64,000 nt of DNA from Candidatus Brevefilum sp. (lineage in GTDB: Bacteria; Chloroflexota; Anaerolineae; Anaerolineales; Anaerolineaceae): assembly GCA_029210815.1 (NCBI GenBank), contig JARGGB010000008.1:1-64000 (forward strand), given 5' to 3'. The notes beneath the pieces are model-generated. The model was not told the origin of the DNA and searched no databases. It saw nothing but the letters and a program-made list of their open reading frames with translations. Within the stretch, counting starts at the first letter, position 1. Each line of letters starts with the position of its first letter. Both the position numbers and the translations under genes were made by a program. Positions 1 to 64,000 of this stretch are shown piece after piece.

Positions 1-348
1 TTGAGTGTCAGCTTCAGCCGTGAGATCTACCCGGCGATTGCGCCCTTCATCGGCGCACTGGGTGCCTTCATCACGGGCAGCAATACCAATTCAAATGTGT
101 TATTTGGCGTTTTACAGCAGAGCACTGCCCAGCTGCTGAACCTGAGCGTGCCGCTTATTTTGGCGGCGCAAACCGCGGGCGGTTCATTGGGGAGTGTGCT
201 GGCACCTGCCAAAGTCATCGTCGGCTGTTCCACGGTTGGCTTGTCCGGGAAGGAAGGGGAGGTAATGCGGAAGCTGTTGGGCTACGGCTTGATCACGCTG
301 ATGACGGTGGCGGTCGCGGCGATGGTGATTTTTTGGATTGGGAAGTAG
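1..348 (+). CDS. L-lactate permease (LctP family), C-terminal fragment
   Basis: The last 115 residues of an integral membrane symporter of the LctP/GlcA lactate-glycolate permease family, which imports 2-hydroxy acids with protons. The segment GALGAFITGSNTNSNVLFG is the signature near the C-terminus of this family, and two further hydrophobic helices follow it. The reading frame is open at the window edge, so the codon at position 1 is internal and the rest of the gene (normally about 500-570 residues) lies outside. The stop codon is immediately followed by a short 7-bp tandem repeat. Family is clear; the exact substrate (lactate versus glycolate) cannot be told from this part. Confidence 0.9.
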   Translation: MSVSFSREIYPAIAPFIGALGAFITGSNTNSNVLFGVLQQSTAQLLNLSVPLILAAQTAGGSLGSVLAPAKVIVGCSTVGLSGKEGEVMRKLLGYGLITLMTVAVAAMVIFWIGK

Positions 349-374
349 GTATCAGGTATCAGGTATTAGGTATT
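347..374. repeat. 7-bp tandem repeat after the permease gene
   Basis: Four consecutive 7-mers (aggtatc, aggtatc, aggtatt, aggtatt) start inside the stop codon of the lactate permease gene. Related words (aggaaat, caggaatt) continue for another ten bases. No coding or regulatory role is evident. Confidence 0.7.
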
Positions 375-390
375 AGGAAATCAGGAATTA

Positions 391-567
391 GTGAAGAAGA
401 ACATAATCAAGAAAATTGGGCTTAATGAGAAGATCATCCTTTTGGTTTTGCAGATTGCCCTGCCTTTTGTTCTGTATGTGGCGCTGAAAGCGGGCAGCGA
501 ACTTCTTGGACTGACCATCGGCATCCTGTTGGCTTTGAGCATGCTGGTTTTGATCCTGTTGGGTTGA
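391..567 (+). CDS. Small two-helix membrane protein, unknown function
   Basis: A 58-codon reading frame starting with GTG, preceded by an AGGA-type ribosome binding site four to five bases upstream. The product begins with a basic stretch (MKKNIIKKIGLNEK) followed by two hydrophobic segments (about residues 15-32 and 38-57), so it should insert in the cytoplasmic membrane as a hairpin. Its stop codon overlaps the TTG that opens the next frame and lies 11 bases before that gene's ATG, suggesting translational coupling within a run of small membrane-protein genes. No family recognised. It is short and uses a GTG start, so it could be non-coding, but the composition and spacing favour a real gene. 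Confidence 0.5.
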   Translation: MKKNIIKKIGLNEKIILLVLQIALPFVLYVALKAGSELLGLTIGILLALSMLVLILLG

Positions 568-578
568 ATGGAATACTT

Positions 579-1202
579 ATGAACAGGCGATTGAGCCAGG
601 GATTGTTCATCCTCAGCTTGTTGTTTTTAGCTATTGGTTTGTTTGGTGTTGGCTGGTCAGCCTGGCCAGCGCCCTGGGACGGCGTGACAATGACTATCCC
701 AGCCGGGATTTTGCCCGGTGCACCCCCTGGGAAGACCTATGCCAGCCATGCGGATTATATCCTGAAGGTTAGCTGGCCCCGTTGGATGCGGTTAAAGGAA
801 GACGGGAACATCAAGCTTTTTTTCAGCGAAGTCGAGGATGCAACACAGGATGGGCTTGATCGGCCGGTACAGGTTGTGATCGGAGAAGCCAACCTGGCTG
901 GGCTGCCCATTGAGCCAACCGGGCAAATCCAAACCAACCTGGGGGCAGGGCAGGACCTGGAATTGTGGTGGGCTGTCCCCCCCATTCACACCGGGGACTT
1001 TTCTGGCGAACTCATTCTCTCATTTGGCTTTTTTGAGGAGGAGTCCCCCGCGATGATCACGGTCCCGGTGGCTGTGGTGGATTATGAAATTAAGGTCATC
1101 AGTTTATTCGGTATGGAACGAAATTTAGTCTTGTGGTTGGGTTTTGTGAGCCTGGTTTTATGGGGTGCCTTGTTTGTTATCGGTCGGGCAGTTCAGCGTT
1201 GA
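579..1202 (+). CDS. Membrane-anchored protein with extracytoplasmic domain, unknown
   Basis: A 207-residue protein with a hydrophobic helix at each end (about residues 8-28 and 182-203) flanking a domain of about 150 residues that is probably outside the membrane and beta-rich, with frequent Gly, Pro and Trp. The ATG at 579 is preferred; a TTG at 564 overlapping the previous stop codon is an alternative. The next gene follows after 19 bases on the same strand, so the three small genes between 391 and 1515 look like one transcription unit. No recognised family. Confidence 0.7.
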   Translation: MNRRLSQGLFILSLLFLAIGLFGVGWSAWPAPWDGVTMTIPAGILPGAPPGKTYASHADYILKVSWPRWMRLKEDGNIKLFFSEVEDATQDGLDRPVQVVIGEANLAGLPIEPTGQIQTNLGAGQDLELWWAVPPIHTGDFSGELILSFGFFEEESPAMITVPVAVVDYEIKVISLFGMERNLVLWLGFVSLVLWGALFVIGRAVQR

Positions 1203-1221
1203 TCAGAATTGAGGGATAAAG

Positions 1222-1515
1222 ATGGATAAACAAAATCCTGAATTAAAATCTTCCGCAGTTAAGAACATGAAACGCAGTGCACTGGTTTCCTTATCTGCCG
1301 GGTGCCTGACAATGTTTATGGCAGGTGCGGCTTTGCTGGTAGGCTTGTTAATCGATGCTCGTTTGGGGACAGCGCCTAAATGGACCTTGATTTTGGTGAT
1401 CGCCAGTGCACCCTTCACATTTGGGGGTGTTTTTCTGATCGTGAGGCGCGTGCTGCGCCGTGCGTGGGAGGAGCAGGCACCGTTAGTGGATGATGAAGAT
1501 GAAGAAGAATTGTAG
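1222..1515 (+). CDS. AtpZ/AtpI-like two-helix membrane protein
   Basis: A 97-residue protein with two membrane helices (about residues 22-45 and 52-74), a basic connector at the second helix end (RRVLRRAW) and a very acidic tail (DDEDEEEL). The pattern of a glycine-rich first helix, then LIDARLGTAPKW, then a second helix resembles the AtpZ/AtpI family, small proteins that sit next to F0F1-ATPase genes and act in ring assembly or Mg2+ handling. No atp genes are visible here; murE is next. The assignment rests on motif resemblance only. Confidence 0.55.
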   Translation: MDKQNPELKSSAVKNMKRSALVSLSAGCLTMFMAGAALLVGLLIDARLGTAPKWTLILVIASAPFTFGGVFLIVRRVLRRAWEEQAPLVDDEDEEEL

Positions 1516-1573
1516 AATATCTTTTTGTCATTGCGAATAAAACAAAGCAATCTCAGCAAAAACAAATTTCTTT

Positions 1574-1602
1574 GTAGGGCGGGATGCGGTTTTCATCCCG
1601 CC
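1574..1602. repeat. Dispersed 9-7-9 palindrome, copy 1
   Basis: A 9-bp stem (ggcgggatg / catcccgcc) with a 7-base loop, flanked on the left by gtag. It is one of four elements in the window sharing this stem length, loop length and the GTAG/CTAC outer flank while differing in stem sequence. It lies in the intergenic region upstream of murE. Confidence 0.75.
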
Positions 1603-1640
1603 GATTACCATGTCTGTGTAACAGACCATTGATTTTTTAT

Positions 1641-1669
1641 GGTGCAATGAAGAACGCATTGCACCCTAC
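1641..1669. repeat. Dispersed 9-7-9 palindrome, copy 2
   Basis: Stem ggtgcaatg / cattgcacc with a 7-base loop (aagaacg), followed by ctac. It has inverted orientation relative to copy 1, which lies about 40 bases upstream. The stem is perfectly paired although its sequence differs from the other copies. Confidence 0.75.
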
Positions 1670-1744
1670 TGAAATACCCTTGTTTATACACCTCATTCGG
1701 GTTATATTAATCAACAGGAATCCTATTGAAAGGACCCACGAATT

Positions 1745-3307
1745 TTGACCGAGAAGCGCGTGAAACACCTGAAATCCAGCCTTGTTGAAATAACCGATTG
1801 GGTATGCAATGCCTATGACGACACTTTGATCTCAGGCATCGCCTGGGACTCTCGCAAGGTCCAGACTGGCGACCTGTTCTTTGCGCTGATCGGTGAAAGT
1901 TTTGATGGCCACCAATTCATCACAAGCGCTGTAAAACAAGGGGCTGCGGCAGTGATAGGCACCAAGCCGCCTATGCCCTTAGAAGTGCCCTACGTTCATC
2001 TGCAGGGGGATGACAGACTCGCACTAGCAAAGGTTGCAGCCGCTTTTTATGACCATCCGTCACGTGATATGGTGGTGATCGGGGTGACCGGTACGGACGG
2101 CAAAACCACCACCACCAACCTGGTTTACCATATTTTGCGAACAGCCGGCATACCGGTGGGGATGATCTCTACAGTCAATGCGGTGGTGGGTGAAGAAACG
2201 CTGGACACGGGTTTCCACGTTACCACGCCGGAAGCTCCGGATATCCAGCGTTACCTGGCAAGGATGCGGGATGCCGGACTGACCCATGTTGTCCTGGAAA
2301 CCACGTCACACGGCCTGGTGCAAAAGCGTGTTGCGGAGGTTGATTATGACATGGCAGCCGTTACAAACATCACACATGAGCACCTGGATTATCACCGCAA
2401 TTATCAGGGGTATTTGCAAGCCAAAGGTAAGCTGGTAGAAGCTTTATCCGGCGGAGACACGTCTAAAAAGGGCGTCAGGAAACTGGCTGTGCTGAACAAG
2501 GACGATCAATCCTACCCTTACCTTGCTGAGATTTCGCCAGCACAGGTGATTTCGTATAGTATAAACAGTGATGCCGATATTTGGGCGGATCAAATTGAAT
2601 ACACACCGCAGACTCTCTCTTTCACCGTACATGGACCGGGTAAGGACTTTGACATCAAGACACCCCTGATCGGCAGGTATAACGTTCACAACGGCCTGGC
2701 AGCCCTGGGCGTTACGGTCTTTGGGTTGGATATTCCCGTGTCCGCAGCCAAGAAGGCTTTTGAAACTATTCCACCGGTGCCGGGGAGGATGGAGCGCATC
2801 GATTTGGGTCAGGACTTTTTAGCCATCGTCGATTTTGCGCATACACCCAATGCGATTCGGCAAGCCTTGATGACTGCTCGAGAATTGACACAGGGCAAGG
2901 TGATTGCTGTCTTCGGCTCCGCCGGATTGCGCGATGTTGAGAAGCGCAAGTTGATGCCGGAGATCGCCGTGCAGATTGCGGATGAGGTCATCCTCACGGC
3001 TGAGGATCCCCGGACGGAATCATTGGACGCGATATTGGCGGATATGAAGGAAGGTGCTGAAAAGGGCGGGGGGAAAGAAGGTGTGGATTTCTGGCTGGAA
3101 CCAGACCGACCGGATGCAATTCGGAAAGCCGTCGCTCGCGCGAAGGCGGGTGACCTGGTGGTCACATGCGGTAAGGGGCATGAGCAGTCGATGTGTTTTG
3201 GGCATATTGAGTATCCCTGGGATGACCGAACGGCATTGCGCGCCGCCCTGGCGGAGCATCTAGGGGTACCGGGACCGGAAATGCCAGAGCTTCCAACGAG
3301 TAAGTGA
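1745..3307 (+). CDS. murE: UDP-N-acetylmuramyl-tripeptide synthetase MurE
   Basis: A 520-residue cytoplasmic ATP-dependent ligase that adds the third, usually dibasic, amino acid to UDP-MurNAc-L-Ala-D-Glu in peptidoglycan synthesis. Visible elements are the N-terminal substrate domain with WDSRKVQTGDLFFAL (about residues 36-50), the ATP-binding loop GVTGTDGKTTTTN (about 114-126), TTPEAPDIQ, the Mur-ligase ETTSHGL and NITHEHLDYH motifs, and a C-terminal domain with GSAG and GKGHEQ. The selectivity loop reads AEDPRTE rather than the canonical DNPR of meso-diaminopimelate enzymes, so the amino acid added is uncertain. The start is a TTG behind an AAAGGA site ten bases upstream; no better ATG is present near the N-terminus. 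Confidence 0.93.
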   Translation: MTEKRVKHLKSSLVEITDWVCNAYDDTLISGIAWDSRKVQTGDLFFALIGESFDGHQFITSAVKQGAAAVIGTKPPMPLEVPYVHLQGDDRLALAKVAAAFYDHPSRDMVVIGVTGTDGKTTTTNLVYHILRTAGIPVGMISTVNAVVGEETLDTGFHVTTPEAPDIQRYLARMRDAGLTHVVLETTSHGLVQKRVAEVDYDMAAVTNITHEHLDYHRNYQGYLQAKGKLVEALSGGDTSKKGVRKLAVLNKDDQSYPYLAEISPAQVISYSINSDADIWADQIEYTPQTLSFTVHGPGKDFDIKTPLIGRYNVHNGLAALGVTVFGLDIPVSAAKKAFETIPPVPGRMERIDLGQDFLAIVDFAHTPNAIRQALMTARELTQGKVIAVFGSAGLRDVEKRKLMPEIAVQIADEVILTAEDPRTESLDAILADMKEGAEKGGGKEGVDFWLEPDRPDAIRKAVARAKAGDLVVTCGKGHEQSMCFGHIEYPWDDRTALRAALAEHLGVPGPEMPELPTSK

Positions 3308-3311
3308 GTTT

Positions 3312-3340
3312 GTAGGGTGTGCAGTGGTTGCCTGCGCACC
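3312..3340. repeat. Dispersed 9-7-9 palindrome, copy 3
   Basis: Stem ggtgtgcag / ctgcgcacc (one G-T wobble pair) with a 7-base loop, flanked on the left by gtag, starting just after murE stops. A second partial piece (aatggtgcgcatcctaca) lies at about 3366-3383. The rest of the 3341-3592 interval shows no gene. Confidence 0.7.
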
Positions 3341-3592
3341 ATTTTTACAAATTAATTGAAAGATTAATGGTGCGCATCCTACAGGCAGCCTAACATTTCT
3401 TTTTGGAGCGAGGCACCTGCCCTGGTGTGGGTTCAGGCCAATACAATCCATAAGTATTTACAGTCTCCAATCTATTCGGGCTAAAGCCCCTCACTCCAGA
3501 TATCTATCTATGAATATATTTCAGGACGACACATGACCTACGTGAATCCTAATTGCCTGATACCCAATCCCTAATTACCAACCCTTAAACAA

Positions 3593-3620
3593 CAACTGCC
3601 CCGATAATCTGGGGCAGTTG
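3593..3620 (-). terminator. Terminator of the rpsO-pnp operon
   Basis: A perfect 10-bp stem (caactgcccc / ggggcagttg) with an 8-base loop lies 21 bases beyond the pnp stop codon on the minus strand and is followed by TTGTTTAAG, a weak T-rich tract. It is also downstream of murE on the other strand and could stop both transcripts. Confidence 0.65.
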
Positions 3621-3640
3621 GTATCTCTAATGATTTTCAA

Positions 3641-5833
3641 TTACCGTCGGCGGTTGCTACCACGGCGATTGCTGCTCTTCTTTCCGCCGCTGTCCTGAGC
3701 CTGGGCTTCTTCAAGCGTCCAGCCTTCGAGGAGTGCCTGGCGTGAAAGTCGGATTTTGCCCTGGTTGTCGACATTTGTGACCATAACGGTGATTTCATCA
3801 CCCTCTTTGACCACATCGGAAACCTTGCTTACGTGGCTGGTATCCAGCTGTGATATGTGCACCAGGCCGTCTTGCCCGGGCAGGATCTCAACAAAGGCAC
3901 CAAAGTCCACAACACGAACGACCTTGCCGGTATAAATTCGGCCAACCTCAACCTCTTCGGTCAGGCGTTCAATGCGCTCGCGTGCAAGTTTGTAACCTAC
4001 ACCGTCTGTGGAGGCGATAAAGATCGTGCCGTCATCTTCGATATCGATGCGGGTATTGGTCTCCTCCTGGAGATTTCGGATGGTCTCGCCGCCCTTGCCA
4101 ATCACAGCACCAATTTTGTCAACGGGTACTTTGATGGTTTCAATGCGGGGCGCATGGTCTTTCATTTCAGTGCGGGGTTTATCGATGGTCTGGAGCATGG
4201 TATCAAGAATGCTCAAACGAGCCACACGTGCCTGCTCAAGAGCTTCAGACATAACTTCAGTTGTGAGACCGCTGATCTTGATATCCATTTGAAGAGCAGT
4301 GATGCCCTCTGTGGTGCCGGTGACCTTGAAGTCCATGTCGCCAAGGTGATCTTCCATACCGAGGATATCGGTGAGAATGACGTAGTTTTCATCCTGTTTG
4401 ATCAATCCCATAGCCACACCGGAAACGGGTCGTTTGATCGGCACACCGGTGTCCATCAATGCCAGGGTTGAACCGCAAGCGGATGCCATGGAGGATGAAC
4501 CGTTGGAGGCTAAGACCTCGGAAACGAGTCGCAGGGTGTAGGGGAATTCACTCTCATCGGGGATCATCGGTCGCAGGGCGCGTTCAGCCAGCATACCGTG
4601 ACCGATTTCGCGGCGTCCTGTGAATAATCGACCGGTTTCGCCGACCGAGAATGGCGGGAAGTTGTAATGGTGCATATAGCGTTTGGTATCATCCGAAGGA
4701 ATTAGGTTGTCTAATTCCTGAGCGTCTCGCGGCGTCCCGAGAGTTGCCATCGTGAGCACCTGGGTTTCACCACGGGTGAAAAGGCCTGAGCCATGCGCCC
4801 TGGGGCTAACATTGACTTCGCACCAAATATCCCGGATTTCTTTCGGGTTTCGGCCGTCGGGGCGTTTTTGCTCATGCAAAATTCGTTCTCGAATTATGGC
4901 TTTTTCAGCTTCTCCATAAGCACGACCAACAGCTTTTTTCCATTCCTTCAATTCAGCTTCTGTGAGCTCTTCGGCTTTGCCGCTGCTCATTTCTTCAACG
5001 ACAGCAACTTTCAATTCGCTGATGCCGCCATACAGGTTTTCTTTGCTGTAGGGTTTGTTGAGGATCTCGAGTAAGCGGTCTTTGATGGCGTCTTTGACCT
5101 GGTTGATCAGGCTTTCTTCTGTTGTGATGGTTTCAACATCACGTTTTTCTTTGCCAATCTCACGAGCCATTTGCTCTTGTAATTCAACGATGGGTTGGAT
5201 GGATTTGTGTGCCAGTTCAAGGGCTTCAACCATCACCTGTTCTGAGACCTCATCAGCGCCGCATTCAACCATTGCAATGGCTTCTTTGGTGCCTGCAACG
5301 ATCAGGTCCAATTTGGACTCGTTGAGTTTACTGAAAGAGGGGTTGATGATCAATTCGCCGTCAATGTAACCAATGCGAACGGCGCCGACCGGGCCAGACC
5401 AGGGGATATCTGAAATCATCAATGAAGCAGATGCGGCATTGATGGCGAGGATATCCAGCGGGTTATCATTGTCAGCTGAGAGGGACATCAATAAGACCTG
5501 TACCTCATTACGCATTCCGTCCGGGAATAATGGGCGAATGGGGCGGTCAGTCATGCGTGCAATCAATACAGCTTCTTCACGCGGTCTACCTTCGCGTCGG
5601 AAGAAGGAACCGGGGATGCGTCCGCCAGCATACATGCGCTCTTCATAATCGACGGTCAGGGGGAAGAAGTCCAGTCCTTCACGCACGCCACCCATGGTTG
5701 CAGCGCAAAAGACAAGGCTGTCTCCCTGTCGGATTGTTACGGCACCGCCAGCCTGTCCAGCCAGCTTGCCAGTTTCGAAGATAATATCTTGATCTCCGAG
5801 TTTAGTACGATAAATTTTTACTTCAGGTTTCAT
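3641..5833 (-). CDS. pnp: Polyribonucleotide nucleotidyltransferase (PNPase)
   Basis: A 730-residue phosphorolytic 3'-5' exoribonuclease that degrades mRNA and can add tails. Domains in order are RNase PH-like core 1 (about residues 12-145, with FETGKLAGQA), the helical linker, RNase PH-like core 2 (about 325-545, with the RRRE-type GRREIGHG and CGSTLALMDTG), a KH domain with GKGG (about 560-620), and an S1 domain (about 629-698, GKVVRVVDFGAFVEI). The tail is arginine-rich (SNRRGSNRRR). Length matches the family. The ATG follows an AAGGAAA site. It lies downstream of rpsO, the classic bacterial operon order, with a hairpin-forming intergenic region of 222 bases. Confidence 0.97.
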   Translation of the reverse strand: MKPEVKIYRTKLGDQDIIFETGKLAGQAGGAVTIRQGDSLVFCAATMGGVREGLDFFPLTVDYEERMYAGGRIPGSFFRREGRPREEAVLIARMTDRPIRPLFPDGMRNEVQVLLMSLSADNDNPLDILAINAASASLMISDIPWSGPVGAVRIGYIDGELIINPSFSKLNESKLDLIVAGTKEAIAMVECGADEVSEQVMVEALELAHKSIQPIVELQEQMAREIGKEKRDVETITTEESLINQVKDAIKDRLLEILNKPYSKENLYGGISELKVAVVEEMSSGKAEELTEAELKEWKKAVGRAYGEAEKAIIRERILHEQKRPDGRNPKEIRDIWCEVNVSPRAHGSGLFTRGETQVLTMATLGTPRDAQELDNLIPSDDTKRYMHHYNFPPFSVGETGRLFTGRREIGHGMLAERALRPMIPDESEFPYTLRLVSEVLASNGSSSMASACGSTLALMDTGVPIKRPVSGVAMGLIKQDENYVILTDILGMEDHLGDMDFKVTGTTEGITALQMDIKISGLTTEVMSEALEQARVARLSILDTMLQTIDKPRTEMKDHAPRIETIKVPVDKIGAVIGKGGETIRNLQEETNTRIDIEDDGTIFIASTDGVGYKLARERIERLTEEVEVGRIYTGKVVRVVDFGAFVEILPGQDGLVHISQLDTSHVSKVSDVVKEGDEITVMVTNVDNQGKIRLSRQALLEGWTLEEAQAQDSGGKKSSNRRGSNRRR

Positions 5834-5954
5834 TTCCTTAATTTTCCTTTTTCTAATAGCCCGCCCAGTCAGGAACTGAAAACCGGTGAGGACCTTTCCT
5901 CAGCAATTTTCAATGCCCGACTTGCGGTTGAATATAATACCTTAAATTAGTTAA

Positions 5955-6024
5955 CCGCAGATAAGACAATTTCAGAGTCATTGAAGAGGTCATCTTCTTG
6001 CCCTGCAATCTGCTTATTCTGCGG
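5955..6024 (-). promoter_or_regulatory. Hairpin in the rpsO-pnp intergenic region
   Basis: Between rpsO and pnp the segments ccgcagataag (5955-5965) and cttattctgcgg (6013-6024) can pair with a single bulge. They enclose a second small hairpin (gaaga/tcttc near 5983-5995). The position matches the processed intergenic stem-loops of rpsO-pnp transcripts in enterobacteria, where RNase III and PNPase control pnp mRNA. That function is inferred here by analogy only. Confidence 0.4.
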
Positions 6025-6055
6025 TCTGTTTACGAATTGCTTCAAAAACAATAAC

Positions 6056-6328
6056 TTACTTTTTGCGGATCTTGAGCTTTTCAGTGAGCGCCAGGTAACT
6101 CTTATAGTCTTTACGGCGCAAATAGGATAATAAACGACGGCGGCGACCAACCATCTTGAGCAATCCACGACGTGAACTTTCGTCGTGCTTGTTTATGCGC
6201 AAGTGATCTGTCAATTCCAGAATTCGTTTTGTGAGGATAGCAATTTGAACCTCGGGTGAACCCGTGTCATCCTCATGTCGTTTATATTCTTCAATGATTT
6301 CTTCTTTACGTTCTTTATCTAATGCCAT
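6056..6328 (-). CDS. rpsO: 30S ribosomal protein S15
   Basis: A 90-residue primary 16S rRNA-binding protein of the small subunit platform. The whole chain matches the family, with [16 protein letters not shown] near residue 18 and the C-terminal [14 protein letters not shown] typical of S15. The ATG is preceded by an AAGGAG site 11 bases upstream. It is first in a two-gene operon with pnp, a conserved arrangement in which S15 is often autoregulated. Confidence 0.97.
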
Positions 6329-6519
6329 GACACTGCGTCTCCTTATAAATTTTAATTTGCAGGTCTCCGAGCACCCAGCCTCAATCGACCAGGTACAGGA
6401 CCAGTCACTGGATTAAATTATACCAGCCGCTATTAATTATGCAACCAGGCTGGTGAATAGAAGGTTGAACTAAATGAGAGGGGTGTAAACCAAGAACAGT
6501 ATGGTAATCATATGTGCCG

Positions 6520-6542
6520 CCTCCTCGCCCTCTTTGAGGGAG
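6520..6542. repeat. Dispersed CCTCCTCGCCCTC-type palindrome
   Basis: The sequence cctcctcgccctc-ttt-gagggag recurs nearly unchanged in both units of the 230-bp tandem repeat at 29969 and 30199. About 120 bases further, gtaacccatgtgcccgaacg (near 6645-6665) resembles gttacctatgtctccgaac of the same repeat, and 6690-6720 holds another C/G-rich palindrome (cccttcccttcagggaggggg). The 415-bp interval between rpsO and dusB holds no gene and looks like the resting place of such elements. Confidence 0.55.
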
Positions 6543-6743
6543 AGGATTTTAAATAGCATTTGATACAACGCATCTGTATTACAAAAACACCATGGTTATT
6601 GTGAGTTGTACATCCTTGTCATTTTGGATGGACAAGAGAGATATGTAACCCATGTGCCCGAACGGTTGTTACCGCTGAACCCGGTTTTTTCCCTTCCCTT
6701 CAGGGAGGGGGTCAGGGGGTAGGTTGAAATTTGATTTTCCGAT

Positions 6744-7730
6744 TTACTCTTTGACGAATATTTCTTCAAGATTGCTTTTGATAAATTCCGGATCTTTGCT
6801 CTTTAAGAGCGACAGCAATAATTCGGACTGCAAATCATACGGCCGAAGGTAGGCTTTTAAGAATTTCCGAAAGGTGATCACACCTCTTTCCCCATAAAAA
6901 TCAAGCATGGCATCAAGGTGGTTGAGGATAGTTTCTTTCACAATCTCAACCGGGACATCTTCTCGGTCCAGGCGGCTGAAAATCCATGGATTGCTAACGG
7001 CAGCACGCCCGATCATCACAGCGTCACAGCCGGTGCTTTCTTTGATTTTTTGGATATCGGCAATCGTTTTCACATCACCGTTTCCAATCACGGGGATGCG
7101 CAGGTCTTGTTTGACCTCGAAGATGGGGTCCCACTGCGCCTGCCCCCGGTAGGCTTGCTGGCGGGTGCGGCCGTGGACAGCAACCATCGCGCCGCCATTG
7201 TCCTCGATGATCCTGGCAATCTCAAGGTAATTTAAATGGTCATGATCCCATCCCAACCGGATTTTTCCTGTGATAGGGAGTTTGAAGGTGTGGGTCATCA
7301 ATTGGAAAATCCGGGCGATGGTTTTTGGCGATTTCATCAATGCCGCACCAGCACCCCGTGCCGTGACATTCTTAGACTGGCAGCCAATATTGATATCGAT
7401 GATATCCGGATGAATTTTGTTAACCAGCCGCATGGTGGCAGTCAGCATCCGTTCAGGCTGATTGCCAAGGATTTGCAATGACAGCGGGCGTTGATCGGGT
7501 TCAAAAGCCAGGCGTTTATGGTAGCGGGGGTGGTTTTCAATCACATCAATGGCGTTGATGAATTCGGTCACTGTCAGTGCAGACCCCAGTCGCCTGCAGA
7601 GGGATCGAAAGGGCATATCTGTTACCCCATCCATGGGTGCCAGGATCAGGTCACCGTAAATGGGCACGTCACCGATCATAAAATACGGTGTTTTCTCTGT
7701 TATCAAATCGCGGTTGGATTTCTGGTTCAT
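6744..7730 (-). CDS. dusB: tRNA-dihydrouridine synthase (DusB-like)
   Basis: A 328-residue FMN-dependent enzyme that reduces uridine to dihydrouridine in tRNA. The TIM-barrel carries LAPMDGVTDMPFR (about residue 31), the active-site cysteine segment INIGCQSKNVTARGAGAALM (about 114-133), HGRTRQQAYRG (about 184) and the FMN-binding IGNGDV and GCDAVMIGRAA segments. The catalytic region reads GCQSKNV where GCPxKKV is commoner, but the cysteine is kept. One base separates it from the upstream queG stop, so the two genes are co-transcribed and probably translationally coupled; both act on tRNA. Confidence 0.92.
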   Translation of the reverse strand: MNQKSNRDLITEKTPYFMIGDVPIYGDLILAPMDGVTDMPFRSLCRRLGSALTVTEFINAIDVIENHPRYHKRLAFEPDQRPLSLQILGNQPERMLTATMRLVNKIHPDIIDINIGCQSKNVTARGAGAALMKSPKTIARIFQLMTHTFKLPITGKIRLGWDHDHLNYLEIARIIEDNGGAMVAVHGRTRQQAYRGQAQWDPIFEVKQDLRIPVIGNGDVKTIADIQKIKESTGCDAVMIGRAAVSNPWIFSRLDREDVPVEIVKETILNHLDAMLDFYGERGVITFRKFLKAYLRPYDLQSELLLSLLKSKDPEFIKSNLEEIFVKE

Positions 7731-7731
7731 T

Positions 7732-8787
7732 TCATTTTGTCCCCTCTATTTGCCAGATTGCCCAACTGCATGCATCCAGCAGCGCAGGATCCTTTTCTAT
7801 TTCCAGTGCGCTTCGGAGGATGGAGAGAGCAGGTTGAAATTGCTGGTTGCCAAGAACAACTGCAGCATTTCGCAGCATGCCAACGCGTTTGGCGCGCAGA
7901 GGCGGTGTCTCTTGAAACTTTGATGTAAATTGATCCTCGTCAAGGTTGAATAATTCGATCAAATCAAGGCATTCGGGGAGGCGTGGTTCGCCCAACACCA
8001 GGTTCTGTTCGGGCGTCCAGGCATTGTGAGGGCACACGGTCTGGCAGACGTCGCAGCCAAAGACCCAATTCCCAACCAGTGGTTTCAGATGATCAGGGAT
8101 GATGCCTTTGTTTTCAATTGTCAGGTAGCTGATGCAGTTCCCCCCATCAATGGTGTAATCTCCCCGGATGCATCCGGTGGGGCAAGCCTCGATGCAGCGC
8201 TGACAGGTGCCGCACAGGTCTCTTTTGAACGCCTGGTCAATAGGCAGCGGCAGATTTATCAGGATCTCTGCCAGGAAAAAATAAGAACCAAAGCCTTTGA
8301 TGATCAGGCAAGAGTTTTTACCGGCAATGCCTAAACCCGCTTTTGATGCATAAGAACGCTCCAGGATAGGTCCTGTATCCACATAGGATTTGGTGTTGAC
8401 ATCATCACCTGCATGGGCATGGATGAAGTCCTCAAGCTGACCCAACCTGTCCCAAATGACTTCGTGGTAATCACGGGTTACAGCATAAGCGGATATTTTT
8501 CCCTTTCCCGGGGGGCAATCCGACGCTGATATTTTAGGGCGTGCATAAGGCATTGCCAAACAGATGAGCCGCTGACAGTCTTCAAGGATCAGGCTGGAAT
8601 TACCGCGTTTTGCCAGGGTATCCTCACGTGCCATATAACCCATATCAGCATGATTTCCCTCCTCTACCCATTGCAGGAAAGTATGATAATGCGGAACTGG
8701 TAAGGCGGGTGCAATGCCCACATGGTTAAAACCGAGGCGGTTTGCCTCGGTTTTGGTAGCAGTGGTCAGTTCTTCTAAATTTATCAT
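7732..8787 (-). CDS. queG: Epoxyqueuosine reductase QueG
   Basis: A 351-residue cobalamin-dependent iron-sulfur enzyme that performs the last step of queuosine synthesis on tRNA. It has the N-terminal DUF1730-type domain, the VDTGPILERSYASKAGLG segment (about residues 139-156), two ferredoxin-like cluster motifs (CGTCQRCIEACPTGC near 190 and CDVCQTVCPHN near 247) and a C-terminal helical repeat region. Length is typical of the short form. No clear ribosome binding site precedes the ATG. It leads the queG-dusB pair. Confidence 0.93.
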   Translation of the reverse strand: MINLEELTTATKTEANRLGFNHVGIAPALPVPHYHTFLQWVEEGNHADMGYMAREDTLAKRGNSSLILEDCQRLICLAMPYARPKISASDCPPGKGKISAYAVTRDYHEVIWDRLGQLEDFIHAHAGDDVNTKSYVDTGPILERSYASKAGLGIAGKNSCLIIKGFGSYFFLAEILINLPLPIDQAFKRDLCGTCQRCIEACPTGCIRGDYTIDGGNCISYLTIENKGIIPDHLKPLVGNWVFGCDVCQTVCPHNAWTPEQNLVLGEPRLPECLDLIELFNLDEDQFTSKFQETPPLRAKRVGMLRNAAVVLGNQQFQPALSILRSALEIEKDPALLDACSWAIWQIEGTK

Positions 8788-8819
8788 AAAGTATTTCGTT
8801 CTTACAATCTTATGAGTGA

Positions 8820-9479
8820 TTAATCCTTGTCTTCAACAACGTCGATGATGATATAAAATTCATAGAATGAGTTGTCGCTGTTGTTGTAAAGTCGCCAATT
8901 GGATTGTTTCTCACCTGTCGATCCTGGTGCAACCAGGTCAACACTTATTTGAACGCTGGTGCCTGGCGGCACAGGGTAAGGGAGATACACCTTTTCATCT
9001 GTTGCGCCCATCTCTTCACCGGATGAAAATTGAATGTAATAATTTGTTCCCCAGGTTGATGAACCCGTGTTTTCAAGTGACCAGGTGATGGTGAATTCTT
9101 CACCAGGGGTGAACTCGGTATTATCGGGTGGATCCTGTGCGATCCACGCTGCGCTGTCAGTCCCGCTGGCGGCTTGCTGTGTGGCTGTCGCTTGGGGTGT
9201 TTCTGTGGTCGTTACCTCAGAAGTCTCAGTGCCTTCTGGCGTTTCTGTCACTTCGGGCGTATCCGTGAAGCTGGGTGTCGGTGAGGGCTCAGGGGTGTTT
9301 GTCGCTGTGGGTTGTGCCTGAGCTGTCATTGTCGCCTGTACATCAGCAGTTTGTGCAAAGCCTGTGCGCTGGGCGTCAATGTCAATTTCCGGTTCTCCTG
9401 AATTGCAAGCCGTCAGAATCAAAGCAGACAGTGCAAAAAAGATCAAAAGTGAAAAAATTCTGTTTGTTTTCATAATCAT
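8820..9479 (-). CDS. Lipoprotein with Nbr1-type FW/Ig-like domain
   Basis: A 219-residue secreted lipoprotein. A signal peptide ends in LTAC with the lipid-carrying cysteine at about residue 25. Residues 50-105 are a Thr/Pro/Glu-rich low-complexity linker that should hold the domain away from the membrane. Residues 112-215 form a domain like the Ig-like domain of human NBR1: PGEEFTITWSLENTGSSTW is the diagnostic stretch. In bacteria these domains are found on cell-surface proteins; the ligand is unknown. The first ATG of two (MIMK) is favoured by a GGAGGT site 11 bases upstream. A 7-bp hairpin (gaccaac/gttggtc) sits directly before that site. It is a paralogue of the next gene upstream. Confidence 0.8.
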   Translation of the reverse strand: MIMKTNRIFSLLIFFALSALILTACNSGEPEIDIDAQRTGFAQTADVQATMTAQAQPTATNTPEPSPTPSFTDTPEVTETPEGTETSEVTTTETPQATATQQAASGTDSAAWIAQDPPDNTEFTPGEEFTITWSLENTGSSTWGTNYYIQFSSGEEMGATDEKVYLPYPVPPGTSVQISVDLVAPGSTGEKQSNWRLYNNSDNSFYEFYIIIDVVEDKD

Positions 9480-9629
9480 ATTTATCGTTTACCTCCTGAC
9501 CAACGATTGTTTTTAGGTTGGTCACCTTTTCAATTGTAGATTAACGGCGAGAAAAGTCAAGATTAAGGTCTGTGAAGAGGAAAAATTAAAGTTGAGCACC
9601 CTCGTAGTATGACCGAATAAAACCAAATA

Positions 9630-9652
9630 CCCCGGGAGAAAAATTCCCGGGG
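9630..9652 (-). terminator. Terminator after the larger FW-domain lipoprotein
   Basis: An 8-bp GC-rich stem (ccccggga / tcccgggg) with a 7-base loop, 27 bases past the stop codon on the minus strand, followed by TATTTGGTTTTATT. Confidence 0.75.
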
Positions 9653-9679
9653 CATATGTGCTTCGAAAAAATTAAAGCC

Positions 9680-10825
9680 TTATGGTTCTATGCGAGGGCC
9701 AAACCACAATGCCAGGTCATTTGAGGCACTGCCGTTTGCTTCAACCAGCAGGATAAATTGGACATCTTCTCCAGCTAAATCATCCAGGTCCACTTTGATG
9801 CGATTGAAATCATCATCCTGAACTTCGTGCCATGTTGCCAGGGTACGTTCAGCACCGCCGTCAATTCTGTAATTTAGTTTGAATTTGACATCACAGTTTG
9901 AATCGCTGTAACAGCCGATGATGGCATAGAAATAAACATTTTCCGTAACTGAAACTGCAGGGAAAATACCCCTGATCCAGCCGTCATTGACCATCTGTGG
10001 ATGAACCTGCAAGCCTGGTTCATCATCTTTCATACCGTTTTCAAGGGTGGGCTCATCGATTTTTCTGACCCAACCTGCACTATCACCTGAGGAACCAGGG
10101 CAAGGTAAGGTGCCAACGCCGCTGGACCAGACAACACCAGAAGCACAGTAATTCTTTGTGAAATCATAAACGGTGCCCTGGACATCAATTTTCACCCAGA
10201 AGTTGCCATCTTTTTCGCCAATCCCGAATAAGACGCCGTTTTGATCACGCAGCTTGAAATCACCTCGATGGGTGCCGGCAGCAATCGGTGCCTTCAAATC
10301 CATGCTGATCTTCACCTCCTCACCAGGTTTTACTGTACCGCTGGTCAGGGGGCTTGATGCTGGCGCACCCATGGCATCCCCCTCAACAAAGACAATGTCA
10401 TAATTTGCATCCCATGTACAGCTTCCGGTGTTTTCAAGCGTCCAGGTCTTTGTGAATTCCTCACCGGGATCATAATCTGTTCCATCCGGGATGGTCTCAG
10501 CAACAAATCCAGCCTGGTTGCATTCAATTTCAGGCGTTTGGGTCGGTGCTGTGGTAGGGGTGTCACTTGGGGATAATGTTGCTGTGGGCGAGCCAGGCTC
10601 TTCAGACGGTTCTGGCGATAAAGTTTGTGTTGCTCCTGGTTGTTCTTGTTTTGTCGCCAGGGCTGTTTCTGCAATGCTTGTTTGCTGCGCCTGTACTGTT
10701 TGAGCAGCTGCTGTATTCAGAGCATCTACCTGGGAGGTTGGGGTTTCCTGTCCAGGAAAATTACATCCAGAAAGGATGATGCTGAAAATTATTCCAATAA
10801 TGAGTGTGATCCTTAGCTTCTTCAT
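9680..10825 (-). CDS. Lipoprotein with Nbr1-type FW/Ig-like domain and C-terminal module
   Basis: A 381-residue secreted lipoprotein. The signal peptide ends in LSGC (cysteine 21), followed by a Thr/Gln/Pro-rich linker to about residue 105. The FW/Ig-like domain covers about residues 108-215, with PGEEFTKTWTLENTGSCTW, where the two cysteines around residues 101 and 136 could form a disulfide. The C-terminal part (about 217-381) is a separate beta-rich module of unrecognised type with paired cysteines. A strong GAGGAG site precedes the ATG. The smaller paralogue lies downstream, separated by a terminator, so the two are probably transcribed independently. Confidence 0.8.
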   Translation of the reverse strand: MKKLRITLIIGIIFSIILSGCNFPGQETPTSQVDALNTAAAQTVQAQQTSIAETALATKQEQPGATQTLSPEPSEEPGSPTATLSPSDTPTTAPTQTPEIECNQAGFVAETIPDGTDYDPGEEFTKTWTLENTGSCTWDANYDIVFVEGDAMGAPASSPLTSGTVKPGEEVKISMDLKAPIAAGTHRGDFKLRDQNGVLFGIGEKDGNFWVKIDVQGTVYDFTKNYCASGVVWSSGVGTLPCPGSSGDSAGWVRKIDEPTLENGMKDDEPGLQVHPQMVNDGWIRGIFPAVSVTENVYFYAIIGCYSDSNCDVKFKLNYRIDGGAERTLATWHEVQDDDFNRIKVDLDDLAGEDVQFILLVEANGSASNDLALWFGPRIEP

Positions 10826-11043
10826 GCTTTCTCCTCGCTTTTTTGACGATATTTAACGCCTTATTAACTACTGAGCTTGTTACTTCCACAGCTCAAATAG
10901 GGCGTGTTTTTTCTTAGCATAAATGATTGGTTGCAATAATTTTGCCAAGTCTCCATTTATGACAAAGATTTGGAAGCTTTTAAGTTAGCCTCCACATCCA
11001 TTAAATCTTAATCTCGATTGAATTTCAAGCGTGAATTTGAAGA

Positions 11044-12288
11044 TTAAGTCCTTTCAGCACTGAACAGGGTCTTAATGAACAATCCCAAGCTGAATTTACT
11101 GCCGGTTAACAATGTTTGTGCCCTGAACATACCGGCAACTGAGCGAATCAATAATAGAATCGTCAAAATTAATAATGCTATTGACACAAGTAATTGCCAT
11201 AATGGCACCGGGGAAACAGCCATGCGGGTCATAATCGTGGTGGGTGCCGTAAATGGAATCAGGCTGAGGATGGTTGGCAGGGTTGCATTGGGCTGCTCGA
11301 TGATCACGCCTACCAACATTAGTGGGATTAAAATTGGTGCGATAACGTAAAAAGTTGCTTGTGAAGCCTCTTTAAGGTTGGGTACAAAAGCACCAATACC
11401 TGCCATTATTGTGGCGTAAACCAAATAACCCGTTATAAAGAAAGCAATTCCCCAGGGAAGAAGTCCAGCGGGAAGTTGAAGGCTTGGGGGGATATTGAGA
11501 GTCGTTCCACCAAGGCGAAGCATTAACAACCCGGATCCCATCCAAAGTACCATTTGGAGTAATCCAACCAATCCCAGCGCGAATATTTTACCGGTGAAGA
11601 GTTGGATGGGTTTAACCGAGCTCATCAAGATCTCCATCACCCGGTTTTCTTTCTCCTTGGCAATACTGCTCATCAACAAACTGGCCGAAGTGATAATGAT
11701 CACATAAAACAGCATGCTAACACCATAAGGCAGATAAAAAGCCAGTGGATTACTGGTATCGCGCTCTTCCACATCTGGCGCTAAGTCGATCGTATTAACC
11801 TGCACAGGATCTGAAAGGGCTTCGTATTGCTGCAGGTTCGCGCCTAAAAGATTGTATCGAATAACCCTTTCAACTGCCGTTGTGGTTTCCATTGCGCTAA
11901 AGGGGTTAAAATCCTTGCGGTAATATGTGATTTGACCTGTTTCCAAAAAATCCGTGTGGATTTTGTAATATCCTCTGAGTTGATCACTCATAACAGCTTC
12001 TTTTGCAGCTTCTTCATTTTGATATTCATTCAAAGAGTCCGGGTTGATATCCGGGGGCAATTGTTCAATGACCCCAGCCAAATCAACATAGCCATCCGTT
12101 ACTGGGCCTCCAGGGGATGGTTGAAAGATTTGTCCAATGCCGCCACTCTGACTATCGCTGCCAATTAAGGACACGACGCCAAGGATAATTGCGGGAACTA
12201 AAGGCACCAAAATTAGGGTCAGTAAAAAAGAACGTCTTGTGACGGTATTTATAAACTCTGTTTTAAGTACAATCCAGGTTTTTTTCAT
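11044..12288 (-). CDS. ABC-2 type transporter permease
   Basis: A 414-residue membrane subunit of an ABC-2 (NatB/DrrB-like) exporter. It has one N-terminal helix (about residues 20-45), a large extracytoplasmic region (about 46-180), then a block of five or six helices (about 185-400). The segment KEKENRVMEILMSSVKPIQLFTGKI is conserved in these permeases and contacts the ATPase; only part of it is unusual in no respect. It lies 2 bases after the stop of a paralogous permease, and the two probably form a heterodimer. Substrate unknown. Confidence 0.87.
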   Translation of the reverse strand: MKKTWIVLKTEFINTVTRRSFLLTLILVPLVPAIILGVVSLIGSDSQSGGIGQIFQPSPGGPVTDGYVDLAGVIEQLPPDINPDSLNEYQNEEAAKEAVMSDQLRGYYKIHTDFLETGQITYYRKDFNPFSAMETTTAVERVIRYNLLGANLQQYEALSDPVQVNTIDLAPDVEERDTSNPLAFYLPYGVSMLFYVIIITSASLLMSSIAKEKENRVMEILMSSVKPIQLFTGKIFALGLVGLLQMVLWMGSGLLMLRLGGTTLNIPPSLQLPAGLLPWGIAFFITGYLVYATIMAGIGAFVPNLKEASQATFYVIAPILIPLMLVGVIIEQPNATLPTILSLIPFTAPTTIMTRMAVSPVPLWQLLVSIALLILTILLLIRSVAGMFRAQTLLTGSKFSLGLFIKTLFSAERT

Positions 12289-12290
12289 CT

Positions 12291-13499
12291 TTACACCTGC
12301 TTTCGTAAAACTTCTTTAATCGACAGCTTTTTACCATAACGTAACATACCCATTCGGAAGGCTTTACCAGCAAACCAGATGGCAAGTATCGCAAACAGGA
12401 TAAGGATGGCAATGTTGATAGCAATTTGCCATGCGGGCACAACGGTGAACCCCATTCGCATGATCAGGGTAATGGGTGCAGTGATTGGGAAGTAACTTAA
12501 GGCTGTTGCCAATGCCCCATTTGGATTCATCATAATTGTGGATGAAAGGTAATAGGGGATCATCATGGGTAAGGACACTAAACTTGAGACTTGTTGCGCT
12601 TCCTTTGTCTCGGTCATTGTTGCGCCAATGGCAGCCATAATCGCTGCTATCATCACAAAGGATGGTAACAGCACCAGTAATAGAACTGCGATAAATTCTC
12701 CTGAAATGGAGATATCCTGCACGGCGGGAAAGAATTGCCCTGCAATTAACAACCCGATCCACCCAAAGAGAAGCCAAATGATCAATTGGGTTAAACCAAC
12801 GCCGATATTGCCAATGATTTTGCCGGTCATCAACTGCGTGGGCGTAACAGAGGTCACAAGAATTTCCATTGTTCGGTTTTCTTTTTCTTCAACAACTGCC
12901 TGAAGCAGGTACCCACCACTGGTCATCACAACGACAAAAAACAAAAGCCCAGCAACGAATGGTATGAAGATGTTGTACCATTGGTCCTGGCGAATTTCCC
13001 GGCTGCCATCCAGGGATGAGATTGTAATTATGCTGCCATCCTCGAGTCTCTCCTTAATTTGTAGGTCCAGCTCCTGGTATGCATCAAGGTTTTGCTTAAC
13101 AAATTGATCAAATTGATCCTGAATTTCTGAGGCTGGCTCTTCAAAGAAAACAAGATCAACAGCCAGAACCTGAGGATAGTCTTCATTGATGATATAGTAA
13201 GCCTGTATTTCACCTTCATCTAGCTTTTCCCGTGCTTGCGAATCATTTTCAAAGGGTTTAAATTTTATAGTTGGTTCAAAAATACTTGAATTCTCCTCCA
13301 GGGGAACGGGGTTACTCAGGGTTCCTGATCGGTCAATATAACCTACCGGTGTTCGATCAATGGTTAAGAATCCGATCAATAATCCTAAACCAACCATGAT
13401 CAGAACAAGGCCAGGAAGACTCAGCAAGCTGAGCAGAAATCTCTTTTGGAATACATGCTTTATGTATTCGTTCTTAATAATGTGCCAAACCTTAGTCAT
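12291..13499 (-). CDS. ABC-2 type transporter permease (paralogue)
   Basis: A 402-residue permease with the same plan as its neighbour: one N-terminal helix, an external domain of about 140 residues rich in acidic and Gln residues, then a helix bundle. The cytoplasmic segment EEKENRTMEILVTSV is the shared coupling motif. The start overlaps the end of the ATPase gene by 8 bases, showing tight co-translation. Together with the ATPase it forms a Na+- or drug-exporter-like complex, or one handling a signal peptide; the sequence does not say which. Confidence 0.87.
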   Translation of the reverse strand: MTKVWHIIKNEYIKHVFQKRFLLSLLSLPGLVLIMVGLGLLIGFLTIDRTPVGYIDRSGTLSNPVPLEENSSIFEPTIKFKPFENDSQAREKLDEGEIQAYYIINEDYPQVLAVDLVFFEEPASEIQDQFDQFVKQNLDAYQELDLQIKERLEDGSIITISSLDGSREIRQDQWYNIFIPFVAGLLFFVVVMTSGGYLLQAVVEEKENRTMEILVTSVTPTQLMTGKIIGNIGVGLTQLIIWLLFGWIGLLIAGQFFPAVQDISISGEFIAVLLLVLLPSFVMIAAIMAAIGATMTETKEAQQVSSLVSLPMMIPYYLSSTIMMNPNGALATALSYFPITAPITLIMRMGFTVVPAWQIAINIAILILFAILAIWFAGKAFRMGMLRYGKKLSIKEVLRKQV

Positions 13500-14403
13500 C
13501 TTCTTCCCCTTCCAGCTCTTTTACAAATTTAATAAAAATCTCGTTCAAAGGCGGAACAGCATTTTCAAATTCTGTTAATTCAACCCCTGAATTTATTAAA
13601 TTCTTCAAAATCAGGTTGGGTTTCGCCATTTCATCCAATACGAGGCGGAATCGCCCATTCGTTTTTCTTATTTCTCGAACACCCTCGATAGCATCTGGTA
13701 AACTGCTCAGCGGTGTGACCATAATATCCTGGGATGCAAAATCCTTCTGGATTTCTTGCAGTGTCCCATACAGCACTCGATGCCCATGATCAATTAACAG
13801 AATGCGGTCGCATAATTCTTCTACCTGGTTCATTTGATGCGTGGACATGATGATCGCTTTGCCTTCATCTCGTTTGGATTGGAGCATATCTTTGACCATT
13901 TCAGTATTGACCGGGTCCAATGAAGTGAAGGGTTCATCGATGATGATCAGTTCTGGATCATGAACGAGGGTCGTGATTAACTGTGCTTTTTGCTGCATAC
14001 CTTTGCTGAGTTCTTTAACCTTTTTGTCGCGATACTGGTAGAGGTCAAAATGTTCCATGTAATCCTTCAATTTTGAGGATGCAAGACCTTCTTCCATTCC
14101 CTTGAGTGCTGCCAGGAAGATCAAACAACGTTCCAGGGGGATTTCCTGGTAAAGACCGCGTTCTTCTGGCAGATAACCAATCCGATTCTTTTTCTCGTCC
14201 GTCATGGGACCGCCCAATACCCTGATCTCACCTTTATCGGGCTTAAAGATATCCAGTATCATCCGAATGGAGGTGGTCTTGCCGGCGCCGTTTGGACCTA
14301 ACAATCCAAAGATCTCTCCAGGCTGGACTTCAAAACTCAAATTTTCCACAGCCTGGACGTCACCAAACCTTTTGGAAATATTCACAGTTTCAATGATTGA
14401 CAT
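13492..14403 (-). CDS. ABC transporter ATP-binding protein (NatA-like)
   Basis: A 303-residue ATPase driving the two ABC-2 permeases encoded downstream. Walker A is GPNGAGKT (residues 36-43), the Q-loop region lies near YLPEERGLY, the ABC signature is LSKGMQQ (132-138), Walker B is LIIIDEP (152-158), followed by SLD and the switch histidine in STHQM. The last 80 residues form the accessory domain common in NatA-type subunits. GAGGTG precedes the ATG. A TATAAT hexamer on the minus strand at 14446-14451 may be its -10 box; no good -35 was seen. Confidence 0.92.
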   Translation of the reverse strand: MSIIETVNISKRFGDVQAVENLSFEVQPGEIFGLLGPNGAGKTTSIRMILDIFKPDKGEIRVLGGPMTDEKKNRIGYLPEERGLYQEIPLERCLIFLAALKGMEEGLASSKLKDYMEHFDLYQYRDKKVKELSKGMQQKAQLITTLVHDPELIIIDEPFTSLDPVNTEMVKDMLQSKRDEGKAIIMSTHQMNQVEELCDRILLIDHGHRVLYGTLQEIQKDFASQDIMVTPLSSLPDAIEGVREIRKTNGRFRLVLDEMAKPNLILKNLINSGVELTEFENAVPPLNEIFIKFVKELEGEEDD

Positions 14404-14636
14404 ATTACACCTCTCTTTGTAAGGATATTAATTTCATATTCTTTTATTATAGAATGGCTGGGTTGAAACAAACTAAGATTTTCTCAGGTATTTATTTTTT
14501 ATTCGAAATTATTTTACCAAACTTTATAATTCGTACTGAGGGCGAATAGACACAAAAAGCCCCTGTCTTTGTTCTTAATCACAATTAGATTTTTAGAATC
14601 CAATTGCAAAAAACAATTTTCAGTTCTAATCTTTGG

Positions 14637-15782
14637 TTATTGCGCTTTGATAGCGTCTGCGATAATTTCAACAGCCCTATCAATTTGGTCTATTGTTGTC
14701 CCTCTACCTACAGAAAATCGAAGGGTACCCATGGCGTAGTCAAGGGGTACTTTCATTGCTTGCAGAACATTGGAAATATTGATCTTGTCTGAGTGACAGG
14801 CTGCACCGGCAGATACGGCAACCCGGTCGCTGATTTGGGCGATTAGTGTGTTGGCTTCCTCTTTGTAAAAGCCAAGGCTGAGGGTGTTCGGCAAACGTAA
14901 CTCGGGATGGCCGTTGAGTAAAAAGCTGCCTTCTGCTAGAGACACTTGTAGTTCTTTGTGTAAGCGGTCTCGCATGTTCTTAAAATGACTCATATTCTTT
15001 TCCAGGTCCCGTTTTGCGATTTCGCAGGCTTTCCCGAGGCCAACGATTTCAAGGACGTTTTCAGTTCCTGGACGCCGATTTGATTCATGATCAGCGCCGT
15101 ACATTAATTTTTTAAGGGCTGTTCCATTACGGATAAACAATGCTCCAATTCCCTTGGGGGCATATAATTTATGCCCGGCAATGGAAAGCATGTCCACACC
15201 TAATTTCTGTACATCAACTGGGATTTTTCCGACGCTTTGAGCGGCATCGGTGTGAAAGGCAGCACCGTGTTTATGTGCTATCTCAGCCAAATCTTGAATC
15301 GGTTGGATCGTGCCAACCTCGTTGTTGGCATGCATGATGCTCACAAGGATTGTATTGGGGGTGAAAGCTTCTTCCAAGCTTTGGGGACTTATCAAACCAT
15401 ACTGATCAACAGGTAAATAGGTGATCGTAAAGCCCTGGTTTTGAAGATATCGGCATACTTCCAGCACCGCTGGGTGTTCAATTTGACTGGTGATGATGTG
15501 ATTCCCTTTATCCCGGTTTGCAAGGGCATATCCTCGAATGGCGTAGTTGTTGCTTTCAGTGCCGCCGCTGGTGAAGACGATCTCGCTCGACTGACACCGG
15601 AGGGCATCAGCAATTTGATGACGCGCCTTTTCAACAGCCATTCTTGCCTTCACGCCAAATGCATGGCTGCTGGATGGGTTTCCGAAATGACCATACAGGT
15701 AAGGTGCCATTTCGTCAGCCACTTCTTTGGCGATGGGTGTTGTAGCGTTGTAGTCGAGATAAATTGGTTTGACTTCTTTCAT
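14637..15782 (-). CDS. Cysteine desulfurase (NifS/IscS family)
   Basis: A 381-residue PLP-dependent enzyme that removes sulfur from L-cysteine for iron-sulfur clusters and tRNA thiolation. Visible features are YLDYNATTP at the N-terminus, TSGGTESNN (about 71-79), HTDAAQSVGK (178-186), the PLP lysine in AGHKLYAP (K205), RRPGTENV (237-244) and the persulfide cysteine in SAGAACHSD (C329). The ATG at 15782 is chosen because GAGG lies seven bases upstream; an in-frame extension to 15842 runs through the preceding terminator and is unlikely. No iscU or nif partner is adjacent. A TATAAT hexamer at 15814-15819 (minus) is a likely -10. Confidence 0.93.
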   Translation of the reverse strand: MKEVKPIYLDYNATTPIAKEVADEMAPYLYGHFGNPSSSHAFGVKARMAVEKARHQIADALRCQSSEIVFTSGGTESNNYAIRGYALANRDKGNHIITSQIEHPAVLEVCRYLQNQGFTITYLPVDQYGLISPQSLEEAFTPNTILVSIMHANNEVGTIQPIQDLAEIAHKHGAAFHTDAAQSVGKIPVDVQKLGVDMLSIAGHKLYAPKGIGALFIRNGTALKKLMYGADHESNRRPGTENVLEIVGLGKACEIAKRDLEKNMSHFKNMRDRLHKELQVSLAEGSFLLNGHPELRLPNTLSLGFYKEEANTLIAQISDRVAVSAGAACHSDKINISNVLQAMKVPLDYAMGTLRFSVGRGTTIDQIDRAVEIIADAIKAQ

Positions 15783-15833
15783 ATTTTTCCTCTTTTTCTT
15801 ACAGGACAATTCTATTATACTCATCAGAATCAA

Positions 15834-15869
15834 AAAACCCATCCGGTAGATTATTACCGAATGGGTTTT
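15834..15869 (-). terminator. Terminator of the nucleoside-import operon
   Basis: A 15-bp stem with one mismatch (aaaacccatccggta / taccgaatgggtttt) and 6-base loop, 25 bases past the last permease stop codon on the minus strand, followed by a T6-type run. It insulates the operon from the cysteine desulfurase gene. Confidence 0.88.
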
Positions 15870-15893
15870 GAATCACTTAAATTGGTTGTTTGA

Positions 15894-17171
15894 TTATTCT
15901 TTTTCGTAAGGCTCGCCGTCTGCAGCGGGCGCCTGACCCTTGCCGATAAAACCAGCCAGCACAATCATTGTAATCAGGTAAGGCGTCATTCCCATAAATT
16001 GAGCAGGGATGTTGCTGCCAAGGAGCGATAATTTGGAGCCGATTGCGTCTGCAAAACCAAATAAGAAACCCGCCCCAAGGGACCCGATTGGAGTCCAGTT
16101 GCCAAAGATCATCGCCGCCAACCCAATAAATCCTTTGCCGGCTGTAATCCCTTCCTCAAATCGGCCAACAGAGCCGAGGGTGAAAAAAGATCCCCCAATT
16201 CCTGCAACGACACCGCTTAACAAAACCGCCATATAGCGTGTCGGTGCCACTTTAATGCCCAATGTGTCTGCTGCTTTGGGGTGCTCCCCAACGGATCGCA
16301 ATCGCAATCCCCATCGAGTTGCGAAAAGCGCAACCTGGATGATGATCAGCAAAATGAACATGATATAAACAAAGATGTTGGTATTGAAGAAAATAGGACC
16401 GATGACGGGGATATAGGCTAAGCCAGGTATAGGTATTCTTGGAAACAGTGGTGGGGAGTTCAATGCCTGGTTAGTTTGTAAAAATTTTTGCGATAAAAAT
16501 GCGGTCATACCTGCGGCGAAGATGTTGATCACAGTCCCTGATATGACCTGGTTAATGCGATATTTGATGGACAGAACTGCGTGAATCCCTGCTAAAAGGA
16601 CGGAAGCAAAGATACCGCCCAATAACCCGATCCAGGCATTTTGTGTGATGCTGCCGATCAAAGCACCTACCATGCTTGCCATCAACATCAAGCCCTCAAT
16701 TGCTATGTTGATGACACCAGCACGTTCGGATAGAAGCCCTGAAAATGCACCCAGTGTGATTGGTACAGCCAGAAGAACAGCGCTTGTCAGCATCCCTGCC
16801 AGGTTTAGCGACTGGTCAGCGGTCTGCCAGGTCAGGAAGCTGAAGACCAGGAATAGACCGCAAAGTCCAACCAACGCATTTGTTGCCCGTCCAAAACCTT
16901 TGATCAATTGGTAAGCACCTATGATTAACGCCAATGCAGCTAATATGATCAATGTTAATTGTGTGGGCAGTATCCAATTGCCTGCTTGGCCAATATTAAT
17001 GCCGCCGGGTGTCATCACAAAAGTCGTCTTTGCAGCCCCTGATACGGTTCGAACAAAGACAATGAAAATGAAGGCGCCAATGATGATTTCAATGATGCCC
17101 ATCACCAGCTTCCTGGTTGGAGAAACCTCATAAATTCGTTCGTGTTTGATTGCTTGTGTTGAGGTAGACAT
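15894..17171 (-). CDS. Nucleoside ABC transporter permease (NupQ/YufQ-like)
   Basis: A 425-residue permease of the branched-chain amino acid/ribose permease superfamily, in the subgroup that serves BMP-family nucleoside importers. About ten hydrophobic segments are visible, with an extra N-terminal region of three helices. GLLSERAGVINIAIEGLML (about residues 145-163) and RSVGEHPKAADTLGI (the cytoplasmic EAA-like coupling loop, about 297-311) are the family hallmarks. Its start codon overlaps the stop of the upstream permease by one base, so the two are translated together as a heterodimer. Confidence 0.9.
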   Translation of the reverse strand: MSTSTQAIKHERIYEVSPTRKLVMGIIEIIIGAFIFIVFVRTVSGAAKTTFVMTPGGINIGQAGNWILPTQLTLIILAALALIIGAYQLIKGFGRATNALVGLCGLFLVFSFLTWQTADQSLNLAGMLTSAVLLAVPITLGAFSGLLSERAGVINIAIEGLMLMASMVGALIGSITQNAWIGLLGGIFASVLLAGIHAVLSIKYRINQVISGTVINIFAAGMTAFLSQKFLQTNQALNSPPLFPRIPIPGLAYIPVIGPIFFNTNIFVYIMFILLIIIQVALFATRWGLRLRSVGEHPKAADTLGIKVAPTRYMAVLLSGVVAGIGGSFFTLGSVGRFEEGITAGKGFIGLAAMIFGNWTPIGSLGAGFLFGFADAIGSKLSLLGSNIPAQFMGMTPYLITMIVLAGFIGKGQAPAADGEPYEKE

Positions 17172-18454
17172 TATTGACCTCCTCCCCAGCCGCTTACAAA
17201 GACTGTTGTTTCTTCCTGTTTGGGTTCTTTAAGGCGATAAATCGTTCGGATGATTGCCGGCGCAGCAACCAGCATTAAAATGATTGCCTGTAACACGTCG
17301 ACGATATCAATTGGGATTCTGGAAACAACCATCATTCGTGTTGCCCCATTTCGTAAGGTTCCAAACAGAATGGAAGCGAGAACGACACCGACTGGATGGT
17401 TATTGCCAATTAATGTAAGGGCGATGCTGTCAAAACCGTACCCGGATGAAAGACCAAGTGCCATGCTGCGGTTAACTGCCAATATTTGAATTGCGCCAGC
17501 CAATCCCGCTAATGCACCAGAGATTGCCATCCCGATCATGGTCGTTTTTACCACGCTCAAGCCGGCGTATTTGGCGGCACGCGGGTTGGTGCCAACGGTG
17601 CGCATATTCAACCCCCATTTTGTTTTGAAGAGCAGCCACCAGATAAGCCAGGCAAAGCCCAGTGCAAAAAAGAAGCCGAGGTGAAATCGAATTGGCGATG
17701 GGAAAAATTGCGGAATTTGTGCGCTTTCTTCAATGAGTGGGCTGATCGGCATCCCGCCTGAGCCGGGGCGTGTCATCGGACCGGAAAGCAGCCATTCTGT
17801 CAGGCGAAAAGCAATGTAATTCATCATGATGGTGTTGATCACTTCATGGCCGCCTGTGGTCGCTTTTAGAAAACCAGGAATGAAGCCCCATAGCGCGCCT
17901 CCCAATCCGCCGGCAATAAATGCCAGGGGCATGTGGATGTAAACGGGTAAGCCTTTCACAGCATAGCCAACAAAGGTTGCACAGGCTGCCCCAATGAAAA
18001 GCTGCCCTTCGACCCCGATATTGAACAAACCCGCTCTGAAAGCCAGTGCCACGGCGAGACCTGCAAAGATATAGGGTGTTGCCTGTACTAGGCTTTCAAG
18101 AAATGGGTTGATAGCTTTGTAAATTTGTTCTTTATCTCCCGAAAACAAGGCGTTGAAAATACGGACAGGATCGCCGATGGAACCGGTGAAAAGCGCTGCA
18201 TAGGCGCTGCCGATTTCAGAGAAAGCAGTTGTGATACCCTTGCCGAATGATTGCCCAAAGGCAGTATAGACGCTTGTGCTGGTGGCAGCAATTAAAAATG
18301 CGCCAATGATTAAACCAGATAAAATTGCTAACAAAGGGATGGTTATAACATTCCAAAAGGAACGCTTATGCGTCGCTGATTCCTTTTCATCCTGGTTCAG
18401 CTCTTCTATTAATACCTTTCCTGCGTCTTTTTGTTTTTCTTGTTTTTTATCCAA
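17171..18454 (-). CDS. Nucleoside ABC transporter permease (NupP/YufP-like)
   Basis: A 427-residue permease, partner of the next one. A charged cytoplasmic N-terminus of about 30 residues (many Lys/Glu) precedes ten or so helices. Family marks are ALAFRAGLFNIGVEGQLFIG (about 138-157) and RTVGTNPRAAKYAGLS, the loop that meets the ATPase. It starts 12 bases after the ATPase gene ends, in the same operon. In related systems this pair moves purine and pyrimidine nucleosides across the cytoplasmic membrane. Confidence 0.9.
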   Translation of the reverse strand: MDKKQEKQKDAGKVLIEELNQDEKESATHKRSFWNVITIPLLAILSGLIIGAFLIAATSTSVYTAFGQSFGKGITTAFSEIGSAYAALFTGSIGDPVRIFNALFSGDKEQIYKAINPFLESLVQATPYIFAGLAVALAFRAGLFNIGVEGQLFIGAACATFVGYAVKGLPVYIHMPLAFIAGGLGGALWGFIPGFLKATTGGHEVINTIMMNYIAFRLTEWLLSGPMTRPGSGGMPISPLIEESAQIPQFFPSPIRFHLGFFFALGFAWLIWWLLFKTKWGLNMRTVGTNPRAAKYAGLSVVKTTMIGMAISGALAGLAGAIQILAVNRSMALGLSSGYGFDSIALTLIGNNHPVGVVLASILFGTLRNGATRMMVVSRIPIDIVDVLQAIILMLVAAPAIIRTIYRLKEPKQEETTVFVSGWGGGQ

Positions 18455-18466
18455 AGATGCACCTCC

Positions 18467-20026
18467 TTAAAGCGCTGGTTCCACAGCGTGCTGATCGCCT
18501 TCGGCTAATGCTTCCTCCGGTAAGACACCTGCCATCATCAAGCCCACCTGTTCTTTAGTGACATCTTTATTGGGCAAGTCAGCGATGATTTGTCCCCGGT
18601 ACATAACGACGATACGGTCGGAGAGCTCCATAATTTCATCAAGTTCAGGTGATACGAGCAAGACCGCACAGCCCTCATCTCGTTTTTGGACAATACGTTT
18701 ATGGATGTATTCGATGGAACCGACATCAAGCCCGCGTGTCGGTTGAGATGCGACTAAAAAATCAATAGGGCGGGATAATTCTCGCGCAATAATCACCTTT
18801 TGCTGGTTGCCGCCAGAAAGGGAGCTGACCGGTGTCATTGCGCTCGGTGTGCGAATATCAAAATCCTCAATGAGCTTTTCAGCGTGGTCCAAAATCGTTT
18901 TGTATTGTAAAATCACACCTTTTGAAAAAGGCTCTTTGTAATAAGTGCAGAGCACCAGGTTTTCAGCAACAGGGAAGGGCAGCACCAGACCGTCTGCCTG
19001 TCTGTCTTCCGGGACGTGGGCTGAACCAAGTTCAGTAATTTGTCTTGGGGAAGCCTTTGTTATGTCCTGGTTTAGCAAGGTAATTTCACCTTCTGCTGAC
19101 TTCCTCAGACCGGTAATTGCCTCGACCAGTTCCGTCTGCCCGTTACCCTGGACACCGGCAATTCCCACGATTTCCCCAGCATGTACATCCAACGAGGCAT
19201 TGTCCACAACAATATTCTGAAATTTATCCGCAACAACCAGGTTTTTTACTGAGAAAACAAGATCGCCGGGTTCTTTGTCGGTTTTCTCAACTTCCAGGTT
19301 GACGTCTCGCCCGACCATCATTGCTGCCAGAGAGTTTTTATCAGCCTGGTCGGGTGTGGTTTCGCCAACAACAGCACCCCGTCGAATGACCATGATGCGG
19401 TCTGCAATGTCTAAAACCTCTCGCAGTTTATGGGTAATGAAAATGATCGAATTGCCTTGATCAGAGAGGGAGCGCATGATTGAGAAAAGTTCATCCGCCT
19501 CTTGCGGTGTGAGGACGGCAGTAGGTTCATCAAAAATGAGGATTTCTGCATCTCGATAAAGAAGTTTGATAATTTCTACGCGTTGTTGGACACCTACTGG
19601 CAGGTCCCGGATGTAGTCATTTGGTGCAACCTGGAGATTATATTTTTCGGAAATGTCCATAATTCTCTTAGCTGCTTTTTTTCGATCCAGGAAATCCCCG
19701 TACTTTATAGTTTCCTCACCGAGCATGACGTTTTCAGTAACAGTGAAAACTGGAATGAGCATAAAGTGCTGGTGGACCATGCCGATACCAGTTTTTATTG
19801 CATCCGTGGGGGAATCGATGGTGACCTTTTCGCCCTCAATAAAAATTTCGCCTTCATCAGGTTGATAAAGGCCGTATAAAATATTCATCAAGGTTGTCTT
19901 GCCAGCGCCATTTTCACCCAACAATGCCAGGATCTCCCCTTTACGAAGGTCGAGATCAATGTGGTCATTGGCAAGAACACCGGGAAATCTTTTTGTGATT
20001 CCTTTTAATTGGAGAATAGGAGTCAT
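18467..20026 (-). CDS. Nucleoside ABC transporter ATP-binding protein (NupO/YufO-like), two ABC domains
   Basis: A 519-residue ATPase with tandem ABC domains. Domain 1 has Walker A GENGAGKTT (about residues 37-45), signature LPVGVQQR and Walker B ILIFDEPTAVL. Domain 2 has a degenerate Walker A region (GVQGNGQTEL), signature LSGGNQQK and a Walker-B-like segment DFLVASQPTRGLD, where DEP is replaced by SQP. This asymmetry is normal for the sugar/nucleoside importer class, so only the first site is expected to be fully catalytic. It lies about 100 bases after the substrate-binding lipoprotein gene, with a terminator between them. Confidence 0.92.
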   Translation of the reverse strand: MTPILQLKGITKRFPGVLANDHIDLDLRKGEILALLGENGAGKTTLMNILYGLYQPDEGEIFIEGEKVTIDSPTDAIKTGIGMVHQHFMLIPVFTVTENVMLGEETIKYGDFLDRKKAAKRIMDISEKYNLQVAPNDYIRDLPVGVQQRVEIIKLLYRDAEILIFDEPTAVLTPQEADELFSIMRSLSDQGNSIIFITHKLREVLDIADRIMVIRRGAVVGETTPDQADKNSLAAMMVGRDVNLEVEKTDKEPGDLVFSVKNLVVADKFQNIVVDNASLDVHAGEIVGIAGVQGNGQTELVEAITGLRKSAEGEITLLNQDITKASPRQITELGSAHVPEDRQADGLVLPFPVAENLVLCTYYKEPFSKGVILQYKTILDHAEKLIEDFDIRTPSAMTPVSSLSGGNQQKVIIARELSRPIDFLVASQPTRGLDVGSIEYIHKRIVQKRDEGCAVLLVSPELDEIMELSDRIVVMYRGQIIADLPNKDVTKEQVGLMMAGVLPEEALAEGDQHAVEPAL

Positions 20027-20074
20027 TTTATCCCCGTTTCTGAATTAATATGATGGGTATAAGTCCATTTATAA

Positions 20075-20110
20075 AAAATTCGGGTTGGAGGCACCTCCAA
20101 CCCGAATTTT
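20075..20110 (-). terminator. Intra-operon terminator between binding protein and ATPase genes
   Basis: A perfect 17-bp inverted repeat with 2 central bases (arms 20075-20091 and 20094-20110) followed on the minus strand by TTTTTTA. It is 15 bases beyond the binding-protein stop. Partial readthrough would give more binding protein than transporter, as commonly seen in ABC import operons. Confidence 0.9.
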
Positions 20111-20124
20111 GGATTTTGTCATCG

Positions 20125-21156
20125 TCAGTCTAAAACAATGGTACCGGCAATGATGTCTGCTTTGAGCTGATCAAGTTCAGCCTGAATTTCATCTGAAATA
20201 AGATCTGCATTGTCATGGAATGGCGCAAGTGCGACACCTTCATTTTCAAGGGTACCCACAATAACGCCTGGCTCGAAACTGTCGTTGATGACATTTTCGA
20301 CGACCTGGAAGGACGTTGCATCCATCAATTTCATGACGGATGTCAGGATGATGTCAGCGTATTCAGGGCTGGTTAAGAACCAGTCCGAGTCAACACCAAT
20401 CACATAGGCATTGCCACGTTCCTGGATAGCGGCAGCTGCACCGAGGCCGACAGGGCCGGCAACGGGCATGATAACGTCCGCACCTTCGTCCATCAGGGAT
20501 ACAGCCAACTCACGACCTTTTTGCTGGTCATCAAAGTCCATGCTGAATAAGCCAGCATCCGGGTTGTCTAAATCCCAACCGAGAACTTCAACGTTGGTGC
20601 CTTTAACTTCGTTGTATTTTGCGACGCCCTTGGCGAAGCCATCCATGAAGATGGTGACTGTGGGGATCGGCAGGCCGCCGAAGGTGCCAACCTTGCCTGT
20701 TTGGGTTACTGCTGCAGCAGCGTAACCAGCGAGGAATGCAGCTTCATCGGTCTCGAAGACCTGGCCAACGAGATTTGGAATGGTTTCTTCGTAGGCGTAG
20801 TCAACGATTGAGTAATAGATGTCCGTGTTAGCTTCTGCAGCGGCTTTTGTTGCATCGCCGATAAGGAAGCCAACGGTGACAATCAGGTCGCATCCTTCTT
20901 CAGCGAAGGCATTCAGGTTTTTCTCGTAGTCAGCGACTTCCTGGGATTCCAGGTAATTGCTCCGGATGCCTAATTCTTCTTCAGCATCCTGGATGCCTTT
21001 CCAGGCAGTCTGGTTGAACGATTTGTCGTCAATACCACCTGTGTCGGTGATCTGACAAACATAAACGCCTTCTTCTTCTGCGGTTGGACCACAGGCAACA
21101 AACAGCATGCTGCCGATCACAACCATTGACAAAATGAGTAAAAATTTTTTCGACAT
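20125..21156 (-). CDS. BMP-family nucleoside-binding lipoprotein
   Basis: A 343-residue substrate-binding lipoprotein of the basic membrane protein (Bmp/PnrA/NupN) family that captures nucleosides outside the membrane. The signal peptide ends at LFVAC with lipid-carrying cysteine 22. The binding fold shows ITDTGGIDDKSFNQTAW (about residues 36-52), the segment conserved around the ligand, and later GVDSDWF. It is the first gene of the importer operon, with its own promoter at 21216-21244 and a strong terminator after it. A nucleoside phosphorylase elsewhere in the window (32918) could act on the imported substrates. Confidence 0.93.
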   Translation of the reverse strand: MSKKFLLILSMVVIGSMLFVACGPTAEEEGVYVCQITDTGGIDDKSFNQTAWKGIQDAEEELGIRSNYLESQEVADYEKNLNAFAEEGCDLIVTVGFLIGDATKAAAEANTDIYYSIVDYAYEETIPNLVGQVFETDEAAFLAGYAAAAVTQTGKVGTFGGLPIPTVTIFMDGFAKGVAKYNEVKGTNVEVLGWDLDNPDAGLFSMDFDDQQKGRELAVSLMDEGADVIMPVAGPVGLGAAAAIQERGNAYVIGVDSDWFLTSPEYADIILTSVMKLMDATSFQVVENVINDSFEPGVIVGTLENEGVALAPFHDNADLISDEIQAELDQLKADIIAGTIVLD

Positions 21157-21191
21157 ATTTTCTCCTCCTAAATCAGGATTGTTTTTAGTGT

Positions 21192-21206
21192 GGCTTTAAT
21201 TAAGCC
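21192..21206. promoter_or_regulatory. Short dyad at the start of the nucleoside-import transcript
   Basis: ggctt-taatt-aagcc is a perfect 5-bp dyad located about 10 bases downstream of the -10 box and therefore near the first transcribed bases. It could be an operator or a 5' stabilising hairpin. Confidence 0.35.
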
Positions 21207-21215
21207 ATCATATAT

Positions 21216-21244
21216 ATTATATTGGTCTTTTCGTTTGCGGACAA
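21216..21244 (-). promoter_or_regulatory. Promoter of the nucleoside-import operon
   Basis: On the minus strand, TTGTCC (-35) is followed by exactly 17 bases and then TATAAT (-10), placing the transcript start about 50 bases before the binding-protein ATG. It is a near-consensus housekeeping sigma factor promoter. Confidence 0.7.
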
Positions 21245-21274
21245 GATAGTAAATTCTTTATTAACAAATCCTCA

Positions 21275-22573
21275 TCATTCTTTCTCAATTTGCAACGATT
21301 GCACTTCGCCGCGACGCACACCCATCATCATGAAAAATGCAAGCAAGAAGAAGAAGGGTGCAATCACCATCATAAGACGGTAATCATTGTTTGAAAGTTG
21401 AATCGTCCATCCGAAAAAGACCGGTCCAAAGGTTGCTGCCAGCTGCGAGAAGAAATAATAAAGACCTGTGTATGTGCCAATATGTTCATCATCAGTCATA
21501 TCCACAACCATCGGAAGTGAGTTTACGTTAATCATCGCCCATCCAATACCGGCAAACATCAATATGATTGAAAGTACATAAAATCCTGATCCCATTAATG
21601 AGGCAAACCGTGTGGTCAGCACTTCAGTTGGGATGACATACATCAGGAGTACACAGGCAATCATAATCCAGATGCCCGTCATGATCACGTTCTTCCTTTT
21701 AAATTTACTGGCAAGGATTCCGGCTGGTACCGCCATGAGCATAAATATCAAGCCAATGTAGGAAATTTGGAATGCGCTGTCACCGCCATCCAACCCGAGG
21801 TGGTTCACACCATACAATGTGAAGAAGGTGTCAAGCGCATTGTAAGCAATAAACCAGAACAAAATTGCCAGAAGAATGAACATTGGGCTTTTGTCTTTTT
21901 GAGTGAAGACATTCCCCAGGTTTTTTAACACCTTGTTTTCCAATCCTGTTCCTTCGCTTTTGTCAGCAAGGTGCAGTTTTGGCGAGATGTATTCCTTTGG
22001 CTCACGAACAAAGATCAATACAAGAACACCAGCGAGGATAACAAGCCCAGCAGCCAGAAAGAAAGGATAACTAGGATTGATGCGATACAATGGGCCGCCG
22101 ATTAATGTTGCCAGTACGGTGCCCAATCCACCCATCAGGTTGATCACGCCATTCGCCTGAGAGCGTTTGTTTGAAGGGGTGATGTCGGGCATGAGGGCGA
22201 CAACGGGTGTGCGCCAGAATGCCATGGCAAGCAGCAAAGTAATACAGCTGAAGATAAATAAGGGCAGAACCTGTGCATATGGGATCAGCCCAAACATGGC
22301 TGCCGCTAAAGGTGCGCCGACAACGATGAAAGGCAGTCGCCTTCCAATTGGTGAACGCAGTCGATCTGAGAACACTCCTAAAGGGGGTTGGATGATCAAG
22401 GCAGCGATGTTGTCCAGGACCATAATAAAAGAAATAAATCCTGCTTGCAGACCAAAACGCTCATCCAGAATTAATGGGACGAAGGCGTTATAGACAGACC
22501 AAATGACACTGACACCGAAAAATCCAAACCCAAGTAAAAAAGTTTTCAAATAGCTCATTCGTTTTGTTTCCAT
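21275..22573 (-). CDS. MFS transporter
   Basis: A 432-residue major facilitator permease with about 12 hydrophobic segments. The loop between helices 2 and 3 reads QPPLGVFSDRLRSPIGRRLPF (about residues 62-82; first 20 bases of it are the MFS motif A region), close to the glycoside-pentoside-hexuronide and SLC45-like branch. A GGAG site lies six bases before the chosen ATG. It starts 20 bases after trmD and may be cotranscribed. Substrate unknown; sugar transport is a guess from the branch. Confidence 0.85.
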   Translation of the reverse strand: METKRMSYLKTFLLGFGFFGVSVIWSVYNAFVPLILDERFGLQAGFISFIMVLDNIAALIIQPPLGVFSDRLRSPIGRRLPFIVVGAPLAAAMFGLIPYAQVLPLFIFSCITLLLAMAFWRTPVVALMPDITPSNKRSQANGVINLMGGLGTVLATLIGGPLYRINPSYPFFLAAGLVILAGVLVLIFVREPKEYISPKLHLADKSEGTGLENKVLKNLGNVFTQKDKSPMFILLAILFWFIAYNALDTFFTLYGVNHLGLDGGDSAFQISYIGLIFMLMAVPAGILASKFKRKNVIMTGIWIMIACVLLMYVIPTEVLTTRFASLMGSGFYVLSIILMFAGIGWAMINVNSLPMVVDMTDDEHIGTYTGLYYFFSQLAATFGPVFFGWTIQLSNNDYRLMMVIAPFFFLLAFFMMMGVRRGEVQSLQIEKE

Positions 22574-22593
22574 GAAGTCTCCATTTTGGTTGA

Positions 22594-23337
22594 TTAGCTT
22601 GGTTGTTGAGGGCGATAACCCAGACTTTCTAAAAAAGCCAGATCTTCCTGGCTTAAATCAGCTGTAATGAGCAAATCAGGTCTTTGTTCGAGGGTGCGTT
22701 GTAAGGCTTCATGCCGACGCCATCGATCAATTTCAGCATGGTTGCCAGAGAGCAGGACATCGGGGATGCCCCAACCGCGGAACTCTGGCGGTCGGGTGTA
22801 ATGAGGGTATTCAAGGATCCCGGTTGCATGTGAATCGTCGACAGCTGCTTGTGGATCACCAAGGACACCCGGGAGCAAACGGGTGACAGCATCGATAATA
22901 ATTAAAGCCGGCAGTTCACCACCCGTCAGGACATAATCACCAATGGAAATTGAATCAGTAACAAGGTGCTGGCGAATGCGTTCATCGAGGCTCTCGTAGC
23001 GACCGCATAATAAAGCTAAATGGTCGTATTGTGCCAATTCAAAAGCAATTTTCTGGTTGAATAAGCGACCCTGGGGGGACATTAAGATAACCGGGCATTT
23101 TGCAGGTTTTCCTAAAACACCCTCTACTGCTGAAAAAATCGGCTCGGGTTTCATAACCATACCGCCACCCCCACCGTAGGGGGTGTCATCGGTTGTATGG
23201 TGTTTGTCGGCTGCATAATCGCGAATATTATGGGTGTGGATTTCGAGGTGTCCCGCGTCCTGGGCTTTTTTCAGGATGCTTGCATTAAGATAAGGGGGAA
23301 ATATTTCTGGAAACAGGGAAAAAAGATCAAAACGCAT
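22594..23337 (-). CDS. trmD: tRNA (guanine-N1-)-methyltransferase TrmD
   Basis: A 247-residue SPOUT enzyme that methylates G37 of tRNAs with SAM, preventing frameshifting. It has [12 protein letters not shown] at the N-terminus, [15 protein letters not shown] (about residues 51-65), [12 protein letters not shown] (about 111), the trefoil knot [15 protein letters not shown] (about 132-146) and the C-terminal [18 protein letters not shown]. There is no ribosome binding site before the ATG; instead TTGTCA-17-TAGAAT ends six bases before it, which points to a leaderless transcript. It is not in the usual rpsP-rimM-trmD-rplS cluster. Confidence 0.95.
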
Positions 23338-23343
23338 GTCTGA

Positions 23344-23372
23344 ATTCTAGCGTGAAGCTTGATTCCTGACAA
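23344..23372 (-). promoter_or_regulatory. Promoter of trmD, placed for a leaderless transcript
   Basis: Minus strand TTGTCA, 17-base spacer, TAGAAT, then six bases to the trmD ATG. With a normal start 6-8 bases after the -10, transcription would begin at or next to the A of the start codon. Confidence 0.65.
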
Positions 23373-23423
23373 GCGTTTTGATCGTTTAACATATATTTTT
23401 TTGTTTGAAAATAACTATCGGAT

Positions 23424-24050
23424 CTATGTGCGTCCAAAAGCTTCTTCGTAATCCTGGATGGCAGCAGTGACAATTCTCTTTGCTTTTTCAGGTCCTGAGA
23501 CGTTGATCAGCTCAATCCCAGGTTTTTCGCCGGGAATCATTTTATAAGTCTTAAAATAATGCTGCAATCGCTCCACTAGCACCTTTGGCAATTCGTCAAT
23601 ATCCCGCATATGCCCGTAAACCAGATCATTTTCGAGGATGGCAATGATTTTATCATCTGCTTCGTCATGATCGAGAAGCTGGATCACCCCAACCACGATG
23701 GCATTTAGAAAAATTTCAGATCGGTTGATGGGTCTTTCGCTGACAACACAAATGTCCAGGGGATCGCCATCGCCGCGGATTGCGTTTTGCGAAAGCGCCT
23801 TTACCCGCTCGTCGCAGAATGTGCGGGGGATGAACCCATACAGGGTTGGCGGAAGCGATGATGTGCGCTGCGGTCGGTCAACGTGCAAATAACCTGTGAC
23901 CTTATCCACTTCATATTTTATATAGTCGAAAGGCGTCATCTCGATATAGGCAAGGACGCGATCAGGCGGCTCGGGACCAATTTCCAGGCCATGCCATGGA
24001 TGCGGGCGCCAGCGGTAAAAGGGAGCGGGGAAATTTGTGTGGGCTTCCAT
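23424..24050 (-). CDS. ppa: Inorganic pyrophosphatase (family I)
   Basis: A 208-residue soluble Mg2+-dependent enzyme that hydrolyses pyrophosphate and pulls biosynthetic reactions forward. The motif [11 protein letters not shown] (about residues 95-105) carries the metal-binding aspartates of family I; upstream are [14 protein letters not shown] and [10 protein letters not shown]. The length is slightly above the bacterial norm of about 175 because of an N-terminal extension ([15 protein letters not shown]). The ATG at 24050 has AAGGAGAG eight bases upstream, which decides the start over a longer frame running into the upstream palindrome. Confidence 0.93.
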
Positions 24051-24071
24051 TCTTTTTCTCTCCTTACTAAT

Positions 24072-24100
24072 GGTGCGGTGAAAAACGCACCGCACCCTAC
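24072..24100. repeat. Dispersed 9-7-9 palindrome, copy 4
   Basis: Stem ggtgcggtg / caccgcacc with a 7-base loop (aaaaacg), followed by ctac; same plan as copies at 1574, 1641 and 3312. It lies in the divergent region between ppa and ppk, just upstream of the ppa ribosome binding site. Confidence 0.78.
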
Positions 24101-24338
24101 AAAAATATTGGAGTGGTTAATTTGTCAAATCAACATTTGATGTAATGGTTGATCTTAAGTCCTATTGTTAATGACAAAATGATCTTTGTCAATCCTAATT
24201 TAGCTCAAACCCGTAAAATTTTGATTGATTTGCATGTAATACACATTATATTATAGTCCTGTTTTTATTAAGGGCTTATGAAAATTTGATGTATACTTGA
24301 TTCACATTATTCAGCTAACAATCCTTGAGGTTCTTATT

Positions 24339-26465
24339 ATGGGAAACGAAAACTCAGAGGGAACCAAATCTCTGGCAGCCTTGATTGATGACCCGATGAA
24401 TTATCTCAGTCGAGAAATGTCCATGCTCAAGTTCTTCCGACGCGTGCTTTTCGAGGCGATAAACCCGGAGACACCTTTACTTGAGCGCGTTCGCTTCCTG
24501 AGTATATTGGGGTCGGGTCTTGATGAGTTCTTTATGGTTCGTGTTGGCGGACTGGCGATGGGTATTGATAATGATAAGGAAAGATTTTATTTTGAGGGTA
24601 TGACGCCTCAAAAACAATTGCGTGAAATTCGCAAAGAGGCTGGAAAAATCATTACAGATGCCCACGAATGTTTTTACGAGATGATTAAACCTCAGCTTGA
24701 TGAGGCTGGCATAAGGATTCACCATTACGATGAATTAAATAAGGCACAGAAATCCAGGGTGGATGGATATTATAAAGAAGTGATATTTCCGGTGCTGACG
24801 CCGTTAGCTTTTGACCCGGGACACCCATTTCCATACATATCAAACTTAAGTTACAATCTCGCAGTTGTGGTCGAAGACCAGGAAGGAGAGCGGCATTTTG
24901 CTCGCTTAAAAGTACCGGGATCTTTACCTCATTTTCTCCCTTGCAAAAAGGCAGCCTATGATCCCTCACCCAGGGTAAAACATTATCGAAAACATGACTT
25001 TGTGTGGATCAGTGAGGTGATCATGGCGAATCTTGCTGATTTATTCCCCGGCATGACCATCATAGAAGCACATCCTTTCCATGTTGTACGCAATGCCGAG
25101 ATCGAACTGCAGGGATTGGAAGTGATGGATTTGCTTGAGGTAATGGAAGAAAGCGTACGCAGGCGGCGGTTTGGATCTGTAGTTCGCCTGGTGGTAAGTT
25201 CAGAAATGCCGGATTATGTGCTAAAAATCCTGGTGGATAACCTCAATGTTGAATCACAGTTTATTTATACCTACGACAACCCGGTGTTATTCCGGAGTCT
25301 TTTGCAGCTTTCTCAAATCGACCGGCAGGATCTGAAGTACAGGCAGTTCATCCCTGTTTTACCAGAAGCATTTCAGTTTGACCGAGACGCCTCACCAGAA
25401 CAATTTTTCAGTGTCATCCGCGAGGATGATGTTATGCTACATCATCCTTATGAGTCATTTGACCCTGTTATTGAGTTTTTACGAAATGCTGCCATTGACC
25501 CAAATGTTATGGCGATCAAACAGACCCTTTACAGGGTTGGGCATAATTCTCCAGTTGTTAAAATGCTCTTGCAAGCACGGCGCGACTACGGCAAACAGGT
25601 GGCTGTTTTGGTGGAGTTGAAGGCGCGTTTTGATGAGGAAAGCAATATTGAATGGGCAAAACTGCTTGAACAAGAAGGTGTCCACGTAACTTATGGGTTG
25701 TTAGGCTTGAAGACTCATTCAAAAATTGCCCTGGTCGTTCGCAAAGAGGGGGAGCACATTCGCAGGTATGTCCACATGGCGACCGGGAACTATAACCATA
25801 CAACAGCAAAATTGTATGAAGATATTGGCATGTTCACCAGCGATGATGCGATTGGTGCGGACGCCACAGACCTTTTCAATTACCTGACCGGGTATTCTGC
25901 GAAGGAAAATTATCGCAAATTGATGGTGGCACCGGTGCAGCTCAGGGACAAGATTGTAGAATTGATTCACCAGGAAATCGCTCAACATAAAAAATATGGC
26001 GACGGCAGGATTATTCTGAAGATGAACGCTTTAGTTGATGGGGAGATGATAAGGCTTCTTTATAAGGCGTCCCAGATTGGTGTGAAAATCAACCTGATCG
26101 TTCGTGGAATCTGTTGTTTGCGTCCGGGCGTGGAAGGGCTAAGCGAAAATATCCAGGTGTTGAGCGTTATTGGGCGATTTTTAGAACACAGCCGCATTTA
26201 TTATTTCTATAATCATGGTAATGAAATTATCTATTTGGGCAGTGCAGATCTGATGCCCCGGAATTTAAATCAACGCGTGGAAGTGTTGTTCCCGGTCGAA
26301 AACCAGGATATGATTCGAAATTTGCGTGACGATTTGCTGGAAGTGTATTTACGCGAGGATTTGAAGGGATGGCGTATGCAGCCGGACGGCAGCTATGAAT
26401 TCTCTGCGGCACCTGAAGGACAGGATCTGGTTGATGTCCATCGCTATTTTTTAATTAACAGGTAA
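24339..26465 (+). CDS. ppk1: Polyphosphate kinase 1
   Basis: A 708-residue enzyme that reversibly makes polyphosphate from ATP. The N-terminal domain begins at NYLSREMSMLKFFRRV, with the family's LSILGSGLDEFFMVRV near residue 55. The C-terminal phospholipase-D-like halves carry the autophosphorylated histidine in LKTHSKIALVVRK (H460) and the second catalytic histidine in LEHSRIYYFYNHG (H617), with GSADLMPRNLNQRVE after it. Length matches the family. The ATG at 24339 is used because GAGG lies eight bases upstream; a longer frame from 24297 has no such site. A possible promoter is TTGATT-16-TATATT at 24225-24252. Divergent from ppa, functionally related through phosphate. Confidence 0.95.
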   Translation: MGNENSEGTKSLAALIDDPMNYLSREMSMLKFFRRVLFEAINPETPLLERVRFLSILGSGLDEFFMVRVGGLAMGIDNDKERFYFEGMTPQKQLREIRKEAGKIITDAHECFYEMIKPQLDEAGIRIHHYDELNKAQKSRVDGYYKEVIFPVLTPLAFDPGHPFPYISNLSYNLAVVVEDQEGERHFARLKVPGSLPHFLPCKKAAYDPSPRVKHYRKHDFVWISEVIMANLADLFPGMTIIEAHPFHVVRNAEIELQGLEVMDLLEVMEESVRRRRFGSVVRLVVSSEMPDYVLKILVDNLNVESQFIYTYDNPVLFRSLLQLSQIDRQDLKYRQFIPVLPEAFQFDRDASPEQFFSVIREDDVMLHHPYESFDPVIEFLRNAAIDPNVMAIKQTLYRVGHNSPVVKMLLQARRDYGKQVAVLVELKARFDEESNIEWAKLLEQEGVHVTYGLLGLKTHSKIALVVRKEGEHIRRYVHMATGNYNHTTAKLYEDIGMFTSDDAIGADATDLFNYLTGYSAKENYRKLMVAPVQLRDKIVELIHQEIAQHKKYGDGRIILKMNALVDGEMIRLLYKASQIGVKINLIVRGICCLRPGVEGLSENIQVLSVIGRFLEHSRIYYFYNHGNEIIYLGSADLMPRNLNQRVEVLFPVENQDMIRNLRDDLLEVYLREDLKGWRMQPDGSYEFSAAPEGQDLVDVHRYFLINR

Positions 26466-26488
26466 GCGAAGCCAATTCTATACGCGCA

Positions 26489-26518
26489 AAAACCGCACCT
26501 GGACCCAGGTGCGGTTTT
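26489..26518. terminator. Bidirectional terminator between ppk1 and the next gene
   Basis: A perfect 14-bp stem (arms 26489-26502 and 26505-26518) with 2 central bases, flanked by T runs on both strands. It ends ppk1 on the plus strand and the convergent small gene on the minus strand. Confidence 0.92.
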
Positions 26519-26534
26519 GTATTATGCATGAAAA

Positions 26535-26888
26535 CTAATATGTAATGAGATTGCTCTCAAAGATACTGATCCCAAGTAATGGCAAGCCAACCAGGACAAG
26601 ACAGAGGCATAAGCACAGCACAACGACCGCAATGATGGCGATAATCCACCATTTTGACCCGTTCTTCTTGGTTGGTATCAACGGCGTTGAAATCTCAGGT
26701 TCGGCTGGTTCTGAACCCCAGCGATTTTCTTCCACTGCTTCACCCGGATCAGGGATCGGCGAGCCCCATCGATCGCTTGGTTCCGGTTCGCTTTCCGGTA
26801 ATGGGGCAGGTTCCTCAGGTTCGCTCCATTCCTCAGCTGAGGCATCCATAAATTCTTCAAAATTTTCATCTTCAGGGATATGTCCCAT
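26535..26888 (-). CDS. Small single-pass membrane protein with acidic Pro-rich domain
   Basis: A 117-residue protein. The first 75 residues are acidic and proline-rich and contain two copies of an RWGS motif (DRWGSPIPDP and NRWGSEPAEP). A lysine-rich stretch (TKKNGSKWW) then precedes one hydrophobic helix with several cysteines (about residues 82-105). By the positive-inside rule the disordered domain should be cytoplasmic. The ATG at 26888 has GGAG six bases upstream; an ATG four codons earlier has no good site. Function unknown. Confidence 0.65.
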   Translation of the reverse strand: MGHIPEDENFEEFMDASAEEWSEPEEPAPLPESEPEPSDRWGSPIPDPGEAVEENRWGSEPAEPEISTPLIPTKKNGSKWWIIAIIAVVVLCLCLCLVLVGLPLLGISIFESNLITY

Positions 26889-26999
26889 AGCGTTCTCCAT
26901 TGTTCTTGTATATCTTAAATTTCAAGATAAAAAGTGTTCTTTGATTCTTTTGAGAATTCTATTATAAAGGAAATTGACTTTTTTGGTTTGATATCCTGG

Positions 27000-27896
27000 T
27001 CAATCGATCAAAGAGGATTCGGTCAGGACAACATCGTTTGAGTAACCAGAAAAAATGTTACTGCTCTTGACCATACCCAAATCCTCCACGTACCAGGTGC
27101 TGTAATCAAATCCAAAGCCGCTGAAGGGTATGGTGCTCTCGCCCATAACCAGGATCATTTCAATTTCACCATGACTATCAACACGCACAGCTTCGGGAAA
27201 TGTGCCAGCGGGGACGGTTACTGATTCAATGGCACCAATTTTGTGGTCAATACTCACCCTGACCTCTGAAGTTTGGGAAATCCCTTCAATCTCGAGATTC
27301 GCAGAGAGTTTATAGTTCGATGTCCAGGCGTAATCCAGCTCGATTAATTCGGGTGATGGTAAGGTTTCTCCTTCCCATTCAAGAGCTTAGAACTTAAATT
27401 CGGGCGTTTCTTCCCCACCCGCAGCTTGATTCAGGAGCTCTACTTGTCCAAATGATCCTCTCAAGATCCCCTTTTCGGAGCAATACCATTCTGCTGAATA
27501 TATGATATCGCTCTGATTCATTTCCTGTATCATCGTAAAGGAATTTTCACCAGTCTCTTCAATTCTCAATGTGTAATCTTTATCATCCAGGGCATCAAAA
27601 GTCCATGAAGCACCATCTATAATGGGAAAATAGGGGTGGTAGCATAGACTTTCGGAATCTAATTGATTTTTGATTTGAGATGTGTCAGGGCTGTTTGTTG
27701 GTGATGCTGTTGGGATTGGTTCTTCGGTGATTGTTTCTTGAGGTATTGATGTTGTTTCAGGCGCAACTTCAGTGTTCTCTTCTTCGAGTGGGGCAATTGT
27801 TGGATTGTTGTCCTGCTCTGACAGATTTGTTGTTCCGCAAGAATTCAGCAGTAAAGAGCCGGTTATTATAAGCATTAGAAAGATTTTGTTTCTCAT
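27000..27896 (-). pseudogene. Lipoprotein gene interrupted by one in-frame stop codon
   Basis: A lipoprotein with signal peptide ending LLNSC (cysteine at about residue 20), a Thr/Glu/Pro-rich linker to about residue 70, and a domain starting HPYFPIIDGASWTFDA. After codon 169 a TAA (27387-27389) stops the frame, yet the same frame continues without other stops for 129 more codons (ALEWEGETLPSPELIELDYA... to VLTESSLID), keeping the character of one globular domain. The two parts are in phase (the distance from 27896 to 27257 is divisible by three), so a single base change accounts for the break. Either a recent pseudogene or a sequence error; a GTG at 27257 could only start a small fragment. 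Function unknown. Confidence 0.75.
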
Positions 27897-28122
27897 TTGT
27901 AAGACTCCTTATATTAATATAAATAATATCAATATTGTCCAATTATACTATAAAGTTTCATAAAAAATCAAAAGTGCACATTATTTCGATTTGTAAATGC
28001 AGTAAATCATAGAAAATTTAAAGCTGGAGATAAATCAATTTTTAGTGATTTTTTCTGGCTGTGTTTCCAGTCTTACACCACAAACATCGGATTTGCAGAG
28101 TTTAAGAAAAGTTTTTGTAAAA

Positions 28123-28152
28123 AAATATCCCGAAGGTGCCTTCGGGATATTT
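28123..28152 (-). terminator. Terminator of the PadR-HAAS operon
   Basis: A perfect 14-bp inverted repeat (aaatatcccgaagg / ccttcgggatattt) with two central bases, followed by T7 on the minus strand, 20 bases after the stop of the membrane protein gene. Confidence 0.92.
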
Positions 28153-28172
28153 GGGACTCATCTGTTGAGAAT

Positions 28173-29201
28173 TTAGTTATTAGAGATTTCTATGTAAGCA
28201 TGCTTTCCTTTGATGAAATTTGTGTAAAGGAGCTTGATGGATTCAACAACAAGACCGAAAATTGCCAATCCAAGTACGATATCTATGCCAATGTTCAGAC
28301 CCTGGGTTAATTGCTGCGCTGTGATATCAATATCAAAGTTCAGGGTGCGCCAGGCGCTTTCGCTGACGGTGATAATAGCAGGTCCGACGATGATGGCAAT
28401 GTTCACGGCTATTTTGATGACATTGATCAGCAGCCTGCCAATGATTGCAAATTTATCCCAGAAACCCGTCCGAAGCAAATAAAAGTTTAATCCAATATCG
28501 AGAAGGGCAAAGGCTGTGATCCAGGGGACATATTTGTTAAAATTCTGGTTCAGAATTGGGGCTGAAACCCAGCCAGACTGATCAAAGTAATAAATCCCAA
28601 TTCGATCAAGGAAAAAATTTAACACAGCGATGAACACCAGGGTCAATGTGATTTCAAAAGCAAGCCCGGCATAATTCACTTTTTGGGTGTGTTCTTCCTT
28701 AATGAGCTGTTCAGGCTCCCATTCTTCGCCAGCTTTGATGTTCCATTCTTCTGGCGTGGTCCATTCGATTGCCGCAAAAGACAATGTCACGATGCCGAAT
28801 CCGGTGAACAGACTGCTCATCAAACCGCCAACGATTTGGAAGATCGTATCAAATAGGCCGGCGTCCACGCTGGATTTGCTGAGGATTGTCACAACGACTC
28901 CCAGGATGTTCAAAGCTGCGATGACGATCAGCACGATTTTCAGGACCTGAACGTAGGTCGGGAACATGTGCGGTCCAATGAGGTAAGTTTTTGCGCCATA
29001 TTGGACAGCTACATCTCGTGGCGCTCCAAATTCCTTCAGAACGGCTTTAACCGTATCCTCATCAACTGGCTGGGAGGGGGTTGGATTGCGGTCTTCAATC
29101 ATATCCAGCAATGTGGAGTTGATTTCCTTGACGATATCCTCCCTGTTACGGGGCGGCAGGTGGCGCTGGATTTCATCCAAATATAATTCTACGAGTTTCA
29201 T
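28173..29201 (-). CDS. HAAS-domain membrane protein paired with PadR
   Basis: A 342-residue protein. The cytoplasmic N-terminal part (MKLVELYLDEIQRHLPPR, about residues 1-80, with EFGAPRDVAVQYG) is a HAAS signalling domain, typically encoded next to PadR regulators. About six hydrophobic segments follow, separated by a charged loop (EWNIKAGEEWEPEQLIKEEH). The ATG at 29201 is preferred because AGGAG lies seven bases upstream inside the end of padR and the padR stop is two bases before it; a longer start at 29219 overlaps that site. Presumably a membrane sensor or effector whose expression PadR controls. Confidence 0.8.
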   Translation of the reverse strand: MKLVELYLDEIQRHLPPRNREDIVKEINSTLLDMIEDRNPTPSQPVDEDTVKAVLKEFGAPRDVAVQYGAKTYLIGPHMFPTYVQVLKIVLIVIAALNILGVVVTILSKSSVDAGLFDTIFQIVGGLMSSLFTGFGIVTLSFAAIEWTTPEEWNIKAGEEWEPEQLIKEEHTQKVNYAGLAFEITLTLVFIAVLNFFLDRIGIYYFDQSGWVSAPILNQNFNKYVPWITAFALLDIGLNFYLLRTGFWDKFAIIGRLLINVIKIAVNIAIIVGPAIITVSESAWRTLNFDIDITAQQLTQGLNIGIDIVLGLAIFGLVVESIKLLYTNFIKGKHAYIEISNN

Positions 29202-29202
29202 T

Positions 29203-29556
29203 TTAGTTCTCCTTTTCATTTTCTAATAAATTATCCACGGTTGTTTTAATCCGTGTCCACTCAGCTGTCATGTCATGCATTACCTTTTTGCCGAAATCGC
29301 TCAAGATGTAATAGCGACGCGGGCGGGAAGTATCTACACGCCAATCGCTTGTCAGCAGGTTCTGCTCTTCCAGGCGTCTTAGCAGGGGATAAAGGGTGCC
29401 CTGGTCAACTTGCAACCCCTGGTCTTCAAGACCTTTCATCAGGGAGTAACCGTATTGTTCCTGATCAAGCTGGCTGAGGACAGCCAGGACGATCACACCT
29501 CGGCGGAGTTCCTGTACCAGGTTCTGAGTTTGTTCTCCTACGGCATCATCTGTCAT
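29203..29556 (-). CDS. PadR family transcriptional regulator
   Basis: A 117-residue winged-helix repressor. The core matches PadR: LRRGVIVLAVLSQL, EQYGYSLMKGLEDQG, DQGTLYPLLRRLEEQNLL and SRPRRYYILSDFGKK, with a C-terminal helix for dimerisation. The gene is first in an operon with the HAAS membrane protein. A consensus promoter lies 45-75 bases upstream with an imperfect dyad between its boxes, so autoregulation is likely. The inducer is unknown. Confidence 0.92.
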   Translation of the reverse strand: MTDDAVGEQTQNLVQELRRGVIVLAVLSQLDQEQYGYSLMKGLEDQGLQVDQGTLYPLLRRLEEQNLLTSDWRVDTSRPRRYYILSDFGKKVMHDMTAEWTRIKTTVDNLLENEKEN

Positions 29557-29600
29557 AATACATAGCCTTTCATAATGATATACATGTTATACTGATAAAC

Positions 29601-29629
29601 ATTATAGTGTATATAACACAGTATGTCAA
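29601..29629 (-). promoter_or_regulatory. Consensus promoter of the PadR-HAAS operon with overlapping dyad
   Basis: Minus strand TTGACA (29624-29629), 17-base spacer, TATAAT (29601-29606): a perfect consensus. The spacer holds gtgtatataacac (29608-29620), a near-symmetrical dyad, and a second tgtt...aaca dyad lies just downstream (29585-29601). These are good candidates for the PadR operator, since binding there would block RNA polymerase. Confidence 0.8.
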
Positions 29630-29875
29630 GTATTTGTTAGATTTTAATAATTTATTAGAGTGCGATGGCACTGAAAAGGCAAAAGAAGAGGAAGATATGG
29701 GTTCATCCTGCTGCGATCAGGAGAGCGCTGGTCAGCAATGGGAACCCTCACCCTGCCCTCTCCCTTAGCCCAAGGGTGCGTTAAATGATTTTATTGATCA
29801 TGCTTATCGCTCGTCCAATACGGTCAATAATTACAGCGGTGCTGCCTCCTCTCCCGTCCATAAACCTTGGCCATG
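29630..29875. other. Non-coding interval with partial repeat-like palindromes
   Basis: No gene is supported. The segment contains a C-rich palindrome (ccctctcccttagcccaagggtgcg near 29757-29780) and, at 29849-29875, sequence resembling the end of the neighbouring 230-bp repeat unit (ctcccgtcca matches ctctcgtcca 230 bases later), suggesting a degenerate extra unit. Confidence 0.5.
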
Positions 29876-30065
29876 GGAGAGGGTGCTTAAGGTGCATTCA
29901 GAAATCGAGTGCAACTCTTTTGTAGAATTATTTGGGCGTTGAGACATTACCGATTATTGCGCTGTTAACCTCCTCGCCCTCAGTGAGGGAGTGGATTGAG
30001 GTGAGGGCGGGAAATATCAGAACGTACGAAACCAGGCAACTTAACTGTTACCTATGTCTCCGAAC
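29876..30065. repeat. 230-bp tandem repeat, unit 1
   Basis: The first 130 or so bases (29876-30014) match 30106-30244 with a single difference (30008 versus 30238), and the block aactgttacctatgtctccg matches again at the same 230-base offset. The unit contains the palindrome cctcctcgccctc-agt-gagggag (29969-29991), also found at 6520. No coding frame of note. Confidence 0.9.
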
Positions 30066-30105
30066 ATATGGCACCAATCTCTCTCGTCCAAACGCATTTT
30101 TCAAT

Positions 30106-30295
30106 GGAGAGGGTGCTTAAGGTGCATTCAGAAATCGAGTGCAACTCTTTTGTAGAATTATTTGGGCGTTGAGACATTACCGATTATTGCGCTGTTAACC
30201 TCCTCGCCCTCAGTGAGGGAGTGGATTGAGGTGAGGGTGGGAAAGTACAGATATTACAGATCCGGGTAAAATAACTGTTACCTATGTCTCCGAAC
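30106..30295. repeat. 230-bp tandem repeat, unit 2
   Basis: Second unit, with the same palindrome at 30199-30221 and the same 3' block at 30272-30295. A degraded third start (caatgaaaagggt, near 30331) follows at about the expected phase. The bases from 30296 to 30438 hold no gene. Confidence 0.9.
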
Positions 30296-30438
30296 GCGAG
30301 ATTCCTACCACTTCCAAATATAAGTCTTGCCAATGAAAAGGGTTGGTATGGTTAGCCCAGAAAGCAAGCGCCTTTTTCCTAACATAACAATGTTTATCAA
30401 GCACAATTTTTTACCTGACCCTTTAGCGCAGATAATGT

Positions 30439-30444
30439 TAAAAT
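30439..30444 (+). promoter_or_regulatory. Possible -10 box of the methyltransferase gene (leaderless arrangement)
   Basis: TAAAAT lies exactly six bases before the ATG, no ribosome binding site is present, and a weak -35 candidate (TGACCC at 30416) is 17 bases upstream. The layout resembles trmD and the metallophosphoesterase gene. Confidence 0.4.
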
Positions 30445-30450
30445 TAGAGC

Positions 30451-31305
30451 ATGAAAAATAAAATATATTTTGGTGATAATTTAGAGGTATTGAAATCCCT
30501 CAAGGATGAGACGATCGACCTGATTTACATCGATCCGCCATTTAATACGGGCAAAAAACAAGCACGGAAACAAATTCGTGTTGCCCAGGATGAAAACGGC
30601 GACAGAGTTGGCTTCGGCGGCAATCGATACCAAACCACGGTGATCGGTGAACGAGCTTATCGGGATTATTTTGACGATTATTTAAGTTTCCTTGAGCCGC
30701 GTCTTCAAGAAGCCTATCGGCTATTAAAAGCGGATGGCAGTTTATATTTTCATATCGATTATCGTGAGGTTCATTACTGCAAAATTTTGTTGGATGAGAT
30801 ATTTGGGCGGGATTCTTTTCTCAACGAAATCATTTGGGCGTATGACTTTGGTGGACGATCAAAAACAAGGTGGCCAGCAAAACACGATAATATCCTTTAT
30901 TATGTAAAAGATCCGGAAAATTACACCTTTAACCGCGAGGAAGTGGATCGCATTCCTTACATGGCACCGGGTTTGGTTGGAAAGGAAAAGGCGGCTCGGG
31001 GAAAATTCCCCACAGACACCTGGTGGCACACCATTGTGGGGACAAACAGTAAAGAAAAAACCGGTTATCCTACACAAAAACCGATAGGCGTTTTGCAGAG
31101 AATTGTGGCAGCTTCGTCAAAGCGCGGCGATCTTGTTATGGACTTTTTTGCTGGAAGCGGCACGATTGGTGAAGTGTGTCTTGATATGGGGCGAAATTTT
31201 ATTCTGGTGGATAATAATCCCCAGGCAATCAATGTGATGCAAAAACGGTTTGATGGTGTTGATTCTATTGATTGGCTTGACGCCACAACTCAATCTGACT
31301 CATAA
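30451..31305 (+). CDS. Site-specific DNA methyltransferase, orphan
   Basis: A 284-residue SAM-dependent DNA methyltransferase. The catalytic motif IV (IYIDPPFNTG, about residues 25-34) precedes the SAM-binding FFAGSGTIGE (about 231-240), the order of beta-class enzymes that modify adenine N6 or cytosine N4. GYPTQKP (about 206) is the conserved segment before motif I. No restriction endonuclease or specificity gene is adjacent, so it may act in epigenetic marking or be a remnant of a restriction system. Its last 16 bases overlap the convergent gene. It sits directly after the 230-bp repeats, consistent with insertion, though the code use does not stand out. Confidence 0.9.
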   Translation: MKNKIYFGDNLEVLKSLKDETIDLIYIDPPFNTGKKQARKQIRVAQDENGDRVGFGGNRYQTTVIGERAYRDYFDDYLSFLEPRLQEAYRLLKADGSLYFHIDYREVHYCKILLDEIFGRDSFLNEIIWAYDFGGRSKTRWPAKHDNILYYVKDPENYTFNREEVDRIPYMAPGLVGKEKAARGKFPTDTWWHTIVGTNSKEKTGYPTQKPIGVLQRIVAASSKRGDLVMDFFAGSGTIGEVCLDMGRNFILVDNNPQAINVMQKRFDGVDSIDWLDATTQSDS

Positions 31306-32756
31306 AATAGGGGATGCCGGCGAATGCGCCAGGCTATTTCGTGGTTCAAATGCAAACCGCCAGAATCCTGGCTCTGTGTACCGCGGGTATCAATGCCGCT
31401 GTAGATGATCAATTGTTCGATGATTGCATCAGCAAATTTGGCCAGATTATCTTTATAAGCAGGCCACTCAAGTAAGATACAGCTGTGAGGAGATGCAGAT
31501 GCCATGATCATTCCTGGCGAACCGCTGCTAATGGCTGTAATAGTGTCTTCAACATCTGGGTCGCCGTCGAAAATTTGATTGACAAGGCCGATGTTTAACG
31601 CCCTGGTATTGGTGATGCTTTCCAAAATCATATAGCTGCAGTCAGCCAGGTCGGTTTGAAGGTTGATTGAGGTGAAAGCCTCCAGCTCATCCATTGCGGG
31701 GTGGAAAAATTCAATTTTTCCGGGTTTCAAGTTGAAGGATAGCATTTTTCCTTCCAGTGATTTTATGATTTCTTTTGCTAAGTCACCTAAATCATCCTGG
31801 TCATAAAATCGATCATCCTCAACCGCCAGCCAAAAGTTAATATCCAGGGTTTGCATTTCAACGGCTCGCCCGCTGCGGATGATAACCTGCACCTGATCCA
31901 ATCCAGCCCCTGATCCTGTTTCAAATGAAAAGGCGTATTGTCCTGGCATGAGCGGATTTTGATTGTCTCTGGGCAGATAAACACAGACTTCGCCATGGTC
32001 ACCGATAAGGGGTTTGTTAAAAATTTGGCTGGCAAATTCACCAGTTGCAGGGTCATAATGATAAAGCTGAGTGCCATCCGGGGTATTAATTTGGGTGACT
32101 GAGACATTACCGGTTTGTGTGTCTGCTTGAGCAGCAAGGAGAATTGAAATATCACCTTTTTGTATTGTGAGTAAAAAATCTTCCCCGGGTTCGACTGTTT
32201 CAAAGGTTTCAAGCGTCAGATCGGCAAATGAAGGGCGGCTTTCTCGGTTTGCATCTGCTGAAAATTGGGGATGAAATTGGATTTTTCCCTTAAATTGGTC
32301 AAAAATCCCTTGCCCATAATTTTGCCAGTAATCAACGGAAGCAATGATCAAAAGGAAAAAGTATTGATTGATGTGCGGCGAGCAGATGAAAGCTCGCCCG
32401 ATGCCCTCTTCACCTGCGTCCTGGTAATAGATTTCGTTCAGAAAACCTCTCACGTCCTGGATGGCGTCAGTGCCAGCTTCGATGAGTTCGAAGCGGTCCA
32501 CATTTCCCAATAGTTCAGCAGCAAGTGAATCATTGATTTCAGCGATGGAGGAATTATCTTTTAGCCCACCGCCTAAAAGGCTGATCTCCAGGTTCCCGTC
32601 ATCAGAATACATGTACACGCGATCGTCAATTTCCAATTCCAGATCGAGAACAGGTTGGAATGAGAATCCACATTGGGTCATTGTGATCTCATCGCCAAAA
32701 CGAAGTGTCTTAATTGAATGCTGATCTTGTTGAGAATTTTCGTTGATATCTGACAT
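31290..32756 (-). CDS. Hypothetical 488-aa protein
   Basis: An acidic soluble protein with no signal peptide and no membrane helix. The middle (about residues 185-300) has a beta-sandwich character resembling a carbohydrate-binding or pre-peptidase C-terminal domain (VEPGEDFLLTIQKGD and LMPGQYAFSFETG). The C-terminal 180 residues are alpha/beta with conserved-looking segments (GSPGMIMASASPHSCILLEWP, shortened here to its core) and the ending LNHEIAWRIRRHPLFYESD. No catalytic motif is recognised. It overlaps the 3' end of the methyltransferase gene tail to tail. Function unknown. Confidence 0.7.
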   Translation of the reverse strand: MSDINENSQQDQHSIKTLRFGDEITMTQCGFSFQPVLDLELEIDDRVYMYSDDGNLEISLLGGGLKDNSSIAEINDSLAAELLGNVDRFELIEAGTDAIQDVRGFLNEIYYQDAGEEGIGRAFICSPHINQYFFLLIIASVDYWQNYGQGIFDQFKGKIQFHPQFSADANRESRPSFADLTLETFETVEPGEDFLLTIQKGDISILLAAQADTQTGNVSVTQINTPDGTQLYHYDPATGEFASQIFNKPLIGDHGEVCVYLPRDNQNPLMPGQYAFSFETGSGAGLDQVQVIIRSGRAVEMQTLDINFWLAVEDDRFYDQDDLGDLAKEIIKSLEGKMLSFNLKPGKIEFFHPAMDELEAFTSINLQTDLADCSYMILESITNTRALNIGLVNQIFDGDPDVEDTITAISSGSPGMIMASASPHSCILLEWPAYKDNLAKFADAIIEQLIIYSGIDTRGTQSQDSGGLHLNHEIAWRIRRHPLFYESD

Positions 32757-32917
32757 AATTCAAAGTCCATTTTGAAAGGGCTTACCAGGTTCAATTTTAC
32801 ACCAGATAAAGGAACGGTGCTGCAAATCAAAAAGACGGAAATTACAAGTCCCAATTTCGAAAGTTTACATTATGATTGGCTTTACGAAAAAAATTAACAA
32901 TTGTGAGGCTTGTGCAT

Positions 32918-33685
32918 ATGAAAAAGGAAGCGTATCCAATTTTAGAATTTGACGAAAAACGAGAAGCAATTCTTGAACCATCAAAACTCCTCCAGGCGAT
33001 TAATGTCCCGGAACGCTGTGTGATTTGCTTTTTTGGGGATGTTATTCAAAAGCTTATCGACGAGAAGGGCGCTCGGTTTCTTGTGAATTCGATATCTGAG
33101 ATGGGATATCATCCTCTATACGATATTGATTTTCAGGGTGAACGATTGGCATTTTTCCACCCCGGTATTGGTGCACCCTTAGCCGCATCTCTCCTGGAAG
33201 AGATGATTGCACGCGGCTGTAGAAAGTTTATTGCTTGCGGCGGCTGCGGCGTATTGGATAAAGAAATAGCTGTCGGACACTTACTTGTGCCTGTATCCGC
33301 ACTGCGAGATGAGGGCACCTCGTATCATTATATGCCGCCCTCACGTGAGGTAGAAGTTGATCCACAAGCCCTTGCTGCAATAGAGCGTGTCTTGCTGCGC
33401 CATGGGATTGAATATTTGAAAACAAAGACCTGGACAACGGACGCGATTTACAGAGAGACAGCGGATAAAGCCAGGTTGTATTTGGAAGAAGGCTGCCTGG
33501 CTGTAGAAATGGAAGCGGCTGCATTTCTTGCCGTTGCTAAATTCAGAAATGTTCATTTTGGGCAGATTTTGTACGGCGGGGATGCCGTTATCCCGAATGC
33601 ATGGGACGGTCGAGTATGGACGAGCCGAAAAGACATTCGGCAGGATTTGTTCTGGTTGGCAGCAGAAGCCGTCTTTGAAATGTGA
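32918..33685 (+). CDS. Nucleoside phosphorylase (uridine phosphorylase-like)
   Basis: A 255-residue member of the PNP/UDP phosphorylase superfamily, which splits nucleosides with phosphate into base and sugar-1-phosphate. Recognisable elements are the glycine-rich IACGGCGVLDKEIAVGHL (about residues 107-124) and the ribose-binding AVEMEAAAFLAVA (about 192-204), with YGGDAV near the end. The ATG at 32918 has GAGG nine bases upstream and is preferred to a TTG at 32876. The enzyme would use nucleosides brought in by the BMP importer in this window, but it is not in that operon. Confidence 0.85.
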   Translation: MKKEAYPILEFDEKREAILEPSKLLQAINVPERCVICFFGDVIQKLIDEKGARFLVNSISEMGYHPLYDIDFQGERLAFFHPGIGAPLAASLLEEMIARGCRKFIACGGCGVLDKEIAVGHLLVPVSALRDEGTSYHYMPPSREVEVDPQALAAIERVLLRHGIEYLKTKTWTTDAIYRETADKARLYLEEGCLAVEMEAAAFLAVAKFRNVHFGQILYGGDAVIPNAWDGRVWTSRKDIRQDLFWLAAEAVFEM

Positions 33686-33689
33686 GTAA

Positions 33690-33865
33690 ATTACTGAAGG
33701 GGTACTGGTTGGGCTTGGATCGGCTGTTGGGCTTTGGGTGGTTGTAGAAAAGGTGGTTGGGGTTTCGTCAGCGGGTACAATAAGTATCGGACTTTGACTG
33801 ATCTTGGGCAGCGAATTGTTTGGGATTTCTAATTGTTCAATGTCAGCACAAGCCGCGATTATGAT
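33690..33865 (-). pseudogene. Remnant of a lipoprotein N-terminus
   Basis: On the minus strand one frame reads IIIAACADIEQLEIPNN and then a Thr/Ser/Pro-rich stretch (ETPTTFSTTTQSPTADPSPT), exactly the build of the lipoproteins elsewhere in this window: end of a signal peptide, lipid-carrying cysteine, linker. A stop codon lies directly before the first isoleucine, no start codon remains, and the frame runs into the nucleoside phosphorylase gene, so the mature domain is gone. Confidence 0.55.
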
Positions 33866-33988
33866 TTATGGTGAGAGCTATCACCGACAGGGTCGATAAG
33901 TCCAATATGATTTCTTTATTTTGCATTGAGAAGAAATCCTTATGACTGAACTAAAGTATTATTGGGCAAGAATCAATTAGGAGCAAAG

Positions 33989-35290
33989 ATGCCAGATTTA
34001 AGATCACAAATTTTTCCCCGAATAGAACAGCACACATTGAACGGGCTTCCCCTGGGCGATGATTTCATTATGCCTTATTATGATGGATTGTCTCTTGTGA
34101 ATATCCCGGGCACGATCACCCAATTACTGGGAGCGCCGGCTTTTGGCAAAGCCCCTTTGGATGAAGCGATTACAAGCCACCTGGGCGGACCCTATAAGAA
34201 AGTTGTGCTGCTGCTGGTGGATGCATTGGGGGATGATCTGTTCCAGGAAATGTTAACTCCAGAGAGAGATTTGTTTTGGAGTCGCTATTTTGACAATGCG
34301 ATTTTCAGCCCAATTACAAGCATTTCTCCGAGCACAACGGCATCAGCCCTTTCCACTTTGTGGACGGGGGAGGGACCAGCTACCCATGGCATTATCGGTT
34401 ATGAGATGTGGACAAAAGAATTAGGCATGATCATGAATAATATTTTGCACTCGCCTGCCAGTGCCAGGAACGATACGGGGGGATTGTTACGGTCCGGATT
34501 TGATCCTAATGACTTCATTCGAAAGCCTTTGCTGGGTACGCATCTCCGGAATAACGGTGTACAGCCAACGACATTCATCCATTCCAGGATTGCCCATTCT
34601 GGGCTTTCGGTGATGCAAATGGAAGATGTGGATGTCCATACTTTTGTTGATGAAGCCGATTTGTGCATCAGCCTGGCGGATTACATCAACAGCCAGCGCG
34701 GACTGCGAGAATATATTTACCTTTATTACAGCGATGTGGATACCCTGATGCATCGATACACGGCGAATAACCCGCGCGTTTTCTTCCAGTTTGAGGCATT
34801 TTCATCGATGTTTGAGAAGGCTTTTTTGAATAATTTGACCAAATCAGCTGCCGAGGATATCTTGCTGATCCTGGTGGCAGACCACGGCTCGATTGCGACA
34901 CCCATCTACAAGCAGTATGATCTTTCAAACCATCCTGCCTTTTTGGATATGCTTGTGATGCAGCCTACCTGTGAAAACCGCCTGGCTTTCTTTTATATCA
35001 AACCCGGGAAAGTATCTGATGTACGGGCATATTTTGAGAAAGCCTGGCCGGATAAATTTGTGTTGATTGATTCCAAAACTGCGCTTGGAAGCGGCTTGTT
35101 CGGCGAGGGTCCGTTTATTAAGGACGTTCTGGATCGGTTGGGCAACCTGATAGCTGTTCCTAAAGGTGATGCCTATTTATGGTGGGCACCAAAACCCAAC
35201 CCGATGGCTGGCCGGCATGGCGGTCTCAGCAAAGAAGAGATGCTGGTTCCCTTTTATGCGCTCCCGTTAAAGTCTCTGATCCGAAAATAG
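33989..35290 (+). CDS. Alkaline phosphatase superfamily phosphodiesterase/pyrophosphatase-like protein
   Basis: A 433-residue metal-dependent hydrolase of the type I phosphodiesterase/nucleotide pyrophosphatase group. Metal ligands expected of the superfamily are visible: LLLVDALGDD (about residue 74), the nucleophile region SPSTTASALSTLWTG (about 112-126), YYSDVDTLMHRY (about 248), VADHGS (about 296) and GRHGGLS near the C-terminus. There is no signal peptide, so a cytoplasmic role is suggested. AGGAG lies six bases before the ATG at 33989, which sets the start. Substrate unknown. Confidence 0.85.
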   Translation: MPDLRSQIFPRIEQHTLNGLPLGDDFIMPYYDGLSLVNIPGTITQLLGAPAFGKAPLDEAITSHLGGPYKKVVLLLVDALGDDLFQEMLTPERDLFWSRYFDNAIFSPITSISPSTTASALSTLWTGEGPATHGIIGYEMWTKELGMIMNNILHSPASARNDTGGLLRSGFDPNDFIRKPLLGTHLRNNGVQPTTFIHSRIAHSGLSVMQMEDVDVHTFVDEADLCISLADYINSQRGLREYIYLYYSDVDTLMHRYTANNPRVFFQFEAFSSMFEKAFLNNLTKSAAEDILLILVADHGSIATPIYKQYDLSNHPAFLDMLVMQPTCENRLAFFYIKPGKVSDVRAYFEKAWPDKFVLIDSKTALGSGLFGEGPFIKDVLDRLGNLIAVPKGDAYLWWAPKPNPMAGRHGGLSKEEMLVPFYALPLKSLIRK

Positions 35291-35296
35291 ATTTTT

Positions 35297-36532
35297 TTAA
35301 TTCCTGGATATTGGTACAGGGGTTGAAGAAATTTCTGGTTTTTTGACTTTAATTGTCAACATATAAATACCCAAAAGTCCTGCATATACTGCTAAAAGGA
35401 AGACAGGAATAATTTCCAGCGAGACACGACGAGCCAGTACGCCCATCAAGCTGGGAATAACGGCAGTCCCAAGGCCGGTTGCTGTCATTTGCATCCCAAT
35501 AGTATTGCCAGCGAAATGGTCGCCTACCCTGATCTTAGTGCCAGACATCATAGCCGGGAAAATGGGTGCAATTGAAAGCCCGATAATTCCCACTGCGATC
35601 ACATTTGCCAGCACAAAGGGATTCCAGATCAACAGCCCTGCTCCTAGCAAAGCTCCCATCAGACCGCCCTTAACCAGCTTGTTGACCCCAATCTTGTTCG
35701 CAATTAAGCCCGCGATGATCCTACCAACGGTGAAGGTAAACCAGTAGCTCCCTGCAAAGAAACCTGCCAGAGCTTTATCGACACCGCGCGACTCGGTTAA
35801 TAGGGTGTAGGTCCAGGTGCCAAGGGAGGTTTCTGCACCCACGTAAAGGAAAAATAACAATACACTCAGCCAAACCTGGGGGTGGCGCAGTGTCTCTCCC
35901 AGGGGTGTCTTGTATTCGGTCAGTCTTTTCTGAGGATTCGATTCAACGGGCTGATTGTTTTTGCGCCACATACCCAATGTCAGGACAAAACAGACAGCCA
36001 ATACAATTTGAAAAATGCCAACAACCCTGTAACCAAATCGCCACGTGTCCGCATTGGTCAATCCAAGGGTCATAATGATTGGTCCAAGGGTGATGCCCAC
36101 GCCCCAACTCGCGTGCAGCCACTGCATCAATCCTTCACCAAAGTGTGCGGCGACATAGGTGTTCAACCCGGCGTCAATCGCACCAGCGCCAAGCCCGGCA
36201 AAAACCCCCAGAGCGACCATCACCCACCATTGGGGGGCAAAAGTGTAACCGATCAAAGCAAAGCCAGTAAGTAAACAGCTGGCAGCAAGGACGCGACCCA
36301 CCCCCACTTTTGAGAGCAAGAAACCATTAAGGAAACTGGAGGTCATATATCCAGCAACGCTCGTAAAAAGCAGCATACCGATTGCATCTAACGGGATGAA
36401 AAAATCATTGCGGATCGACGGCCAACCAACACCAAGCAGACCGTCCGGCAAGCCCAGCGCTACAAAGGCGATAAAAGCCAGCAAAATTAAGCCGAGCCTT
36501 GGGTAATTTTTGACTTTATTAAAAAATTTCAT
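35297..36532 (-). CDS. MFS transporter
   Basis: A 411-residue permease with 12 predicted helices. After FLSK comes GVGRVLAASCLLTG, and the centre has a long cytoplasmic loop (WRKNNQPVESNPQKRLTEYK). The plan resembles FucP/YbjJ-like MFS proteins, with AGLGAGAIDAGLNTYVAAHFG near residue 111 as the characteristic helix. It converges with the phosphodiesterase gene, six bases apart, and no terminator is visible between them. Substrate unknown. Confidence 0.85.
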   Translation of the reverse strand: MKFFNKVKNYPRLGLILLAFIAFVALGLPDGLLGVGWPSIRNDFFIPLDAIGMLLFTSVAGYMTSSFLNGFLLSKVGVGRVLAASCLLTGFALIGYTFAPQWWVMVALGVFAGLGAGAIDAGLNTYVAAHFGEGLMQWLHASWGVGITLGPIIMTLGLTNADTWRFGYRVVGIFQIVLAVCFVLTLGMWRKNNQPVESNPQKRLTEYKTPLGETLRHPQVWLSVLLFFLYVGAETSLGTWTYTLLTESRGVDKALAGFFAGSYWFTFTVGRIIAGLIANKIGVNKLVKGGLMGALLGAGLLIWNPFVLANVIAVGIIGLSIAPIFPAMMSGTKIRVGDHFAGNTIGMQMTATGLGTAVIPSLMGVLARRVSLEIIPVFLLAVYAGLLGIYMLTIKVKKPEISSTPVPISRN

Positions 36533-36655
36533 TGAGATCTCTTTTGATATTAATCCCGCGATGAACGCCCGCTGATTTGGTTTCAGGGCATGATTATAAC
36601 ACCGCCGTAAACTTTGAGTGTGATTTGCAGCGCTGCGTAGTTTAAAAGAATCAAA

Positions 36656-36686
36656 AAAGCCAGAAGGACTTTTTTCTTCTGGCTTT
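36656..36686 (-). terminator. Terminator of glnA
   Basis: An 11-bp stem (aaagccagaag / cttctggcttt) with a 9-base loop, followed on the minus strand by TTTTTTGATT, 34 bases beyond the glnA stop codon. Confidence 0.9.
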
Positions 36687-36719
36687 AAGTGAAATTGAAT
36701 ACCCGAGAAGATATTTTAT

Positions 36720-38060
36720 TTATGCAGTTGTAAGATATCGGGAAATTTCCCAGTCGGTGACGTGGGTTCTGAAATTATCCCACTCTGCATAGCGAGATTT
36801 TAAGAAAGCAGCTGTCAGGCTTTCGCCCAGGGCATCTTGAAGGACCTTATCCCCTTCAAAAGCACTCAAGGCTTCGAATAAAGAGCCGGGTAACATTTCA
36901 ATCCCTAATTCAACACGTTCATTCTCTGAAAGATCATAGACATTCAACTGGTTTAATGGCTTGGGGCAGGGCAAACCTTCTTCAATGCCATCCAGACCGG
37001 CAGCCAGTATTGCATTGAACGCCAGGTAGGGGTTGGATGAAGGATCCGGGAAACGTAATTCCAGGCGAACGGTGTCCTGTTTTTCTTTCATTGGTTGGGG
37101 AATGCGGATCAACGCTGAACGGTTCACCTGCGCCCACCCGATATAAACCGGTGCCTCATAACCCGGCACCAATCGCTTGTAGGAATTTACTGTCGGTGCA
37201 ACCACGGCGCTAGTTGCCCTTGCATGGCGTAATTGACCGGCAATAAACTTGTAAGCCAATTCAGATAATTTGAATGGGTCATCCCCATCATAAAAGAGGT
37301 TATTACCCTCTAAATCGAATATGGAAAGGTGGCAGTGCATCCCAGAGCCGTTGATACCAAAGACAGGTTTTGGCATAAAAGAGGCGATCAAGCCATGCTG
37401 GGCAGCTATTGCTTTGACCGCATACTTGAGGGTCAGAACGTTGTCTGCTGTTTTCAGGGCATCGGCAAATCGGAAATCGATCTCGTGCTGTCCCAAAGCA
37501 ACTTCATGGTGTCCGACCTCAATTTCGAGTCCCATTTCATTGAGAGCGCTCATTAACTCAGTCCGCACCTGGACGGCTTCATCATTTGCGGAAAAATCAA
37601 AATAACCACCCACATCATGCGGTACCGGATGGATATTTTCTTTGCCATTTTGTAGAAAAAGGAAAAACTCCGGTTCCGGTCCGACATTCATGATCCATTT
37701 TTGTTCATCCTTCAGCAGGGCTAGCCGGCGTTTTAGGACGCCTCGGGGATCACCTTCGAAGGGCTGTCCATTGGGTCGGTATATGTCGCATAAAACTCGG
37801 GCGCGCTTCAACTCGTCCGGCGTCCAGGGCAGTATCGCGTAGGTGTCCGGATCGACAACCAGGTGCATGTCGCTTTCCTGGATTCTCGCGAATCCTTCCA
37901 CAGAAGAGCCGTCAAACCAAATCCCGTCTTCCAGCGCTTTCTCCAACTGGTTGACAGGCCCATCCACGCTCTTAACAACGCCGTTCACATCAGTGAATTG
38001 AAACGAGATGAATTTGATATGATCTTCTTTAATCCGCTTAAGTACATCCTTGCTGTTCAT
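36720..38060 (-). CDS. glnA: Glutamine synthetase, type I (alpha-like)
   Basis: A 446-residue enzyme that assimilates ammonia by making glutamine from glutamate and ATP. It carries FDGSSVEGFARIQESDM (about residues 52-68), VGPEPEFFLF, NGSGMHCHLS, VNSYKRLVPGYEAPVY and LRFPDPSSNPYLAF, all expected of GSI. Length and the C-terminal LNVYDLSENERVELGIEMLPG fit the GSI-alpha group of Bacillus and others, which lacks the adenylylation tyrosine loop, so control by covalent adenylylation is unlikely. The ATG at 38060 has GGAGG five bases upstream. The roughly 400-base leader appears structured and may provide the control. Confidence 0.95.
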   Translation of the reverse strand: MNSKDVLKRIKEDHIKFISFQFTDVNGVVKSVDGPVNQLEKALEDGIWFDGSSVEGFARIQESDMHLVVDPDTYAILPWTPDELKRARVLCDIYRPNGQPFEGDPRGVLKRRLALLKDEQKWIMNVGPEPEFFLFLQNGKENIHPVPHDVGGYFDFSANDEAVQVRTELMSALNEMGLEIEVGHHEVALGQHEIDFRFADALKTADNVLTLKYAVKAIAAQHGLIASFMPKPVFGINGSGMHCHLSIFDLEGNNLFYDGDDPFKLSELAYKFIAGQLRHARATSAVVAPTVNSYKRLVPGYEAPVYIGWAQVNRSALIRIPQPMKEKQDTVRLELRFPDPSSNPYLAFNAILAAGLDGIEEGLPCPKPLNQLNVYDLSENERVELGIEMLPGSLFEALSAFEGDKVLQDALGESLTAAFLKSRYAEWDNFRTHVTDWEISRYLTTA

Positions 38061-38228
38061 TTTTGCCTCCATATTAAATGATGAATTAGTAGTCTGTCAG
38101 GACATCAATAAATTGAAGGAATGAATTTGCATACCAGCATGGATGCATACAACCAGGTGTTTACCCCACTATGGTTGATTTGTCCTGCGTGTCACCACAC
38201 AGTTTTGAACGCCCATTTTATTGAAAGG

Positions 38229-38370
38229 AAAAATTGGACCCGTGTTCAGGCCCAGGAGGCTTCCGCTGATTGCTCGATTTTTCCCGGCAAACCGGGTTAG
38301 CACTCTCTTACCGGAGAGGAACCTCCACCTCGTCGTCTCAATGACTTCCAATTGAGATACAGCCGCTTAA
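38229..38370 (-). promoter_or_regulatory. Candidate structured leader RNA (riboswitch/attenuator-like) of glnA
   Basis: Read on the minus strand, this segment can form hairpin TCTCAA/TTGAGA (38357-38336), hairpin CTCTC/GAGAG (38318-38303) and hairpin CCCGG-TTTG-CCGGG (38296-38283). A long-range helix GGAGGTTCC/GGAAGCCTCC (38326-38318 with 38264-38255) encloses the last two. It is followed by TGGGCC/GGTCCA (38254-38235) with AUUUUU after it, which looks like a weak intrinsic terminator. It does not match the consensus of the glnA RNA, SAM-I or T-box classes as I know them. Function inferred only from structure and position. Confidence 0.5.
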
Positions 38371-38525
38371 TTTCCCATTATTCTGTTTTTCGATCCCCCG
38401 ACCTAATTGGTCATCATCACACAAGCCAGATGCAAATCATACTTACCTGACTGTGACTTTTTATACCATAGATTCAAATTTTGAACATGGGAATATTGTT
38501 AAACTTTGTTAATCTAAATTCACCC

Positions 38526-38553
38526 TTGACACAGAACAAAAATTCTATATAAT
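38526..38553 (+). promoter_or_regulatory. Consensus promoter of the P-loop ATPase cassette
   Basis: TTGACA (38526-38531), 16-base spacer, TATAAT (38548-38553). Transcription should start near 38560, inside the LexA-like box. Confidence 0.75.
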
Positions 38554-38555
38554 TA

Positions 38556-38567
38556 GAACATAAGTTC
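38556..38567 (+). promoter_or_regulatory. LexA-like SOS box (GAAC-N4-GTTC)
   Basis: GAACATAAGTTC followed by G matches the Gram-positive/actinobacterial LexA half-site pattern GAAC-N4-GTTC and begins two bases after the -10 box, an ideal repressor position. Further GAAC half-sites flank it (agaac at 38533 and 38574). LexA itself is not encoded in this window, so binding is inferred. Confidence 0.55.
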
Positions 38568-38590
38568 GAATATCAGAACAGGAGCATAAA

Positions 38591-39424
38591 ATGACTTCTT
38601 CAAATATTGTTATCAGCAGGCCTCGATCAAGCTATCAGGGTTTACCTGGCTTATACAACCGAATGCGGCGGGATGTTTTTATGCCTGCCAGGGCAAATCA
38701 AGTAGTTCGGAGTCTAACCGTTGGCAAATTATTATCTGCTGTAAAACCCGTACCCAAACATTCTCTTTTGCTGGGTCAATGTAAGGATAGTCTGCCATTT
38801 TTGATGCAGCTGGTTGATCCAGAAATTGGGGCGTTATTAATCAGCGGAGATACAGCGTGCGGGAAGACCCATCAACTGCAGGTATTGGTAGATTCTGCCA
38901 TGCGCTTGAACGCACCACATGATCTTCAGGTCTCGATCCTGACCCACAAGACAAATGAATGGCGATCGTTTTGGGATAGGGCACAACAGGAAAAATATTT
39001 ATACCAGATCAAAGCCTGGTATGAACCAGGCGCTGAAGCCTTGATCGAAGGGCTGGTAACTTTAGCAGAAGCCCGGCGTGAGGGGCACCGTGATGGCGCA
39101 TCGATTTTATTGGTCCTTGACGATTTCAATTTTGTTGAAGAACTCAGCTACTCAGCCCAGGTGAATTTGCACTGGCTGCTGGCTTATGGAGCACAATCGG
39201 GAATCTGGATTGCTGCAGCGATCAAATCCAATTATGCTGAGAGTTTTCGTTACTGGATTGATGGTTTTCGCACAAGAATTCTTGGTTCAACAAAATCAAA
39301 GACCAACCTGGACATACTTTCTATTGGGAAAAGTTCACATGCGGACAATTTAGAACCAGGCTATTTCCAGGTTTGGACCGGGTCAAATTGGCTTTCTTAT
39401 CGTTTACCTTTGTTAGGCGATTAA
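38591..39424 (+). CDS. P-loop ATPase, FtsK/HerA-like, possibly SOS-controlled
   Basis: A 277-residue cytoplasmic protein. Walker A is GDTACGKT (about residues 86-93), and Walker B is ILLVLDDFNF (about 172-181); between them lie RREGH and a tryptophan-rich segment. The overall length is that of a bare motor domain, and the C-terminal part (RTRILGSTKSKTNLD...YFQVWTG) recalls the end of FtsK/HerA-type motors, but no DNA-binding domain is attached. AGGAG lies six bases before the ATG. The gene leads a two-gene cassette behind a consensus promoter with a LexA-like box, suggesting a role in the DNA-damage response. Function otherwise unknown. Confidence 0.75.
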   Translation: MTSSNIVISRPRSSYQGLPGLYNRMRRDVFMPARANQVVRSLTVGKLLSAVKPVPKHSLLLGQCKDSLPFLMQLVDPEIGALLISGDTACGKTHQLQVLVDSAMRLNAPHDLQVSILTHKTNEWRSFWDRAQQEKYLYQIKAWYEPGAEALIEGLVTLAEARREGHRDGASILLVLDDFNFVEELSYSAQVNLHWLLAYGAQSGIWIAAAIKSNYAESFRYWIDGFRTRILGSTKSKTNLDILSIGKSSHADNLEPGYFQVWTGSNWLSYRLPLLGD

Positions 39425-39449
39425 TAGAACGATTTCACAGGAGGACGTG

Positions 39450-39686
39450 ATGGATATTGGGATGTTATGGTTTGATAATGACCCTAAATCGGATGTATTC
39501 AGCAAAGTTGCCCGTGCAGCAGCTTACTACCAAAAGAAATATGGACAGGAACCCAACTTGTGTTTTGTTCATCCAAGCATGATTCCGGATAAAGAAACAC
39601 ATACCGGTGCAATTGATGTTTGTTCGAACAGCACGATCATACCGAATCACTTTTGGATTGGCGTTGGACAGCAGGCGCATTCTTAG
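39450..39686 (+). CDS. Small protein of the P-loop cassette, unknown
   Basis: A 78-residue soluble protein (MDIGMLWFDNDPKSDVFSK...), starting 25 bases after the ATPase gene with a strong AGGAGG site five bases before the ATG. It has a basic/aromatic helix (VARAAAYYQKKYG), one CFVHPSM segment and the ending IIPNHFWIGVGQQ. No metal-binding pattern or membrane segment. It is probably co-produced with the ATPase as partner or effector. An ATG overlapping at 39447 is GTG and less well placed. Confidence 0.65.
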   Translation: MDIGMLWFDNDPKSDVFSKVARAAAYYQKKYGQEPNLCFVHPSMIPDKETHTGAIDVCSNSTIIPNHFWIGVGQQAHS

Positions 39687-39771
39687 CTGAATAAAATTTG
39701 GCATATACCAATTCCCAAATTATCCTTGGGTTGCTTATGTCAAATTATAGAATTGAGTTTGTGATTTCTTG

Positions 39772-40440
39772 TTATGAGGTGCTTTCAGTCGCGGTTTGCA
39801 GTTCTTTTTGGTCGAGCAGGATTAATTTGCGAAAGCCATAAGAATTCATGATTAAGGTATTCCCCAGCATGGTCTCCGTAACTGTATTGGGTAAGTACAC
39901 ATGGACATGGCCGTGCAGGTGATATGAAGGTTTGAAGGTTTTTATCAACCAGTTAAAGGCTTTTATGCCCTGGTGCGCAGGGTCTTTCTGATCATGGATA
40001 CCCCAGGGTGGGGCATGGGTTACAAAAATATCCAGAAAGCGTCCATAGCGGATTTTGTGCCAGAGCAGGGCTGGTACCAATTGCATGACCATCACCCACA
40101 TTTCTGCTTGTGAGTACTGGTAGTCACCGGCGTTATAGCGCAGTGACCCCTGGATACCCGAAAAGATAAGGCCTGTTTTATTATCATGGATGACTTTTTT
40201 GTGTAAGTCAATTGCACCCCAGGGGGATTTTCTGTAACCATCGCAGCCATATTCAATTTCTTTCGCATGGTTGCCGCGGATGTAGTAAAGCGGGATATCT
40301 AAAGAACTGATGATGAATTCAAGATAATAATATGAAAGATCCCCACAACTAACAGCCAGGTCGATATTTTTAAATCTATTTTTGATGCTATTGCTGTAAA
40401 CACGCAAGCATTCCCGGTCGCTGACTGTTAATATTTCCAT
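39772..40440 (-). CDS. Calcineurin-like metallophosphoesterase
   Basis: A 222-residue phosphoesterase. Visible motifs are SCGDLS (about residues 31-36), IRGNHAKE (about 54-61), THAPPWG (about 142) and HGHVHV (about 177). The first motif, normally D-x-H, reads SDRE, so one metal-ligand histidine is replaced by arginine, which may change activity or metal content. A TAGAAT box ends six bases before the ATG and there is no ribosome binding site, pointing to a leaderless transcript. Substrate unknown. Confidence 0.85.
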   Translation of the reverse strand: MEILTVSDRECLRVYSNSIKNRFKNIDLAVSCGDLSYYYLEFIISSLDIPLYYIRGNHAKEIEYGCDGYRKSPWGAIDLHKKVIHDNKTGLIFSGIQGSLRYNAGDYQYSQAEMWVMVMQLVPALLWHKIRYGRFLDIFVTHAPPWGIHDQKDPAHQGIKAFNWLIKTFKPSYHLHGHVHVYLPNTVTETMLGNTLIMNSYGFRKLILLDQKELQTATESTS

Positions 40441-40446
40441 AACATT

Positions 40447-40452
40447 ATTCTA
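40447..40452 (-). promoter_or_regulatory. Possible -10 box of the metallophosphoesterase gene (leaderless arrangement)
   Basis: TAGAAT on the minus strand, six bases from the start codon, identical to the trmD -10 box and spacing. No convincing -35 is seen. Confidence 0.35.
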
Positions 40453-40483
40453 TGACATTAACAATCAAAACGGTAGGGGGATT

Positions 40484-40870
40484 TTAGTTGTTGGGCTTGG
40501 TCTGCTCGCCAATCGCCACAGCCATGGCGATGGCTTTATCGCGATCATGACTGATGCTCACCGACCAGCTGCTTATCCCAAGCTGATCCGCAACCATTTC
40601 AGCATTACCGTGAAGCACAAGGGTGGGTTGACCGGTTGGCAGATGGACAATTTCAATGTCACGCCATTGGACATAGCCAATCCCTGTTCCCAGGGCTTTC
40701 GAAACAGCTTCTTTGGCGGCAAATAGTCCGCTCAGCACTTCAGAACGTCCACGTGCCTGGAAAATTTCATTTTCTGTATAAACCCGCTTGATGAACCTTT
40801 CTTTGATCTGGGGTTTGATTTCATCCAAACGGGAGATTTCTATGGTGTCGATTCCGCTGTGTATTTGCAT
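40484..40870 (-). CDS. acpS: Holo-[acyl-carrier-protein] synthase
   Basis: A 128-residue enzyme that moves the phosphopantetheine arm of CoA onto apo-acyl carrier protein. The two signature segments are GIDTIEISRLDE (about residues 6-17, with the Mg-binding aspartate) and FAAKEAVSKALGTG (about 51-64, with the catalytic glutamate). Length fits AcpS. The ATG at 40870 has GAGGT five bases upstream, inside the spacer after the M16 gene; an earlier ATG at 40897 overlaps that gene and has no such site. Third gene in an apparent operon with two M16 peptidases. Confidence 0.93.
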   Translation of the reverse strand: MQIHSGIDTIEISRLDEIKPQIKERFIKRVYTENEIFQARGRSEVLSGLFAAKEAVSKALGTGIGYVQWRDIEIVHLPTGQPTLVLHGNAEMVADQLGISSWSVSISHDRDKAIAMAVAIGEQTKPNN

Positions 40871-40877
40871 AGCAACC

Positions 40878-42164
40878 TCATGGTCCTGCAACGGCAATCG
40901 CCAGGCGGTCAGGGTCGAGATATTTTTGACTGGCTTCCAGAATTTGGTCTGCGGTTACAGCCTGGACGTGTTTTGGATACTCAAGGAAATAATCAAGCCC
41001 TAAATTGAATCGTTCCAGGTTCAGCAGTGAAATGGCGACACCGCTGTTGGACTCTAATAGGATCGGCATTCTACCAAGAAAATATGATTTATTATCCGAA
41101 AGTTCTTCCTCGGTAACGGGTTCATTGACGAATCTTCGCACCTCATCGGTGATCAGGGCAATGGTCTTATCAATGTTCTCCGGGTTCACGCCTGCGATCA
41201 TTTCCCAGGCACCGGGTCCAGTGCCTAAACTCAGTGAGGAATAAACATAGTAAGCCAAGCCTTCTTTTTCTCTAACACGTTCCCCTAAACGTCCCATCAT
41301 ACCAAATTCACCAAGGATGTTATTGCCAATCCTGAGGGCATGGTAGTCAGGGGATAGACGTTCGGGTGCCAGGCTGCCCATAACAATATCCGCCTGGAAT
41401 TTCCCGGGAATACTGAGTGCTTTTGTGGCAGTTTTCTGCAGGGCTTGCTGTCCAGGAATTTCAGGCAAGGGACGCATTTTATCATTTTTCCAATCTCCAA
41501 GGACTTCCCTGAAAGCATCAACAGCCTGGGCTGGTTCAACTGCACCTACGATTGCAATCACCATATCTTCAGGACCGTAGGTTTCCTGGTAGAAATTTAC
41601 AAGGTCATCTCTTTGAATTGCCTGGACCGTCTCCGGATAGCCTTCATCAGGGCGTTGATAGGGATGGGCGGCATAAATGATCTGGTCAAAAAGGAGCGAC
41701 GCCATCTCTGCAGTGTCCTGTGCACGGATAGACAGACCTGTCAACATCTGGTTTTTAAGCCGGTGGAATTCTTTTTGCGGAAAGCTTGGTGATCGCAGAC
41801 TTTCAGAAATAAGCTCAAGCATGAGATGCAGATCTTCGCTCAATGAATGTGCGCTGAAGGATGTTTTCAGTGTGCCCGGGGAAAACCCCAAGCGGGCACC
41901 CACGGACTCGATTTGGTTATACATGGATTGAAAATCGTGGTTAGCTGTGCCGGTCATTAAGGCTGCTGCGGTTAAGTAGCCCAGTCCCAGTTTTTCATCG
42001 GGGTCGAAGATGCTCCCGCTTGAAAGGTAACCTTTGATTGATAGGCTTGGGCTGTTGAAGTTTGATCGCGATAAAACCGTGATGCCGTTATCCAATGTCA
42101 CCCGGGTGATATCCTCCGGACCAGGTAAGGCATTGCGGTGTTCATTGTATATTCTTTGATCCAT
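40878..42164 (-). CDS. M16 peptidase-like protein lacking the zinc motif
   Basis: A 428-residue protein with the M16 (pitrilysin/processing peptidase) fold: VTLDNGITVLSRSN at the start and VIAIVGAVEPAQAV at the domain boundary. Where active members have HxxEH, it has GLGYLTAAALMTGT, so it should be the non-catalytic partner of the M16 protein encoded just upstream. The ATG at 42164 lies seven bases after that gene's stop; the ribosome binding site is weak, and a TTG at 42200 that overlaps is an alternative. Such pairs form heterodimers that degrade or process peptides. Confidence 0.88.
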   Translation of the reverse strand: MDQRIYNEHRNALPGPEDITRVTLDNGITVLSRSNFNSPSLSIKGYLSSGSIFDPDEKLGLGYLTAAALMTGTANHDFQSMYNQIESVGARLGFSPGTLKTSFSAHSLSEDLHLMLELISESLRSPSFPQKEFHRLKNQMLTGLSIRAQDTAEMASLLFDQIIYAAHPYQRPDEGYPETVQAIQRDDLVNFYQETYGPEDMVIAIVGAVEPAQAVDAFREVLGDWKNDKMRPLPEIPGQQALQKTATKALSIPGKFQADIVMGSLAPERLSPDYHALRIGNNILGEFGMMGRLGERVREKEGLAYYVYSSLSLGTGPGAWEMIAGVNPENIDKTIALITDEVRRFVNEPVTEEELSDNKSYFLGRMPILLESNSGVAISLLNLERFNLGLDYFLEYPKHVQAVTADQILEASQKYLDPDRLAIAVAGP

Positions 42165-42171
42165 TTTAGAA

Positions 42172-43452
42172 TTAGCTTTCTTGGGGCGTATAGAATCCAA
42201 CCACCCGATTATCGGGTGAGAGGTAAGTCCGGGCAGTTTCCATCACCTGTTTTGGTGAAACCCGGGAAAGATTGTCAACATAATTTTCAAACCAGTCGTA
42301 ATGATCAAACATTTCACTATAGCCCAGCCAAAAAGCCTGGTTGGTGATGTTTTCACTGCTGTAGGCAAACAGGGCTTTGGCTTGTTTGATGGCACGGTCG
42401 ATCTCAACCTGTGTGACTGGGGTTTCAAGCAAGTTTGCAATTTCTGCATCAACAGCTTCCAGAATTTCTTCTGGTGCGTGTTCAGGGTGAACCGTCAAAT
42501 TGATGCCATAAAGATACGGGTCCCGTGTGGCTTGCAGGGCGCCGTGGCATGAAACCGAAATTTCTGCTTCGACCAGTGCCCGGTACAGGCGGCTGGTTTT
42601 GTTTGAGGTTCCGCCAGATCCAAACATATTCAAACTGCTGGGACCTGTGAGCAAGCTGTCCAACACGGTTAGTGTCAGAAAGTCTGGTGCACTGGCAGAT
42701 GGGGCATGATAAGCGATTTGGACGTAACTCGTCTCGCCCGGTCCGGTGACATGAACGCGTTTTTCACCATCAAGCGGCGGCTCCTGTTGAATTTCAGGTC
42801 TTTCAGAACTGCCTTGTGGAATTTGATTGAAGTGTTCTTCAATTTTTCCAAGCATTGTTTCACTGTCAAAATCGCCGGCTATGGCTAATACCGCGTTTCC
42901 AGGCTGGTAGTATATCTGATAATGCGATTTCAAATCTTCTGCTGTTATTTCTCGCAGGTCATCTTTTAAACCGATCACTTCGTATTTGTACGGATGGCGT
43001 GCAAAAGCCGCGTCCTGGACAGCTTCACCCAGCAGGAAGTGGGGCTGGTTTTCATTCCCTTCACGTTCAGAAATGATCACGGTCCGTTCACGTTCCACCT
43101 CATCCACATCGAAGCGGCTGTTCACTATCCTGTCCGCTTCCATTTCGAGGCTGATATTGGCGGCATAGGCAGGTAAGGTTGTGAAATACGTGGTCCAATC
43201 AAGATAGGTCATAGCATTCCAAATGCCGCCTGTTTTTGAAATTTCCCGATCAAGATACCCGGAAGGGAATTTATCAGTACCTTTGAATTGCATATGTTCG
43301 ACCCAATGTGAGATTCCCGTTTTCCCAAAAATTTCATTACGAGAACCGACTTTGTACCAAATCCATGTGCTGATGATGGGTGCTGTGTGAATCTCTTTGA
43401 GGTGAATGGTTAACCCATTAGGCAGTGTTAAAAATTGCGTTTGATTTGTCAT
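42172..43452 (-). CDS. M16 family zinc peptidase
   Basis: A 426-residue metallopeptidase of the insulinase/mitochondrial-processing-peptidase family. The inverted zinc motif HWVEH is in GISHWVEHMQFKGT (about residues 44-57), and the downstream glutamate region EREGNENQ follows about 80 residues later. ILAIAGDFD marks the start of the second half. There is no signal peptide, so the enzyme is probably cytoplasmic. The gene precedes its inactive paralogue and acpS on the same strand. Confidence 0.92.
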   Translation of the reverse strand: MTNQTQFLTLPNGLTIHLKEIHTAPIISTWIWYKVGSRNEIFGKTGISHWVEHMQFKGTDKFPSGYLDREISKTGGIWNAMTYLDWTTYFTTLPAYAANISLEMEADRIVNSRFDVDEVERERTVIISEREGNENQPHFLLGEAVQDAAFARHPYKYEVIGLKDDLREITAEDLKSHYQIYYQPGNAVLAIAGDFDSETMLGKIEEHFNQIPQGSSERPEIQQEPPLDGEKRVHVTGPGETSYVQIAYHAPSASAPDFLTLTVLDSLLTGPSSLNMFGSGGTSNKTSRLYRALVEAEISVSCHGALQATRDPYLYGINLTVHPEHAPEEILEAVDAEIANLLETPVTQVEIDRAIKQAKALFAYSSENITNQAFWLGYSEMFDHYDWFENYVDNLSRVSPKQVMETARTYLSPDNRVVGFYTPQES

Positions 43453-43594
43453 AGATAGTGTTCTATTTGAATCCTTCTTATAAATAATTAAGATGGAAAA
43501 TTGGATGAATCCAGTATAATTCCTTCAGTATTGTACCTAAAATTTAATTGTAAAGTTGAGCCCATGGGCTTATTGTTGTGTATTGAGGTGTTTT

Positions 43595-44935
43595 TTGCAA
43601 AAATCAACGGATAAAAATCATCTGGTTGCAGTTATTGGTGCTGGACCAGCCGGATTGTATGCGTCCCAGTATTTAGCACGTAAGGGCGTAGAAGTTGTGT
43701 TGTTTAATCGAGAAATCAAACCGGGTGGGCTTGTTGAATATGGCATCTATCCAAGCAAGCATAAATTACGCCAGGGTTTACTATCGCAATTTAAACGCAT
43801 TCTCGAAATGCCGAATGTACATTACTTTGGGAATGTGAACGTCGGTCAGTCCGGGGACATTCGTGTAGATCAACTGCGAGAAGCCGGATTTGACGCTTTT
43901 ATGGTGACAACGGGGGCACAGGTGAACACGAGTTTAGACCTGCCTGGTGCAGATTTAAAAGGTGTCTATCATGCAAATGATATTGTTTTTCATTACAATC
44001 GCCTGCCCAGGTATGCTGATAAAGCGCTGTACTTTGGATCTGAGATTGCTGTGATCGGTGTGGGCAATGTCATGCTTGACATTGTTCATTATTTCAAGCA
44101 ATTGGGTCAGGAATTCAGGGTGACAGCGTATGCTCGGCGTGGACCTGCCCATGTGAAGTTTGACAACAAATCACTTGAGCCAGTTGCAGAATGCTTGGAT
44201 TTAGCAGCGATCAGAAAAGCTGTTGACGACGCCTACCCTGAACTTAAAAAAATCGGTGAGGATGTCGACAGCTTTTATTCTTTAGTAGAAAAGGCACGGG
44301 GACGGGCAGAAGACTGCCATTCAAAATTAAATTTCCGAATGCGGTTTTTGCTTTCGCCGAGGGCGCTTATTGGTGATGAGAATGGCGGGCTTAAGGCGAT
44401 TCAATTTGAACGCAATCAATTGGTTCGAAAGGGTGACCACATCATGCCTGTCGGTACGGGGGAGATGGAGCTAGTGTCGGCTGATGCGGTTATTTTTTCC
44501 ATTGGGTCCGGGGTTGATACCGGCTTTGGGCTGCCCGTTGCCCGTTCGAATTTCGTCACTACTGAAACACCGCGTTTCCCAATTGACGGCATTTCTTATG
44601 AGGTCTATAACGAAGACCTTTGTTCTACATGCAAGGATGTGTTTGTCAGCGGTTGGGCAAGGGTTGCCGGGGAAGGTGTGGTAGGGCTGGCGAGAAAGGA
44701 TGCTGAACGCGGAGCCAGGGCAGTGCTGCAGTTTTTGGGCACCCTGCCTGCGAAGTCCAAACCCCGCATTCAGGATATCTTTGATCAGATCACAAGAAGT
44801 GGTAAACCTGTTGTTGATTTATCCGGATTACACAAATTGTGGGCGTTTGAGGAAAAAACAGCAGCCGAAAAAGGGCTGCCGGAATTTAAATTTGATACAA
44901 AAGAAGCAATGTTAAGGGTGATTGAAGAAACTTAA
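43595..44935 (+). CDS. FAD-dependent NADP oxidoreductase (adrenodoxin/ferredoxin reductase-like)
   Basis: A 446-residue flavoprotein of the adrenodoxin-reductase/GltD type, passing electrons between NADPH and a ferredoxin or similar carrier. The FAD loop is VAVIGAGPAGLYAS (about residues 10-23), followed by PGGLVEYGIYPSKHKLR and TTGA. The pyridine nucleotide loop is IAVIGVGNVMLDI (about 151-163), and the C-terminal part has FVSGWARVAGEGVVGLAR. The TTG at 43595 follows GAGGT at five bases and gives a short lead before the FAD loop; an upstream TTG at 43556 is in frame but has no site. Divergent from the M16 genes. Its stop shares four bases (TTAA) with the convergent gene's stop. Confidence 0.87.
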   Translation: MQKSTDKNHLVAVIGAGPAGLYASQYLARKGVEVVLFNREIKPGGLVEYGIYPSKHKLRQGLLSQFKRILEMPNVHYFGNVNVGQSGDIRVDQLREAGFDAFMVTTGAQVNTSLDLPGADLKGVYHANDIVFHYNRLPRYADKALYFGSEIAVIGVGNVMLDIVHYFKQLGQEFRVTAYARRGPAHVKFDNKSLEPVAECLDLAAIRKAVDDAYPELKKIGEDVDSFYSLVEKARGRAEDCHSKLNFRMRFLLSPRALIGDENGGLKAIQFERNQLVRKGDHIMPVGTGEMELVSADAVIFSIGSGVDTGFGLPVARSNFVTTETPRFPIDGISYEVYNEDLCSTCKDVFVSGWARVAGEGVVGLARKDAERGARAVLQFLGTLPAKSKPRIQDIFDQITRSGKPVVDLSGLHKLWAFEEKTAAEKGLPEFKFDTKEAMLRVIEET

Positions 44936-45516
44936 GACTGATTAACTTCGTTGGGTGTTTTTTCATTCACCTTCTCAGTTTTGTTTTGGCCATTTCCTTC
45001 CGAGAAAGCACTGTGATTATTCGTTCTTTTATAACGAATGAGTAATAAGAATCCAATGGCAATGGTTATCATCCCGAGTTCCATACCCCGTGCCTGTAAT
45101 GGCCCAAAGAAGACATCTGGAAGGGGGTGACTGCCCATGCCAAAGATATCCGCCATTGCTGTGAATACAGATACAACATATCCTGTGCTGATCAATCGGA
45201 TACCGATATCGGCTGCAATAGTCTTTTTTCCGTTTGGCCACATTGCGTTTAGCGTAAGGTAGCTGCCAAGGGATATGAACGCAAGCCCGACTAAAAAGAC
45301 GGATATTTGCACAAATCCAATCACGCGACTGCGGTCCAAACCAAATAATCCTGGACGGGCACCAAGCAAAAATATAAAGTACCCCACAACAGCCATTATC
45401 AAACCGAGGCGAATCCTTGTCTTTGGGAGGGTTAGATCAGTATCCTCGATATCAGGCAGGATTTCCTCGTCGAAAATCTGTGTTTGTTTTTGCGTTTTAT
45501 CTTCTTTTTCTATCAT
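44932..45516 (-). CDS. Four-helix membrane protein, unknown
   Basis: A 194-residue protein with an acidic cytoplasmic N-terminus (EEILPDIEDTDLTLPKTR), about four hydrophobic segments (residues 38-54, 68-89, 106-125 and 145-162) and a polar tail. Its start codon overlaps the dipeptidase stop by one base (TGATG), so translation is coupled. The C-terminal end overlaps the flavoprotein gene tail to tail by four bases. No recognised family. Confidence 0.75.
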   Translation of the reverse strand: MIEKEDKTQKQTQIFDEEILPDIEDTDLTLPKTRIRLGLIMAVVGYFIFLLGARPGLFGLDRSRVIGFVQISVFLVGLAFISLGSYLTLNAMWPNGKKTIAADIGIRLISTGYVVSVFTAMADIFGMGSHPLPDVFFGPLQARGMELGMITIAIGFLLLIRYKRTNNHSAFSEGNGQNKTEKVNEKTPNEVNQS

Positions 45517-46613
45517 CAGGCGGGTAAGTTACTCTTCAGAATCCTGAGCCAGTTGCCGTTAAAAATGAGGTTAATGTCCTCATCATTGTAACCTTTTTCA
45601 GCAAGTTTAGGGGCGATTTTTTGTAAGTCAGCAATTGTGTCTATTTCCGGCGGTACTGATTCAACACCATAACCACCGTCAAAATCTGTGCCGATGCCAA
45701 CATGGCGTGTGTCCCCGGCGATCTGGCACACATAATCAATTTGTGCAATGACATTGTCCAGGCTGAGCGATTGACGGCCGCCATGTGAACGCCAATCCCA
45801 GTCAAGAAAGCTATTCAAAGGCACAATACCCATGACGCCATCGCGTTCGATTAATTCTTGAATGGTTTTGTCTTTAAGGTGGCGGTTGAAAGGGATATTC
45901 TTGATCAGTGCTTCAGCGTTTGAATGTGAAGCAATTACCTGCCCCGGGTAAAAGTCAAGCGCCTGGCGTGCAGATTGATGATCCATATGGCTGATATCCA
46001 GGATAAAACCCAAATCCGCCATATTTTCAAGCAAAGCATAACCGGTTTTGGTCAACGGACCGGGTTCCCGGGTGCCGCCGCAATAAGCGTTACCAGCCCA
46101 GGCTGGACCGATGATCCGAACGCCCCAATGATACCAGTCCTCCACCTGTGCGGGTTCTGTAATGCCTTCTGCGCCTTCCATCAGGATCACGATGCCAACC
46201 GGGGGTGGCGTGTCCCTTGGTGCGTTTATATGGGCATTCCAGGCGGTAAGGTGCTGGGTGAGGTCAGATTGATTCAGAATGAGCCTGAATTTTTCAGGGT
46301 TTTCATCCGTCAATTGATGGTAGGCATCCAGGTTTTTTCGATAGCACTGGTGGGCTTCAGAAGGTGTTTCGTAATTCAGTACGGGGTACTTGCCATTATC
46401 CAATCTGCGGGGCTCACAAAACAAGGTGCCAAAAATGATAAAAGCATTTGCATCCTGGTACTGCGTCCATCCTAATAAAGTACTGCCATTAAAAGCAGGG
46501 ATGGGCGTATTTTTCTCCGCCTGTCGAATATCATAAGCGGATTGCGTGTAATCACGTTTCAGGTTGAGAATATTCCAGGCAATGTCTTCGTGAGAATCAA
46601 TCAGTAAATTCAT
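45516..46613 (-). CDS. Membrane dipeptidase (renal dipeptidase family, M19)
   Basis: A 365-residue zinc hydrolase of family M19, which cleaves dipeptides, often of D,L type. Metal ligands are visible in DSHEDIAWN (residues 6-14), ILMEGAEG (about 144), LDISHMD (about 203), ASHSN (about 226) and GTDFDGG (about 312). No signal peptide is present. There is no ribosome binding site before the ATG and a hairpin terminator of the upstream gene ends only 13 bases before it, so initiation may be unusual or rely on readthrough. Coupled to the membrane protein gene downstream. Confidence 0.9.
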   Translation of the reverse strand: MNLLIDSHEDIAWNILNLKRDYTQSAYDIRQAEKNTPIPAFNGSTLLGWTQYQDANAFIIFGTLFCEPRRLDNGKYPVLNYETPSEAHQCYRKNLDAYHQLTDENPEKFRLILNQSDLTQHLTAWNAHINAPRDTPPPVGIVILMEGAEGITEPAQVEDWYHWGVRIIGPAWAGNAYCGGTREPGPLTKTGYALLENMADLGFILDISHMDHQSARQALDFYPGQVIASHSNAEALIKNIPFNRHLKDKTIQELIERDGVMGIVPLNSFLDWDWRSHGGRQSLSLDNVIAQIDYVCQIAGDTRHVGIGTDFDGGYGVESVPPEIDTIADLQKIAPKLAEKGYNDEDINLIFNGNWLRILKSNLPA

Positions 46614-46626
46614 AAATTAAATGCAT

Positions 46627-46652
46627 AGCGCACCGGGGTGACCCGGTGCGCT
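46627..46652 (-). terminator. Terminator-like hairpin after the S1 protein gene
   Basis: A perfect 11-bp GC-rich stem (agcgcaccggg / cccggtgcgct) with a 4-base loop, 17 bases beyond the S1 gene stop. The following sequence (ATGCATTTAATTT) is only moderately T-rich, and the dipeptidase ATG begins 13 bases later. Confidence 0.6.
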
Positions 46653-46669
46653 TCGTTTATCTTGGATTA

Positions 46670-48358
46670 TTAAGCTTTTTCTTCTTCGCTGTCATCTTCA
46701 GGTTCGAGATCAGCTTTCACGTCTTCGACAACTTCTTCGACCAGTTCTTCGGCGTCTTCAACGACGTCTTCAACAGTCTCTGCAACCTTTTCTCCAGCAT
46801 CTTCTGCCTTATCAAGGGTTTCTTCGACCAGTTCTTCAGCTTCTTCGACGACGCCTTCAACGACTTCTTCAGCTTGTTCTTTGGTCTCTTCAACCTTATC
46901 AAGGGTTTCTTCGACCAGTTCTTCAGCTTCTTCGACGACGTCTTCAACGACTTCTTCAGCCTGCGCTTTGGTCTCTTCAACCTTATCAAGGGTTTCTTCA
47001 ACCAGTTCTTCACCTTCTTCGACGACGTCTTCAACGACTTCTTCAGCCTGCGCTTTGGTCTCTTCAACCTTTTCACCGGCATCTTCTACCAGGTCTTCAG
47101 ATGTTTCTTCAACTTTTTCTTTAGCTTCAGCAAGTTCATCTGAGAGATCTTCGACGTCAAACTCGTCTGTGAGGGTTTTCCAGTCAAGGTCGGTATATGC
47201 GGGAGAATCAACCCGGCGCATGCTCAAACCAATGCGATGTGTGTCTTCTTCAATCTTAATGATCCGCAAAGTAACAACTTCACCTTCTTTGAGAATCTCT
47301 TTGGGATGTTCGATGCGTCGTTCGCTGATTTCCGAGATGTGTATCAGACCTTCGAGGTCACCTTCAACATCATCAAGCAGCAATCGTGCAAAAGCACCAA
47401 AATTGGTCAGGCGTGTGATTTTACCTTCAACCAGTTGGCCTTCAGTGAGTGCTTCGATTTGGTCTTCCCATGGATCATCCTTCAATCGGCGGATGGACAA
47501 ACCAATGCGTTTTCGATCTTCATCAATGCTGATGACCTTAACCTTGATTTCCTGTCCAACCTCCAGGACTTCACTGGGATGATTGATGTGTTCCCAGGAC
47601 AGCTCAGAGAGGTGTACAAGCCCGTCTGCACCGTTGATATTGACGAAAGCGCCAAAGTCTGCAAGGCTGGTCACACGACCGGTGCGGATTTCGCCTTCTT
47701 CCAGCTCGTCAATCACACGTTCCTTGATGGAATCACGTGTTTCGCTGCTGGCAGCGCGTTCGGAGAGGATCAATCGACGGCGATCGCGATCAACTTCGAT
47801 CACGCAAACCTCAATCTCCTCACCAACCATTTCGCTGTATCGCTCATCAGGTGAATTGCCTGTGATGGTCAATCGGCGTCCGAGGCCAATTTGAGAAGCG
47901 GGCACAAAGCCGCGAATGGTACCCAGGGGTACCAGTAAACCGCCTTTATTGTAGCCTTCGATTTTGGACGTGAATGATTCATTCGATTCCAAAAGTTCTT
48001 CGGCTGTTTGCCAGTTCTCTTCTTCAAGAGCGCGGTTAAAGGAAAGGATCAGGTTGCCGTTTGAATCTTCAGGCGTAACGACAAAAACTTTGATCTCATC
48101 CCCAACTTTCCATGATTCAACCGTTTCATCATCGATCGAATCAAGTTCTTTCCCAGCCAGGATTCCTTCTGATTTTGCGCCGACACTGACGAGGATTTGC
48201 CCGTCACTGATGCTCGCAATGGTGCCTTTGCGGATTTCGCCGCGTTTAGGAAAGTCAATTGTTAAACCTTCCTCAGCCAGTAGGGCTTCCATCTTGTTGG
48301 TGGATTCCTCTTCGCCTTCTTCTTCCCCCGTTGTGTTTAATATTTCGTTTTGGTCCAT
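46670..48358 (-). CDS. S1-domain RNA-binding protein (ribosomal protein S1-like) with repetitive acidic tail
   Basis: A 562-residue protein. Four S1 domains lie at about residues 38-110, 125-200, 218-290 and 303-378; the third and fourth are most typical (RVTSLADFGAFVNI and KITRLTNFGAFARL). This fits a bacterial ribosomal protein S1 that helps mRNA bind the 30S subunit. The last 160 residues are highly acidic and contain three perfect-length 29-residue repeats (VEETKAQAEEVVEDVVEE... ) at about residues 431-517. These should form a long amphipathic helix or stay extended. Such a tail is not part of ordinary S1. A GGAG site is 11 bases before the ATG. Confidence 0.88.
   Translation of the reverse strand: MDQNEILNTTGEEEGEEESTNKMEALLAEEGLTIDFPKRGEIRKGTIASISDGQILVSVGAKSEGILAGKELDSIDDETVESWKVGDEIKVFVVTPEDSNGNLILSFNRALEEENWQTAEELLESNESFTSKIEGYNKGGLLVPLGTIRGFVPASQIGLGRRLTITGNSPDERYSEMVGEEIEVCVIEVDRDRRRLILSERAASSETRDSIKERVIDELEEGEIRTGRVTSLADFGAFVNINGADGLVHLSELSWEHINHPSEVLEVGQEIKVKVISIDEDRKRIGLSIRRLKDDPWEDQIEALTEGQLVEGKITRLTNFGAFARLLLDDVEGDLEGLIHISEISERRIEHPKEILKEGEVVTLRIIKIEEDTHRIGLSMRRVDSPAYTDLDWKTLTDEFDVEDLSDELAEAKEKVEETSEDLVEDAGEKVEETKAQAEEVVEDVVEEGEELVEETLDKVEETKAQAEEVVEDVVEEAEELVEETLDKVEETKEQAEEVVEGVVEEAEELVEETLDKAEDAGEKVAETVEDVVEDAEELVEEVVEDVKADLEPEDDSEEEKA
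46808..47068 (-). repeat. Three 87-bp tandem repeats inside the S1 protein gene
   Basis: Three adjacent units of 87 bp, each coding 29 residues, that differ by a handful of substitutions and keep the reading frame. The high DNA identity between units points to recent expansion. Confidence 0.85.
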
Positions 48359-48531
48359 AAAAGTTATAACTCCAGAGTTGATTTTCTCGCTGATTATAAG
48401 GGTTTATTTTGAACTTCGCAACCCAAAAACTTTAATTGTTTTCTTCCAAAGGAATACAATCAGCTTCCACTATTGTACCGTTTTGCGGCTGGTTGTCAAT
48501 TTAATTTGAGGGTGAGATTCAAAGAAAGGGT

Positions 48532-50793
48532 TTAATCCTCATCAGATTGCAAAATATCCCTGATTTGGGTCTTAGAATCAGGCTCACTGACAATGCCCTT
48601 CTCTTCCATTTTTTCGATTATGCGGGCTGCTCGCGTATAACCGATCCGCATTTTCCGCTGCAGCATCGATACAGAAGCCTGACCTTCTTCCTTAACAATT
48701 TCTACAGCCTCATTGAATTTTGGATCAAGATCTTTTTCTTCTTCGATTTCTTCCCACAGCGGGGCTTGCTTGAGGGGAACACCTTTTTTAGTTTGGAAGG
48801 CTGCTGATTGGTCAGGACGCTCAGGTGCTGTATGAGAAACGGTGAAACCACGCCAGTACGCTGCCAGCCGGTTGATTTCGATATCAGAGACAAACGCAGT
48901 TTGGATCCGGACAGGTGCTGCAGCATCTGGCGCTTGAAAGAGCATATCCCCGCGACCGAGCAAACGCTCCGCACCGGGTTGATCGAGGATTACCCGGCTG
49001 TCAACAGATGACGCGACAGCAAAGGCGATTCGCGCCGGGAAATTGGCTTTGATCAGGCCGGTGAGAATATCTACAGAAGGGCGCTGTGTGGCGATGATCA
49101 GGTGGATTCCCGTTGCGCGGGCAAGCTGTGCCAGGCGTGTGATTGTGCGTTCGGTTTCGTCCGGTGCCAGCATCATCAAGTCGGCTAATTCATCGATGAC
49201 CACTAAAAGGTAGGGTAATTTCTTCTCCGAGGTCTTTTCACAAAGCACATTGTAATCGGCGATATTTCTCGTGCCGGTTTCTGAGAATTTCCGATAGCGG
49301 CTGTCCATCTCTCGCAGCATCCACTCTAAGGCGCCGACAACATGCTCTGCATCTACAATGACTGGCGCAAGCAAGTGGGGAATACCGTTATAACCTGTCA
49401 ATTCAACACGTTTTGGGTCCACAAGGATCAGGCGGAGATCGTCTGGCGTCATGTTCAGCAAGAAGCCAGCAAGGATATCGTTGATACAAACGGATTTACC
49501 AGCGCCTGTGGTGCCGGCGATCAGCAGGTGGGGCATGGCGGTCAGGTCTGCTGCAACAGCTTTCCCGGCGACGTCCTTCCCTAAAGCCATTTTAAGGGGA
49601 GACTCTAAATTCTTATACGCTGAACTGAAAAGGACCTCGCGCAAAGAAACAAGGGCTATTTGATTATTTGGAACCTCGATGCCGATATACCCCTTGCCTG
49701 GGACAGGTGCCTGAATTCGAATTCGGGAGGCCGCTAATGCTAAAGCCAGGTCATCAGCCAGGGCGGTGATTTTTGATACTCGCACGCGGGTTTTGCCGCT
49801 GCGAGATTCGGTGAAATCGGGTTCAACGCCAAACAATGTGACAGATGGACCGCGCTTAATGTCAACGACATGGGCTGGTGCACCAAAGGAACGCAGGGTT
49901 TCTTCAATGACGCGCGCACGCTGGCGGTCATTTTCGCTGTCATCGGGCACTTCAATGATGGGTTCGAGGATCTCATCAGGATCAGGCAGCACCCAAACCG
50001 GCTTGTTTGGCATCCTGTTATAGTACAGGCTGGTTTGGTCGCTGTTTTGTGAAACTTTGCCGACTTTTTCATCCTGTGGGGATTGACTCGGCCTTGCGGT
50101 TATTGGTAAAGCTGCCGCCGTTTCTTTTTCAGGGCTTTGGGTTTGAGTTTGCTGCGGTTTTTTCAGTTTTGAAATCTGTTTTTGCAGTGTTTGTTTTATT
50201 TGGTGGATGATATTTTCCAGGGCTTTTCCTAAGGCTTTTATCAAGTTTGCCAGAACCAGGTCGAGGGTCAGGATCAGGCTGATCAGCATCCAGGCTGTCA
50301 ACGCAATTGCTGCACCAGGTTTGCCAAGCCCATTGACCAGCCCGATTTTAATGGTTGCACCAGTGAACCCCCCGCCTGAACCCAGTGCTGCATCAATAAG
50401 ATCGCCATCGATAAAAAAATGGAACCAGGCTGTCAGATTGATGAATAAAAAGAAGATGCCGATAATGCGCTCTGGTGAGATTCTTGGAAATTTCTCAAAG
50501 TTTCGCATCAAGAGCCAGCCGCCAATACCAATCAGGGCAATGGGTAAAATATAAATACCCCATCCGATCGCCTTGCTTAGGTTCTTAACCCACCAACCGG
50601 TCAGGCTGCCGGTGGTTTGCGTGAATAAACTGATCAGCGTCAGGAAACCAACAAGCACCAGGAAGATCGCGAATATGTCGATGCGACGTTGAGGTGAAAT
50701 TCCCGATAAATCAAGTATCCTGGGTTTTGATTTTGAAGTGGTCTTTCTTTTTTGTCTTGGTTTCGCTTTTTTTGTCGTTTTACGGCGTGCCAT
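48532..50793 (-). CDS. ftsK: DNA translocase FtsK
   Basis: A 753-residue septum-associated DNA pump that clears chromosomes during division. A basic N-terminus (MARRKTTKKAKPRQKRK) is followed by four membrane helices (about residues 40-180), a Pro/Gln-rich linker, and the motor with Walker A AGTTGAGKS (about 428) and Walker B VVIDELADL (about 533). The C-terminal gamma winged helix (EGQASVSMLQRKMRIGYTRA, about 695) reads DNA polarity sites. The ATG at 50793 has AGGAG eight bases upstream and gives the expected basic start. Length is that of the SpoIIIE-like short linker forms. Confidence 0.95.
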   Translation of the reverse strand: MARRKTTKKAKPRQKRKTTSKSKPRILDLSGISPQRRIDIFAIFLVLVGFLTLISLFTQTTGSLTGWWVKNLSKAIGWGIYILPIALIGIGGWLLMRNFEKFPRISPERIIGIFFLFINLTAWFHFFIDGDLIDAALGSGGGFTGATIKIGLVNGLGKPGAAIALTAWMLISLILTLDLVLANLIKALGKALENIIHQIKQTLQKQISKLKKPQQTQTQSPEKETAAALPITARPSQSPQDEKVGKVSQNSDQTSLYYNRMPNKPVWVLPDPDEILEPIIEVPDDSENDRQRARVIEETLRSFGAPAHVVDIKRGPSVTLFGVEPDFTESRSGKTRVRVSKITALADDLALALAASRIRIQAPVPGKGYIGIEVPNNQIALVSLREVLFSSAYKNLESPLKMALGKDVAGKAVAADLTAMPHLLIAGTTGAGKSVCINDILAGFLLNMTPDDLRLILVDPKRVELTGYNGIPHLLAPVIVDAEHVVGALEWMLREMDSRYRKFSETGTRNIADYNVLCEKTSEKKLPYLLVVIDELADLMMLAPDETERTITRLAQLARATGIHLIIATQRPSVDILTGLIKANFPARIAFAVASSVDSRVILDQPGAERLLGRGDMLFQAPDAAAPVRIQTAFVSDIEINRLAAYWRGFTVSHTAPERPDQSAAFQTKKGVPLKQAPLWEEIEEEKDLDPKFNEAVEIVKEEGQASVSMLQRKMRIGYTRAARIIEKMEEKGIVSEPDSKTQIRDILQSDED

Positions 50794-50988
50794 CCAGTGC
50801 TCCTGATAAGAATAAAGCCCTTCTTTCTGGAATGGATTATAGCACAGCAAATCTTAATCTTCGAATGTGCCGTTCTGACAGAAGCGCCTTCAATTCAGGG
50901 TATTTCATTATAATAAAGACCTTGACCAAATAAAAATTTCAAGTATTATGAAATGGAAATCGGCAAGCAATCTAAGCCTTGATTTTGC

Positions 50989-51017
50989 TTGCCTGGGATT
51001 TGAAAGTCTGATATAAT
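50989..51017 (+). promoter_or_regulatory. Promoter of rho
   Basis: TTGCCT (50989-50994), 17-base spacer, TATAAT (51012-51017). A 9-bp inverted repeat (ggcaagcaa 50962-50970, ttgcttgcc 50985-50993) overlaps the -35 box and could be an operator or the end of an upstream transcript. It leaves a leader of nearly 300 bases before rho. Confidence 0.6.
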
Positions 51018-51235
51018 ACTTGAGCTATCCAATGTGGTCTTCAAGTTGCTGATATAAATAACAATACTTATTTCAGCTGCCGTGCGAAAGAACGCTTCCC
51101 GAATGTCTTTAACATAAGAACTAACAAAATTTTCTCAACAGATTGAAATCGACCTTGTTCTACGTGCGGGATGACCAACTGCCTAATGGTATTTTTACTG
51201 CTCACAATTATCTACCCTTCTTGAAATTTATGGGG

Positions 51236-51275
51236 CACATACAACGTGTATGTGGGAGAAATACACACGTTTTTT
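51236..51275 (+). promoter_or_regulatory. Candidate attenuator in the rho leader
   Basis: Two overlapping hairpins are possible: cacatac/gtatgtg (51236-51242 with 51248-51254), and aacgtgtat/atacacacgtt (51243-51251 with 51261-51271, 2-base bulge) which is followed by T6 and so resembles an intrinsic terminator. They are mutually exclusive because they share bases 51248-51251. The site is about 45 bases before the rho start codon. Autogenous control of rho by leader termination is known in other bacteria; here it is inference. Confidence 0.45.
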
Positions 51276-51317
51276 AGTAATTATTAATAAGGATTTTTAG
51301 AAAAGAAGAATTGAACA

Positions 51318-52589
51318 ATGGAAATATTAGAATTAGAACAGAAAACGCTCACTGAGCTGCGTACGATCGCCCATGATTTGGGCATTCCCCGACCACAACG
51401 ACATAAAAAAGAAAGTTTGATTTTACTTATAGCCAGGGCAATGGGTGAAGCTGAGGGCCTTGAAATCCGGGGCGGTGTGTTGGAAATCATGAATGAAGGT
51501 ATTGGTTTCTTGCGCCAGAATTATCGGATAGGGCCCGAGGATGTTTATGTCTCCCAGGCACAATTGCGCCGCTATGAACTGCGCTCTGGTGATATGGTGA
51601 TTGGGCACGTTCGCCCACCCCGGGAGTCGGAACGGCATTATGGGCTGCTTAAGGTGGAGTATGTTAATGGCATGACACCTGAAGATGCTCGAAAACGGCC
51701 GCAATTTGGTAAATTGACGCCCATTTTCCCGGACCAGAGATTTAATTTGGAATATGACCCAAAAGTCCTTTCCACAAGAATTATCAATCTTATTGCCCCC
51801 ATTGGACGTGGTCAGCGTGGTATGATCGTTTCACCGCCTAAAGCGGGCAAAACCACGATATTAAAGGACATCGCAAATGCGATTTACACGAATCACCCGG
51901 ATGCTCGCCAGATCATGTCGTTAATTGGTGAGCGACCTGAAGAGGTGACGGATATGGATCGTTCTGTTGAGGCAGAGGTTGTTGCTTCAACCTTTGATGA
52001 GCCTGTGACTGCTCATGTTCGTATGGCAGAAATTGCCCTGGAACGGGCAAAACGCCTGGTTGAGTCAGGACATGATGTTGTTATCTTGATGGACTCGCTG
52101 ACAAGGTTGGCGCGCGCTTATAACCTCGTTGTCAATCCCTCAGGCAGAACGCTTTCTGGCGGTTTGGATCCTTCGGCGCTTTATCCTCCGAAGAATTTCT
52201 TTGGCGCGGCTCGAAATCTCGAAGAGGGCGGCTCTCTTTCAATTATTGCAACAGCCCTTGTGGATACAGGTTCTCGATTGGACGACGTTGTCTTTGAAGA
52301 ATTCAAAGGAACGGGTAATATGGAACTCCATCTTTCAAGGCGGCTGCAGGAACGCAGGACCTTCCCGGCAATTGATATTGAACGATCTTCCACCCGTCGA
52401 GAAGATTTGCTGCTTGGCCCGGACATCCTCAAACGTGCCTGGTTGATGCGGCGAATGTATTTGCAGATGATCAGCTCGCCGCCGCAAGGTGCCGGGATGG
52501 ACACAGCCGTTGCAATGGAAGCCATTGTTCAACAAATAGCCCGCACGAAAACCAATCTTGAATTCCTTGAAACACTCAACACCGACTGA
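51318..52589 (+). CDS. rho: Transcription termination factor Rho
   Basis: A 423-residue hexameric RNA-dependent ATPase that ends transcription. Domains are the N-terminal helix bundle ([17 protein letters not shown]), the cold-shock-like RNA-binding domain (about residues 50-125, [14 protein letters not shown]), Walker [10 protein letters not shown] (about 175-183), [13 protein letters not shown], Walker [17 protein letters not shown], and [20 protein letters not shown] in the Q/R loop region. Length and motifs match the compact Rho type without the insertion seen in actinobacteria. Its last 32 bases are overlapped by an alternative start of the next gene. The leader carries a candidate attenuator. 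Confidence 0.96.
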
Positions 52590-52614
52590 TCAAAAAAAGA
52601 TTCAGGTGACACTT

Positions 52615-53712
52615 TTGGATACACAATCAGAAACAGTCAATCCATCTGAAGAAAAAAATAAAAAATTGCGGCTTTGGGGATCCTGGGCTGTGACAGCTTT
52701 GCTTGTTGCAATTCTGATCTCAATGCTTTACTGGCAGCCGATCTTAGCACAGCAAATGGCAGAGATGAATGGCGAGACTGAATCCATTTCAGTTGGTCCG
52801 GTTTCAGATGCTTCTGCTGAAGCGCTGGCAAGTATGCCGTATTTTGAAGCAGAGGTAGAAGACGACCACTTGATCCGGTACCCCGAACCGCGCACAATTG
52901 CGCCCACGCGTCCACGCAGCGAGCCTGTCAAGTATGTGGTTGACACCGGCGATGCCGTATTCAGTATTGCTAGCAAGTTCAATATCTCCCCCGAAACCCT
53001 TTTGTGGTCGAACTACGACGTCCTTAAAGATGATCCGCACTCCATTTCCCCAGGCCAGGAATTAATTATCCCGCCAACCAACGGCATTCTATATGAGTGG
53101 CGAGAGGGAGATACCCTGGAGAATATTGCCAGGGATTTTCGAGCGGATGTGGATGAGATTTTGAATTGGTCCGGGAACAAATTAGATATCACAAACCCTG
53201 AAATTGAAGAAGGCGAATTGGTGATGATACCAAATGGTCAGCGAGAATTTCAGCAATGGGTGGTGCCAACTTATGCTGTAGGGCGTTCAGGCACAAATGC
53301 CTCCCTTCCCGGCGGTTGTACAGTGGATGGACCCGGATTATGGGGCGGCGGTTTCTTTATCTGGCCTGCTGGTAATCATTACCTTTCCGGCAATGATTTC
53401 TGGTCCGGTCACCTGGCGATTGATATTGCTGCGGGCACCGGTGCACCGATATATGCATCAGATTCTGGTGTTGTGGTATTTTCTGGTTGGGACAGTAATG
53501 GCTACGGTAATGTGATCATGATTGACCATCAGAATGGTTACCACACTTTGTATGCTCACCTTTCCTCAATGGTTGTTTCCTGCGGTTCTAATGCAGTGCA
53601 GGGACAGGTGATTGGTTATGCCGGCTCAACCGGAAACTCAACCGGTCCTCACCTGCACTTTGAGGTTCGTTACCTGGGTGGATTCCTGAATCCTTGGACC
53701 GTATTACCTTGA
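52615..53712 (+). CDS. LysM and M23 peptidase domain cell-wall protein
   Basis: A protein of about 365 residues. One membrane helix near the N-terminus (about residues 21-42) leaves the rest outside. Two LysM peptidoglycan-binding domains (KYVVDTGDAVFSIASKFNIS near 106 and WREGDTLENIARDFRADVDE near 158) are followed by an M23/LytM endopeptidase domain (GHLAIDIAAGTGAPIYASD and GPHLHFEVR, with the zinc-binding HxxxD and HxH). The start is uncertain: a TTG at 52615 has AGGTGA five bases upstream; GTG 52606 and an earlier TTG at 52558 that overlaps rho are in frame. Likely a peptidoglycan hydrolase or divisome regulator near rho and tRNA-Arg. Confidence 0.9.
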   Translation: MDTQSETVNPSEEKNKKLRLWGSWAVTALLVAILISMLYWQPILAQQMAEMNGETESISVGPVSDASAEALASMPYFEAEVEDDHLIRYPEPRTIAPTRPRSEPVKYVVDTGDAVFSIASKFNISPETLLWSNYDVLKDDPHSISPGQELIIPPTNGILYEWREGDTLENIARDFRADVDEILNWSGNKLDITNPEIEEGELVMIPNGQREFQQWVVPTYAVGRSGTNASLPGGCTVDGPGLWGGGFFIWPAGNHYLSGNDFWSGHLAIDIAAGTGAPIYASDSGVVVFSGWDSNGYGNVIMIDHQNGYHTLYAHLSSMVVSCGSNAVQGQVIGYAGSTGNSTGPHLHFEVRYLGGFLNPWTVLP

Positions 53713-53719
53713 TGTGTGC

Positions 53720-53725
53720 TATAAT
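53720..53725 (+). promoter_or_regulatory. Possible -10 box of tRNA-Arg
   Basis: TATAAT lies 13 bases before the first base of the mature tRNA. No clear -35 is seen at the right distance; readthrough from the upstream peptidase gene is an alternative. Confidence 0.4.
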
Positions 53726-53738
53726 TCAAAACGCAAAA

Positions 53739-53812
53739 GCTCCAGTAGCTCAAATGGATAGAGCAAGGCACTCCTAACGCCTAGGTTGGGGGTTCGAGTC
53801 CCTCCTGGAGCA
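53739..53812 (+). tRNA. tRNA-Arg (anticodon CCU)
   Basis: A 74-base cloverleaf. The acceptor stem is gctccag/ctggagc with discriminator A; D arm gctc/gagc; anticodon loop ctcctaa, giving anticodon CCU for AGG codons; T arm with ttcgagt. The 3' CCA is not encoded. The innermost anticodon-stem pair (position 31-39) is an A-C mismatch, otherwise all stems pair. Confidence 0.93.
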
Positions 53813-53824
53813 TCACGAAATCAA

Positions 53825-53848
53825 AAAAGCGCCCGTCGGGGCGCTTTT
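53825..53848. terminator. Bidirectional terminator after tRNA-Arg
   Basis: Stem aaaagcgccc / gggcgctttt (10 bp, 4-base loop) with T-rich flanks on both strands. It ends the tRNA on the plus strand and the convergent small gene on the minus strand, where T6 follows. Confidence 0.9.
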
Positions 53849-53870
53849 ACTTTTAATTTTACAGTTTTGT

Positions 53871-54251
53871 TTACCAATCGTCATCAATGTCATCAAAATC
53901 GATGTTGAAATCAGCTTCCTCGTCTTCTTCAGGTTCTTTTCGAACCCATAAAATCAGCAGATCGCCATCTTCAGCATCGACGGTCCGGGCTGCAACAATC
54001 GGAACTTCCTTTTTCATTCCGATGGGATCACGGTACTCGAGAAACATGGTCGCTTTGTGTGCCCAGGCTTTGTGACATCGTTCGAGCAAGGCGGGTCCGT
54101 TGAAGGTTCGCAAGGTCGTCCTGGCGGTATCGTATAGGTATGGACCTTCGCTCAGTCCTGCCGTCCAGCCGTTAATCCCCATTATGAAGTCCGTTTCAAC
54201 GGAGTCAAAATTTGGGGTAGGGCCTTCAATGATTGTAATTTTGTTGTCCAT
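53871..54251 (-). CDS. Conserved-looking acidic protein, unknown
   Basis: A 126-residue soluble protein with no signal peptide. Residues 18-65 contain FIMGINGWTAGLSEGPYLYDTARTT, rich in Gly and aromatics, followed by a strand-like centre (PIVAARTVDAEDGDLLILWVR) and a very acidic tail (DFNIDFDDIDDDW). A GAGGT site precedes the ATG by about 10 bases. The isolated gene between two terminators has no operon partner. No recognised family. Confidence 0.75.
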   Translation of the reverse strand: MDNKITIIEGPTPNFDSVETDFIMGINGWTAGLSEGPYLYDTARTTLRTFNGPALLERCHKAWAHKATMFLEYRDPIGMKKEVPIVAARTVDAEDGDLLILWVRKEPEEDEEADFNIDFDDIDDDW

Positions 54252-54376
54252 ATATCATTTACCTCGACTGCATATTACCACATTAGGGGACGCGAGACCA
54301 GATATATGAAACGATTTTTGAGCGATTTTACGATTTATTAATAGATTAAAATTTTGCAGATTCCTTCAGATGAATT

Positions 54377-55750
54377 CTACGGATAATCAGCATTGAAAAA
54401 CCAGTTATAGGCGTAGAATCCACCGATGGTCGATTGTAAACGAATTGCAATCCTATCGTCACCCTGTAAGGCTTCAGGGATGCTGAATGTGCCTGAGAGT
54501 GCCCCACCTTCGCCAGAGTTTACGGTCGTAACATAAATGCCGTTGATACCCCTGGTGAACATCTTTCCCATCAGTACGTCAAAGTCGTAATTGGCAGGGA
54601 AATTATTGGTCAGGACTGAAACCGATTCGTCTTTTACAACCTCAGAAATAGTGAAGGTCGGGATGCCAGTGTAAGCTTCAGGCGTTGACGCACTTTCTGT
54701 GTTGTTATAGAACCAGTTATAGGCATAGAAAACCCCGTCTGACGTTTGGAGACGTATCGCAATCTGGTACAAGCCTTCGAACTCGGCGGGGATATCAAAG
54801 GTTTCGGTGAAATCTCCGCCATCACCAGAATCGATCCTTGTGACTTCAATGCCGCCGATACCCCTTGTGCCAATCTTTCCCATCAAGACGATAAATTCTT
54901 TTTCGTAGGGGAAATTGTGCATTTCTACCGTAACACTTTCGTCCGGTTCCACAGATGAGATGCTTATGGCAGGAATGCCCGTGTATACAGGGTCTGGTTC
55001 ATTACCGTCATTGTTGTAAAACCAGTTGTATGCATAGTAATTGTCTGTGTCCGATTGCAGTCGTATGGCAATTTTGCTTTCGCCTTTTAATTCATCGGGG
55101 ATGTCAAATGTGCCTGTTAATGCGCCGCCTGCCCCCGAATTCACCGTCGTCACATAAATACCATTGACGCCTTTGGTACCGATTTTGCCCATGAGGACAT
55201 CAAAATTATATTCAGCCGGGAAATTGTCTGTGACAATCGTAACATTTTCTTCTTCGACGACATCGGTAATGGTGAATGTCGGGATGCCAGTGTAAGTGCT
55301 TGGTTCCTCAGGGGTTTCACCCGGTTCGGCTGGCTCTTCGGGCGTTTCATCTGCATTATCTGCGGGTGTTCCACCCTCATGGGAGCCGAAATCGTTATTG
55401 TAAAACCAATTGTAGGAATAATAGCCGCCGGTGGTTGAATCAAGACGGATGGCTATTGCTTCTTCGGCTTGAAGCTCGGCTGGAATATCGAAGCTAAATA
55501 CCAGGCTGCCGCCATCACCAGAATTCACAGTGCCAGAAATGATGCCGTCAATTCCCTGTGTGCCGAGAAGACCCATTCGAGCGACAAAGTCCTTATCAGC
55601 AGGATAGTTCTGTGTCACAATGGTGACTTTTTCACCTTCAGTTACACCCTGGATCGAAAATGTTGGGATTGTCCCTGCATTAACGACATTGCTCAGGGGG
55701 ATGAGGGCGAGGCTAAATATTGCGATGTAAATAATCAATAATTTTTTCAT
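54377..55750 (-). CDS. Secreted protein with four tandem beta-rich repeats
   Basis: A 457-residue exported protein. The signal peptide (MKKLLIIYIAIFSLALIPLS, cleavage near NAG, residue 26) is followed by four copies of a domain of about 92 residues at about 28-119, 156-247, 259-350 and 363-453. Each copy runs from IPTFxI through V(T)VxxxNFP, a conserved MGKIGTxGxxGI, NSGxGG, FDIP and ends in AIRLQSxxxxYYAYNWFYNN. An acidic Pro-rich spacer (TPEEPAEPGETPEEP) separates copies 1 and 2. No lipid or sorting motif is visible, so it is likely released or cell-wall bound. A consensus promoter lies 360 bases upstream. Function unknown. Confidence 0.85.
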   Translation of the reverse strand: MKKLLIIYIAIFSLALIPLSNVVNAGTIPTFSIQGVTEGEKVTIVTQNYPADKDFVARMGLLGTQGIDGIISGTVNSGDGGSLVFSFDIPAELQAEEAIAIRLDSTTGGYYSYNWFYNNDFGSHEGGTPADNADETPEEPAEPGETPEEPSTYTGIPTFTITDVVEEENVTIVTDNFPAEYNFDVLMGKIGTKGVNGIYVTTVNSGAGGALTGTFDIPDELKGESKIAIRLQSDTDNYYAYNWFYNNDGNEPDPVYTGIPAISISSVEPDESVTVEMHNFPYEKEFIVLMGKIGTRGIGGIEVTRIDSGDGGDFTETFDIPAEFEGLYQIAIRLQTSDGVFYAYNWFYNNTESASTPEAYTGIPTFTISEVVKDESVSVLTNNFPANYDFDVLMGKMFTRGINGIYVTTVNSGEGGALSGTFSIPEALQGDDRIAIRLQSTIGGFYAYNWFFNADYP

Positions 55751-56111
55751 TTAGTAACCTCTTTTTATTTATTCATCTCGTTTTATCTTCTACCAAACCA
55801 CAGGTGCTTCAAGCTGTTTGCAATGCTTTGCACATCATTTGTTTTTGATGACCAAGTAACATTCGTTCGGATTAGAATTCCTCTATTCGAATGGTTTTAC
55901 TAGTCAAAAACCAGGTATTTCTTGTGTTTAATGTGCAAGGTGCATGCCATTTATCTAGATTTATCAAATCTCATAAATGACGGTTGGTATTTGCAAAATC
56001 TGTCCTCAGGGTGATACCTCCTCCAATATCCCGTCCTGTATACCAGTCTCAGTAAGATAAAATTTTAATGATAAAAAAGCGTAGCAGGCTCCTCTACTTG
56101 AATCTAATTAA
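55751..56111 (-). other. Long leader of the four-repeat secreted protein, no gene
   Basis: About 350 bases between the promoter at 56112-56140 and the start codon carry no supported gene. A hairpin-like gtag...ctac followed by a T6 run lies near the transcript start (56075-56095), and purine-rich tracts occur at about 56010. The length suggests post-transcriptional control, but no known leader class was recognised. Confidence 0.45.
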
Positions 56112-56140
56112 ATTATACAGTATTCATAGAACGACATCAA
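56112..56140 (-). promoter_or_regulatory. Promoter upstream of the four-repeat protein
   Basis: Minus strand TTGATG (56135-56140), 17-base spacer, TATAAT (56112-56117). It is the only good promoter between the Hsp20 terminator and the secreted-protein gene. Confidence 0.6.
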
Positions 56141-56177
56141 TATTTAGGCAGTGCTTAATTAATTAAAAATTAAACAA

Positions 56178-56207
56178 AACGACCACTTCGTCACTGAAGT
56201 GGTCGTT
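56178..56207 (-). terminator. Terminator of the Hsp20 gene
   Basis: A perfect 12-bp stem (aacgaccacttc / gaagtggtcgtt) with a 6-base loop, followed on the minus strand by TTGTTTAATTTTTAATT, 17 bases after the stop codon. Confidence 0.88.
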
Positions 56208-56223
56208 ATCGAATTACTCTGAT

Positions 56224-56640
56224 TTACTTCTGTTTGACTTTAATGGTTCGTGGTTTGGCTTCTTCTGTCTTTGGGACCTCAAGAGTCAGGACACCATCTG
56301 CTAAACTTGCCTCAACCTTTGAAGAATCTAAAGGGGTGGGAAGGGTGAGTACCCTGTGAAAGGTGCCGCTTGGGCGTTCTGTCAGCAGGTAATTTTCGCC
56401 TTCTTTGCGATCCGCATCCAGGCTGCCTGAGATGGTCACAATTTCATTGACGATTTGGATGTCGAGATCTTCAGGTTTGACGCCAGGAAGCAGGGCTTTG
56501 ATAGAGTAACCATCATTGTCTGCAACAATATCAATAGGAAAGCTGATCATTGCTGAATAATCTTCGTCCCAATCGCGCATGATTTCTTCGATGGCTCGGC
56601 GTCGGGTGTTTCTGCGAACAGGATTAATATATAAGGTCAT
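56224..56640 (-). CDS. Hsp20/alpha-crystallin family small heat shock protein
   Basis: A 138-residue holdase chaperone that keeps unfolding proteins soluble. The alpha-crystallin domain spans about residues 38-126, with IVADNDGYSIKALLPGVKPEDL and ending ASLADGVLTLEVPK, followed by the short C-terminal extension with the TIKVKQK (IxV-type) assembly motif. The ATG at 56640 has GGAGG six bases upstream, deciding against an ATG four codons earlier. It is a single gene closed by its own terminator. No CIRCE-type inverted repeat was seen upstream. Confidence 0.92.
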   Translation of the reverse strand: MTLYINPVRRNTRRRAIEEIMRDWDEDYSAMISFPIDIVADNDGYSIKALLPGVKPEDLDIQIVNEIVTISGSLDADRKEGENYLLTERPSGTFHRVLTLPTPLDSSKVEASLADGVLTLEVPKTEEAKPRTIKVKQK

Positions 56641-56814
56641 CGTATCCTCCATTTATTACTTTTTTTGTTTTCAATGCTATTTTATTTTCTTATTATTAAC
56701 ACCTTGTTTGAAAAAAATTGGAGAAATATAAGAATTGAAGAATTGACTGGAAATGTTTTGCTTCAGTCGTTACAATTACCATTCTTTGGTCAACGAAAAT
56801 GGCGGCAGTGAGAT

Positions 56815-57513
56815 ATGAAAAAAGAATGGATCGTTCTGGCATTTATTATTATTAGCCTCCTACTGGGGATTTTTGTCATCTACAGAGGATCGCTGTTGAC
56901 GAATGCCCGATCTCGCCAGGTTGTTGCATTTATCAGAAATCCTGAGTCTAAAGAAAGCCTGGTCATCCCGGCAGGCTCGCGTTGTGGGGATGCACCTTTT
57001 GCAATGCCGACCCGGGGAATGATTGGCTTTATTTGGGATGATTCCTTTCGCATAGGTCATCGACATACTGGGATTGATATTTTCACCGGTACCGAAGGCG
57101 GTGTCACACCGATTTATTCAGTATATGACGGTTATCTCAGCCGTTTAGCTGATTGGAAATCCAGTGTGATCATTCGTATTCCTTCAGACCCTCTAAATCC
57201 TGGTCGACAAATTTGGACTTATTACACACACATAGCGGACCCTGATGGGAAAACCTTCATTGTGGATAATTTTCCACCTGGAACGACGGATGTGTTTGTC
57301 CCTGCCGGAACCTTATTGGGATACCAGGGTAATTATTCAGGGACACCCGGGAATCCAACAGGCGTGCACCTGCATTTTTCAATTATAGAAGACGATGGTC
57401 AGGGAAACTTTCTGAGTGAATTGGCGATCGAAAACACATTGGATTCTTCAACTTATTTTGGCATGTCCCTTAATGCCCATGATAACCCCGGTGATATTCC
57501 CACCTGTCCTTAG
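56815..57513 (+). CDS. M23 family peptidase, membrane-anchored
   Basis: A 232-residue protein with one N-terminal membrane helix (about residues 6-24) and an extracellular LytM-type domain. Zinc ligands appear in HRHTGIDIFTG (about residues 83-93) and the HxH in GVHLHFSI (about 186-193), with PIYSVYDGYLSRL between. A cysteine pair (CGDAPF near residue 58 and the C-terminal DIPTCP) could form a disulfide. It should cut or sense peptidoglycan cross-links outside the cell. It has no LysM domain, unlike the other M23 gene at 52615. Confidence 0.87.
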   Translation: MKKEWIVLAFIIISLLLGIFVIYRGSLLTNARSRQVVAFIRNPESKESLVIPAGSRCGDAPFAMPTRGMIGFIWDDSFRIGHRHTGIDIFTGTEGGVTPIYSVYDGYLSRLADWKSSVIIRIPSDPLNPGRQIWTYYTHIADPDGKTFIVDNFPPGTTDVFVPAGTLLGYQGNYSGTPGNPTGVHLHFSIIEDDGQGNFLSELAIENTLDSSTYFGMSLNAHDNPGDIPTCP

Positions 57514-57605
57514 TCCCAATACGTATCGATCATTTTGAAAGCAAGCCATTAATCGTATAATTAGTTCTCGTTAAGCGCTTTACATATGAATCACAGGGAG
57601 TCTTT

Positions 57606-58472
57606 ATGGAAGAAATTGCAGAGAATGTCTTTATTGAAGAGGGATATCCAAGGGTTGTTCTTGGTGTAATGAGATTAGAGCAAGGCTTGCTCCTGGTCGA
57701 TTCGCCTTTCAGGCATGAAGATGTGCCTTCGTGGCAGTTCAAATTAAGTCAACTTGGTGCGGGCATGGAAAGGTTATTGGTCTTGCTGGATGCCCATGTT
57801 GATCGCATGATGACGATTCGGGCAATGGAAACAAATGTTTTAGCTCATGAAAACGTGATCGAGATCATTCGCAGCAGATCCACAGCTTCAAAAAACCAGG
57901 ATTTAGAGCCTGGTCCAGATTGGACGCATACGGAATTTCCCGCTGGTTTTCGGTGTGTTAAACCACAGATGACTTTTACTGATGAGGCTTTGCTCCATTG
58001 GGATGAAAACCCAATCCTTGTCACCCATAAACCGGGTGCTCACAGCGCAGGCGCCTGGCTGATCGATGAGACAAGAAAAGTTGCCTTTATCGGTGACAGC
58101 GTCCTGGAAGCGCAGCCGCCATTTTTCGCCCAAGCTGATATCGAAACCTGGATTTCAGAATTAAATTGGCTTCAATCTGATCGATTTCATAATTTTAAAT
58201 TGATTTCCAGCAGAAACGGTATGATCGATTTTAACTCGGTTAGCAAAATGGGTGAGTTTTTGATCGAGACAAAAGAATTAATTAATGATTTAGCGAGTGA
58301 TTATTCTCCATTGGAAGGCATCCCGGAATTAGCTTCACAATTATTGAAGAAACTTGATTATGATCCGCAATCCCATGAACGGTACGTCAATCGTTTGACA
58401 TGGGGCCTGGAGCAGTATTACTTAAGAAAATTTGCAGACCAGGAACTTGGAACAAAAGGAGAAGAGGAATGA
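57606..58472 (+). CDS. Metallo-beta-lactamase-fold protein with degenerate metal motif
   Basis: A 288-residue protein of the MBL fold. The opening (NVFIEEGYPRVVLGVMRLEQGLLLVDS) is the typical first strands. The usual THxHxDH loop reads LDAHVDRMMT, so two of the metal ligands are altered; a histidine in KPGAHSAGAWL (about residue 142) and an aspartate in FIGDSVL (about 159) remain. It may bind one metal or be non-catalytic. GGGAG lies eight bases before the ATG. Its stop overlaps the asparaginase start (ATGA), so the two are translated together. Substrate unknown. Confidence 0.82.
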   Translation: MEEIAENVFIEEGYPRVVLGVMRLEQGLLLVDSPFRHEDVPSWQFKLSQLGAGMERLLVLLDAHVDRMMTIRAMETNVLAHENVIEIIRSRSTASKNQDLEPGPDWTHTEFPAGFRCVKPQMTFTDEALLHWDENPILVTHKPGAHSAGAWLIDETRKVAFIGDSVLEAQPPFFAQADIETWISELNWLQSDRFHNFKLISSRNGMIDFNSVSKMGEFLIETKELINDLASDYSPLEGIPELASQLLKKLDYDPQSHERYVNRLTWGLEQYYLRKFADQELGTKGEEE

Positions 58473-59524
58473 AGTTTTCCGATTGCGAAGCTTTAGTGGA
58501 AGTAACCCGAGGAAGCACGGTCGAATCCATCCATTTTGGTGCTTTTATTGTGGTGGATTCGGATGGCAAAGTTCTTGCTTCCCGAGGCGCACCTGATTTA
58601 TTGACCTATCCGCGCAGCTCGATGAAACCCTTCCAGTTAATGCCCTTTCTTGAGAGCGGAGGCAGCGAACGTTTTGGTTTTACACAACAAGAAATTGCCA
58701 TTATGTGTGCTTCACACGCAGGGACGGATTTACATGTTTCAGTTCTTGAGGGAATGCATAAAAAAATTGGCATCAGCAAAGATGACCTGATGTGCGGGGT
58801 TCATTGGCCAAGTGATGCAGAGACCCGACAGGCGATGCGGGCAGTTGGTAAGACGCCGACCCCTTTTCGACATAATTGTTCCGGCAAGCATACGGGTATG
58901 TTAGCCTATGCACAGATGGAAGGTTTTGATAAAAAATCTTATCTCGACCCTTTGCATCCTGTGCAGGTTCGTATCAAAGAAACCCTGGCTGAAATGCTTG
59001 GCATAAGCCCGGAGGATTTACCCCTGGGTATTGATGGCTGCTCAGCGCCGGTCTATGGCATTCCCTTGCAAAATATGGCAAAGGCAGTTGCGCTCTTGGC
59101 AGACCCAAAGAACCTGAGTGAATCCAGGAAAAAAGCGTGCAACACGATTACTTCTGCAATGACGTCACATCCGGTAATGATTGCTGGACCAGGAAAATTC
59201 GATACGGTCCTGATGACAACCGCAGCCGGGAAGGTTTTTTCCAAGGGCGGCGCAGAAGGGTATCACATTATTGGGGTGAAACCCGATGTTCTGAGGCCGG
59301 GATCGCCCGGGTTGGGAATTGCGATTAAGATAGCCGATGGTGATGGCCAGGGCAGGGCGCGTGCATTTATTAGCTTGCTGCTCCTTAAAGCCTTGGGTGT
59401 GTTGAGCGATCAGGATTTAGAAGCGCTTGCGTTTAAAGAGAAAGCTTTGGTTAAGAATTGGCGCGGCTTGGAAGTGGGCAAATTGCAGCCGGCGTTTCAG
59501 ATAAACGAAATGGGCATCTCATAA
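58469..59524 (+). CDS. L-asparaginase II-like protein (thermolabile type)
   Basis: A 351-residue member of the asparaginase II family (as in Rhizobium etli), unrelated to the classical enzyme and thought to hydrolyse asparagine to aspartate and ammonia. It carries EVTRGSTVESIHFGA at the start, SSMKPFQ (about residue 50), CASHAGTDLHV (about 77), NCSGKHTGMLAYA (about 137) and GIDGCSAPVYGIPL (about 192), all family signatures. The start at 58469 overlaps the previous stop; GGAG lies upstream. The next gene (endonuclease III) starts on its stop codon (TAATG). Confidence 0.88.
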   Translation: MKFSDCEALVEVTRGSTVESIHFGAFIVVDSDGKVLASRGAPDLLTYPRSSMKPFQLMPFLESGGSERFGFTQQEIAIMCASHAGTDLHVSVLEGMHKKIGISKDDLMCGVHWPSDAETRQAMRAVGKTPTPFRHNCSGKHTGMLAYAQMEGFDKKSYLDPLHPVQVRIKETLAEMLGISPEDLPLGIDGCSAPVYGIPLQNMAKAVALLADPKNLSESRKKACNTITSAMTSHPVMIAGPGKFDTVLMTTAAGKVFSKGGAEGYHIIGVKPDVLRPGSPGLGIAIKIADGDGQGRARAFISLLLLKALGVLSDQDLEALAFKEKALVKNWRGLEVGKLQPAFQINEMGIS

Positions 59525-60228
59525 TGAATGATGGCAATTCAAAATACGATCATACAATGATAAAAATTCGGCAGCGATTGATTGATGCCTTTGGCATGCC
59601 AGAATGGCGAGAGCCGCTGCCGCCAGTGGACGAGCTGGTTTCAACCATACTGTCGCAAAATACCAATGATGATAATCGTGATGTGGCTTTCAATCAATTG
59701 AAAATGGCTTTTCCGGATTGGGAGTCTGTTGCAGCAGCGAACACCGAAGAGGTGATTGATGCCATTCGTACTGCAGGATTGGCAAACCAGAAAGGTCCGC
59801 GAATCCAGGGGGCATTGAAAGAAATTAAAGCCGTTAACGGCGGAGAGATCGACCTTGAATTTTTACGGGAAATGCCGCATGAAGAAGCTCGAGATTGGCT
59901 GATGTCGATAAAAGGCGTTGGACCAAAAACGGCTGCCATCGTGCTGTTGTTTTCTATGGGAATACCTGCTTTTCCTGTCGATACCCATATTTACCGCGTA
60001 ACAGGTCGGATTGGGGTCAGACCAATAAAATTAAATGTTGAAAAAACGCATGATTATTTAGAAGATTGTATTTCTGAAGACGCTTATTATGACCTGCATT
60101 TGAACCTGATCCGCTTGGGACGTGAGGTGTGCGGGGCAAGGAAGTGGCATTGTTATCGCTGCCCAATCGAAGACCTCTGTTCTTATGATGAGAAAAACTT
60201 TGAGGATGACAACAGCAGAGCCTATTAA
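59524..60228 (+). CDS. nth: Endonuclease III-like DNA glycosylase
   Basis: A 234-residue base-excision repair enzyme. The helix-hairpin-helix (MSIKGVGPKTAAIVLLFS, about residues 129-146) holds the catalytic lysine in GPKTA, and the catalytic aspartate is in PVDTHIYRVTGR (about 152). The C-terminal cluster is CGARKWHCYRCPIEDLC, exactly C-x6-C-x2-C-x5-C, so a [4Fe-4S] cluster is expected. The ATG overlaps the asparaginase stop by one base. It is the last gene of the MBL-asparaginase-nth operon. Confidence 0.93.
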   Translation: MNDGNSKYDHTMIKIRQRLIDAFGMPEWREPLPPVDELVSTILSQNTNDDNRDVAFNQLKMAFPDWESVAAANTEEVIDAIRTAGLANQKGPRIQGALKEIKAVNGGEIDLEFLREMPHEEARDWLMSIKGVGPKTAAIVLLFSMGIPAFPVDTHIYRVTGRIGVRPIKLNVEKTHDYLEDCISEDAYYDLHLNLIRLGREVCGARKWHCYRCPIEDLCSYDEKNFEDDNSRAY

Positions 60229-60274
60229 ATCCCGCGTTGGGAAAGCTTAATATTTGCGTTTGAATAATCGAGAG

Positions 60275-61591
60275 TTATTCCTGTAAGGAGCCAATTAATG
60301 ACCAGGGACCGGTCCATGTGATGTTGACGTCGCGTTCCTGACCAAGAAGATCTTCTTCACTTTCTACGAAGACCAGTTTGTTGGTGGGCGTTCTGCCGCG
60401 CCAGCGTCCGCGAGATTTTTCCTCGAACAGAACGTTTACGGTTTTCTCAAATAATCGGCTGTTGATCTCAGTCGCGATTTCTTCCTGGAGGGATTCCAGA
60501 AGACGGAATCGGCGCATTTTTTCAACTTCAGGCACAGCGTCTTCCATTTTTCGCTCAGAGTAGGTGCCAGTTCGTGCTGAATATCGGGCTAAATGGGCGA
60601 CGTCCATCCTAAGATCATCCAATACCTCGTAGGTTTTTTGGAATTGTTCTTCAGTTTCCCCGGGGAATCCCACAATGATGTCAGTCGCAATGGAGACATC
60701 CGGGATGCGCTCGCGAATATGATGAACCAGTTCACGGTATTGGGCGGCGGTATAGCCGCGCCGCATCGCGCGCAGTATTTCATCATCACCTGCTTGGATC
60801 GGCACTTCGATGTGCGGGCAGACCTTGGGAAGCTCAGCGACAGTATCAAGCAATTCCTCTGTCATCCAGTTGGGATGCGATGTCAGGAAGCGGATTCGCT
60901 TCAGTCCTTCAATTGAATGCAGGTCCCTCAGGAGCGATGCTAATGTTGGCTTTTCTGGAAGGTCCAGCCCATACCGATCGACTATTTGACCCAATAATGT
61001 GAGTTCTTTTACACCCTGATTAACAAGGGCGCGCGCCTCAGCCATAATTTCATCATAGGGGCGTGAGTGCTCGACCCCACGTTTGCTGGGGATGATGCAA
61101 TATGTGCAGGCATGGGAGCAGCCGTACACAATCGGGATGTAAGCCGAAACCAATTTGCCTTTTTCATTCTCAGGCAAGCTTATTTCCTCATCAAGGATGG
61201 CGTTGAGTTCAATTTGCTTTTCCAGGGATTGGTTTTTTGCGTTGCGTTGAATAAGCAGTTCAATCAGGGGTTCTGGGTGGGATGGCGGTGAAACTACGTC
61301 CACCCAGGGAAATTTTTCCTGGATTTTTGTGTTGCCGCGGACGCCGATCAAACATCCCATCAGGTTGATCACCAAATTGGGATTTTTATCCTTTAAAGGC
61401 TTAAGTGAACTGAGTCTGCCGATGGCTTTGTCTTCAGCGCTTTGGCGCACAACACAGGTATTAAGCACAATGACATCCGCTTCTTTGGGGACACGTGTGG
61501 GTTGATAGCCCAGTTTTTCAAGGGAGGATGCTAAACGTCGTGAATCTGCCACGTTCATCTGGCAGCCTTCTGTCCAAATGTGATATTTCAT
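60275..61591 (-). CDS. miaB: tRNA-2-methylthio-N6-dimethylallyladenosine synthase MiaB
   Basis: A 438-residue radical-SAM enzyme that adds a methylthio group to A37 of tRNAs. The N-terminal MTTase domain has three cluster cysteines (TEGCQMN, LNTCVV, LMGCL), the radical SAM motif is CSHACTYC (about residues 157-164), and a C-terminal TRAM domain follows from about 365. VGFPGETEEQF and YSARTGT are typical of MiaB rather than MtaB. There is no ribosome binding site before the ATG; TATAAT ends eight bases upstream, suggesting a leaderless transcript. Convergent with nth. Confidence 0.94.
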   Translation of the reverse strand: MKYHIWTEGCQMNVADSRRLASSLEKLGYQPTRVPKEADVIVLNTCVVRQSAEDKAIGRLSSLKPLKDKNPNLVINLMGCLIGVRGNTKIQEKFPWVDVVSPPSHPEPLIELLIQRNAKNQSLEKQIELNAILDEEISLPENEKGKLVSAYIPIVYGCSHACTYCIIPSKRGVEHSRPYDEIMAEARALVNQGVKELTLLGQIVDRYGLDLPEKPTLASLLRDLHSIEGLKRIRFLTSHPNWMTEELLDTVAELPKVCPHIEVPIQAGDDEILRAMRRGYTAAQYRELVHHIRERIPDVSIATDIIVGFPGETEEQFQKTYEVLDDLRMDVAHLARYSARTGTYSERKMEDAVPEVEKMRRFRLLESLQEEIATEINSRLFEKTVNVLFEEKSRGRWRGRTPTNKLVFVESEEDLLGQERDVNITWTGPWSLIGSLQE

Positions 61592-61599
61592 AGGGGCAT

Positions 61600-61629
61600 A
61601 TTATACTCGACCGGTCAAACAGAACCCAA
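61600..61629 (-). promoter_or_regulatory. Promoter of miaB, leaderless arrangement
   Basis: Minus strand TTGGGT (61624-61629), 18-base spacer, TATAAT (61600-61605), then eight bases to the miaB ATG. Confidence 0.5.
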
Positions 61630-61783
61630 TTTGCGCGATTTGTAAAATTTAATATATAATTAGGAAGCGCTGTCAATATTGATGTTATAATGTCCTGTTG
61701 ATGGGCGATTTCATCAATATTTTAGGTTATAATTGAATAAATTCAATTTGGTATCCTCATTAATTTATCATGGAGAAAGTGCT

Positions 61784-62119
61784 ATGGATTTTGAATTAAC
61801 GGAATATAAACGAAGTACGGTTATTTACACCAGCGGGCGTATCGATAGTTATACAGCCCCTGAAGTAGAAGAGGCACTCAATCAATTAATTGAAAAGGGT
61901 CAATATAATATCATTTTTGATATGCGAGACGTAACTTTTATTTCAAGTGCCGGGTGGTGGGCGTTAATTCGGGTTCAGAAAGAAGTCAAGAAAAAGAACC
62001 GTGGTGAATTAGTGCTGGTCAAATTGGATCAGCGCATACGCGAATCCATGGATTTGGTCGGGATCAGCCCCTACTTTAAAATCTACGATGACTTGCTTGA
62101 AGCAGTCGGGAATATGTAA
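61784..62119 (+). CDS. STAS-domain protein (anti-sigma factor antagonist-like)
   Basis: A 111-residue STAS domain. The fold begins FELTEYKRSTVIYTSGRIDSY, has AALNQLIEKGQYNIIFDMRD, and the phospho-acceptor loop VTFISSAGWWALI, where the serine before AG is the usual phosphorylation site of SpoIIAA-type antagonists. No anti-sigma kinase, phosphatase or sigma gene is adjacent, so its partner is elsewhere. GGAG lies eight bases before the ATG at 61784. Upstream -10-like TATAAT sequences occur at 61655 and 61686 without a clear -35. It is closed by a strong terminator. Confidence 0.87.
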   Translation: MDFELTEYKRSTVIYTSGRIDSYTAPEVEEALNQLIEKGQYNIIFDMRDVTFISSAGWWALIRVQKEVKKKNRGELVLVKLDQRIRESMDLVGISPYFKIYDDLLEAVGNM

Positions 62120-62157
62120 TTTCTGCGCGTGAGTGAATATAATATTCTAAAGAATAA

Positions 62158-62188
62158 AAAAAGAGGCTGATTTTTGCAGCCTCTTTTT
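62158..62188 (+). terminator. Terminator of the STAS gene
   Basis: A perfect 12-bp stem (aaaaagaggctg / cagcctcttttt) with a 7-base loop that ends in a T run, about 40 bases after the stop codon. Confidence 0.92.
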
Positions 62189-62268
62189 CATTATTATTGA
62201 TTGATAGTTTTATATGGGTGCAGACAGAAATCCGACTTCTTCCATAAATTCACTGGTTTTCCCTGATA

Positions 62269-64000
62269 TTAATCGATCTCAATTGAATATTGCGCTTTTT
62301 GACGGGTGACTGGGCTTGTGCCGCTGATCACCAGGATGACGGAATCCACATCATCACTGATTTGTAACTCGATTTTTGCCATGTTGGCTTCGTTCAATTC
62401 AATCGGGATCACTTTGACTTCATTACCAAAAGTGATCAGTGATATTCGAAATTCCTGTGGCAGGAGGTTCTGAATGCGAACAAAACCTTTTGCATCCCAA
62501 CCACCCTGGTCAGCTTCGAAATCGGAGAAATAATCGATGGCAGGGATTTGAATGTCATCAACCACTATGCCAAGGCCGTTAACGGCTGCATCGGTAACAT
62601 AATCGAACCGAATGGTCACTTCATCCCCGGCAAATTGGCTAAGGTCAACGGTTTCCAACTGCCAGCCGTTTGTCTGACCGTTTAAACCACAGCCATAGCT
62701 GTTACCAGATGGGTCTTCATTGGTGCAGGAGCTGGTGTTCAGAATTTGCCAATTCTCTTTGTCTGTTGAGGCTGATACGAAGACATAGTCATAATCTTCT
62801 TCAAGGTCATACCAGGTCTGGTAACGCATCTCAACCGGGGCACTGACGTCACTCAGGTCGAACCGCTGTTCAAAGGACATATTTGAATGGTCACCCATAT
62901 TTGACCAGAAAAAATAATCACCGGAATAAGGTGAGACAGGCAGAATGCTGATGGCGGTATTGCCGTTAAAAATCAGGGTGTGTTGACCGGGGCAGGTGAT
63001 TTCAACGTAATCCACGCCAAATTGAGCCACATCATAATTGGTCTGGCTCATTGGGCAGCTTGGGAATGTGATCCCGGGGTTTGCAACCGGGGCACTTGGG
63101 TACAGGTAATAATCGTAGCGACCGTCAGCGACATCACTATCACCTAAAATATTGGCAGCAGCCCAATCAGCAAAGACATCTTCTGCTGTAACCTGCTCCC
63201 CGGTCAGGGAGTCTATGACCCCCATTTCTTTGAGGACGATATCGATGCTTTCCATGCCGTTTTTATCATATGCCACCACTGCCTGTGTAGCTTCATCCCC
63301 AAAGCGCTCAAGGAAGTAGGTTGTAAAGAGTAAAGATGCGCCATAATGCGGTCCATTACCGCCAACGTTGGTGCCCCAATCGGTTAATTGGAGGTCCGGG
63401 TTGTTGATGTAACTGTAATCAAATCCGCCCGGGTCGAAACCATTGATCAGCTCTGCCAGCATTGAAAAGCCTTCATTGAGCCAGGTTTCTTCGTTTTTAT
63501 CTGTGTACCAGTGAATCATGTGCTGGTATTCATGAGCCAGGGTGCCGTAAATATAATCTTCCCAAAGGTACACATTGTCAGCGTTGATCAGGAACATCTC
63601 ATGGGCATTTGAGAATTCATGTGCTTCAGGGTGCAGAGAGTCGGCCGATGAAAAATAACCAGCCAGTGAATTGCCCAGTCCGCCGGCATAGACAATATAA
63701 ATGCGGGGATCGCCGTCAACGCCCGGGGACCATTCGCTGCCGAAAAATTCATGGTTGGTCGGGTAGATCTCTTTGTCAAAGGTATCACCCAGCGAGCGCA
63801 GGTCAATCTCATCATATTCCACGCCGTCTTCTATCCAGATATAAACGTGGTCACCCAGGTAACGAAGGGTGGTGTCGACTTTGAAATTTTCATTGGTATC
63901 AACATCTGTCACCCAAAACGCCTGTGGGTCACCCAGCGCATAAGGTGCATTTTCATCCACTAACATTTCAGGGATGGCTTCTTTACCGGCGAGACGCTGC
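62269..64000 (-). CDS. Secreted metallopeptidase (immune inhibitor A/M6-like), 5' end outside window
   Basis: The C-terminal 577 residues of a large extracellular zinc peptidase; the frame is still open at the window edge. The zinc motif HEYQH is at 63520-63534, followed by NEGFSMLAELINGFDP, which supplies the third ligand as in gluzincin-like peptidases. An aspartate/asparagine-rich stretch before it (YPTNHEFFGSEWSPGVDGDP) may bind calcium. After about residue 330 there is an Ig/concanavalin-like module typical of M6 proteins (SNMSFEQRFDLSDVSAPVEM and LSQFAGDEVTIRFDYVTDAA), and a final beta-rich domain. No start, signal peptide or propeptide is in the window. Confidence 0.85.
   Translation of the reverse strand, partial: QRLAGKEAIPEMLVDENAPYALGDPQAFWVTDVDTNENFKVDTTLRYLGDHVYIWIEDGVEYDEIDLRSLGDTFDKEIYPTNHEFFGSEWSPGVDGDPRIYIVYAGGLGNSLAGYFSSADSLHPEAHEFSNAHEMFLINADNVYLWEDYIYGTLAHEYQHMIHWYTDKNEETWLNEGFSMLAELINGFDPGGFDYSYINNPDLQLTDWGTNVGGNGPHYGASLLFTTYFLERFGDEATQAVVAYDKNGMESIDIVLKEMGVIDSLTGEQVTAEDVFADWAAANILGDSDVADGRYDYYLYPSAPVANPGITFPSCPMSQTNYDVAQFGVDYVEITCPGQHTLIFNGNTAISILPVSPYSGDYFFWSNMGDHSNMSFEQRFDLSDVSAPVEMRYQTWYDLEEDYDYVFVSASTDKENWQILNTSSCTNEDPSGNSYGCGLNGQTNGWQLETVDLSQFAGDEVTIRFDYVTDAAVNGLGIVVDDIQIPAIDYFSDFEADQGGWDAKGFVRIQNLLPQEFRISLITFGNEVKVIPIELNEANMAKIELQISDDVDSVILVISGTSPVTRQKAQYSIEID

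Follow-up and report, generated by a model that had tools for sequence, protein, structure and literature searches.

The glmS ribozyme is a self-cleaving RNA, the textbook metabolite-cofactor ribozyme tied to one gene. McCown et al. are said to have placed, in 2011, all known glmS ribozymes but two in glmS mRNAs, and the Deinococcus-Thermus variants with additional core stems that McCown reportedly covered in the same year were likewise described in glmS mRNAs. Glucosamine-6-phosphate (GlcN6P) is the cofactor, and RNase J1 degrades the cleaved mRNA (PMC7125110). Our search of the open-access literature returned no report of a glmS ribozyme linked to glnA in a regulatory sense, and none of a glmS ribozyme in Anaerolineae or Chloroflexota.

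We analysed the leader of glnA in a 64,000-nucleotide stretch of a Candidatus Brevefilum sp. genome (contig JARGGB010000008.1, hereafter the window). This leader is a glmS ribozyme. A cmscan search matched Rfam family RF00234 at positions 38161-38378 of the minus strand, with 46.6 bits against a cut-off of 37, and the match is complete (model positions 1-167 of 167). An earlier note on this DNA had held that the leader fits no riboswitch class and had named an Rfam scan beforehand as its refutation test; the match contradicts that view and rules out a class yet to be described. The interval that it had proposed, 38229-38370, does lie inside the element, but the element is larger and includes the P4 domain. 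The parts are listed below in window coordinates.

38161-38378, minus strand: glmS ribozyme RF00234, whole element (cmscan 46.6 bits, cut-off 37)
38366-38367, minus strand: predicted cleavage site A(-1)/G1, from the family alignment (G1 in 70 of 70 and A(-1) in 69 of 70 parsed glnA-linked copies)
38360-38365, minus strand: P2.2 5' strand, with C2 G3, a bulged purine (38363) and C5 U6 G7, pairing with 38268-38264 (numbering as in PMC7125110)
38264-38268, minus strand: P2.2 3' strand CAGCG, from the structure alignment of homologues
38336-38357, minus strand: P1 hairpin, from covariation (helix 3)
38328-38333, minus strand: ACGAGG, containing the P2.1 5' strand CGA (38332-38330) with the catalytic guanine (38331); invariant in 67 of 67, role from PMC7125110 and PMC11602151
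38275-38277, minus strand: P2.1 3' strand UCG, part of the GlcN6P pocket; nearly invariant, role from PMC7125110
38322-38326, minus strand: P2 5' strand GGAGG (helix 4, 100% paired)
38255-38259, minus strand: P2 3' strand CCUCC (helix 4)
38303-38318, minus strand: extra hairpin A inside P2, from covariation (helix 5)
38283-38296, minus strand: extra hairpin B inside P2, from covariation (helix 6)
38235-38254, minus strand: P3 hairpin (helices 7 and 8), whose loop forms the 3-pair P3.1 pseudoknot with 38169-38167
38371-38376, minus strand: P0 5' strand GGGAAA, upstream of the cleavage site, pairing with 38232-38227 (helix 1; partner-swap test)
38227-38232, minus strand: P0 3' strand, from covariation and the partner-swap test
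38171-38216, minus strand: P4 domain, with inner hairpin 38202-38185 (helices 9 and 10)
36720-38072, minus strand: glnA, type I glutamine synthetase (TIGR00653, 538.6 bits; PF00120/PF03951)
38060-38058, minus strand: probable ATG start of glnA, with GGAGG upstream, from reading the sequence

The defining parts of the family are all present: the A(-1)G1 dinucleotide (38367/38366) followed by C2 and G3; the double pseudoknot core of P2, P2.1 and P2.2 with a single bulged P2.2 nucleotide, here shifted to position 4; the catalytic guanine and the GlcN6P pocket bases; and the P3/P3.1 pseudoknot and P4 domain, seen as covariation of helices 7-10. The customary gene context is not: the next gene is glnA, not glmS. 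Location upstream of glmS is a habit of the family and not part of the definition of the RNA. The window copy has a modest score and a short P3.1 of only 3 pairs. Glutamine riboswitches (RF01739, the glnA RNA, and Downstream-peptide) share with this leader its position before glnA and a regulatory purpose, but neither sequence nor structure. A new riboswitch class responding directly to glutamine, 2-oxoglutarate or ammonium, as the earlier note had suggested, would suit that position, since known glutamine riboswitches also control glnA; we nevertheless regard it as extremely unlikely, because the glmS ribozyme model accounts for the whole element and a covariance-model scan of 38050-38620 gave no match to the glutamine-riboswitch families, RF01739 included, up to E=1. 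The likely signal is GlcN6P.

Other parts of the earlier description find their place within the ribozyme. The hairpins reported in the leader are P1, P3 and the two extra hairpins inside P2, and the long-range helix drawn around two hairpins is P2 itself (GGAGG at 38326-38322 with CCUCC at 38259-38255), which encloses 38318-38303 and 38296-38283. The stem that had been likened to a terminator, with its AUUUUU, is real as a stem, namely P3 (38254-38235), and a simple scan of the sequence also flags it; its role as an intrinsic terminator or attenuator was rejected, because relatives carry UUYUCCC in place of the U-run and the stretch belongs to another helix, as the 3' strand of P0.

The structure was accepted on comparative evidence from 67 homologues and not on folding energy, which is unremarkable for this leader (z of -0.87, with equal stability in 40 of 200 shuffles); thermodynamic folding alone is uninformative here and was dropped as evidence. 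The covariation set represents the glnA lineage and consists of 65 glnA-linked copies, one glutamate-synthase-linked copy and one orphan. Across it, 89.6% of the cells of the named structure are paired, compared with 74.8% after shuffling, and the covariation score is 0.461, compared with 0.202 after shuffling (0 of 500) and 0.08-0.15 in slid controls. Every peripheral helix shows two-sided pair changes. The P2 and P2.2 pairs are formed in 98-100% of the sequences, and P2.2 supplies no covariation evidence of its own because it is nearly invariant. G1, C2, G3, G7, ACGAGG (67 of 67) and CGG are invariant in this lineage, and the pocket strand UCG is kept in more than 90%; among the 70 parsed glnA-linked copies, G1, C2 and G3 occur in all and A(-1) in 69. 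The alignment of glnA leaders that the earlier note had asked for bears out its claim of a structured regulatory RNA before glnA, which proves to be conserved and to have covarying helices.

Compared with the RF00234 model, the glnA copy shares the A/GCG site, P1, the P2/P2.1/P2.2 double pseudoknot, P3/P3.1, P4 and the catalytic and pocket bases, and has additions of its own: the two extra hairpins within P2 and helix P0, which bridges the cleavage site. These additions are common to glmS-linked copies of Anaerolineae, so that glnA-linked and glmS-linked ribozymes of the same genomes (for example L002) have the same architecture; the extra hairpins resemble the stems reportedly inserted in the core of the Deinococcus-Thermus variants. 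P0 forms between the nucleotides that immediately precede the cut and the strand that follows P3. Within the glnA lineage, 6 of its 7 pairs show two-sided changes, and the outer pairs are often unformed. A partner-swap test was supportive for the glnA-linked copies (13.5 versus 12.2±0.3) and for glmS-linked copies of the order (16.7 versus 13.0±0.25) and the class (18.2 versus 13.3±0.7); it gave P0 no support in the phylum-wide copies. P0 would keep the 5' fragment tethered across the cut. Just 5' of P0, most glnA-linked leaders carry a conserved ACAAYUGAAUA-like segment.

The active-site helix is where the glnA copies depart from their glmS-linked relatives. In the model ribozyme, P2.2 comprises C2-G56, G3-C55, C4-G54, C5-G53, a bulged A6 and G7-C52, and G26 forms a base triple with G7-C52 (PMC7125110). 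The glnA lineage reads A/GCG-R-CUG against CAGCGG, that is, C2-G56, G3-C55, a bulged purine at position 4, C5-G54, U6-A53 and G7-C52; the bulge has moved from position 6 to position 4. Position 4 is C in none of the 70 glnA-linked copies, compared with 156 of 157 glmS-linked copies, and G26 is G in 40 of 70, compared with 157 of 157. Six of the 70 have U4, a small group mainly from family f5, and one ribozyme, L184, has U-A at position 4 where its relatives have U-G. In the model ribozyme, C4G or C4A alone is damaging, and adding A6C to C4A restores activity in part (about 24-fold), which was taken to mean that nucleotide 4 then forms the bulge (PMC7125110); a shifted-bulge geometry can therefore work. 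By this comparison, the glnA lineage appears to offset its change at position 4 by the bulge shift, and its P2.2 is the natural counterpart of laboratory double mutants. The shift and the relaxed G26 probably tune the cleavage rate or the GlcN6P response to the needs of glnA.

The same changes could be read as a switch of cofactor, in which the remodelled P2.2 and G26 serve another amine or a nitrogen-status metabolite instead of GlcN6P. Such a switch, a naturally evolved cofactor change in a catalytic RNA if true, would fit both lineage-specific changes in the active-site helix and a new gene context that includes glutamate-synthase-like genes. We judge it decidedly unlikely: the bases of the pocket and of catalysis are conserved and do not differ from those of glmS-linked copies in the same genomes, and what has changed is in effect the place of the bulge, an alteration of the kind that partly restores GlcN6P activity in the model ribozyme (PMC7125110).

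To establish the gene context, relatives were searched at the family, order, class and phylum levels, flanking DNA was taken and the first downstream gene was assigned by tblastn. The genome of the window contains two glmS ribozymes, one before glnA and one before the real glmS. Across the order, 134 ribozymes precede glmS, 73 precede glnA, 7 precede glutamate-synthase-like genes and 3 are unassigned. In the 73 glnA-linked copies, glnA is the first downstream gene and lies on the same strand; they come from six families of the order, the sixth being f7 (G006/L283). Their occurrence in 73 genomes rules out a chance second copy or mis-binning. In samples that consist mostly of best-scoring matches and are not unbiased, 45 copies of the class outside the order precede glmS and 1 precedes a clear glutamate-synthase-like gene (L240), the rest being other or too short, and all 30 of the 30 best-scoring phylum-wide copies precede glmS.

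A second sample was drawn by glnA itself. In thirty other genomes of the family together with that of the window, the leader could be read for 24 close GlnA genes; the ribozyme is present in 21 of these leaders (20 recognised by motif and L341 by eye) and absent from 3 (L329, L339 and L342). Distant glutamine synthetase paralogues have none in 5 cases, with 520 bases read upstream of each match; the genome of the window has a second, distant paralogue at C17:3339-4436, without a ribozyme match.

This retention bears on whether the glnA copy is a decaying or non-cleaving duplicate, a relic or a merely structural 5' UTR. Its score below that of many glmS-linked copies, its non-canonical P2.2 and, in one relative, an orphan copy that no gene follows (L150) would agree with decay. 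Against it stand the covariation within the glnA lineage itself, an active site that is invariant in 67-70 sequences and the 21 of 24 leaders in which the ribozyme is kept, and we hold this explanation to be very unlikely. L150 is the third copy in its genome (G330), a glnA-type ribozyme without a same-strand gene behind it, and its neighbours, in tail-to-tail orientation, are branched-chain amino-acid-type ABC transporter genes, as judged by reading their proteins.

Further ribozymes lie before other genes. Eight are directly upstream of glutamate-synthase-like (PF01645) genes: L162, L175, L187, L240, L272, L278, L280 and L282. At class level, L242 precedes a DegT/DnrJ-type aminotransferase and an oxidoreductase, possibly genes of amino-sugar synthesis. 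L238 precedes a large FAD/Fe-S oxidase-like gene, assigned from protein reading only; its partial tblastn match to glutamate synthase was set aside and the copy was left out of the count.

A tree of 258 ribozymes placed all 73 glnA-linked copies in one clade (SH-aLRT 98), which also takes in 3 glutamate-synthase-linked copies and the orphan, while 175 glmS-linked ribozymes lie outside it. Labels change 7 times in total on this tree, compared with 66-80 times when shuffled. The remaining five glutamate-synthase-linked copies group in a separate clade (90), apart from the glnA clade, and these two groups suggest repeated recruitment of glmS ribozymes to GS-GOGAT nitrogen assimilation. With short alignments and a quick tree search, detail inside the clades is uncertain, and the tree is silent on the direction of duplication. 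One ribozyme copy was probably duplicated to glnA in an ancestor of several Anaerolineales families and then retained; the source was most likely the copy of the glmS gene, because glmS-linked copies are more widely distributed.

In sequence, the structures closest to the enzyme are archaeal and Bacillus-type ones of 442-448 amino acids, consistent with the GSI-alpha assignment made in the earlier note. The nearest named relatives are Anaerolineaceae MAGs, including Brevefilum sp. KA23 (GlnA 82% identical). RNase J is encoded in the genome of the window. Neither a PII protein nor a genuine glutamate synthase was found in this genome, which is 95.9% complete, so that gaps are possible; one apparent glutamate synthase match was rejected, because the frame, next to a prenyl synthase, reads to us as IPP-isomerase-like. 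The genome thus shows few other nitrogen controls, and control at the RNA level could be a main nitrogen regulator here. On the plus strand, a perfect TTGACA-16-TATAAT promoter (38526-38553) precedes a divergent gene (38591-39424), whose 277-amino-acid product has no Pfam match.

We consider it highly probable that a duplicated glmS ribozyme, tuned in this lineage, has been kept at glnA to lower its mRNA by GlcN6P-cofactored self-cleavage and decay. Plentiful GlcN6P would bind the preformed pocket and act as cofactor, and the RNA would cleave itself at A(-1)/G1 (38367/38366). The downstream glnA mRNA, left with a 5'-OH end, would then be degraded, probably by RNase J, and glutamine synthesis would drop along with GlmS, which consumes glutamine to make GlcN6P. 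Under GlcN6P shortage, the glnA and glmS mRNAs would both stay intact. GlcN6P, made by GlmS from glutamine, would in this way shut off both its own synthesis and the supply of glutamine.

This is a known RNA family in a gene context that is new as far as could be checked, and it forms a new structural sub-lineage. With a distinct, conserved lineage of the ribozyme before glnA and others before glutamate-synthase-like genes, GlcN6P would serve to signal nitrogen status, and the ribozyme would form the centre of a small regulon. These findings suggest that many Anaerolineales use the supply of a cell-wall sugar as a signal for nitrogen assimilation.
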